Assembly: GCA_026989015.1 (NCBI GenBank)
Contig: JALSKD010000198.1
Location: 1 to 36,241 of the forward strand
Source of the DNA: Gammaproteobacteria bacterium
GTDB lineage: Bacteria; Pseudomonadota; Gammaproteobacteria; GCA-001735895
Reading direction: 5' to 3'
Length of the DNA stretch: 36,241 nucleotides
Position 1 is the stretch's first letter. Each line of letters begins with the position of its first letter. The translations under genes were made by a program, and so were the position numbers. Under the pieces are notes generated by a model. The model was given only the letters and a program-made list of their open reading frames with translations, did no database searches and was not told the origin of the DNA. Positions 1-36,241 of the stretch are shown piece by piece.

Positions 1-1022
1 ACGGTCAAGCCGCTGCGTGCGGCGAGCTCGTCGAGGGATACCGGGTCGTAACCCATCTGCTCCAGCAGTTCCCGGTATTCGGGGTCAAGGCTGCTGTCTT
101 CGACGGCCGGATCCGGATTCGGTTCAATCGGTGTCGGTGCCTCCAGCCAGGCCGTGAGTTCGTCGAGGATGTGTGCCACCTCCTCGACCAGCTTGGCGCC
201 TTCGCGTATCAGCTGGTGGCAGCCCTTGACTTGTGGATTGTGGATGGAGCCGGGCAGGGCGAAGACATCGCGCCCCTGCTCGATGCTGCAGCGGGCGGTG
301 ATCAGCGAGCCGCTGCGGCGTGTGGCCTCGACCACCAGGGTGGCCCGGCTGAGTCCGCTGATGACGCGGTTGCGGCGGGGAAAGTTTTCGCTGTTCGGTG
401 GCGTGCCGAGCGGGAATTCGGAAACGATCAGGCCTTCTTCCGCCAGTCGGTGCGCCAGCGCCTTGTTGCGCGACGGGTAGATGCGGTCGATGCCGGTGCC
501 GATCACGGCGATGCTGCCGCCGCCGGCATCCAGCGCGCCGGCATGGGCCTCGGCATCGATGCCCAGCGCCATGCCGCTGGTGATGACCAGGCCGTGGCGC
601 GCCAGTTCGGCGGAGAAATCACGGGCGCTGCGCGCGCCGCCCGGCGTGCAGTTGCGGCTGCCGACCACCGCCAGCTGGGGGCGGGACAGCAGATCGATGC
701 GGCCGCGCGCATGGAGCAATGGTGGCGCATCGTGCAGCTCGCGCAGCAGGGACGGGTAGAGCGGGTCGTCGAGCCCAATCAGGTAATGGTCGGGGGAGGA
801 TTCCAGCCATTCAAGGGTGGTATCGAGTCGTGAGGCATCGGGATTGTGCAGGGCTTCGATCTGTTCGGGCTTGAGGCCCAGCGCGGCGAGTTCGGCCGTG
901 CCGAGGCGAAACAGTTCGCCGAGGCGCCCGTTCAGGGCCTGGTGGATGGCGCGGTAGCGTACCGGCCCAATGCCCGGGCAGTCGATCAGTGCCAGCTGTT
1001 CGGCAAGCGCATCCCTGTCCAT
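1..1022 (-). CDS. dprA: DNA-processing protein DprA (3' end cut off by the window)
   Basis: DprA binds incoming single-stranded DNA in the cytoplasm and loads RecA during natural transformation. The translated minus strand shows an N-terminal helix-hairpin-helix/SAM-like segment (IDCPGIGPVRYRAI). The Rossmann-like core follows, with AVVGSRNCTPGG, SGMALGIDAEAH, AVIGTGIDRIYP, VSEFPLGTPP and FPRRNRVISGLS, all DprA/Smf family signatures. The last visible residues (LDELAARSGLTV) are the start of the C-terminal winged helix; the stop codon lies outside the window. The chosen ATG at 1022 gives MDRDALAEQL and lies 27 bases after the stop of the LysM gene, so both are probably on one transcript. No strong ribosome-binding site is visible. 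The tsaP-dprA pair divergent from def-fmt is known from Pseudomonas. Identity is near certain; whether the cell is competent cannot be seen. Confidence 0.95.
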   Translation of the reverse strand, partial: MDRDALAEQLALIDCPGIGPVRYRAIHQALNGRLGELFRLGTAELAALGLKPEQIEALHNPDASRLDTTLEWLESSPDHYLIGLDDPLYPSLLRELHDAPPLLHARGRIDLLSRPQLAVVGSRNCTPGGARSARDFSAELARHGLVITSGMALGIDAEAHAGALDAGGGSIAVIGTGIDRIYPSRNKALAHRLAEEGLIVSEFPLGTPPNSENFPRRNRVISGLSRATLVVEATRRSGSLITARCSIEQGRDVFALPGSIHNPQVKGCHQLIREGAKLVEEVAHILDELTAWLEAPTPIEPNPDPAVEDSSLDPEYRELLEQMGYDPVSLDELAARSGLT

Positions 1023-1049
1023 GCCGAGCCGTTCAGCTGTGGCGCCTGC

Positions 1050-2243
1050 TCAGGGCTTGACCACCAGGTCGTTGAGCTTGATCGGCACATTGGCTTCCAT
1101 GATCAGCGCGAAGCTCATCTTGTCGTAGGCACGGATGATCATGATCAGCCCGCTGCGCTCGTCGGGCAGCTTGACCTTGAAGTTCCTCTCGTCTTCGTAG
1201 CGGTCGACGACCACGCGTCCGACACGGTTGACACCGAGGATGTTGCCGACCTCAAGGCCGTCACGCTTGCCCAGGTTGATGACCAGGGTCTGGTACTGGC
1301 CGAGGCGGGCGATGCCGTCGAGCAGCGAGATCACCCGCCCCTTGACCTTGTGCTTCGGCGGGCGGGGGTAGAAGTCGCTCTCGAACACGGAGTTGTCGAT
1401 CGGCAGCAGACGGTCGTCGCGCAGTACCTCGCGCGCCGATGCGGTCACCCGCACCGAGGCCGGGTCGCCGCCACGCACCAGCAGACCGTCGGCCACATAC
1501 AGGGCCTCGTAACCCAGTACCTCGCCGGTTTCGATGTCCACCAGCGGCTTGTGCGGGCGGAAAATCTGGTAGCGCCCGTTGCCGTTCTGGTAGTCGAGCT
1601 TGCGCACATAGAGGGTGTCGTCGAGGGCGTTTGCGAGATGGTTGTCGCGGCTGTCGAGCACATAGGCCGCCTTGGCCAGCTGCTCCTCGTCGATGATCAG
1701 CGGTTTCTCCAGCAGCTGGCGGATGGCTTCGATCGGAATCGCCGGAATGCTGGCGTCAATGGACTGGGCGCGGATGCGCGGCGACAGCTTGACCGTCTTC
1801 ATTCCCGCAGCGGCGCCGATCGGGCCGCGGCGGTTGAGCATGATGCGCTTCTGGCCATTGATGTAGACGATGGCCAGTTCGTCACCGGGGTAGATCAGGT
1901 GCGGGTTGTCGATCTGCGGGTTCTTGTACCAGATCTCCGGCCAGTACCAGGGGTCGCGCAGGAAACGGGCCGAGATGTCCCACAGGGTATCGCCCTTTTG
2001 CACGATATAGATCTGCGGGTGCTCGGGTTCGAACACCACGGTCTCCGCCGGGGTTTCCTCTTCCATGGCGATGACGCGCGGTTCCGCGGGAGCGGGCTGC
2101 TCGACCGCCGGGGCCTCCTCTTCTTCCAGGACGACGGAGTAGGGCTCCTTGTCGGTGGCGCATCCGGCGAGCAGGATCAGCCCGGCAAGTAACAGTCCTT
2201 GTGGCAGCAGGCGCGAAGAGAGGCGCGGATATGGCATGGTCAT
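1050..2243 (-). CDS. tsaP: LysM-domain protein, TsaP-like (type IV pilus secretin-associated), predicted lipoprotein
   Basis: A 397-residue envelope protein. Residues 1-28 are a signal sequence ending in a lipobox (LLAGC, Cys28). An acidic, proline-rich linker follows, then a LysM peptidoglycan-binding domain at about 78-127 (YIVQKGDTLWDI, NPHLIYPGDELAIVY). The C-terminal region contains LSPRIRAQSIDASIPAIP, which resembles the P. aeruginosa PA0020/TsaP family. TsaP anchors the type IV pilus secretin to peptidoglycan. A longer in-frame extension upstream is rejected because it runs antisense to def. The ATG at 2243 has AGGGG five bases before it; a second ATG two codons later is possible. Position next to dprA and divergent from def matches the Pseudomonas arrangement. 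The lipobox is unexpected for TsaP as I know it. The LysM fold is certain; the pilus role is inferred from family and context. Confidence 0.85.
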   Translation of the reverse strand: MTMPYPRLSSRLLPQGLLLAGLILLAGCATDKEPYSVVLEEEEAPAVEQPAPAEPRVIAMEEETPAETVVFEPEHPQIYIVQKGDTLWDISARFLRDPWYWPEIWYKNPQIDNPHLIYPGDELAIVYINGQKRIMLNRRGPIGAAAGMKTVKLSPRIRAQSIDASIPAIPIEAIRQLLEKPLIIDEEQLAKAAYVLDSRDNHLANALDDTLYVRKLDYQNGNGRYQIFRPHKPLVDIETGEVLGYEALYVADGLLVRGGDPASVRVTASAREVLRDDRLLPIDNSVFESDFYPRPPKHKVKGRVISLLDGIARLGQYQTLVINLGKRDGLEVGNILGVNRVGRVVVDRYEDERNFKVKLPDERSGLIMIIRAYDKMSFALIMEANVPIKLNDLVVKP

Positions 2244-2279
2244 GGGAACCCCTGTGGTCGGAAATGGATCTGTATGTGT

Positions 2280-2309
2280 TATATAGAGCGTTCGGCGGAA
2301 AAAATCCAA
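2280..2309 (-). promoter_or_regulatory. Candidate promoter for tsaP-dprA
   Basis: On the minus strand, TTGGAT (2304-2309) is followed after 18 bases by TATATA (2280-2285), about 37 bases before the LysM gene start. It resembles a sigma-70 promoter and is the best candidate in this divergent intergenic region. Confidence 0.45.
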
Positions 2310-2329
2310 AATACCCGCCGGGCGCGCGT

Positions 2330-2398
2330 TATAATCACCGATTGTAGTTGAATTATCGTCAACCACAAGCGTTTTTGCGGTCAAGACTCCCTTATAAT
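2330..2398 (+). promoter_or_regulatory. Candidate promoter region for the def operon (two TATAAT boxes)
   Basis: Two perfect TATAAT hexamers lie at 2330-2335 and 2393-2398, 109 and 46 bases before the def ATG. Neither has a good -35 hexamer at the usual distance. The second is the better placed for def. They may be tandem starts for the long def-fmt-rsmB run. Confidence 0.45.
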
Positions 2399-2444
2399 CA
2401 TGGGCTTGTAGCAAAAACCTGTAAACCTGCTCGAAGTTCGGAAC

Positions 2445-2954
2445 ATGGCTCTGCTGAATATACTCAAGTTTCCCGACCCCCGCCTGCGCACCCGCGCGGC
2501 ACCGGTGACCGAATTCGACGACGACCTGCGTCGCCTGGTGGCCGACATGTTTGAAACCATGTACGACGCCCCCGGCATCGGTCTCGCCGCCACCCAGGTG
2601 GATGTGCACAAGCGCCTGCTGGTGATGGATGTCTCCGAGGGCAAGAGCTGCCCACGGGTGTTGATCAACCCGGAGATCCTCGATGCCGAGGGCGAGGAAG
2701 AAATGGACGAGGGCTGCCTGTCGGTGCCCGGTTACTACGAGACCGTGCGCCGCGCCGAAAAGGTGCGCGTACGCGCCCAGGACGCGCAGGGTGAATGGTT
2801 CGAGATTGAAGCCGATGGCCTGGAGGCGGTCTGCATCCAGCACGAGATGGACCACCTCGAGGGCAAGCTGTTCGTCGATTACCTCTCCAGCCTCAAGCGT
2901 GACCGCATCCGCAAAAAGCTCGAAAAGCAGAAGAAGCAGGCTGTCGCCATCTGA
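2445..2954 (+). CDS. def: Peptide deformylase
   Basis: Removes the formyl group from the N-terminal methionine of new proteins as they leave the ribosome. The 169-residue protein has the three deformylase motifs: GIGLAATQV (45-52), EGCLSVP with metal ligand Cys91, and HEMDH with His133, Glu134 and His137. Length is normal for the family. It is first in a plus-strand run, and its TGA overlaps the ATG of fmt by one base (TGATG), pairing formyl removal with formyl addition as in many proteobacteria. Confidence 0.98.
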
Positions 2955-3895
2955 TGGCCCGCATCGTCTATGCCGGCACACCGGAGTTCGCCGTCCCCGC
3001 GCTGCGGGCGCTGATCGACGCCGGACAGGCGCCGGTTGCCGTCCTTACCCAGCCCGACCGCCCCGCCGGTCGCGGCCGCAAGCTGACCCCGAGTCCGGTC
3101 AAGCGTGTGGCCGAGGCCGCGGGCCTGCCGGTGTACCAGCCGCAGACACTGAAAGACTCCGAACCCCAGGCCTTGTTGCGTGACCTGCGCCCCGACCTCA
3201 TGGTGGTCGCCGCCTATGGCCTGTTGCTGCCGCCCCAGGTGCTCGACATTCCCCGCCGCGGATGCGTCAATCTGCATGCCTCCCTGCTGCCGCGCTGGCG
3301 TGGTGCCGCGCCGATCCAGCGTGCCATTCTTGCCGGAGACCGCGAAACCGGCGTGACCCTGATGCAGATGGACGAGGGCCTCGACACCGGTGGCATGCTC
3401 GACGCCGCGCGTCTGCCGATCGACGACCGGCAGACGGCCGGTGAACTGCAGGAGGTCCTGTCCCTGCTCGGCGCCGAGCTGCTGGTGCGTCGGTTGCCGC
3501 AGCTGCTCGAAGGCGGACTGCAGGCCCATCCGCAGGACGAATCCCTGGCCTGCCATGCGCCCAAGCTGAGCAAGGCGGAAGCGGCGATCGACTGGCGCAA
3601 GCCGGCGGCGCAGCTGCAGCGCGAGGTGCGCGCCTTCAATCCCTGGCCGGTCAGCCATACCCTGCTTGGCGGCCAGCCGCTGAAGGTCTGGTCGGCGCGG
3701 GCGCTGGAGGCCTCAGCCGATGCGCCGCCGGGTCGGGTGATGGCTCATGAGGCTGACGGTCTGCGCGTGGCGACTGGTGACGGACAGTTGCTGATCGACA
3801 GCCTGCAGTTCCCGGGCAAGCAACGCCGCAGCGCCGCCGAGGTGCTGCAGGCGCGCAACCTGACCGGCGAGCAGCTCGGTGATGGCAAGGCCTGA
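2954..3895 (+). CDS. fmt: Methionyl-tRNA formyltransferase
   Basis: Transfers a formyl group from 10-formyltetrahydrofolate to Met-tRNA(fMet) so that it can start translation. The 313-residue protein has the N-terminal formyltransferase domain with catalytic Asn106, His108 and Asp144 (NLHASLLPRWRGAAPIQ and MDEGLDTG). The C-terminal OB-fold-like domain begins near residue 205 (FNPWPVSHT). The start overlaps the def stop by one base, and the end overlaps rsmB by 14 bases, so the three genes are probably translationally coupled. Confidence 0.98.
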   Translation: MARIVYAGTPEFAVPALRALIDAGQAPVAVLTQPDRPAGRGRKLTPSPVKRVAEAAGLPVYQPQTLKDSEPQALLRDLRPDLMVVAAYGLLLPPQVLDIPRRGCVNLHASLLPRWRGAAPIQRAILAGDRETGVTLMQMDEGLDTGGMLDAARLPIDDRQTAGELQEVLSLLGAELLVRRLPQLLEGGLQAHPQDESLACHAPKLSKAEAAIDWRKPAAQLQREVRAFNPWPVSHTLLGGQPLKVWSARALEASADAPPGRVMAHEADGLRVATGDGQLLIDSLQFPGKQRRSAAEVLQARNLTGEQLGDGKA

Positions 3896-5225
3896 CCCTA
3901 AACGTTCGTCTCTTTCCGCCAATGGCCGCCGCCCCTCCGCCCGTGAGCTGGCGTTGGAGACCTGCCTGGCCGTGCAGCAGGGGCATTCGCTGGCGGACTG
4001 CCTGGAACCGGCCCCGAAACGCCTCGACAGCGAGCGCGACCGGGCCTTCTGCAGTGAACTCAGCTATGGCTTCTGTCGCCGCTGTTTCCTGCTTCGCGAC
4101 ATCCTCCGGCAGCGGCTCGATCGCCCGCTGAAGCCCCGTGACCGTGATGTGGAAACCGTCCTCCTGCTCGGGCTGTACCAGCTTCGTTACACCCGGGTCA
4201 GCGATCACGCCGCCGTCAACGAAAGCGTGAAGCTGCTGCAGCAACTGGGCAAGCGCTGGGCGCGCGGTCTGGTCAACGCGGTATTGCGCGGTTACCTGCG
4301 TCAACCGGATCGGCGTTGCGGACTGGAGGAAGCCGCTGCCTGTTATCCGGGCTGGATGCGTCGCCGCATCGAACAGGACTGGCCGGAGCAGGCCGATGAC
4401 CTGCTGCTGGCGGGCAACCGGCGGGCGCCGATGACCCTGCGCGTGGACCTCGCCCGGCTGTCCCGCGAGCAGGCGCTGCACCGCCTGGCCGGAGTCGGCA
4501 TCGAGGCGCATGCCCATGCGCGGGTCGACACGGCACTGGTCCTGGATCGTCCGCGGGCGGTGGACGCTCTGCCCGGTTTCGCCCAGGGCCTGTTGAGTGT
4601 GCAGGATGCCGCGGCGCAGCTGGCCGCGCCACTGCTCGATCCACGGCCGGGGGACCGGGTGCTGGATGCCTGTGCCGCACCGGGTGGCAAGACCCTGCAT
4701 CTGCTGCAATACTGTCCGGACCTGGATCTGCTGGCTCTGGACAAGGATGCCGAACGCTTGCAAAGGGTAAGGGAGAACCTCGATCGTGGAGGCGCGCAGG
4801 CCTGCCTTCGGGTGGCGGATGCGGGTGAGCCTGATTCCTGGCACGAGGGCCGGTCTTTCGACCGTATCCTGCTCGATGCACCCTGTTCGGCCAGTGGCAT
4901 CCTGCGCCGTCATCCCGACATACGGCTGCTGCGACAGGATGCCGACATCCCGGCGCTGGCGAATCAGCAACGGCGCTTGCTGGAGGCGCTGTGGCCCCTG
5001 TTGCGTCCGGGAGGGCGGTTGCTTTATGCCACCTGCTCGATCTTTCGTGAGGAGAACGAATTGCAGATCGCTGACTTTATGCAGCGCCACCCGGATTCTG
5101 TCGAGGTCACGCCAAACGCAGTACAATGGGGCGAAAAACGCCCGTTCGGTCGCCAGCTGTTCACCGGCGATCAGGATATGGACGGCTTCTTTTACGCTCT
5201 GCTGGAGAAAGCCGAGAGCCCATGA
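3882..5225 (+). CDS. rsmB: 16S rRNA (cytosine-967-C5)-methyltransferase RsmB
   Basis: Methylates C967 of 16S rRNA using S-adenosylmethionine. The N-terminal third is the NusB-like RNA-binding domain (ERDRAFCSELSYGFCRR, DHAAVNESVKL). The C-terminal Rossmann methyltransferase has the SAM loop DACAAPGGKT, the motif DAPCSASGILRRHPD with Cys335, and YATCSIF with Cys385, the two cysteines used by this RNA:m5C enzyme class. The ATG at 3882 is preferred over a GTG one codon earlier. Length (447 residues) is normal. It overlaps fmt upstream, and the downstream gene begins in an ATGA overlap with its stop. Confidence 0.97.
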   Translation: MARPDPKRSSLSANGRRPSARELALETCLAVQQGHSLADCLEPAPKRLDSERDRAFCSELSYGFCRRCFLLRDILRQRLDRPLKPRDRDVETVLLLGLYQLRYTRVSDHAAVNESVKLLQQLGKRWARGLVNAVLRGYLRQPDRRCGLEEAAACYPGWMRRRIEQDWPEQADDLLLAGNRRAPMTLRVDLARLSREQALHRLAGVGIEAHAHARVDTALVLDRPRAVDALPGFAQGLLSVQDAAAQLAAPLLDPRPGDRVLDACAAPGGKTLHLLQYCPDLDLLALDKDAERLQRVRENLDRGGAQACLRVADAGEPDSWHEGRSFDRILLDAPCSASGILRRHPDIRLLRQDADIPALANQQRRLLEALWPLLRPGGRLLYATCSIFREENELQIADFMQRHPDSVEVTPNAVQWGEKRPFGRQLFTGDQDMDGFFYALLEKAESP

Positions 5226-5782
5226 CGGTTTTGCGCGCATCGATGCTGGCACTGCTGCTGCTGTCGGCCACCCAGGCCCGAGCCGAGGATGCGCCCTTCG
5301 ATGTGCGTCATGCCTCGCTGCAGCGGCAGGACAGCGGGTATTTCCTCAATGCGCTGATCGACATCCGCCTGCCGGACTACATACAGCAGGCCTTCGACCA
5401 GGGCTTCGACCTGCCGCTGATCCTCGAGGTCGAGGTGCTGCGCCAGCGCGGTTGGTGGCTGTGGGACAAGCGCCTGTTCCGTCTGCAGCAGCGCTTCCGC
5501 CTGCGCTACCGCAGCTTCTATGACGCGGTGCGGGTGCTGGATCTGAAGACCGGTGAACACCGTTACTACGACGATCTGGGCGAGGCGCTGGCGGCGTTAT
5601 CGGTGGTATTCAACTACCCCCTGCTGAAACCGGATGACCTGGAGCCGGGAGCGCGCTACAGGCTGCGCCTGAGATTCGGTATCGATCAGGCGGAACTGCC
5701 GGTTCCGCTCAAGTCTTCCTCGCTGTGGCAGAACGACTGGAACCTGTCCAGCGACTGGTTTGAATGGGCCTATCAACCATGA
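5222..5782 (+). CDS. DUF4390 family exported protein
   Basis: A 186-residue protein with a cleavable-type signal peptide (hydrophobic residues 4-15, then TQARAED with an AxA-type cleavage site). The mature part is rich in charged and aromatic residues (QRGWWLWDKRLFRLQQRFRLRYRSFYD, described here in two overlapping motifs: QRGWWLWDK and LRYRSFYD). It matches the DUF4390 family, usually encoded between rsmB and an NtrY-type kinase gene in gammaproteobacteria. The biochemical role is unknown. Placement suggests a periplasmic partner or modulator of the neighbouring sensor kinase; that is inference. The ATG overlaps the rsmB stop (ATGA), and its own stop overlaps the next ATG the same way, which fixes both starts. 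Confidence 0.88.
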   Translation: MTVLRASMLALLLLSATQARAEDAPFDVRHASLQRQDSGYFLNALIDIRLPDYIQQAFDQGFDLPLILEVEVLRQRGWWLWDKRLFRLQQRFRLRYRSFYDAVRVLDLKTGEHRYYDDLGEALAALSVVFNYPLLKPDDLEPGARYRLRLRFGIDQAELPVPLKSSSLWQNDWNLSSDWFEWAYQP

Positions 5783-8004
5783 ATACGCTGCAGCAGCGTT
5801 GGTCGATACCCCGCAGCCGATGGCGATCGGCGCTGCGCAACTCGGCACCGATACTGGCGCTGGTGGTGCTGCTGTTCGTCTCCCTGTATCTGATCAGCGA
5901 CGCCACATCCAACTCCGCCTCCTTCGGCAAGTACTACGGTCTGCTGATGTTCTTCAATGCCGTGGGGCTGGTGATCCTGCTGGGCCTGATCTTCTATAAT
6001 GTGTTCAAGCTGATCATCCAGTACCGGCTGAAGGCGGTCGGCTCGCGCCTCACCACGCGCATGATCAGCATCTTCGTGATCCTCACCATCATCCCGGTGA
6101 GCGTGGTCTATTACTTTTCGCTCACCTTTCTGCACCGCAGCATCGACAGCTGGTTCGATGTCGGCGTCGAGCAGGCCCTGGAAGACTCCCTTACCCTCGG
6201 CCGCAGCGCGGTGGCGGTGCGCAAGCGCGAAGCGCTGAAAAAGACCCGCCGCATCGCCAGCGAGATCGCCAATGTGCCGGATGAGCTGCTGGTCATCTAC
6301 CTCAATGACGCACGGCTGCGCAATAATGCCATCGAGCTGACCCTGTTCGGCGGCAACGGCGAGATCATCGCCTCCAGCAGCGAGAATTCGGCCGAACTGC
6401 CGCAGGCGGTGGCGATGACCCAGTTCGGCGACACCGACGAGAGCGACCATTTCCTCAAGCTCGAGGAAGACCCGGATGCGGGCCTGCAGATCCGAGTGGT
6501 GGTGCCGCTGGACGACCCCGCCGCCCTCGGCCGCAAGCGCATCCTGCAGGCCCTGTATCTGGTCACCGACCAGGTCAATGAACTCACTCGCGGCGTGGAA
6601 CAGGCCTATGAAAAATACCGCGAACTGGCGGTGTTGCGCGATCCGTTGAAAACCAGCTTCACGCTGGCGCTGTCCCTGGTCTGGCTGCTGTCGGTGTTGT
6701 CGGCGGTGTGGCTGGCCTTCATCGCCGCGCGCAAGCTGGTGTCACCGATCAACGATCTGGTGGAAGGCACCCGTGCGGTGGCCGCCGGTGACTACGAAAC
6801 CCAGTTGCCGGTGTCCGGCGAGGACGAACTCAGCTTCCTGACCCGTTCCTTCAATGCGATGACGCGCAAGATCTCCCGCGCCCGCGCCACCGCGGAGCGC
6901 AGCCAGCGCATGGAGGCATTGCAGAAGAGCTACCTGCAATCGGTGCTCGAGCACATCAACTCCGGGGTGCTGACCATCGACGAACACGGTCACATCAAGC
7001 ACGGCAACCGCGCCGCCGAGATCATCTTTGGCCTGGAGCCCGGCAGTTTTTCCGAGCGCGACATGAGTGAACTGATCGAGGAACACCCGCCGTTGCGCCG
7101 CTTTTTTGATGTGATTCGCGAGAACCTGCGGCGGCACGGTGAGTGGGAAGAGGAGATCGTCATCTTCGGTCCCAGCGGGCGCAAGGTGCTGCGCGCCCGC
7201 GGCACGGAGCTGGAACAGCCGGTGGACGGCCGGCGTGAACAGGTCATCGTGGTTGATGACCTGACCGAACTGATCCAGGCACAGAAGGATTCCGCCTGGA
7301 GCGAGATGGCGCGCCGCCTGGCCCATGAGATCAAGAACCCCCTGACCCCGATCCAGCTGTCGGCGGAACGCCTGCAGCGCAAGCTGGATGGCCATGTCGA
7401 AGCCGACTGCCAGCCGCTGCTCGACCGTTACACCCATACCATCGTGCAGCAGGTCGAGGCCATGAAATCCATGGTCAACAGCTTCACCGAATACGCCCGT
7501 GCGCCGAACCCCAACCCGGAGCAGATCAGCCTCAACGACCTGATCAGCGAAGTGGCTGAACTGTACCGCGCCCAGCGCGGGCGGGTCGACATTCGGCTGG
7601 ACATGGATGACAAAATGATGATGATACAGGCCGATCCGGTACGCCTGCGCCAGTTGATCCACAATCTGTTGAAGAACGCACTGGAAGCTGTCGGCGAGGA
7701 AGGCTGGGTACGCGTCGCCACCCGTTGCATGGAGGAGTATGGCTGCCACTATGTCGAACTGACCGTGGAGGACAGCGGCCCCGGCATCGGCGAGGAAGTG
7801 ATGGATGCCCTGTTCGAGCCCTATGTGACCACCAAGACCGGGGGCAGCGGGCTGGGGCTGGCCATCGTCAAGAAGATCGTCGACGAGCACAATGGCCTGG
7901 TCTGGGTCGAGAATCCGGACGGCGCCGGCGCACGATTCATCGTGCGCCTGCCGGTGGTTTCGGTCCATGCCGGCAAGTCCGCGTCCTCAACAACCGAGCA
8001 GTAG
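5779..8004 (+). CDS. ntrY: NtrY-like membrane sensor histidine kinase
   Basis: A 741-residue sensor kinase that would phosphorylate the regulator encoded next to it. Order of parts: three hydrophobic segments near 24-40, 54-74 and 95-113; a periplasmic loop to about 295; a fourth membrane segment near 296-316; HAMP (about 318-370); PAS (about 390-490); HisKA with the H-box LAHEIKNPLTPIQLSAERL (His516); and HATPase_c with HNLLKNALEA, DSGPGIG and GGSGLGLAIVKK. This architecture and H-box are typical of NtrY, a family linked to nitrogen metabolism and redox sensing. The ATG at 5779 sits in an ATGA overlap; an in-frame ATG 15 bases earlier lies inside the previous gene. The signal sensed here is unknown. 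Confidence 0.92.
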   Translation: MNTLQQRWSIPRSRWRSALRNSAPILALVVLLFVSLYLISDATSNSASFGKYYGLLMFFNAVGLVILLGLIFYNVFKLIIQYRLKAVGSRLTTRMISIFVILTIIPVSVVYYFSLTFLHRSIDSWFDVGVEQALEDSLTLGRSAVAVRKREALKKTRRIASEIANVPDELLVIYLNDARLRNNAIELTLFGGNGEIIASSSENSAELPQAVAMTQFGDTDESDHFLKLEEDPDAGLQIRVVVPLDDPAALGRKRILQALYLVTDQVNELTRGVEQAYEKYRELAVLRDPLKTSFTLALSLVWLLSVLSAVWLAFIAARKLVSPINDLVEGTRAVAAGDYETQLPVSGEDELSFLTRSFNAMTRKISRARATAERSQRMEALQKSYLQSVLEHINSGVLTIDEHGHIKHGNRAAEIIFGLEPGSFSERDMSELIEEHPPLRRFFDVIRENLRRHGEWEEEIVIFGPSGRKVLRARGTELEQPVDGRREQVIVVDDLTELIQAQKDSAWSEMARRLAHEIKNPLTPIQLSAERLQRKLDGHVEADCQPLLDRYTHTIVQQVEAMKSMVNSFTEYARAPNPNPEQISLNDLISEVAELYRAQRGRVDIRLDMDDKMMMIQADPVRLRQLIHNLLKNALEAVGEEGWVRVATRCMEEYGCHYVELTVEDSGPGIGEEVMDALFEPYVTTKTGGSGLGLAIVKKIVDEHNGLVWVENPDGAGARFIVRLPVVSVHAGKSASSTTEQ

Positions 8005-8011
8005 AACCGCC

Positions 8012-9286
8012 ATGTCCGAACAGCCGCAATCGCAACGCATACTGGTCGTCGATGACGAGCCGGACATCCGTGACCTTCTGCGCGACATCCTCGAAGACGA
8101 AGGATACCGCGTCGAGGTTGCCGCCAGCGCCGCCGAGGCGCGTGAGCAGCGTCAGCGCTTCCGTCCCGATCTGATCCTGCTCGACATCTGGATGCCCGAG
8201 GTGGACGGCGTGACCCTGCTCAAGGAATGGTCCGAAGCCGGGCAGCTGGATGCGCCGGTGGTGATGATGTCCGGGCACGGCACGGTGGAGACGGCGGTCG
8301 AGGCCACCCGTCACGGCGCGCGCGATTTCGTCGAGAAACCCCTGTCCACCGCCAAGCTGCTGCGTACCGTGCAGTCGGCGCTGGCCGATGCGGCTCCGTC
8401 GGCCGAGGGCCCGTCGCCACAGGCACTGGAGATGCCGGTAGGGCATTCCCGGCGCATGCGCGAACTGCGCGATCAGGTGCGCGCCCGGGCCCAGATGCAG
8501 AAGCCGCTGCTGCTGGTCGCCGAGCCCGGACCCGAAGCCCGCATCTGGGGCAACTATTATTTCTCCGAATGGGCGCACCCGGTTCGTCCGGATGTGCTCA
8601 ATGGGGGATTGCCCGAAAGCGGCAAGGCCCTGTTCGTTCCCGAAGTGGGTGAACTCGGCATGGAGCAACAGTGGTCGCTGCTCGAATACCTGCAACAGGC
8701 CGAGGCCGGTGTGCCCGCCCCTCTGGTGGTCGTCAGCGGTGTCGATGCCGAGGCACTGCACGGGAACAGCGGTCTGTTGCCGGAACTGGCCGAGCGCTTC
8801 CGCGATGCGCTCAGGCTGCCGACACTGCAGCAGCGCAGCGAAGACATTCCGGAGCTGCTGGAGTACTACGCCACCTTCTTCAGCGACCACGACCAGTTGC
8901 CCTACCGGCACTTCGGCGTGGCGGCGCAGAACCGGCTGCGTAACCGCCCCTGGCCGGGCGGACTGGACGAGCTCAAGCTGCTGGTGCGCCGCGTGCTTGC
9001 GGCCGGCGGCGGTGATACCATCGAGCCAGCCGACCTCGACCGTCTGGAGCCGGTGCAGACCGACTCGCCGCGCCCGCCAGCGGCGCCAGCGGAGCAGGTA
9101 TTGCGGCTGAACATCGATCTCGACTGGGACCTGCGCCAGGCCCGTGAGCATTTCGAGCGGGAATACCTGCGTCGTCAGCTCGAGCTGTGCCGCAACAATG
9201 TCTCCGAGCTGGCGCGCAAGGTCGGCCAGGAGCGCACCAACCTCTATCGCAAACTCAAGGCCCTGGGCCTGCATACCCGGAAATAG
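8012..9286 (+). CDS. ntrX: NtrX-like response regulator with degenerate AAA+ domain
   Basis: A 424-residue partner of the NtrY-like kinase, seven bases downstream of it. The receiver domain is intact (LVVDDEPDIRD, phospho-acceptor Asp58 in LLDIWMPEVDG, MMSGHGTVETA, FVEKPLS). The C-terminus carries a Fis-type helix-turn-helix (NNVSELARKVGQERTNLYRKL). The central domain still aligns in outline with sigma-54 activators but has lost the key motifs. The Walker A position reads LLLVAEPGPEARIW, no GAFTGA loop is visible, and the Walker B position reads ALFVPEVGEL instead of a TLFLDEIGE-like motif. It is therefore unlikely to hydrolyse ATP or remodel sigma-54 polymerase, and more likely acts as a plain DNA-binding activator or repressor. 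The symbol rests on pairing and homology, not on function. Confidence 0.88.
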   Translation: MSEQPQSQRILVVDDEPDIRDLLRDILEDEGYRVEVAASAAEAREQRQRFRPDLILLDIWMPEVDGVTLLKEWSEAGQLDAPVVMMSGHGTVETAVEATRHGARDFVEKPLSTAKLLRTVQSALADAAPSAEGPSPQALEMPVGHSRRMRELRDQVRARAQMQKPLLLVAEPGPEARIWGNYYFSEWAHPVRPDVLNGGLPESGKALFVPEVGELGMEQQWSLLEYLQQAEAGVPAPLVVVSGVDAEALHGNSGLLPELAERFRDALRLPTLQQRSEDIPELLEYYATFFSDHDQLPYRHFGVAAQNRLRNRPWPGGLDELKLLVRRVLAAGGGDTIEPADLDRLEPVQTDSPRPPAAPAEQVLRLNIDLDWDLRQAREHFEREYLRRQLELCRNNVSELARKVGQERTNLYRKLKALGLHTRK

Positions 9287-9290
9287 CCTC

Positions 9291-10670
9291 ATGAACATCA
9301 TCATACTTGGCGCCGGCCAGGTCGGATCATCGGTGGCCAGGGAGCTGGCACGCGATGATTTCAACGAGATCACCGTGGTCGATGTCAGCCAGCCAGTGCT
9401 CGATGAGTTGCAGGAGCGCATGGACATACGCACCGTCCGTGGCAACGGTTCCTACCCCAGTGTGCTGGAGCAGGCGGGTATCGACGACGCGGACCTGCTG
9501 ATCGCCCTGACCAACAGTGATGAAATCAACATGGTGGCCTGCCAGGTCGCCTGGACCCTGTTCAACACCCCGCTGCGGGTGGCGCGGATCCGCAGCCAGG
9601 ACTACATGCAGCGCCGTGAGCTGTTCCACGAGGAGGACGGCGTGCCGGTATCGGTGACCATCAGCCCGGAAAACCTGGTCACCGAATACATCCATCACCT
9701 GATCGAGCACCCCAGCGCCCTGCAGGTGCTGGATTTTGCCGGAGGGCGCGTGCAACTGGTGGCGGTGCGCGCCTATGCCGACGGTCCGCTGGTGGGGCAC
9801 CCGTTGCGTGACATCCGACGGCACATTCCGGGTATCGATGTACGGGTGGCGGCGATCTTCCGTGGCGGGCAGGCGGTGGCCGCCGAGGCGGACACGGTGA
9901 TCGAGCCGGACGACGAGGTGTTCTTCATTGCCGCGCGCAAGCATATTTCACGCGTCATCGCCGAGCTGCGCCGCCTCGACAAGCCGATCCGCAAGGTCAT
10001 GCTGGCCGGAGGCGGCAGCATCGGCGGTCAGCTGGCGGCACTGCTGGAACGGCGCTACCAGGTGAAGGTCATCGAGATGAGTCCGGAGCGCGCCGATGAG
10101 CTGTCGCGGGAACTGAACAACACCCTGGTACTGCAGGGCGATGCCGCCAATCCGGACCTGCTGGAAGAAGAGAACATCGAGGCGATGGATGTGTTCTGCG
10201 CGCTGACCAATGACGACGAGGCCAATATCCTTTCAGCGATGCTGGCCAAGCGCATGGGGGCGCGCAAGGCGATGTCGCTGATCAACCGCCCGGCCTATGT
10301 GGATCTGGTGGAGAGTGACATGATCGATATCGCGGTATCTCCGCACCAGGTCACCATCGGCGCGATGCTGGCCAACATCCGCCGCGGTGATGTGGTGGCG
10401 GTGCATGCGCTGCGCCGCGGATCGGCCGAGGCCATCGAGGCGGTGGCCCATGGCACGCGCAAGGATTCGAAGGTCGTGGGCCGTCGTCTCGACGAACTCA
10501 AGCTGCCCCGCGGTTCGGTCATCGGGGCCATCGTGCGCGGGGAGCAGGTGCTGATCGCCCACCACGACACGGTGATCGAGCCGGACGACCATGTCATCAT
10601 CTTCCTTACCGACAAGCGGCAGGTCCACGAGGTGGAAAAACTGTTCCAGCCAAAAGCGACCTTCCTCTGA
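9291..10670 (+). CDS. trkA: Trk potassium uptake system NAD-binding regulatory protein TrkA
   Basis: Cytoplasmic regulatory subunit gating the TrkH potassium channel in response to bound nucleotides. The 459-residue protein has the classic duplicated layout. The first RCK/TrkA-N Rossmann domain starts IIILGAGQVGSSVA, with an acidic residue at the end of strand 2 (TVVDVS), followed by a TrkA-C domain (GPLVGHPLRDI, DTVIEPDDEVFFIA). The second Rossmann domain (VMLAGGGSIGGQLA) is followed by a second TrkA-C domain (DTVIEPDDHVIIFL). The ATG is four bases after the ntrX stop, although an in-frame extension reaches back into ntrX. It is probably cotranscribed with ntrYX and trkH. Confidence 0.97.
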   Translation: MNIIILGAGQVGSSVARELARDDFNEITVVDVSQPVLDELQERMDIRTVRGNGSYPSVLEQAGIDDADLLIALTNSDEINMVACQVAWTLFNTPLRVARIRSQDYMQRRELFHEEDGVPVSVTISPENLVTEYIHHLIEHPSALQVLDFAGGRVQLVAVRAYADGPLVGHPLRDIRRHIPGIDVRVAAIFRGGQAVAAEADTVIEPDDEVFFIAARKHISRVIAELRRLDKPIRKVMLAGGGSIGGQLAALLERRYQVKVIEMSPERADELSRELNNTLVLQGDAANPDLLEEENIEAMDVFCALTNDDEANILSAMLAKRMGARKAMSLINRPAYVDLVESDMIDIAVSPHQVTIGAMLANIRRGDVVAVHALRRGSAEAIEAVAHGTRKDSKVVGRRLDELKLPRGSVIGAIVRGEQVLIAHHDTVIEPDDHVIIFLTDKRQVHEVEKLFQPKATFL

Positions 10671-10676
10671 TCGCCC

Positions 10677-12128
10677 ATGCACGGTTTCGCCGTACTGCGC
10701 ATCCTCGGGCTGCTGCTGATGCTGTTCAGCCTGACCATGCTGCCGCCGATCGTCATCGACTGGTGGGAAGGCGAGGACGACGGCCATGCCTTCATCAAGG
10801 CATTGCTGCTGATCCTGTCCCTCGGGTTCCTGCTGTGGCTGCCGTTTCGCCACCATGCCGCCGAATTGAGGCTCCGTGACGGCTTCATGGTGGTGGTGTC
10901 CTTCTGGCTGGGGCTGGGTCTGGCTGGTGGTGTGCCATTGTACCTGTCCGACTCCACCGCGCTGTCTCTGACCGATTCCATCTTTGAATCCATTTCCGGG
11001 CTGACCACCACCGGCGCGACGGTGATCGTCGGCCTCGATGCCCTGCCCAGTTCGATACTTTTCTACCGCCAGCAACTGCAATGGCTGGGGGGCATGGGCA
11101 TCATCGTGCTGGCGGTGGCGATCCTGCCGATGCTGGGCATCGGCGGCATGCAGCTCTACCGCGCCGAGACGCCGGGTCCGGTCAAGGACAACAAGCTGAC
11201 ACCACGCATCACCGAGACGGCCAAGGCGCTGTGGAACATCTATCTGCTCCTCACCGTTGCCTGCGCGCTGGCCTACTGGGCGGCGGGCATGGGGCTGTTC
11301 GATGCCGTCGGGCATGCCTTCTCCACCGTGGCCATCGGCGGCTTTTCCACCCATGACGCCAGCCTGGGCTATTTCGACAACCGTGGCATCGAACTGGTGG
11401 CCATCGTGTTCATGCTGCTTTCGGGAATCAATTTCGCGCTGCACTTCACCGTGTTGCGGCAGAAGCGTCTCACCGCCTATCTGCGCGATGCCGAGTTGCG
11501 TACCTATCTGGGAGTGATGGCGGTGGTGGGGCTGATCACCGTGGCCTACCTGTGGCAGACCCGCACCTTCCACGAGCCGCTGGATGCGCTTATCGAGGGA
11601 CTGTTTCAGGTGGTCTCCATCGGCACCACCACCGGCTTCACCACCCAGGCCTACTACAGCTGGCCCGGCTTTCTGCCGGTGCTGCTGCTGTACCTGAGCT
11701 TCATGGGCGGTTGCGCCGGCTCTACCGGAGGCGGGATCAAGGTGATCCGTATCCTGCTGCTGGTCAAACAGGGCGCTCGGGAGCTGAAGCGGCTGGTGCA
11801 CCCGTCGGGGCGTTTTGCGGTCAAGCTTGGCCGCCAGGCGGTGCCGGACAAGGTGGTAGAGGCGGTATGGGGCTTTTTTGCCGCCTATTTTGCATTGTCG
11901 GCGCTGATGATCCTGCTGCTGATGGCCAGCGGGCTGGATCAGGAGACGGCCTTTTCGGCGGTCGCCGCCTGCCTCAACAACCTGGGTCCGGGGCTCGGGG
12001 ATGTGGGACAGAACTTCGCCGGTATCAATGATTTCGCCAAGTGGGTGCTCAGCCTGGCCATGCTGCTCGGGCGGCTGGAGATCTTCACCCTGCTGGTGCT
12101 GTTCACGCCGACCTTCTGGCGCAAGTGA
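10677..12128 (+). CDS. trkH: Trk potassium uptake transmembrane protein TrkH
   Basis: Membrane subunit of the Trk potassium uptake system. The 483-residue, strongly hydrophobic protein carries the four pore-loop (P-loop) motifs of the SKT superfamily in order: SGLTTTGATV, STVAIGGFST, GTTTGFTT and NNLGPGLGDVG. Each contains the glycine that lines the selectivity filter. GGMGIIVLAVAILPMLGIGG and the STGGGIKVIR loop are also typical of TrkH. It starts six bases after trkA. Its stop codon directly abuts the stop codon of the converging ttcA-like gene, with no terminator between them. Confidence 0.97.
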   Translation: MHGFAVLRILGLLLMLFSLTMLPPIVIDWWEGEDDGHAFIKALLLILSLGFLLWLPFRHHAAELRLRDGFMVVVSFWLGLGLAGGVPLYLSDSTALSLTDSIFESISGLTTTGATVIVGLDALPSSILFYRQQLQWLGGMGIIVLAVAILPMLGIGGMQLYRAETPGPVKDNKLTPRITETAKALWNIYLLLTVACALAYWAAGMGLFDAVGHAFSTVAIGGFSTHDASLGYFDNRGIELVAIVFMLLSGINFALHFTVLRQKRLTAYLRDAELRTYLGVMAVVGLITVAYLWQTRTFHEPLDALIEGLFQVVSIGTTTGFTTQAYYSWPGFLPVLLLYLSFMGGCAGSTGGGIKVIRILLLVKQGARELKRLVHPSGRFAVKLGRQAVPDKVVEAVWGFFAAYFALSALMILLLMASGLDQETAFSAVAACLNNLGPGLGDVGQNFAGINDFAKWVLSLAMLLGRLEIFTLLVLFTPTFWRK

Positions 12129-12863
12129 TCAGTCGGCGGGCAGGCCTTCGGACATCAGCGGGCGCAGCGTGGACAGAAGGTTTCTGAACGTGTTGGGGTA
12201 GTCGGCCTCCTGCGCGGCGAGGATCTCCTTCATGCGCTGGCGCTGGGTGGGGGCGGCGAAGCAGGCCGGGCAGTTGTCCTCGATCACCGGCAGGCCGGCG
12301 CTGTCGGCAAAGGCGCGCAACTGCCGTTCGCGGGCATAGACCAGTGGGCGGATCACTCTCAGATCGCCCTCGTCGATGCGGTAATGCGCCTTCATGGTCT
12401 TCAGCCTTCCGCCGTGCAATGCCGACATCAGGAAGCTTTCGGCCAGGTCGTCCAGATGCTGGGCCAGCGCCAGTACGCCATAGCCTCCGGCGCGGGCGGT
12501 CTTGTACATCAGCCCGCGGCGCATGCGCGAGCAGAAGGCGCAGAAGGAGTCCTTGCCCATGTGGCGCTCGGCCAGCTCCACGACCGGCTCGCTGACGAAA
12601 TGGTAATCGATGCCCAGTGATTTCATGTAGGGGATCAGCGGGGAGGGGTCGAAATCCTCGCTCTGCGGATCGATGGTCACAGCACCCAGTTCGAAGCGGA
12701 TCGGTGCATGCCGACGGAAATGTGCCAACAGGTGCAGCAGCGAGAGGGAGTCCTTGCCTCCGGAAAGGCCGAGCAGGATGCGGTCGCCGTCACGGATCAT
12801 TGAAAAGTCGGCGATCGCGCGGCCGACCGGACGCAGCAGTTTTTTCGGGGGCTGGGCGAACAT
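12129..12863 (-). CDS. ttcA: TtcA-family tRNA 2-thiocytidine biosynthesis protein (short form)
   Basis: A 244-residue PP-loop ATPase. It has the ATP-pyrophosphatase motif LSGGKDSLSLL, a CxxC pair in SFCAFCSRMRRG and a further CxxC in DNCPACFAAPTQRQR, plus IADFSMIRDGDRI near the N-terminus. These match TtcA, which uses an iron-sulfur cluster to thiolate C32 of certain tRNAs. It is shorter than E. coli TtcA (about 311 residues), lacking the C-terminal extension, so it could be a sister subfamily with a different tRNA target. The ATG at 12863 starts MFAQPPKKLLRP; longer in-frame starts would run through the small-RNA terminator upstream. It converges directly on trkH. Confidence 0.85.
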   Translation of the reverse strand: MFAQPPKKLLRPVGRAIADFSMIRDGDRILLGLSGGKDSLSLLHLLAHFRRHAPIRFELGAVTIDPQSEDFDPSPLIPYMKSLGIDYHFVSEPVVELAERHMGKDSFCAFCSRMRRGLMYKTARAGGYGVLALAQHLDDLAESFLMSALHGGRLKTMKAHYRIDEGDLRVIRPLVYARERQLRAFADSAGLPVIEDNCPACFAAPTQRQRMKEILAAQEADYPNTFRNLLSTLRPLMSEGLPAD

Positions 12864-12973
12864 GACCGGGCGATTCCGCAAAAGGCCGATGATAGCAGTT
12901 CGGGGGCCTGTGACGCAGCGGTTGTCTTCCCGGGTGAGGCGGAAGGCGGTCGCCCGGTCGCCGGCGAGCGGGC

Positions 12974-13007
12974 AAAAAAAAGCCTCAATCAAATCCCTGA
13001 TTGAGGC
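12974..13007 (-). terminator. Rho-independent terminator of the small RNA
   Basis: Read on the minus strand, GCCTCAATCA and TGATTGAGGC form a perfect 10-bp stem (13007-12998 with 12991-12982) around a six-base loop, followed by eight T (12981-12974). Its orientation shows that a transcript enters from the right. The only annotated gene on that side, pip, points the other way, so a separate minus-strand transcript is needed. Confidence 0.9.
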
Positions 13008-13121
13008 CGTTAGAGCCGTCCTGGCATGTGATTGACTTGAATATACATCCCTGAGATAGTGCCTTCCTGAACAAGCCGCCTTGCTTGAGCCATCCTTCCC
13101 TGTTCCGGCGCGTCCCTGTTG
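12974..13121 (-). ncRNA. Candidate Csr/Rsm-type regulatory small RNA (CsrB/RsmY/RsmZ-like)
   Basis: No protein gene fits here. The minus-strand transcript would run from about 13121 to the T-tract at 12974, about 148 nt. It contains eight GGA motifs, seen on the plus strand as TCC at 12994, 13019, 13048, 13065, 13093, 13097, 13104 and 13113. Most sit in CAGGGA, CAGGAA or AACAGGGA contexts, close to the CsrA/RsmA consensus. It ends in a perfect 10-bp terminator hairpin whose loop exposes GGGA. A -10 box lies just upstream, and a GacA-like palindrome lies about 90 bases upstream. CsrB-family RNAs sequester the translational regulator CsrA and are driven by GacA/UvrY/LetA. The exact 5' end is a guess. 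No known csrB/rsmZ sequence was compared. Confidence 0.8.
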
Positions 13122-13127
13122 CCTGTG

Positions 13128-13133
13128 TATATA
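13128..13133 (-). promoter_or_regulatory. -10 box of the small RNA promoter
   Basis: TATATA on the minus strand, in ACTATATACAC, about seven bases before the presumed first GGA-rich nucleotides. The hexamer 17 bases upstream (ACATCC) is a poor -35, as expected for a promoter that needs an activator. Confidence 0.5.
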
Positions 13134-13202
13134 GTGGCGATTCGGCGTCTGGATGTGTAGTGCAATAGTTGACAGACCATGTAGGAAGGCGGAAGCAGAA
13201 GC

Positions 13203-13220
13203 TGTAGGATTTTTCCTACA
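13203..13220. promoter_or_regulatory. GacA/UvrY-like upstream activating palindrome
   Basis: Perfect inverted repeat TGTAGG-N6-CCTACA with an A/T spacer. It resembles the GacA-family box TGTAAG-N6-CTTACA found upstream of csrB, rsmY and rsmZ. The centre is about 90 bases upstream of the presumed small RNA start. A second half-site, TGTAGGA, lies at 13180-13186. The palindrome also ends 24 bases before the pip ATG on the other strand, so a role at pip cannot be excluded. Confidence 0.7.
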
Positions 13221-13244
13221 TGAACCCGATTCAGGACCTGTTGC

Positions 13245-14189
13245 ATGCTGTTTCCCGCGATCAAGCCGATCCAGACCTTTCATCTCGATGTCTCCGACCG
13301 CCATCGCCTCTATGTGGAGGAGTGCGGCACCCGCAGCGGCGTGCCAGTGGTGTTTCTTCACGGCGGTCCGGGGGGCAGCGCGGAGCCGGCGCACCGGCGC
13401 TATTTCGATCCCGAACGCTACCGCATCATCCTGTTCGATCAGCGCGGCTGCGGCAAGTCCTCGCCCCATGCCAGCCTTGAGGAGAACACCACCCAGGACC
13501 TGATCGAGGACATGGAGAAGATCCGCGAGCACCTGGGCATAGATCGCTGGGTGCTGTTCGGCGGTTCATGGGGTTCAACGCTTGCACTGGCCTATGCCGA
13601 GGCCCATCCGCAGCGTGTGCTCGGGCTGGTACTGCGCGGTATTTTCCTGTGTCGTGAACGGGACATCCGCTGGTTCTACCAGGAAGGGGCTTCGCGACTC
13701 TATCCGGATGCCTGGGCACAGTTCGTGGCACCGATTCCCGAGGACGAGCGGGACGACATGGTCGCCGCCTACCACCGCCGGCTCACCGGCGACAACGAGA
13801 TCGAGCGCATGGCGGCGGCCAAGGCCTGGTCGATCTGGGAAGGCAGTACCGCCACCCTGCGCCCGGATCCGGGCGTGCTTGGCTACTTCGCGCATCCGCA
13901 TACGGCGCTGTCGATCGCGCGCATCGAATGCCATTACTTCTTCAACAAGTGCTTCTTCGAGGAGAACGCGCTGCTGCAGAATCTGGGCCGTATCACCCAT
14001 CTGCCCGCCTATATCGTGCATGGGCGCTACGACGTGATCTGCCCCATCGATCAGGCCTTTGCCCTGCATGAGCAGTGGCCGGGCAGTGAACTGAAGGTCA
14101 TCTCCGATGCCGGACACGCGGTATCGGAGCCGGGCATCAGCCGCGCGCTGGTGGACAGCACCAACGCGATGCTTGATCGCGTCGAATAG
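13245..14189 (+). CDS. pip: Proline iminopeptidase
   Basis: Cytoplasmic alpha/beta-hydrolase (peptidase family S33) that releases N-terminal proline from peptides. The 314-residue protein has the oxyanion motif HGGPGG (39-44), DQRGCGKS (65-72), the nucleophile Ser108 in GGSWGS, and probable acid and base in HGRYDVICP and DAGHAVSEP near the end. Length and motifs match proteobacterial Pip. It starts downstream of the small-RNA regulatory region and is followed after six bases by dtd. No clear promoter of its own is visible. A TTGACA at 13169 has no matching -10. Confidence 0.95.
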   Translation: MLFPAIKPIQTFHLDVSDRHRLYVEECGTRSGVPVVFLHGGPGGSAEPAHRRYFDPERYRIILFDQRGCGKSSPHASLEENTTQDLIEDMEKIREHLGIDRWVLFGGSWGSTLALAYAEAHPQRVLGLVLRGIFLCRERDIRWFYQEGASRLYPDAWAQFVAPIPEDERDDMVAAYHRRLTGDNEIERMAAAKAWSIWEGSTATLRPDPGVLGYFAHPHTALSIARIECHYFFNKCFFEENALLQNLGRITHLPAYIVHGRYDVICPIDQAFALHEQWPGSELKVISDAGHAVSEPGISRALVDSTNAMLDRVE

Positions 14190-14195
14190 TCAGCG

Positions 14196-14642
14196 ATGAT
14201 CCTGTTGTTGCAACGGGTGCGCGCAGCGCGGGTCGAAGTGGATGGAGAGGTCGTTGGCGCCATCGGTCAGGGCCTGCTGGTCTTCGCCGGATTCGAGCCC
14301 GAAGACGACGAGGCCGAATGTACCCGCCAGCTGGAGCGGTTGCTCAACTATCGGGTGTTCGCGGACGATACGGGCCGCATGAACCTCAGTCTGCGGGACA
14401 TCGGAGGCGGTCTGCTGCTGGTGCCCCAGTTCACGCTGGCCGCCGATACCCGAAAGGGCCGCCGGCCCAGTTTTACCTCGGCGGCACCGCCGGAACGGGG
14501 GGAGGCGCTGTTCGAAGCACTTCTGGAACAGGCCGGGGAGCGACACGAGCCTGTGGCCAGCGGGCGGTTTGGCGCCGACATGCAGGTGTTCCTGCAGAAC
14601 GATGGGCCGGTGACCTTCATTCTGCGTTCGAAAGGAGGATGA
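14196..14642 (+). CDS. dtd: D-aminoacyl-tRNA deacylase
   Basis: Hydrolyses D-amino acids wrongly attached to tRNA, such as D-Tyr-tRNA(Tyr). The 148-residue protein starts MILLLQRVRAARVEVDG as in the DTD family. It carries the two active-site segments: QFTLAADTRKGRRPSF near 78-93, and the chiral-proofreading cis-proline motif NDGPVTF near the C-terminus. In the first segment the usual serine before QFTL is a proline (VPQFTL). It lies six bases after pip, and the strong ribosome-binding site of the next gene overlaps its end. Confidence 0.95.
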   Translation: MILLLQRVRAARVEVDGEVVGAIGQGLLVFAGFEPEDDEAECTRQLERLLNYRVFADDTGRMNLSLRDIGGGLLLVPQFTLAADTRKGRRPSFTSAAPPERGEALFEALLEQAGERHEPVASGRFGADMQVFLQNDGPVTFILRSKGG

Positions 14643-14643
14643 A

Positions 14644-15447
14644 ATGAAGACAAGACCGTGGATGCTGGGCTGGCTGTGGCTGTGGCTGTGGCTGTGGCTG
14701 TTGCCTCTGATGGCCTGGGCCGCCGCCGAGCCGGATTATGCGCGCGAACAGCGCCTGCGCGACGAGATCGTCGATGCCATCCTGGACGGCGATCCGGTGG
14801 ACCTTGAGGCCGAAGGCCGTGTCTTTCTCGGTATCTATACAGAGGCTGAAGCCCCGCGCGGCGCGGTGCTGATCCTGCACGGCAGGGGCTATCACCCGGA
14901 TTGGGCGGATGTGGTCAACCCGCTGCGCGTGGGGCTGGCCGAGCAGGGCTGGAACACCCTGTCGATCCAGTTGCCGGTGCTCCACAAGGAGGCCAAGTAT
15001 TACGACTATGTGCCGCTGTTCGAGCACGCGGTGCCGCGCATCCGCGCCGCGCTGGAGTTTCTGCGCGAGCAGGGCAATGAACGCATCGTGCTGATCGCCC
15101 ACTCCTGTGGCGCGCACATGGCGATGCAGTATGTGCGGGAACTGGGCGAGGAGGGTTTCGACGCCTTCGTCGGCATCGGCATGGGGGCTACCGACTACCG
15201 CCAGCCGATGCTGGAGCCCTTTCCGCTGGAACGCATGAAGAAGCCGATCCTCGATCTCTACGGCAGCGACGACTACCCGGCGGTACAGCGGCTGGCGGCG
15301 TTGCGTGTCCAGCAGATGAAGGATTGGGCGCACCCGAACTACAGCCAGCGCAAGCTGCCGGACGCCAACCATTATTTCACCGATCGCGGCGACCTGCTGC
15401 TGGATGCCGTGGGCGGCTGGCTGGACCGGCTCTACCCGGCGCCCTGA
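14644..15447 (+). CDS. DUF3530 family exported alpha/beta hydrolase
   Basis: A 267-residue protein. Residues 1-26 are a signal peptide whose hydrophobic core contains five Trp-Leu pairs, ending AWAAAEP. The body has an alpha/beta-hydrolase layout: LILHGRGYHPDWADV (oxyanion region), IAHSCGAHMA with a probable nucleophile Ser, and DANHYFTDRGD with a probable catalytic His near the end. This matches DUF3530, whose substrate is unknown. The start is fixed by a near-perfect AAGGAGG seven bases before the ATG. It is likely the last gene of a pip-dtd-hydrolase unit. Confidence 0.87.
   Translation: MKTRPWMLGWLWLWLWLWLLPLMAWAAAEPDYAREQRLRDEIVDAILDGDPVDLEAEGRVFLGIYTEAEAPRGAVLILHGRGYHPDWADVVNPLRVGLAEQGWNTLSIQLPVLHKEAKYYDYVPLFEHAVPRIRAALEFLREQGNERIVLIAHSCGAHMAMQYVRELGEEGFDAFVGIGMGATDYRQPMLEPFPLERMKKPILDLYGSDDYPAVQRLAALRVQQMKDWAHPNYSQRKLPDANHYFTDRGDLLLDAVGGWLDRLYPAP
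14671..14700 (+). repeat. Tandem hexamer (TGGCTG)5 inside a signal-peptide coding region
   Basis: Five perfect in-frame copies of TGGCTG encode five Trp-Leu pairs in the hydrophobic core of the DUF3530 signal peptide. Slippage would add or remove two residues without shifting the frame. Confidence 0.95.
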
Positions 15448-15546
15448 GCGGCCGGATGGCGCGGCGGGGCTGTATTTTTGCCCCGTGGGGCATTATCATC
15501 ACCGGCCCTGATTGATCCCGGCCTCACCGCCCACCGGTACCCGTCC

Positions 15547-16140
15547 ATGTCCCAGCGCAGCGCCACCGTCACCCGCAATACCCTGGAAACCCGGATCACC
15601 GTCTCCGTCAATCTCGACGGCAACGGGGACACCCGTTTCGAAACCGGCATCCCCTTTCTCGAGCACATGCTGGAGCAGATTGCGCGCCACGGCCTGATCG
15701 ATCTTCAGATCCAGGCCGAGGGCGACCTGCACATCGACGATCACCACACGGTGGAGGATATCGGCATTACCCTTGGCCAGGCCTTCCGCGAGGCGCTGGG
15801 CGACAAGAAAGGCATCCAGCGCTACGGCCATGCCTATGTGCCGCTGGACGAGGCCCTGTCACGGGTGGTCATCGACTTCTCCGGCCGCCCCGGCATCGAA
15901 TACCGGGTCGATTATCCGCGTGCGCAGATCGGACGCTTCGATGTGGACCTGATCCATGAATTCTTCCAGGGCTTCGTCAACCACGCACTGGCGACGCTGC
16001 ACATCGATTGCCTGCAGGGGCGCAATGCGCATCACATCGCCGAAACCGTATTCAAGGCCTTCGGTCGTGCGCTGCGCATGGCGGTCACGCCGGACCCGCG
16101 CATGGGCGAGGTCATCCCCTCCACCAAGGGCAGCCTCTAG
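15547..16140 (+). CDS. hisB: Imidazoleglycerol-phosphate dehydratase
   Basis: Sixth step of histidine synthesis: converts imidazole glycerol phosphate to imidazole acetol phosphate, with a manganese-dependent active site. The 197-residue monofunctional form has the family's His-rich metal-binding motifs in both halves: [24 protein letters not shown], and [10 protein letters not shown] with the tail [13 protein letters not shown]. The ATG at 15547 gives [10 protein letters not shown]; an in-frame extension to 15478 is not conserved-looking and is left out. There is no fused phosphatase domain, unlike the enterobacterial enzyme. First gene of the his block; hisH starts three bases after its stop. 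Confidence 0.97.
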
Positions 16141-16143
16141 GTC

Positions 16144-16778
<635 letters not shown>

Positions 16779-16782
<4 letters not shown>

Positions 16783-17513
16783 TTCTGATACCGGCAATCG
16801 ATTTGAAGCAGGGGCAATGCGTGCGCCTGCGCCAGGGTCGCATGGAAGACAGCACCGTGTTTTCCGACGACCCGGTGGCGATGGCCGGGCAGTGGGTCGA
16901 TCAGGGTGCCAAACGCCTGCACCTGGTGGACCTCGACGGCGCCTTCGAGGGTGAACCGGTGAATGCCGATGTGGTCGAGGCGATCTGTGACGCCTACCCG
17001 GAGCTGCCGGTGCAGATCGGCGGCGGCATCCGCACCATGGACACCGTCGAGGCCTATCTCGCCGCCGGCGTGCGCTATGTGATCATCGGTACCCAGGCCG
17101 TGCGTCAGCCGGAGTTCGTCAGCGACCTCTGTGCCGAGTTCCCGGATCGGGTCATCGTCGGCATCGATGCCAGGAACGGGCTGGTCGCGGTGCAGGGCTG
17201 GGCCGAATCCTCCGACACGCGTGCCGAGGCTCTGGCCAGGCGTTTCGAGGACGAGGGCGTGTCGGCCATCGTCTATACCGACATCAGCCGTGACGGCATG
17301 ATGCAGGGCGTCAATGTGGAGGCCACCGAGGCGCTGGCGCGATCGATCTCGATACCGGTCATCGCCTCGGGCGGCGTCACCGATCTGGGCGATATCCAGC
17401 GCCTGCAGGCAGTCAGCGACAGCGGCATCGAGGGCGTCATCATCGGCCGCGCGCTGTACGAAGGCAGCATTGACCTGGCCGAGGCGCAAGCCTGGCTCGA
17501 TACGCGGAGCTGA
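16779..17513 (+). CDS. hisA: ProFAR isomerase HisA
   Basis: Fourth step of histidine synthesis, an Amadori rearrangement of ProFAR to PRFAR. The 244-residue (beta/alpha)8 barrel has the general acid/base residues Asp8 (IPAIDLKQG) and Asp130 (VGIDARNG), and phosphate-binding loops QIGGGIRT and IASGGVTDL. The start at 16779 lies in an ATGA overlap with hisH; a longer in-frame ORF reaching back into hisH is rejected. hisF follows after three bases. Confidence 0.97.
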
Positions 17514-17516
17514 CAC

Positions 17517-18290
17517 ATGGGTCTGGCCCGCCGCATCATTCCCTGTCTCGATGTCGACAATGGCCGCGTGGTCAAGGGCGTCCGCTTCGTCGAAATCCGC
17601 GACGCCGGCGATCCGGTCGAGAATGCCCGCCGCTACAACGAGGAAGGCGCCGATGAGCTGACATTCCTCGACATCACCGCCACCTCCGACAACCGCGACA
17701 CCATGGTGCATCTGGTGGAAGCGGTGGCCAGCGAGGTATTCATTCCGCTTACCGTTGGCGGCGGCATCCGCGAGATCGCCGACATCCGGCGCATGCTCAA
17801 TGCCGGCGCCGACAAGGTCGGCATCAACAGCGCCGCGGTCTTCAATCCCGATTTCGTCAAACAGGCGGCCGACCGCTTTGGTTCCCAGTGCATCGTCGTC
17901 GCCGTCGATGCCAAGCGGGTCAGTGGCGAGGATGAGCCGCCGCGCTGGGAGATCTTCACCCACGGTGGCCGCAAGGGTACCGGCATCGACGCGCTGGAAT
18001 GGGTGGAGAGCATGGACGCCTACGGCGCCGGTGAAATCCTGCTCACCAGCATGGACCGTGACGGCACCAAGGCCGGTTTCGATCTGGAACTCACGCGGCG
18101 GGTGTCCGACGCGGTGAAGGTGCCGGTCATCGCCTCCGGCGGGGTCGGCAGCCTGGAACACATGGCCGAAGGCGTGCTGGAAGGGCATGCCGACGCGGTG
18201 CTGGCGGCCAGCATCTTCCATTTCGGCGAATACCGGATCGGCGAGGTCAAACGCTACATGCGCGAGCGCGGCATCGAGGTGCGGCTGTGA
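17517..18290 (+). CDS. hisF: Imidazole glycerol phosphate synthase, cyclase subunit HisF
   Basis: Uses ammonia from HisH to turn PRFAR into imidazole glycerol phosphate and AICAR. The 257-residue barrel is related to HisA. It has [16 protein letters not shown] with catalytic Asp12, a second catalytic Asp in VVAVDAKR, and the phosphate loops VGGGIRE and IASGGVGS. Its TGA overlaps the GTG start of hisI (GTGA). Confidence 0.98.
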
Positions 18291-18676
18291 ACATCGACGA
18301 CATGCTCGACGCCATCCGTTGGGATGACGATGGCCTGGTGCCCGCCATTGCCCAGGACGCGGACAGCGGCGAGGTGCTGATGCTGGCCTGGATGAACCGC
18401 GAGGCACTGCGTCTGACGCTGGAGCAGCAACGCGCCGTCTACTGGTCGCGTTCGCGGCAAAAACTCTGGTTCAAGGGCGAGGAATCCGGCCATGTGCAGG
18501 AACTGCGCGAGCTGCGCATCGACTGCGACGCCGATGTGGTGCTGATGAAGGTGATCCAGAAGGGCGGAATTGCCTGCCATACCGGGCGCCGGCGCTGTTT
18601 CTACCGGGTCTGGCGCGACGGCGAATGGGTCACCGACGAGCCGGTCGTGAAGAACCCCGACGAGATCTATCGGTAA
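18287..18676 (+). CDS. hisI: Phosphoribosyl-AMP cyclohydrolase
   Basis: Third step of histidine synthesis: opens the purine ring of phosphoribosyl-AMP. The 129-residue monofunctional zinc enzyme shows [29 protein letters not shown], the metal-binding DCDADVVL, and the cysteine-containing [10 protein letters not shown]. It starts with GTG inside a GTGA overlap with hisF. The pyrophosphohydrolase activity is on a separate gene, hisE, just downstream, as in Pseudomonas but unlike E. coli. Confidence 0.97.
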
Positions 18677-18686
18677 TGGGACCGCG

Positions 18687-19013
18687 ATGAGTCATGATAT
18701 ACTCGAACGCCTGATGGCGGTGCTGGAGGCACGCAAGGCCGCCGATCCCGGCAGCTCCTATGTCGCCAGCCTCTACGCCAGGGGCGTGGACGGCATTCTG
18801 AAGAAGATCGGCGAGGAATCCGCCGAGACGATCATTGCCGCCAAGGGCGACGATGATGGCCAGGTTATCTACGAAATGGCCGATCTGTGGTTCCATTGTC
18901 TGGTGCTGCTGGCGCACCGCGGCCTGACCGCGGAACAGGTTTTACAGGAACTGGACCGCCGCTTCGGCCTTTCCGGCCATGAAGAGAAGGCGTCCCGCAA
19001 ATCAACTGAATGA
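18687..19013 (+). CDS. hisE: Phosphoribosyl-ATP diphosphatase
   Basis: Second step of histidine synthesis: removes pyrophosphate from phosphoribosyl-ATP. The 108-residue all-alpha MazG-like protein has [17 protein letters not shown] and the metal-binding helices [14 protein letters not shown] and YEMADLWFH. It lies 10 bases after hisI and 12 before tatA. The hisI-hisE-tatABC order is the same as in Pseudomonas. Confidence 0.96.
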
Positions 19014-19025
19014 ACGAGGTGTAAG

Positions 19026-19241
19026 ATGGGTTTTGGTGGAATGAGTATCTGGTCCCTGCTGCTGATCCTGGCGATCGTGGTGCTGCTGTTCGGCACCAAG
19101 AAGCTGCGCAATGTCGGCTCGGACCTCGGCGGCGCGATCCGCAGCTTCAAGAAGGCGGTCAAGGACGAGGAGGCCAATCCTTCCGCTTCCTCCGATAATG
19201 TGATCGAAGGCAAGGCCACTGAAGACAAGGAAAAAGTCTAG
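19026..19241 (+). CDS. tatA: Twin-arginine translocase subunit TatA
   Basis: Forms the protein-conducting part of the Tat pathway, which exports folded proteins with twin-arginine signals. The 71-residue protein has one N-terminal membrane helix ([16 protein letters not shown]), the hinge motif [14 protein letters not shown], an amphipathic helix ([13 protein letters not shown]) and a short polar tail. GAGGTG precedes the ATG. It is followed by tatB after six bases. Confidence 0.97.
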
Positions 19242-19247
19242 GCCACC

Positions 19248-19634
19248 ATGTTCGATCTGGGGTTTGCCGAGATGGTGGTGATCGCCATCGTCGCGCTGCT
19301 GGTCATTGGCCCGGAACGGCTGCCCACGGTGGCGCGCAAGGCGGGGGTGTATTTCGCCAGGCTGCGCCGCTTCGTCACCAATGTGAAGGCCGATGTGGAA
19401 CGCGAGTTCCGCACCGACGAGCTGCAGCGCATGCTGCAACAGCAGCAGGACGAGCTGCAATCCCTGAAGGAGATCGTCAAGGACACCCAACAGGATGTCG
19501 GCATGGGAGAGATTGCCGACAGCCTGCGTGACACCGCCGAGGCCGCCACCAAACCCGTGGCCGATGCTGATACGGCAGCGTCGGCCACGGCATCCGAAAC
19601 CCTCGATGCTCCGTCCGACAAGCCCCGCGCCTGA
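19248..19634 (+). CDS. tatB: Twin-arginine translocase subunit TatB
   Basis: With TatC it forms the receptor for twin-arginine signal peptides. The 128-residue protein starts [26 protein letters not shown], written here as FDLGFAEM and VIGPERLP: one membrane helix with the Glu8 and Gly-Pro hinge characteristic of TatB. A long amphipathic helix and a Gln/Glu-rich stretch follow ([18 protein letters not shown]). The C-terminus is Ala- and Thr-rich. It overlaps tatC by one base (TGATG). Confidence 0.96.
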
Positions 19635-20701
19635 TGGAAGACCGCCAGTCACCTGATGATCCGGCCCAGACCATGGGGCTGATGGACCACCTGATCGAGT
19701 TGCGCGATCGCCTGCTGCGCATCGTGCTGGCGATTCTGGTCATTTTCCTGAGCCTGTTCTACTGGGCCAATGACATCTACACCTTCCTCGCCGAGCCGCT
19801 GACCCGGCACCTGCCGGAAGGTGCCAGCATGATTGCCATCGATGTGGCCTCGCCGTTCCTGACACCTTTCAAGCTGGTGCTGGTGCTGTCGGTGTTTCTC
19901 GGCATGCCCTTCATCCTCTACCAGATCTGGGCCTTCATTGCGCCCGGGCTGTACAAGCACGAGAAGCGTCTCGCGCTGCCGCTGCTGGTCTCCAGCATCT
20001 TCCTGTTCTATGCCGGTGTGCTGTTCGCCTATTTCGTGGTGTTTCCGCTGGTCTTTGGCTTCTTCACCTCGGTGGGACCGGAAATCGTCAATATCTCCAC
20101 CGATATCGGGCGCTATCTGGATTTTGTCATTTCCTTGTTCTTCGGTTTCGGACTCGCCTTCGAGGTGCCGGTGGCGACCATCATCATCGTTGCGATGGGT
20201 CTGACCACGCCGGACAAGCTGGCCCAGGCGCGGCCCTATATCATCGTGGCCGCTTTCGTCATCGGCATGCTGCTGACCCCGCCCGATGTCATCTCCCAGG
20301 TGCTGCTGGCGGTGCCCATGTGGCTGCTGTTCGAGGGCGGTGTCATCGCCTCACGCTTCCTGCTCGCCGACAAGCTCAAGGCGCGCGCCGAGGAGGAGGC
20401 GCGGATGGCCGCCGAGGAAGCCGAAGAAAAAGCCGCGGCGGCCGCGGCAACCGGAACGGCGGGAACCGCCTCCGGCATGCCGCTCGGCGATGAGGACCTG
20501 GAGGTGGTCGAGGATCCGATCGACAGCAATGACACTGGCCATGGGGAATATGAGCCATTGAGCGAGGAAGAGATGGAAGCCGAGCTGGACCGCATCGAGG
20601 CCGAGGAAGACGAGGACGATGATGCCGGTGGTGAGGACGAGGACGATGACGACTATGTCGATGACGGCAAACCGCCCAAACCCGAAGACCTGGGCCCCTG
20701 A
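19634..20701 (+). CDS. tatC: Twin-arginine translocase subunit TatC with acidic C-terminal extension
   Basis: Polytopic inner-membrane receptor of the Tat pathway. The first about 240 residues form the usual six-helix TatC core, with [13 protein letters not shown] at the N-terminus, [20 protein letters not shown] in the first periplasmic/cytoplasmic loops, FGLAFEVPV and [10 protein letters not shown]. The protein then continues for about 110 residues to a total of 355, against about 250-260 for most TatC proteins. The extension begins with an Ala/Glu-rich helix-like stretch and becomes dominated by Asp and Glu, ending in a Pro/Lys-containing tail. It should face the cytoplasm. Its role is unknown. 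Confidence 0.96.
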
Positions 20702-20727
20702 CGAGCGGGCCTAAACCTTCCGCGCCC

Positions 20728-21279
20728 ATGGCCGATAGCCCGGTCATGCGCCTGCTTCCGCTCTTTCTGATCCTGTTGCTGCATGCACCGGCGAGCCCGG
20801 CGGTCGAGCTGTTCGGCATCGACCTGGCCACGGCCCGGCGTGACGCCCTGCGCCAGGCGGTGCGTCAGGCCGGTGCGGAGCTGCTGCGCGAGGCCGGCGA
20901 GGGCGAATTCTTCGACGCCTACCGCAGCGACGCCCTGCTCGCTGAATCCCGCCGCCTGTACCTGGGCTTCGTCAAGGCCGACGGCACCTTCGCATTCGCC
21001 GAATACGAGTTCCCACGGCTCCGCTCCCCGCGCCTGCTGCGCAAGCTGACGCAGCGTTACGGTCCACCCGAACGCATTGAAGGTCGCTTTCTCACCGATC
21101 AAGCCTACCGCTGGCGCCAGCCGCCACTGGAGATCACCCTGCGTCAGGATTGGCCGGCCCACGCGCTGCGCCTGACCTATGCCCGCCCCGACCGGTTGCA
21201 ACAGTTGCGCGCGGAGCAGGCGGAATGGCAACGGCAGCAGCGCGCGAAACAGGACAAGGACCGCCCCGATGCCTGGTGA
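20728..21279 (+). CDS. Uncharacterised exported protein
   Basis: I do not recognise this 183-residue protein. It has an N-terminal hydrophobic stretch (LLPLFLILLLHAPASPAVE) that looks like a signal peptide, then a soluble part with ELFGIDLATARRDALRQAV and FAFAEYEFPRLRSP, and a very basic, Gln/Arg-rich C-terminus. An ATG at 20746 would give a more typical signal peptide; neither start has a clear ribosome-binding site. It lies 26 bases after tatC on the same strand and may be cotranscribed, but a Tat role would be speculation. Coding is supported by the codon pattern and a domain-like sequence. Confidence 0.7.
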   Translation: MADSPVMRLLPLFLILLLHAPASPAVELFGIDLATARRDALRQAVRQAGAELLREAGEGEFFDAYRSDALLAESRRLYLGFVKADGTFAFAEYEFPRLRSPRLLRKLTQRYGPPERIEGRFLTDQAYRWRQPPLEITLRQDWPAHALRLTYARPDRLQQLRAEQAEWQRQQRAKQDKDRPDAW

Positions 21280-21321
21280 GCCATCCATCCTGCACTTTTG
21301 CGAATGCCTCCTATACTCGAT

Positions 21322-21348
21322 TAAAGAGTTCGGCCCGATCGTCGATAC
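21322..21348 (+). promoter_or_regulatory. Sigma-28 (FliA) type promoter before the chemoreceptor gene
   Basis: TAAA (21322-21325), exactly 15 bases, then GTCGATAC (21341-21348), compared with the flagellar consensus TAAA-N15-GCCGATAA: ten of twelve positions match. It lies 39 bases before the chemoreceptor ATG. Confidence 0.75.
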
Positions 21349-21387
21349 CTGTCTCAACAAGCCGCACGGAGCACAGCGATTCTTCCC

Positions 21388-23412
21388 ATGAAAGCCCTCG
21401 CCAACCGTTTGCTCATCAAACACAAGATCTGGATCGGCTTCGGCCTGATTCTGCTGATCCTGTTGATCAATGTGGCCATCTCCTATTTCAACCTCAACGA
21501 TGCCCGCCGCACCGTCAGCTCGCTGACCGACGAATCCCAGCCGCTGGTCATCGAGGCCCAGCGCTTCAACGAATACCTGGGCAACTACTCCAACGGCATC
21601 AGCAATTTTCTGATGACCGGCGAGGACCGCTATCGACAGGATTTCCAGAACTACCGCTGGGAAGCAGGGGAATCGCTGAAGCGGATGCTGGAACTGAAAA
21701 AGGCCCGCCAGTCCACCGAGTTGCAGGCACTGATACGCAGCATGCAGCAGCAGTTGGAGGAAGCAGGTGGCCACGAAGAGAATATTCTCAAGCTGGCCCG
21801 CAACCCGATCGATAACGAGCCGGCATTGGCCTTTGCCGGTGAGGTGATCAACCCGCGTACCATCAATGTGCTGGCGGCGCTGTCCAACATGGTGGAATCG
21901 GAGAAGGATGAAGGCGGTGGCGAGGAACGCCTGGACTGGTACAACCACCTCCATGAGACCCGCTACAACATGCAAAAGATGATGACGGCGCTGCGCCTGT
22001 ACATCACCAACCCCAACGAGGCGACCCGCGAGAACATGCTGGCTGCCTTCGATCAGGTGATGAAGCTGATTGAAGGCATGGACCGTTACCAGGATCTGTT
22101 CACCTTCGAACAGGAGGAAGGGCTGGCGCAGATCCGCGAGGCCGTGGACGGGGCCCGTGACATTCTTCAGCAGCTCATCGACAAGAATGAAAGTCCGCAG
22201 CGTCGCATGGATGTCTATCTGCTCAAGCAGATGATCGTGCCGATCCTGAGGTCATTGAATGACAAGATCGATGCCCTGGTCGAGCGCGAAACCGAAAGCA
22301 TGGAAACCCTCAGCCACCAGCTGCAGGCGTCGGTAGATACCGGGCTCAAGGCGCAGCTGTCGCTGGCCGGCATCGGCCTGGTGCTGGGCGTGCTGATCGC
22401 CTTTGTCATCAGCCGCATGGTCACGCTGCCGCTGAACCAGACCGTGGCCGCGCTGGAAGATGTCGCCGAGGGCGACGGCGACCTGACGCGCCGCCTCGAT
22501 GTGCGCGCGCAGGACGAATTTGGCCGGCTGGCCGACGCCTTCAACCGGTTTTCGGCCAAGCTGCAGCAGCTGATGAAGGAAGTCTCCGCCAGCAGCCGGC
22601 AGTTGGCCGAGTCTTCCGGCAGCATGTCGCAAGCGGTCGAGGAAACCCGGCAGCATGTGACCGAGCAAAACCGGGAGATCGGGCAGGTCAGTGACTCGGT
22701 GGACAGCATGGCGCGCGGCATCGAGGAAGTGGCCGGTCATACCGTCGAGGCCACGGAACTGGCCCAGCAGACGCAACAGCAGGCCGCTTCCGGGCGCGAT
22801 GTCGTGCGGCGCAGCGTCGATACCAGCCAGGCACTGTCACGCGATGTGGAGCAGGCGGCGCAGGTGGTGGATGAACTGGAGAGCGAAGTGCAGTCCATCA
22901 GCGGCGTGCTCGAGGTGATCCGCAGCATTGCCGAGCAGACCAACCTGCTGGCGCTCAATGCCGCCATCGAGGCGGCGCGTGCCGGTGAACAGGGCCGCGG
23001 CTTCGCCGTGGTGGCTGACGAGGTGCGTTCGCTGGCCAGCCGCACCCAGGAATCCACCGAAGAGATCCAGAGCAAGATCGAATCCCTGACCCGCGGCTCG
23101 CAGCAGGCGGTGCAGGTAATGGGCGACGGGCGGCGCAAGGCGGAGGAGGGCCTGCAACAGGTGCGTCAGGCCGGCGAGGCACTGGAAAAGATCGCCGAGG
23201 CCGTCGATGGCATGCTCGGCATGAACCGGCAGATCTCCGAAGTCACCGTGCAGCAACAGCGGGAGGCCGGAGCCGTGCACCAGCGGGTTGCCGCAATCAA
23301 TGATCTGTCCTCACGCACCACCTCCCGCTCCAGCGAGATGGCCGGCATGGCCCATCAGGTGCGGGAACTGTCGGTGCGCCTCGAACAACTGGTGGAGCAG
23401 TTCAAGGTCTGA
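21388..23412 (+). CDS. Methyl-accepting chemotaxis protein
   Basis: A 674-residue membrane chemoreceptor that would signal to CheA/CheW at the cell pole. A short cytoplasmic N-terminus leads to membrane segment 1 (about 14-31). A long, mostly helical periplasmic domain of about 290 residues follows, then membrane segment 2 (about 327-348), HAMP (to about 400) and the signalling coiled coil. The tip carries the invariant core [20 protein letters not shown] followed by [14 protein letters not shown]. The sensor length is in the range of helical bimodular (HBM) domains rather than the shorter four-helix bundle; the ligand is unknown. There is no C-terminal CheR-binding pentapeptide (it ends EQFKV). 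The upstream sigma-28-type promoter places it in the flagellar regulon. Confidence 0.95.
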
Positions 23413-23452
23413 GTGCTTCAGAGGCGGGATTCTAAGGCCGGCAGCTTTAGTG

Positions 23453-23458
23453 TATAAT
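23453..23458 (+). promoter_or_regulatory. Extended -10 promoter element before gpmI
   Basis: TGTATAAT contains a perfect TATAAT and a TG dinucleotide just upstream, in the 85-base gap between the chemoreceptor gene and gpmI, 39 bases before the ATG. The -35 region is weak, as is common with extended -10 promoters. Confidence 0.6.
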
Positions 23459-23497
23459 GAAACGCTGTTATAGCCGTCGACGAGAAAAAGAAACCGC

Positions 23498-25042
23498 ATG
23501 CCAGAAGCGAGAGCCGTCCCGCGCCGTCCCGCCGTCCTGATCATTCTCGACGGCTTCGGTCTCAATCCGAGCAAGACCAACAACGCCGTCATCGAAGCCG
23601 CCACCCCGAACTTCGATCGCTATTTTTCCTCCCACCCACACACTGCGCTCGAGGCTTCCGGCAAGGGCGTGGGCCTGCCGGTGGGGCAGATGGGCAACTC
23701 CGAAGTCGGCCACATGACCATCGGCAGCGGTACCATCGTCAAGCAGGACCTGATTCGCATCGACGATGCCATCGAGGACGGCAGCTTCTTCACCAATCCG
23801 GCGCTGCTGGCGGCGGTCACCCAGTCGAGAAAGAAGGACCGGCCGCTGCACCTGATCGGTCTGGTCTCCGATGGCGGCGTGCACAGCCACATCAATCACC
23901 TGCTGGCGCTGATCAAGCTCTGCGCCCAGCATCATGTGGTGCCGCAGGTGCATGTCATCACCGACGGTCGCGACACGCCGCCGAAATCGGCGCTCAACTT
24001 CATTCCCGATGTCGAGCTGGCGCTGTCCGAGCACGGCGGCGTGATCGGCACCATCTCCGGACGCTACTATGCGATGGACCGCGATCGTCGCTGGGACCGT
24101 ACCGAACTGGCCTGGCGTGCGGTGGTGTATGGCGAGGGGCACCAGGCCAAGAACACCACGCTGGCGGTGCAGGACGCCTACGAGGCCGGTGTCACTGATG
24201 AATTCATCGAGCCGACGGTGCTGCCCGACTACATTCCGATGGAAAAGGAAGACGAGATGATCTTCTTCAATTTCCGCAACGACCGCTCGCGCCAGCTCAC
24301 CGCCGCGCTCAGCCACCATGAATTCAGCTGCTTCGACCGCGGCAACTACGAGCCGATCACCGTTACCTGCATGACCCAGTACGATCCGGAGTTCCTGACC
24401 CCGATCGCCTTTCCGCCGGAACCGCCCAAGGTCACCCTGGGCAGCATCATCAGTCAGGCCGGCTACAAGCAGTTCCATTGCGCGGAAACCGAGAAATACC
24501 CCCATGTCACCTTCTTCTTCAACGGAGGGCGCGAGCACCGCTTCCCCGGAGAAGACCGCAAGATGATCCCGTCACCGGATGTTTCCACCTACGACCTCAA
24601 GCCCGAGATGAGCGCAAAAGAGGTGGCCGACGAGATGATCCAGGCCCTCAAATCGCATCAATACGGCTTTCTGGTGGTCAATTTTGCCAATGGTGACATG
24701 GTCGGGCACACCGCCGTGCGCGATGCCGTCATCCGCGCGGTGGAAACCCTCGACCGCGAGGTGGGCCGGGTGCTGGATACGGCGGTGGAGGAGGGCTACT
24801 CGGTGATTCTCACCGCCGACCACGGCAACTGTGACGAAATGGTCGATCCGGTCACCGGTGAACCCCACACCCAGCACACCATCTACCCGGTGCCCTGCCT
24901 GGTCATCGACGAAGTGCCCTGGCGACTGGCCACCGGCGAGAACCTGTCGGCACTGGCGCCGACCCTGCTGCAGCTGATGGGTTTGCCGCAGCCCGAGGAA
25001 ATGACCGGCCAGTCCCTGTTGCTGGAAGAGCACGGCAAGTAG
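23498..25042 (+). CDS. gpmI: 2,3-bisphosphoglycerate-independent phosphoglycerate mutase
   Basis: Interconverts 3- and 2-phosphoglycerate in glycolysis and gluconeogenesis using two manganese ions. The 514-residue protein has the alkaline-phosphatase-like metal motif ILDGFGL (Asp18), the phospho-serine Ser68 in QMGNSEVGH, SDGGVHSHINH, FFNFRNDRSRQ, NFANGDMVGHT and the second metal motif LTADHGNCDEM. Length is normal. It is probably transcribed alone from the extended -10 promoter just upstream. Confidence 0.98.
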   Translation: MPEARAVPRRPAVLIILDGFGLNPSKTNNAVIEAATPNFDRYFSSHPHTALEASGKGVGLPVGQMGNSEVGHMTIGSGTIVKQDLIRIDDAIEDGSFFTNPALLAAVTQSRKKDRPLHLIGLVSDGGVHSHINHLLALIKLCAQHHVVPQVHVITDGRDTPPKSALNFIPDVELALSEHGGVIGTISGRYYAMDRDRRWDRTELAWRAVVYGEGHQAKNTTLAVQDAYEAGVTDEFIEPTVLPDYIPMEKEDEMIFFNFRNDRSRQLTAALSHHEFSCFDRGNYEPITVTCMTQYDPEFLTPIAFPPEPPKVTLGSIISQAGYKQFHCAETEKYPHVTFFFNGGREHRFPGEDRKMIPSPDVSTYDLKPEMSAKEVADEMIQALKSHQYGFLVVNFANGDMVGHTAVRDAVIRAVETLDREVGRVLDTAVEEGYSVILTADHGNCDEMVDPVTGEPHTQHTIYPVPCLVIDEVPWRLATGENLSALAPTLLQLMGLPQPEEMTGQSLLLEEHGK

Positions 25043-25055
25043 CCGTACTCCGGGC

Positions 25056-25083
25056 TTGCGCCGGCCGGCGGTGGGCCTAGAAT
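25056..25083 (+). promoter_or_regulatory. Candidate sigma-70 promoter before the Crp/Fnr-type gene
   Basis: TTGCGC (25056-25061) and TAGAAT (25078-25083) with a 16-base spacer, 29 bases before the ATG. Confidence 0.55.
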
Positions 25084-25112
25084 AGACCGCTCTGTATCAG
25101 GCAAGACCGGCC

Positions 25113-25799
25113 ATGCACAACCTCATCACGCCCCCGCGCACCCGGGTTCTCCAGGTCCTCCGCCAGGCTTCGCTGTTCGAAGGGCTGGAGGACGAAGACC
25201 TGCGGCAGCTCATCGACCAGCTGGAGATCCAGGCCTTCGACAAGGGCGAACTGGTGGTCAAACAGGGCGACCTCACCGACTCGCTGTATGTCATCATCGA
25301 TGGCAGGGTCGATGTCTTCCTGCGTAACGACAAGGGCAAGGAAATCATCATCAACAGCCTGGGGCCGGGCGACTCCTTCGGCGAGCTGGCGCCAGTCGGG
25401 GGCATTCCCCGCCAGGCCAGCATCGAAACCACCGAACCGGCCCATTTCGCAGTGATCTCCCGCCAGCTGTTCATGGACGGACTGCTCGTCTGTCCCGGTC
25501 TCGCCATGCGTCTGATCGACCGACTGGTCACGATGATCCAGCACCTCACCGAAGAAGTCAGCAGCCTGGCGCTGGAGGATGTCTACGGGCGCGTGGTTCG
25601 GGTGCTCTACAAGCACGCCGTGGATCTTCCGGACGGGCGCAAGGTCACTGAACGGCTGACCCAGCAGGACATTGCGCTGCGCGTCAGCGCCACCCGCGAG
25701 ATGGTGCACCGCATCCTCAAGGAGCTGAAGATCGGCGGCTATATCGAAATCGAGGGCAAGCGCATCTACATCAACCGCAAACTGCCCGCCCGCTGGTGA
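25113..25799 (+). CDS. Crp/Fnr family transcriptional regulator
   Basis: A 228-residue regulator with a cyclic-nucleotide-binding-like beta-barrel (about 18-130), a dimerisation helix, and a C-terminal Crp-type winged helix (LTQQDIALRVSATREMVHRI). There is no N-terminal cysteine cluster, so it is not an Fnr-type oxygen sensor. In the ligand pocket, GDSFGELAPVGGIPRQAS keeps the Gly-Glu and Arg positions. The residue after the Arg is Gln, where classic cAMP binders have Ser or Thr, so the ligand may differ or be absent. It is encoded upstream of yebC-ruvCAB with a 57-base gap. Its targets cannot be told from here. Confidence 0.9.
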   Translation: MHNLITPPRTRVLQVLRQASLFEGLEDEDLRQLIDQLEIQAFDKGELVVKQGDLTDSLYVIIDGRVDVFLRNDKGKEIIINSLGPGDSFGELAPVGGIPRQASIETTEPAHFAVISRQLFMDGLLVCPGLAMRLIDRLVTMIQHLTEEVSSLALEDVYGRVVRVLYKHAVDLPDGRKVTERLTQQDIALRVSATREMVHRILKELKIGGYIEIEGKRIYINRKLPARW

Positions 25800-25826
25800 C
25801 ATGGGCCGCCGCTTTGGTGGTAAAAT
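25796..25826 (+). promoter_or_regulatory. Possible promoter before yebC
   Basis: GTGACA (25796-25801) and TAAAAT (25821-25826), spaced 19 bases, 31 bases before the yebC start. The spacing is long, so this is tentative. Confidence 0.3.
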
Positions 25827-25856
25827 GCCGGGGTTTTGAGATTCGAGGTTCGCACC

Positions 25857-26591
25857 GTGGCAGGACACAGCAAATGGGCCAACATTCAGCACCGCAAGAA
25901 GGCGCAGGACGCCAAGCGCGGCAAGCTTTTCACCCGACTGATACGCGAGATCACGGTGGCCGCCAAGGGCGGCTCCGATCTGGCCGCCAACCCCAGTCTG
26001 CGCACGGCGGTGGACAAGGCCAAGGCCCAGTCGGTGCCCAAGGACGCCATCGAACGCGCCATCAAGCGTGGCGCCGGTGAGCTGGAAGGCTCCGATTACG
26101 AGGAAATCCGCTACGAAGGCTACGGCCCGGCCGGGGTCGCGCTGATCGTCGATTGCCTCACTGACAACCGCAACCGTACCGTGGCGGAGGTGCGCCACGC
26201 CTTCAGCAAGTCCGGCGGCAACCTCGGCCAGGACGGCTCCGTGGCCTTCATGTTCAGTGCCGTCGGCGTACTCGTCTACCCGCCGGGCAGCGATGAGGAC
26301 GCCATCATGGAAGCGGCGCTGGAAGCCGGCGCCGAGGATGTGGTCACCGAGGAAGACGGACTGATCGAGGTGCTGACCGCGCCTGCCGACTACCTCAAGG
26401 TCAAGGAGGCGATGATCGCCGCCGGCCACGAGCCGGTGGATTCCGAGCTCACCATGCGCGCAGCCAACAGCGTCGAGTTGGGCGTCGAAGACAGTGAAAA
26501 GGTACAGCGTCTGATCGACACGCTCGAAGAGCTCGACGATGTGCAGGAGGTCTACCACAACGCCGACCTGCATCCGGACATGGAGCAGTGA
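25857..26591 (+). CDS. yebC: YebC/PmpR family transcription/translation regulatory protein
   Basis: A 244-residue cytoplasmic protein of the YebC family. The GTG at 25857 is chosen because it gives the invariant N-terminus (M)[13 protein letters not shown]. An in-frame TTG seven codons earlier is ignored. Other family motifs: [38 protein letters not shown] and [14 protein letters not shown]. Members have been described as DNA-binding regulators (PmpR) and as factors easing translation of difficult sequences such as proline runs. It is located directly upstream of ruvC, as in E. coli. Confidence 0.97.
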
Positions 26592-26613
26592 GCCGCAGGG
26601 GCGGCAGCGGGGA

Positions 26614-27138
26614 ATGATCATCCTGGGTATCGACCCGGGCTCGCGGCTGACCGGCTATGGTCTGATCGACAATCGCCGGGACCGCATGATCTATTGCGCC
26701 AGTGGCCATATTCGGGTGCGCGGCGACAGTTTTCCGCAGCGTCTCGGCGACATCTTCGAACAGCTGTGCGCGGTGATCGCCGAACACCAGCCGGTGCAGA
26801 TGAGCATCGAGTCGGTGTTCATGCACAAGAATGCGGATTCCGCGCTCAAGCTGGGGCAGGCGCGGGGCGCCGCCATCTGTGCCGGCCATCAGGCCGGATT
26901 GCAGATCCATGAATACGCGCCACGCGAAGTCAAGCAGGCCCTGGTCGGGCGTGGTGCGGCGGAAAAGGAACAGGTGCGGCACATGGTGATGCGTCTTCTG
27001 GGCTTGACGACCGAGCCGCAGATCGACGAATCCGATGCCCTGGCGCTGGCCATCTGCCACGCCCAGCACCAGATGATGGAAAACCGAACGGGGCTGCCCG
27101 CCAGCGCCTTCAAGAACCGGAGAACACGCCGCCGATGA
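26614..27138 (+). CDS. ruvC: Crossover junction endodeoxyribonuclease RuvC
   Basis: Cuts Holliday junctions brought to it by RuvAB. The 174-residue protein keeps all four acidic catalytic residues at the same numbers as E. coli: Asp7 (GIDPGS), Glu66 (SIESVF), Asp138 and Asp141 (IDESDALA). The ATG at 26614 follows a GGGGA site; a longer in-frame ORF starting inside yebC is rejected. The stop overlaps the ruvA ATG (ATGA). Confidence 0.98.
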   Translation: MIILGIDPGSRLTGYGLIDNRRDRMIYCASGHIRVRGDSFPQRLGDIFEQLCAVIAEHQPVQMSIESVFMHKNADSALKLGQARGAAICAGHQAGLQIHEYAPREVKQALVGRGAAEKEQVRHMVMRLLGLTTEPQIDESDALALAICHAQHQMMENRTGLPASAFKNRRTRRR

Positions 27139-27740
27139 TCGGCCGACTGACTGGAATCCTCGCACTCAAGCGCGCGCCACAGGTGCTCATCGATTGCAAC
27201 GGAGTGGGCTATGAAGTCGATGTCTCCATGTCCACCTACTATCAGCTGCCGCCAGAGGGCGAGCGGGTGGCGCTGTGGACCCACCTGCAGATCAAGGACG
27301 ATGCCCACAGCCTGATCGGTTTTCACGGCGAGCAGGAACGCGCCCTGTTCCGCCAGCTGATCAGGGTCAACGGAGTCGGCCCGAAGATGGCGCTGACCCT
27401 GCTTTCCGGCATTTCCGAGACGGAGTTCGCCGCCTGCATCCAGGCCGCCGATGTGGCCACCCTTACGCGGCTGCCCGGCGTCGGCAAGAAGACCGCCGAA
27501 CGGTTGATCGTGGAGCTCAGGGACAAGCTGGATCAGGCCGCCGTGCTGCCGGCCGGCGCCGTGCCTGGAGCCACCGCCAGCCGCAATGCCCGCCACAGCG
27601 AGGCCGTCGAGGCGCTGCAGGCGCTGGGCTACAAGCCGGCCGATGCGAGCCGCATGGTCGAGGCCGCGGCCGGCGTGGTCGATGACGACAATCCCGAAGC
27701 CCTGATCAAGCAGGCCCTGCAGCAGGCGGTGAAGCGATGA
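27135..27740 (+). CDS. ruvA: Holliday junction branch migration protein RuvA
   Basis: Tetramer that binds four-way junctions and recruits RuvB. The 201-residue protein has the N-terminal OB fold ([20 protein letters not shown]), two helix-hairpin-helix motifs ([10 protein letters not shown] and [16 protein letters not shown]), and the C-terminal RuvB-binding domain ([20 protein letters not shown]). It overlaps both ruvC and ruvB by ATGA. Confidence 0.98.
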
Positions 27741-28771
27741 ACGAAGAACCGCGGCTGATCGATCCGGCGCTGGAGGCCGGGGAAGACCCGCAGGAACGCG
27801 CGCTGCGTCCAAAGCGGCTGGCGGACTATGTCGGCCAGCCCCAGGTCAGCGAGCAGATGGACATTTTCATCGCCGCTGCCCGCAAGCGTAGCGAAGCCCT
27901 CGATCATGTGCTGATCTTCGGACCGCCGGGGCTGGGCAAGACCACGCTGTCGCACATCATCGCCAACGAAATGGGCGTCGGCTTGCGTCAGACTTCCGGT
28001 CCGGTGCTGGAGAAGCCGGGCGACCTGGCCGCGATCCTCACCAATCTCGAGCCCCATGATGTGCTGTTCATCGACGAGATACACCGACTCAGCCCGGTGG
28101 TCGAGGAAATCCTCTATCCGGCGATGGAGGACTACCAGCTCGACATCATGATCGGCGAGGGACCGGCGGCGCGTTCCATCAAGCTCGAACTGCCGCCCTT
28201 CACCCTGGTCGGTGCCACCACCCGCGCCGGCTTGCTGACCTCGCCCTTGCGTGACCGCTTTGGCATCGTGCAACGGCTCGAGTTCTACAGCATCGACGAC
28301 CTGGCCTCCATCGTGCGCCGCAGCGCCGAGTTGCTCGGCATTGAGCTGTCCGAGGACGGCGGGCGCGAGATCGCCACCCGTTCGCGTGGCACGCCGCGCA
28401 TTGCCAACCGCCTGCTGCGCCGTGCCCGCGACTATGCCGAGGTCCGCGCCGGTGGCGTCATCGACGGCGATGTCGCCACCGCTGCCTTGGACATGCTCAA
28501 GGTCGACCAGAGCGGCCTCGACCACATGGATCGGAGGCTGATTCTGTCGCTGATCGAGAAATTCGATGGCGGACCGGTCGGCGTCGAGAGCCTGGCCGCC
28601 GCCATTGGCGAGGAACGCGGCACCATCGAGGATGTCATCGAGCCCTACCTCATCCAGCAGGGCTTCATGATGCGCACCCCGCGCGGGCGCATGGTGACCG
28701 CGCGGGGCTACCGACATTTCGGCTTCCAGCCGGCGGGCGGCGCCGCGGCCAGTGGAGACCTGTTCGAATGA
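27737..28771 (+). CDS. ruvB: Holliday junction branch migration ATPase RuvB
   Basis: Hexameric AAA+ motor driving branch migration. The 344-residue protein has Walker [10 protein letters not shown] (62-70), Walker [10 protein letters not shown], sensor 1 [19 protein letters not shown] with the arginine finger region, sensor 2 [16 protein letters not shown], and the winged-helix C-terminus ([20 protein letters not shown]). The stop overlaps the ybgC ATG. Confidence 0.98.
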
Positions 28772-29223
28772 GCGGGCATGCCTTCGATCTGCGCGTCTAT
28801 TTCGAGGATACCGATGCCGGCGGCGTGGTCTACAACGCCAACTACCTCAAGTTCTACGAACGGGCGCGCACCGAATTCCTGCGTGATCTGGGCTACGAAC
28901 AGGACGACCTGTTAAGCCAGGGTTTGGTTTTCGTGGTCAAGAATATCGCCGTCGATTTTCTGCGCGCCGCCCGTTTCAACGAGCGCCTGCGCGTACTGAC
29001 CCGCCCGACGGAACTGAAGAAGGCCAGCCTGGTCTTCGAACAGGAGATTCACGGGCTGGATGCGGACGGCAGGATTACGGAGCACAGCCGTCCGCTCAAT
29101 CGCGCCCGCGTCCGGGTCGCCTGCGTGGCGGCCGAGGGCTTTCGGCCGCTGGCGATTCCCGATGACATCCGCGCCGCGCTGCAGGAGCGGCAGACCCATT
29201 CCAACGACACGACCGACCGATGA
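28768..29223 (+). CDS. ybgC: Tol-Pal-associated acyl-CoA thioesterase YbgC
   Basis: Hot-dog-fold thioesterase (4HBT family), first gene of the classic tol-pal operon. The 151-residue protein has the family motif [20 protein letters not shown] with the catalytic Asp. A His often found after VVY is Asn here. E. coli YbgC is somewhat shorter (about 134 residues). The E. coli enzyme acts on short acyl-CoA or acyl-ACP species and interacts with lipid synthesis enzymes. It overlaps ruvB upstream and tolQ downstream by ATGA, linking the ruv and tol genes into one probable transcript. Confidence 0.95.
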
Positions 29224-29912
29224 CCGAAACCTCCTTCTTCGAGATGATCGCCAATGCCAGCCTGCCGGTGCAGCTGGTGATGCTGATCCTGCTGCTGGCC
29301 TCCGTGCTCTCCTGGGCCATCATCTTCTACAAGCAACGCTACATCCAGCGCTGCAACCTCGAGGCCAGCGCCTTCGAGGGGCGCTTCTGGTCTGGCATCA
29401 ACCTCAGCGACCTGTTCAGTCAGCTGTCCTCGCGTCAGGAACCTCGCAGCGGGCTGGAATCCGTTTTCGAAAGCGGGTTTCGCGAGTTCGCCCGGGCGCG
29501 CAAGGCCGACCTGCCGATCCAGGATGTCATCACCGCCGCCCACCGCGCGATGAAGGTGGCCCTGTCGCGGCAGGTCGATACCTTGGAAAACAACCTGTCG
29601 TCGCTGGCCACCATCGGTTCCGTCAGCCCCTATATCGGCCTGTTCGGCACCGTCTGGGGCATCATGGATTCCTTCCGCTCACTGGCCGGTGTCCAGCAGG
29701 CCACGCTGGCCATGGTCGCACCGGGCATCTCCGAGGCGCTGGTCGCCACCGCCATGGGTCTGCTGGCGGCGATACCTGCGGTCATCGCCTACAACAAGTT
29801 TGCCACCGACATCGACGGCCTGGCGGTGCGCTACCAGAATTTCACCGACGAGTTCACCGGCATCCTGCAGCGGCAGGCCCAGGCCCCGACCTCCACCGCC
29901 AGCAGTTCGTGA
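29220..29912 (+). CDS. tolQ: Tol-Pal system proton channel subunit TolQ
   Basis: Inner-membrane subunit of the TolQR proton-driven motor, related to ExbB and MotA. The 230-residue protein has a first membrane helix (about 16-36), a cytoplasmic loop, and two more helices. It has the conserved GSVSPYIGLFGTVWGIM followed by ISEALVATAMGLLAAIPAV, typical of TolQ/ExbB. tolR follows four bases later. Confidence 0.97.
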   Translation: MTETSFFEMIANASLPVQLVMLILLLASVLSWAIIFYKQRYIQRCNLEASAFEGRFWSGINLSDLFSQLSSRQEPRSGLESVFESGFREFARARKADLPIQDVITAAHRAMKVALSRQVDTLENNLSSLATIGSVSPYIGLFGTVWGIMDSFRSLAGVQQATLAMVAPGISEALVATAMGLLAAIPAVIAYNKFATDIDGLAVRYQNFTDEFTGILQRQAQAPTSTASSS

Positions 29913-29916
29913 AACC

Positions 29917-30354
29917 ATGACGGAACCGGTTCGCAAGCGCCGCGCGAAGGCCGAGATCAATGTCGTGCCCTACATCGACGTGATGCTGGTGTTGCTGATC
30001 ATCTTCATGGTCACTGCACCGTTGCTGAAGCAGGGCGTCGAGGTGGATCTGCCGCAGGCACCGGCCCGGGCGCTGGATGTCAACGCGCCGGAACCGATCG
30101 TCATCAGCGTTGACCGTGAGGGGCGTTATTTCGTCAATACCGCTGCCGATCCGGATGCGCCGGTGGACGGTGATCAGTTGGTGGATACGGTGGCCGCCGC
30201 CCTCAAGAAGCAGCCCAAGCGGCCGGTGATGCTGCGCGGTGACCGCAACGGTCCCTACCAGCATGTGATCGGCGCGCTGGTCCGCCTGCAGGCGGCCGGC
30301 ATCGACAAGGTCGGCCTGGTCACCGAACCGGGCGATGCGGAGCCGGCCGGATGA
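29917..30354 (+). CDS. tolR: Tol-Pal system protein TolR
   Basis: Partner of TolQ carrying the proton-translocating aspartate. The 145-residue protein has a basic N-terminus, one membrane helix with Asp21 (NVVPYIDVMLVLLIIFMVT), and a periplasmic ExbD/TolR domain. The ATG at 29917 follows the tolQ stop; a much longer in-frame ORF starting inside tolQ is rejected. The stop overlaps the tolA ATG (ATGA). Confidence 0.97.
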   Translation: MTEPVRKRRAKAEINVVPYIDVMLVLLIIFMVTAPLLKQGVEVDLPQAPARALDVNAPEPIVISVDREGRYFVNTAADPDAPVDGDQLVDTVAAALKKQPKRPVMLRGDRNGPYQHVIGALVRLQAAGIDKVGLVTEPGDAEPAG

Positions 30355-31241
30355 TCGCGTTTTTGCGGCAACACCCGAAAGCCCTGGGCTATTCGCTGCT
30401 GCTGCATGTGCTGATACTCGGTCTGGCGGCCTTCAGCTTCGACAGCCGGGACGCCCAGCAGCTTGTGCGCAAACCCGGCCCGCAGACACAGACCATACAG
30501 ACCGAGATCATCGACGAGAAGGCACTGGAAAAAAGCGCGCGGAAACAGGCCGAGGTGGAACAGCGCAAGGCCGAAGCCGAGAAGAAGCGCAAGGCCGAAG
30601 CTGCCCGCAAGAAGGCCGAAGCCGAAAAGAAACGCAAGGCCGAGGAAGCCCGCAAGAAGGCCGAAGCCGAGAAGAAGCGCAAGGCCGAAGCTGCTCGCAA
30701 GAAGGCCGAAGCCGAAAAGAAACGCAAGGCCGAGGAAGCCCGCAAGAAGGCCGAAGCCGAGAAGAAGCGCAAGGCCGAGGCCGCTCGCAAGAAGGCCGAA
30801 GCCGAGAAGAAACGCAAGGCCGAGGAAGCCCGCAAGAAGGCCGAAGCCGAAAAGAAACGCAAGGCCGAGGAAGCCGCCCGTCGCAAGGCGGAAGAAGAAC
30901 AGCGGCGCAAGGAGGCGGAACTCCAGGCGCGCCTGGCGGCCGAAGAACGGCAGCGCGAACTGGACCTGATGCGCAATGCCTATTATGCGAAAATCCGCGA
31001 CAAGATTTCGCGCAACTGGCGGCAGCCGCCCAATGCCGGTGACAAGCCGGAATGCGAGGTGCGTGTGGAGCAGGATCCCGGAGGATTCGTCCTCAATGTG
31101 ACCATTGGTCGATGCCCGGGCACCCGCGAATATCGGCTGTCGGTGGAACAGGCGGTGCGCAAGTCCGATCCGTTGCCGAAACCGGATGATCCCGAGCTCT
31201 TCGAACGGGACATCCTCATCAAATTCAAGCCCAGGGACTGA
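30351..31241 (+). CDS. tolA: Tol-Pal system protein TolA
   Basis: Spans the periplasm to connect TolQR in the inner membrane with TolB and Pal at the outer membrane. The 296-residue protein has an N-terminal membrane helix (about 12-27, containing SLLLHVLILGLAAF), a long Lys/Glu/Ala helical domain with seven 15-residue repeats (about 74-178), and a globular C-terminal domain (AYYAKIRDKISRNWRQPP, ECEVRVEQDPGG). The helical arm is shorter than in E. coli TolA (421 residues in total). It overlaps tolR upstream and tolB downstream. Confidence 0.95.
   Translation: MIAFLRQHPKALGYSLLLHVLILGLAAFSFDSRDAQQLVRKPGPQTQTIQTEIIDEKALEKSARKQAEVEQRKAEAEKKRKAEAARKKAEAEKKRKAEEARKKAEAEKKRKAEAARKKAEAEKKRKAEEARKKAEAEKKRKAEAARKKAEAEKKRKAEEARKKAEAEKKRKAEEAARRKAEEEQRRKEAELQARLAAEERQRELDLMRNAYYAKIRDKISRNWRQPPNAGDKPECEVRVEQDPGGFVLNVTIGRCPGTREYRLSVEQAVRKSDPLPKPDDPELFERDILIKFKPRD
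30570..30884 (+). repeat. Seven 45-bp tandem repeats in tolA (90-bp higher order)
   Basis: Seven consecutive 45-base units beginning GCCGAAGCCGA encode 15 residues each (AEAEKKRKAEAARKK or AEAEKKRKAEEARKK). The two versions mostly alternate, giving a 90-base super-repeat that is nearly identical in its first copies. The last unit diverges at its end. Confidence 0.92.
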
Positions 31242-32563
31242 TGCCCATGAAGCGAATACTGTTCACAACCCTTCTCCCCCTGCTGCTGGCGTTGCTGGGT
31301 GCGACGCCGGCCCGCGCCGTCATCACCATCGAGATCACCGAAGGCGTCGAGGGCGCGATCCCGGTGGCCGTGGTCGGTTTCGACATGACCCAGCTGCCGG
31401 TGCCCCTGAAGACCGACCTGGCGTCGATCATCACCAGCGACCTCAACCGCAGCGGCCTGTTCAAGGTGCTGCCCGAGTCGGAATATCCGCAGCGCCCGTC
31501 GCAGAGCCGCCAGGTCCAGTACCCGTTGTGGAAGGCGTCGGGCGCGGAGTTTCTGGTCATTGGCCGGGTATTGCCTCGGGAAGGAGGGAGCTACGATGTG
31601 CAGTTCCAGTTCCTCGATGTGCTCAAGCGCAAGCAGCTGCTCGGCTACCGTTTTCCGGTGCGTGCCCGCAGCCTGCGCGCCACCGCCCACGAGATCAGCG
31701 ACCTGATCTATGAAAAGATCACCGGCACCCGCGGCGCCTTCAATACGCGCATCGCCTACATCAGTGTGGTCGGCAAGGGCAAGAACAAGAAATATGTATT
31801 GCAGGTGGCCGATACCGATGGCTACAACCCGCAAACCATCCTCGAATCGGATGAGCCGCTGATGTCTCCGGCCTGGTCGCCCGACGGTGCATCGCTGGCC
31901 TATGTATCCTTCGAAAACCGCCGCCCCGAAGTGTTCATCCAGCATCTGGCGAGCGCCCGCCGCAGCAAGATGGCGGGTTTCAAGGGGCTCAACAATGCGC
32001 CGGCCTGGTCCCCGGACGGCAAGAAGCTGGCGCTGGTATTGTCCAAGGACGGCAGCCCCGACATCTATGTCATGGACATTGCCACCCGCAAGCTGCGGCG
32101 CATCACCCGTCACCGGGCAATCGATACCGAACCGGTGTTCACGCCCGACGGAAAGGCGCTGATCTTCACCTCCGACCGCAGCGGCTCGCCCCAGCTCTAC
32201 CGTATCGCCCTTTCCGGCGGTCGTCCCGAACGCCTGACCTTCGAAGGCCCCTACAATGCCGCGCCGGATGTCGCCTCCGACGGCAAGCGGCTGGCGCTGC
32301 TCTATGGCGAGCAGGGCCGCTACCGTATCGCGGAGCTGGATCTCGAGGACAGCAACCTGACGGTGTTGACCGAAAACCGGCTCGATGAATCCCCGTCCTT
32401 TGCGCCCAACGGCCGTATGGTGCTCTACGCTACCACTCGCGGCAACAAGGGCGTACTGTATATGGTGTCGCTGGACGGGCGGGTCCAGCACAAGCTGTCC
32501 GATCAGGCCGGAGATGTCCGTGAACCCGCCTGGGGCCCCTATAAGCCTCTGAGAACCCAATAA
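31241..32563 (+). CDS. tolB: Tol-Pal system beta-propeller protein TolB
   Basis: Periplasmic protein that binds Pal and the TolA C-terminus. The 440-residue protein has a signal peptide (LLPLLLALLGATPARAV), an N-terminal alpha/beta domain (VVGFDMTQLPVPLKTDLASI), and a six-bladed propeller with repeated WSPDG-type motifs (PAWSPDGASLAYVS, PAWSPDGKKLALV, VFTPDGKALIFTSDRSG). The ATG at 31241 overlaps the tolA stop (TGATG); a second ATG two codons later is possible. Confidence 0.97.
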   Translation: MPMKRILFTTLLPLLLALLGATPARAVITIEITEGVEGAIPVAVVGFDMTQLPVPLKTDLASIITSDLNRSGLFKVLPESEYPQRPSQSRQVQYPLWKASGAEFLVIGRVLPREGGSYDVQFQFLDVLKRKQLLGYRFPVRARSLRATAHEISDLIYEKITGTRGAFNTRIAYISVVGKGKNKKYVLQVADTDGYNPQTILESDEPLMSPAWSPDGASLAYVSFENRRPEVFIQHLASARRSKMAGFKGLNNAPAWSPDGKKLALVLSKDGSPDIYVMDIATRKLRRITRHRAIDTEPVFTPDGKALIFTSDRSGSPQLYRIALSGGRPERLTFEGPYNAAPDVASDGKRLALLYGEQGRYRIAELDLEDSNLTVLTENRLDESPSFAPNGRMVLYATTRGNKGVLYMVSLDGRVQHKLSDQAGDVREPAWGPYKPLRTQ

Positions 32564-32585
32564 CCAAAGCACAGGAGAAAACCCA

Positions 32586-33137
32586 ATGAAAATCCGTAAC
32601 CTCACTATTGCCTTCGGCCTGCTGTTTCTGGCTGCCTGCCAGACCCAGCAAAGCGGGGAAGGCATGGAGCCGACCACCGATACCGCCCAGCAGACCCAGG
32701 ACAGCGGGATGGCCGAACCGATCGCCGGTGGTGCCGAAACCACCCAACTGGGAGAGGAGCAGCTGAGCGCCCGAGAACTGCTGGAGCAGCCGGACTCGCC
32801 GCTGTCCACCCGCGTGATCTATTTCGATTTCGACAGCGCCCGGGTGCGTGACGAGTTCCTGCCGGTACTGGAGGCCCACGGCGTGTTCCTGGCCGAGAAC
32901 GGCAATGTGCGGGTGCGCCTCGAAGGCCATGCCGACGAACGCGGCTCACGCGAGTACAATATCGGCCTCGGTGATCGCCGTGCCCAGTCGGTACGCCAGA
33001 TCCTGCTGTTCCAGGGCGCTTCCAGCGACCAGATCGAGACCATCAGCTATGGCGAGGAGCGTCCGGCGGTGCTTGGCCATGACGAATCAGCCTGGTCCAA
33101 GAATCGCCGTGTCGAGATGGTTTACGACGTGCAATGA
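32586..33137 (+). CDS. pal: Peptidoglycan-associated lipoprotein Pal
   Basis: Outer-membrane lipoprotein that anchors the envelope to peptidoglycan. The 183-residue protein has a signal peptide with lipobox LAAC (Cys18), a flexible Gln/Thr-rich linker, and an OmpA-type peptidoglycan-binding domain (VIYFDFDSARV, LEGHADERGSREYNIGLGDR, NRRVEMVY). AGGAG lies before the start. The stop overlaps an in-frame ATG of the next gene. Confidence 0.98.
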   Translation: MKIRNLTIAFGLLFLAACQTQQSGEGMEPTTDTAQQTQDSGMAEPIAGGAETTQLGEEQLSARELLEQPDSPLSTRVIYFDFDSARVRDEFLPVLEAHGVFLAENGNVRVRLEGHADERGSREYNIGLGDRRAQSVRQILLFQGASSDQIETISYGEERPAVLGHDESAWSKNRRVEMVYDVQ

Positions 33138-33160
33138 ACCCGCAACGAGGGGGAAAGGGG

Positions 33161-34033
33161 ATGAATGCGATACGCTGTGGGCTGCTGTCCCTGGCGCTGC
33201 TGGTGCCGCTGGCGGCACCGGCGGCCAGCCATGGCGGCAAGCCGATGACCGTCGAACAGCGCCTGGCGCGGCTGGAGAAGAATCTGGCCCGTCTGCAGCG
33301 TCTGATCGACAATCGGGCTTTGCTTGAACTGGTCCAACGGGTCGATGACCTGTCCCAGGAAGTCAGTGAATTGCGCGGTCAGATGGAGCAGCAGAATTAT
33401 GACCTGTCGGGGCTGAAGAAGCGCCAGCGGGAGCTGTACCTCGATACCGACCGCCGCCTGCGTGACCTGGAAAACCGCTCCAGCAGCGCTCCGGCGGCGA
33501 CCGTCCCCTCTCTGCCGTCTGCAGCGGTGACCGGTACGGCTGCGGCGGGAACGCCTGCAGCCGCACCGGCTCCCAAACCACAGGTTGCGCCCCCGAAGCC
33601 GGTGGTGCCGGCGGTCAATGTCGGTTCCACGGGCGGTGCCACCGTCAGCGACGAACGCGCCGCCTACCAGAAGGCCTTCGATCTGCTCAAGGAGGGACGC
33701 TACGCGCGGGCCAACGCGGCCTTCCGCGACTTCCTCAAGACCTACCCGAACAGCAGTTATGCCGGCAATGCCCAGTACTGGCTCGGCGAATCGCTGTATG
33801 TCTCGCGCAAGTTCAAGCAGGCCGCCGAAGAATTCCAGCGCGTGCTGAAGAACTACCCGAACAGCAACAAGGCACCGGATGCGATGCTCAAGCTGGGCTA
33901 CACCTGGTATGAGCTGCGGCAATTCGATGCGGCGCGGGCGATGCTCAAGCAGTTGACTGAACTCTATCCCGGCAGTACCGCGGCCCGGCTGGCGACCAAG
34001 CGGCTGGAGCGCATGAAACGGGAAGGCGTGTGA
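33161..34033 (+). CDS. cpoB: Cell division coordinator CpoB (YbgF)
   Basis: Periplasmic protein that coordinates peptidoglycan synthesis and Tol-driven outer-membrane constriction at division. From the chosen start the protein has 290 residues: a signal peptide (GLLSLALLVPLAAPAASHG), a trimerising coiled coil (VEQRLARLEKNLARLQRLID), an Ala/Pro-rich linker, and C-terminal TPR repeats (YQKAFDLLKEGRYARANAAF, NAQYWLGESLYVSRKFKQA). The ATG at 33161 is preferred because AGGGGG lies seven bases before it. An in-frame ATG at 33134 overlapping the pal stop would add nine residues to the signal peptide. Confidence 0.94.
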   Translation: MNAIRCGLLSLALLVPLAAPAASHGGKPMTVEQRLARLEKNLARLQRLIDNRALLELVQRVDDLSQEVSELRGQMEQQNYDLSGLKKRQRELYLDTDRRLRDLENRSSSAPAATVPSLPSAAVTGTAAAGTPAAAPAPKPQVAPPKPVVPAVNVGSTGGATVSDERAAYQKAFDLLKEGRYARANAAFRDFLKTYPNSSYAGNAQYWLGESLYVSRKFKQAAEEFQRVLKNYPNSNKAPDAMLKLGYTWYELRQFDAARAMLKQLTELYPGSTAARLATKRLERMKREGV

Positions 34034-34638
34034 TGTCCCGCTTCGAGGCATGCCACGCTCGAAAGGCCCGCGTTGCGGGCCTTTTGCTGTCTGCGCTGCT
34101 GCTGGCCGCTTGTGGTGCCACGGATGATGAACGCAAGCCGGCCCAGCCCTCTACCCTGTTCGATGCCGCCGAGCAGGGGGATCTGCAGGCGCTGGACCGC
34201 TTTCTGGTCGGCAACCAGTGGGTGAACAGCCGTACCGCCTGTCAGTGGACGCCGTTGATGAAAGCCGCGCCCAACGGTCACCCCGAAGCGGTGCGCAAGC
34301 TGCTGGAGAAGGGCGCTGCGGTGGAACTGGTGGACAAGGGCGGCTATTCGACGATGATGCTGGCGGCTTCCAATGGCCATGCCGAAGTCGTTCGCCTGCT
34401 GCTCGACCACGGTGCCGACATCGATCGGGTGGAACAGACCCAGGGCATGACAGCGCTGATCTGGGCCGCCCAGCGCGGCCAGCAGTCAGTGGTCCGGCTG
34501 CTGCTGGAGCGGGGCGCCAATACGGCGCTGCGCGATGCCGAAGGCAAAACGGCGGCGCAGCGCGCCCGCGAGTCCGGGCATGAGGCGATGGGCCGGCTGA
34601 TCGAGCAGTGGCCGCAATCTCCTGCAAAACAGGAATGA
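34033..34638 (+). CDS. Ankyrin-repeat lipoprotein
   Basis: A 201-residue predicted lipoprotein: basic n-region, hydrophobic stretch (VAGLLLSALLLAAC, lipobox Cys27), then four to five ankyrin repeats (LFDAAEQGDLQALDRFL, TPLMKAAPNGHPEAVRKLL, STMMLAASNGHAEVVRLLL, TALIWAAQRGQQSVVRLLL). Ankyrin repeats bind proteins, so a periplasmic scaffold or inhibitor is plausible; the partner is unknown. The ATG overlaps the cpoB stop (TGATG), suggesting translation coupled to the tol-pal operon. A strong terminator-like hairpin lies within its signal-peptide codons (34062-34085). No later Met precedes the lipobox, so the start must be upstream of the hairpin. Confidence 0.87.
   Translation: MSRFEACHARKARVAGLLLSALLLAACGATDDERKPAQPSTLFDAAEQGDLQALDRFLVGNQWVNSRTACQWTPLMKAAPNGHPEAVRKLLEKGAAVELVDKGGYSTMMLAASNGHAEVVRLLLDHGADIDRVEQTQGMTALIWAAQRGQQSVVRLLLERGANTALRDAEGKTAAQRARESGHEAMGRLIEQWPQSPAKQE
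34062..34085 (+). terminator. Terminator-like hairpin inside the ankyrin gene
   Basis: AAAGGCCCGC (34062-34071) and GCGGGCCTTT (34075-34084) form a perfect 10-bp GC-rich stem with a three-base loop, followed by one more T and then GCTGT. The U-tract is short (four T, three of them in the stem). It may end or attenuate the tol-pal transcript 29 bases into the next gene. Confidence 0.55.
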
Positions 34639-34753
34639 ATTGGGTATCATCGGCGTCACACACAAGAATAAACATGGATCAATCCGGTGTGTGGCCGCGC
34701 ACACAAAACGCTGTGATCCGATTCTCTTTCGCTATCGACCCTGAGGAGTACCC

Positions 34754-36013
34754 ATGACCTTCGAATCCTTTGCCGAGGCCCAGAACTTTCTGCTGTGGGC
34801 CGCCTTCGGCCTTGCCTTCATCATCGGCCTGGTGGCCAACAAGACCAATTTCTGCACCATGGGCGCCGTGTCCGATATGGTCAACATGGGCGACTATTCG
34901 CGTTTCCGCGCCTGGCTGCTGGCCATCACCGTGGCGCTGGTCGGCGTGGTGGTGCTCGAATACCTGGGCGTGATGTCGGTGGACGGCAGTTTTCCGCCCT
35001 ACCGCGCCTCGCAGATCATCTGGGCCGAGAACCTGCTCGGCGGTATCCTGTTCGGCGTCGGCATGACCCTGGCCAGCGGCTGCGGCAACAAGACGCTGGT
35101 GCGTATCGGCGGCGGCAACATCAAGTCGTTGATGGTGCTGGTGGTGTTGGGGCTGTTCGCCTTCTACATGACCAATCCCTTTCCGGGCAGCGACAAGACC
35201 CTGTTCAGCGTCTTGTTCTACGACTGGATCCGGCCCCTTGCGGTGGACACCGGTCGGCCGTCGGATCTCGGCAACCTGATCAACCCCGATGCGCCGGAAC
35301 TGACGCGGCTGATCATCGGTGGCGTGGCGGCGGTGATTCTGCTTTGGGTCATCTTCAAGGATCACGACTTTCGTTCCAGCCGTGACAACATCCTCGGCGG
35401 GCTGATCATCGGCCTGGTCATCCTCGCGGCCTGGTACATCAGCGCCAACATCCAGGTGGATGTCGAGGGCGAGCCCTACAGCCTGACCGGCTACTATGAG
35501 GAATGGGACATGCTGGCCGATGACGAGTCGGGCAAACCGGCGATGGGGCGCCCGCTGGCCACCCAGTCCTTCACCTTCGTCAATCCCAGCGCCCAGTTCG
35601 TCGGCTTCAACCTCGGCGGCTACAAGGTTTCCCTGCTGTCCTTTGGCGTGATGGCGGTGTTCGGGGTGATCCTCGGTTCCCTGTTCTGGGCGCTGCTGTC
35701 CCGGAATTTCCGCATCGAATGGTTCGCCAGTGTCCGGGATTTCTTCAATCACCTGATCGGGGCGGTGCTGATGGGCATCGGTGGCACCCTGGCGCTGGGC
35801 TGCACCTTCGGCCAGGGCATCACCGGCTTGTCGACGCTGGCGGTGGGGTCCTTCCTTGCTTTTGGCGGCATCGTCTTCGGCAGCGCGCTGACGATGAAGA
35901 TCCAGTACTACACGATGCTCTACGAGGATGCCAGTTTCCTCGATGCGCTGATCACTTCGCTGGTCGAGCTGAAACTGCTTCCCAAGTCGCTGCGCCGGCT
36001 GGAACAGCTGTAA
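34754..36013 (+). CDS. YeeE/YedE family permease (probable thiosulfate or sulfur-compound transporter)
   Basis: A 419-residue, strongly hydrophobic membrane protein. It carries the three cysteine-containing motifs of the YeeE/YedE (DUF395, TsuA) family: NKTNFCTMGA near the N-terminus, TLASGCGNKTLVR, and TLALGCTFGQGITG near the C-terminus. TsuA-type members import thiosulfate, passing it between conserved cysteines; the exact substrate here is inferred. A hydrophilic insert at about 230-275 (VEGEPYSLTGYYEEWD) makes it longer than TsuA. GAGGAG precedes the ATG. No sulfur-relay (TusA/SirA) partner gene lies next to it within the window. The 115-base gap before it holds no clear promoter. Confidence 0.9.
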   Translation: MTFESFAEAQNFLLWAAFGLAFIIGLVANKTNFCTMGAVSDMVNMGDYSRFRAWLLAITVALVGVVVLEYLGVMSVDGSFPPYRASQIIWAENLLGGILFGVGMTLASGCGNKTLVRIGGGNIKSLMVLVVLGLFAFYMTNPFPGSDKTLFSVLFYDWIRPLAVDTGRPSDLGNLINPDAPELTRLIIGGVAAVILLWVIFKDHDFRSSRDNILGGLIIGLVILAAWYISANIQVDVEGEPYSLTGYYEEWDMLADDESGKPAMGRPLATQSFTFVNPSAQFVGFNLGGYKVSLLSFGVMAVFGVILGSLFWALLSRNFRIEWFASVRDFFNHLIGAVLMGIGGTLALGCTFGQGITGLSTLAVGSFLAFGGIVFGSALTMKIQYYTMLYEDASFLDALITSLVELKLLPKSLRRLEQL

Positions 36014-36041
36014 AAAAGTCGGCCAAAGCCGTTTTCGGCGC

Positions 36042-36069
36042 TTGAAATCGAAAGGGGAATCCGTATGAT
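36042..36069 (+). promoter_or_regulatory. Promoter of tRNA-Lys
   Basis: TTGAAA (36042-36047), a 16-base spacer and TATGAT (36064-36069), 14 bases before the first tRNA nucleotide, as expected for a short-leader tRNA promoter. Confidence 0.65.
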
Positions 36070-36074
36070 TCCCC
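36054..36074. repeat. Inverted repeat overlapping the tRNA-Lys -10 box
   Basis: Perfect 8-bp arms GGGGAATC and GATTCCCC around CGTAT, followed by TCTCTTT. It could be a terminator for the upstream permease gene, an operator, or both. It covers the -10 hexamer of the tRNA promoter. Confidence 0.8.
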
Positions 36075-36083
36075 TCTCTTTAC

Positions 36084-36159
36084 GGGCCGTTAGCTCAGCT
36101 GGTAGAGCAGTTGACTTTTAATCAATTGGTCGGGCGTTCGAATCGCCCACGGCCCACCA
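36084..36159 (+). tRNA. tRNA-Lys (anticodon UUU)
   Basis: A 76-base cloverleaf: acceptor GGGCCGT pairing with ACGGCCC, D arm GCTC...GAGC, anticodon stem GTTGA/TCAAT around loop CTTTTAA (anticodon TTT), T arm GGGCG-TTCGAAT-CGCCC, then discriminator A and an encoded CCA end. Confidence 0.98.
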
Positions 36160-36192
36160 TACAAAATATGCCTGAACAGGGAAGTTCTGGTG

Positions 36193-36198
36193 TATAAT
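36193..36198 (+). promoter_or_regulatory. -10 box of a promoter reading out of the window
   Basis: TGTATAAT, a perfect -10 with an upstream TG, 33 bases after tRNA-Lys. No strong -35 is visible. What it drives lies beyond the window; the first bases after it contain a GTGAGG...CCTCAC inverted repeat. Confidence 0.45.
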
Positions 36199-36241
36199 CT
36201 CTATAGCCTGGGGTGAGGAACTGCCTCATCCGCCTCACGCA

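Follow-up and report, generated by a model that had tools for sequence, protein, structure and literature searches.

The window, by which we mean the whole stretch of 36,241 nucleotides that was analysed, very probably carries a gene for a GacA-controlled, CsrA-sequestering small RNA of the Csr/Rsm type, which lies on the minus strand between ttcA and pip. The features of the locus are as follows.

12974 to 13127, minus strand: predicted Csr/Rsm-type small RNA (sRNA) gene, about 147-154 nt, with 8 GGA motifs (5 of them as ANGGA), conserved in 9 further genomes
12974 to 13008, minus strand: Rho-independent terminator with a 12-bp stem, a loop of 4 containing GGA, and then T8
13128 to 13133, minus strand: predicted -10 box TATATA of the sRNA promoter, with similar boxes at the equivalent place in relatives
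13203 to 13220, no strand assigned: perfect palindrome TGTAGG-N6-CCTACA (TGTAGGAAAAATCCTACA), a putative GacA/UvrY-type upstream activating sequence
12129 to 12863, minus strand: ttcA-like PP-loop tRNA thiolase gene, outside the RNA gene; the best NCBIfam match is TtcA, below the equivalog cut-off
13245 to 14189, plus strand: pip, prolyl aminopeptidase (TIGR01249, above cut-off), divergent from the RNA and conserved beside it

The box, the GGA sites, the terminator, their conservation and the genes for CsrA, GacA and the kinase can all be read from the sequence. From what is established for the family, we infer that GacA is phosphorylated and binds the box, that the RNA is transcribed, and that it binds and sequesters CsrA. 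A BarA/GacS-type kinase would phosphorylate GacA (UvrY type), and phosphorylated GacA would bind the palindrome at 13203-13220 and activate leftward transcription, which would end at the strong terminator. CsrA dimers would bind at roughly six conserved A(N)GGA sites, of which one is in the terminator loop, and the sRNA would titrate CsrA off the mRNAs that it targets; a sibling RNA encoded at another place in the genome would act in parallel.

GGA motifs, terminator and folding of the small RNA

The preliminary description had reported eight GGA motifs in a 148-base minus-strand segment, and our count at 13121-12974 confirmed them, at positions 7, 16, 23, 27, 55, 72, 101 and 126 of the segment. 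The perfect terminator with a GGA-bearing loop that it had described was also real (13008-12974). The start of the sRNA (about 13127) was estimated from the predicted -10 box. The mean GGA count per 148 nt over the whole minus strand of the window was 2.0, and the count of eight was the highest of all 148-nt stretches of that strand, being reached by 0.18% of them. For the 154-nt transcript, 3.4 GGA were expected from composition-matched shuffles (p 0.007) and 4.5 from dinucleotide shuffles (p 0.014), and the five ANGGA sites gave p 0.0025 in shuffles. The GGA excess alone, modest under dinucleotide shuffling, is thus suggestive, above chance yet not decisive.

The GGA in the terminator loop had a predicted unpaired probability of 1.0, and the other GGA sites of the RNA had 0.1-0.76, so in the folding model the terminator-loop GGA is the best-presented candidate CsrA site. 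The expectation that the GGA motifs would fall in loops was borne out only in part, as just some of the GGA sites were predicted to be clearly unpaired. In the window RNA, GGA had a predicted mean unpaired probability of 0.56 and other G/A one of 0.45; over 12 RNAs the values were 0.53 and 0.37, respectively. The overall folding of the window RNA was no better than that of shuffles (z -1.1 to -1.3).

A GacA-type box upstream of the RNA

The palindrome, which the preliminary description had missed, has its centre about 90 bp upstream of the predicted RNA start, with the -10 box TATATA in between, and it was the sole perfect match within the window. The UvrY/GacA box before csrB genes is TGTAAGN6CTTACA (PMC3171408), and a palindromic upstream activating sequence also precedes rsmX, rsmY and rsmZ (PMC2375449). 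Genome-wide scans by pattern and family searches found the exact TGTAGG-N6-CCTACA at two sites in the 2.9-Mb genome, and a terminated GGA-rich RNA followed at both. The wider pattern TGTRRG-N6-CYYACA occurred at five places in the genome by pattern search, and no terminated GGA array was found beside the three TGTGGG-type sites. Across 23 genomes of the family there were 29 such box sites versus 1 for the reversed-pattern control, while 13 other members of the class had 0 versus 3 for the control.

An extra single half-site (CCTACA on the sRNA strand) lies downstream of the palindrome at 13180-13185 and was also seen in genus g1 and most genomes of genus g2. Two g2 loci (L147 and L152) carry a perfect TGTAGG-N6-CCTACA without an adjoining GGA array. 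The palindrome also lies only about 25 bp ahead of the pip start codon (13245), so GacA might affect pip expression too.

A sibling RNA and the Gac/Csr regulators in the same genome

The second exact copy of the box is on another contig (C128, locus L003, 1586-1752), and it is followed by an RNA-like stretch with six GGA and a terminator of the form CCCTCGG...CCGAGGG-T8. Since this second exact box also fronts a terminated GGA-rich RNA, there would be at least two sibling RNAs, and the suggestion that the window RNA is one of several was borne out. The sibling RNA with an identical box was kept in the sister genome G001, and similar boxed stretches were found in G005 and G007. At L003, and also at L106, the genes on its two sides, both named by eye, are one for an FtsX-like ABC transporter permease and a convergent one for a VIT/CCC1-type-like membrane protein.

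CsrA is encoded in the genome, above the family cut-off. A response regulator had UvrY/SirA/GacA as its best NCBIfam match, at 247 bits and below the 280-bit cut-off, and its gene lies directly before uvrC. A gene placed immediately before uvrC is the usual gacA/uvrY arrangement. This regulator was located with an approximate E. coli UvrY query, and its identity rests on the NCBIfam match together with the uvrC synteny. A hybrid kinase of 907 aa had BarA as its best NCBIfam match, with 537 bits, which is below the 890-bit cut-off, and it showed the BarA/GacS-type domains sCache_4, HAMP, HisKA, HATPase and receiver (REC), with Hpt sub-threshold. The reading of the locus as a Csr-type RNA was strengthened by the conserved A(N)GGA sites, the terminator, the lack of a conserved reading frame, the GacA box, the CsrA, GacA and GacS genes, the sibling RNA, and the conservation; nearly all the predictions for such an RNA that could be examined at sequence level agreed with it.

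Conservation in relatives

The RNA was searched for by DNA in 57 relatives and was found in the sole other g1 genome (the sister species) and in eight g2 genomes, always between ttcA and pip. The ttcA-RNA-pip synteny was therefore present in nine further genomes, with six of the GGA sites largely kept and the terminator retained. In the alignment of the ten RNAs, GGA stood at six columns in at least nine sequences, and at four columns, terminator loop included, in all ten; mean identity was 0.98 at GGA columns versus 0.84 elsewhere. Both half-sites of the box were perfect in 8 of the 10 genomes, with one half-site mismatch each in G001 (L086) and at L089. RNAalifold, applied to the ten g1/g2 sequences, gave a consensus with little covariation. 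A stretch of ten bases, AAGTCAATCA (13029-13038, minus strand), is nearly all invariant in g1/g2 and resembles the 5' arm of the terminator; its role is possibly antisense pairing.

In genus g3, plain DNA similarity to the RNA was lost, and the sequence upstream of pip was inspected directly in 13 genomes. In 12 of them the box deviated by no more than one half-site mismatch, and the region also held, similarly spaced, GGA motifs, a T-run and usually a TATACT-like -10 box. The GTGC-AGGGAN-GCAC hairpin and the terminator of ten g3 RNAs were paired in 89% of cells versus 21-39% when slid. Changes on both sides occurred at five pairs; since four of them sit within the terminator, leaving one compensated pair in the GGA-loop hairpin, the covariation for that hairpin itself is thin. 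GGA density is variable in this genus, as some g3 RNAs carry just two or three GGA. A pyrimidine-rich element, TCTCTCCTCGAGAT (alignment A2, columns 108-121), is nearly invariant in nine of ten g3 RNAs and absent from g1/g2, and it could pair with Shine-Dalgarno-like sequences. In genome G021 (L125/L128), the pip reading frame seems to break in two near residue 207, through a frameshift or an assembly error.

Beyond these genera, the ttcA-pip interval of Ectothiorhodospira shaposhnikovii (L039), the closest named relative seen to carry both box and array, holds the box TGTAAGAAAATCCCTACA, ten GGA within 154 nt and a terminator whose loop contains GGA, and in E. magna (L010) the box was kept with a shorter and poorer array. 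No box was present at the remaining named pip loci that were examined, those of Pseudomonas among them. Plasticicumulans lactativorans (L011) has a CsrB-like stretch of about 18 GGA in 340 nt, about 200-400 nt upstream of pip, with no recognisable GacA box.

Alternative explanations

Because ttcA follows the RNA on its own strand, we examined whether the segment is instead the 5' leader of ttcA, with the premature terminator serving as an attenuator or a CsrA-sensitive switch of that gene. In the window ttcA begins 110 bp downstream, and it is also downstream in g1, g2 and Ectothiorhodospira shaposhnikovii, so the statement of the preliminary description that a leftward terminator here could not be accounted for by any protein gene was unsafe as worded, having overlooked ttcA (12863-12129). 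It was right all the same: pip still has the RNA, with its box and terminator, beside it in 11 g3 genomes, but there the ttcA relative (35-41% identical) lies on the pip strand and converges with the RNA, and for this reason we rejected the leader reading, which we regard as very unlikely. The ttcA-pip interval, proposed as the locus of the RNA, is thus kept in g1/g2, but the constant neighbour is pip and not ttcA. Of 10 intervals, 8 also have a separate -10-like TATCAT after the terminator and ahead of ttcA, and the sibling RNA does not adjoin ttcA. No conserved alternative partner for the terminator was found: an antiterminator formed by AAGTCAATCA and the 3' arm of the terminator was unsupported, as the match to that arm is lost in L093. 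Judged from this gene order, the RNA gene is independent of ttcA.

That the RNA is GacA-controlled but works chiefly by antisense pairing to mRNAs, with incidental GGA motifs (compare RgsA), appears most unlikely. The nearly invariant stretches outside the GGA motifs (GGCACTATCTC and AAGTCAATCA in g1/g2, TCTCTCCTCGAGAT in g3) do suggest roles beyond CsrA binding, but the six GGA sites are preserved while the remainder drifts, GGA motifs are retained in g3 despite the different sequence, and RgsA itself has one GGA only and does not titrate RsmA (PMC2375449). That a GGA run arose by chance next to a terminator unrelated to it, or that the segment encodes a small protein, has a negligible probability. 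The GGA count alone (p about 0.014 in dinucleotide shuffles) would leave some room for chance, but box, promoter and terminator are conserved with the RNA in ten genomes, and this conservation refutes both forms of the explanation, short of alignment error. A small ORF was rejected, as no reading frame common to the ten aligned g1/g2 sequences was found. The Csr/Rsm-type, GacA-controlled sponge therefore stays our reading of the locus. An extended form of it, which we consider unlikely, would be a pip-linked, lineage-wide family of Csr RNAs, with box and locus common with Ectothiorhodospira, that combine the sponge with a conserved antisense segment (AAGUCAAUCA in g1/g2 and pyrimidine-rich UCUCUCCUCGAGAU in g3); in g3, UCUCUCCUCGAGAU could pair with Shine-Dalgarno-like sequences.

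Significance and comparison with known systems

The proposed mechanism is textbook and the switch is of a known kind, but the pip-adjacent place is apparently undescribed. The analysis would place all the components of a Gac/Csr switch, namely the kinase, the regulator, its box, CsrA and two sponge RNAs, in a little-studied family of Gammaproteobacteria, for which most of the genomes analysed were fragmented drafts. The box, the pip-adjacent position and the GGA motifs persist even as the RNA sequence changes, which offers a recipe for Csr RNAs missed by Rfam: box, GGA array and terminator, with pip as anchor. The Csr/Rsm families in Rfam (CsrB, CsrC, RsmY, PrrB_RsmZ and others) gave no match at the locus with E up to 10, and none for the relatives or the sibling RNA with E up to 5. 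Over gathering and relaxed thresholds, the only Rfam matches were to Spot 42 and SdsR; they were chance-level and driven largely by the terminator, and we rejected them. A full-text literature search, whose scope did not extend to the genome-wide CsrA-sRNA prediction of Kulkarni 2006, found no description of the locus.

The GacA-controlled RsmY, RsmZ and RsmX of Pseudomonas are about 100-130 nt long, and enterobacterial CsrB carries about 18-22 GGA motifs. Like RsmY/RsmZ/RsmX, the window RNA has multiple A(N)GGA motifs, ends in a terminator, is preceded by a palindromic upstream activating sequence and has several sibling copies, and it falls in their size class; the GGA motifs and palindrome of the Pseudomonas RNAs are described in PMC2375449. 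It differs from them in its locus beside pip, the missing Rfam match and the half-site, TGTAGG here versus TGTAAG. With enterobacterial CsrB/CsrC and Shewanella CsrB1/CsrB2 it would share the CsrA-sponge design and a UvrY/GacA box upstream (PMC3171408), but it is about half their length, with 6-8 GGA, lies at another locus and does not match their Rfam models. Like RgsA it is a terminated sRNA with a GacA dependence that is here predicted. RgsA, however, has one GGA, no palindrome and no RsmA titration (PMC2375449), whereas the window RNA has eight GGA and a perfect palindrome.
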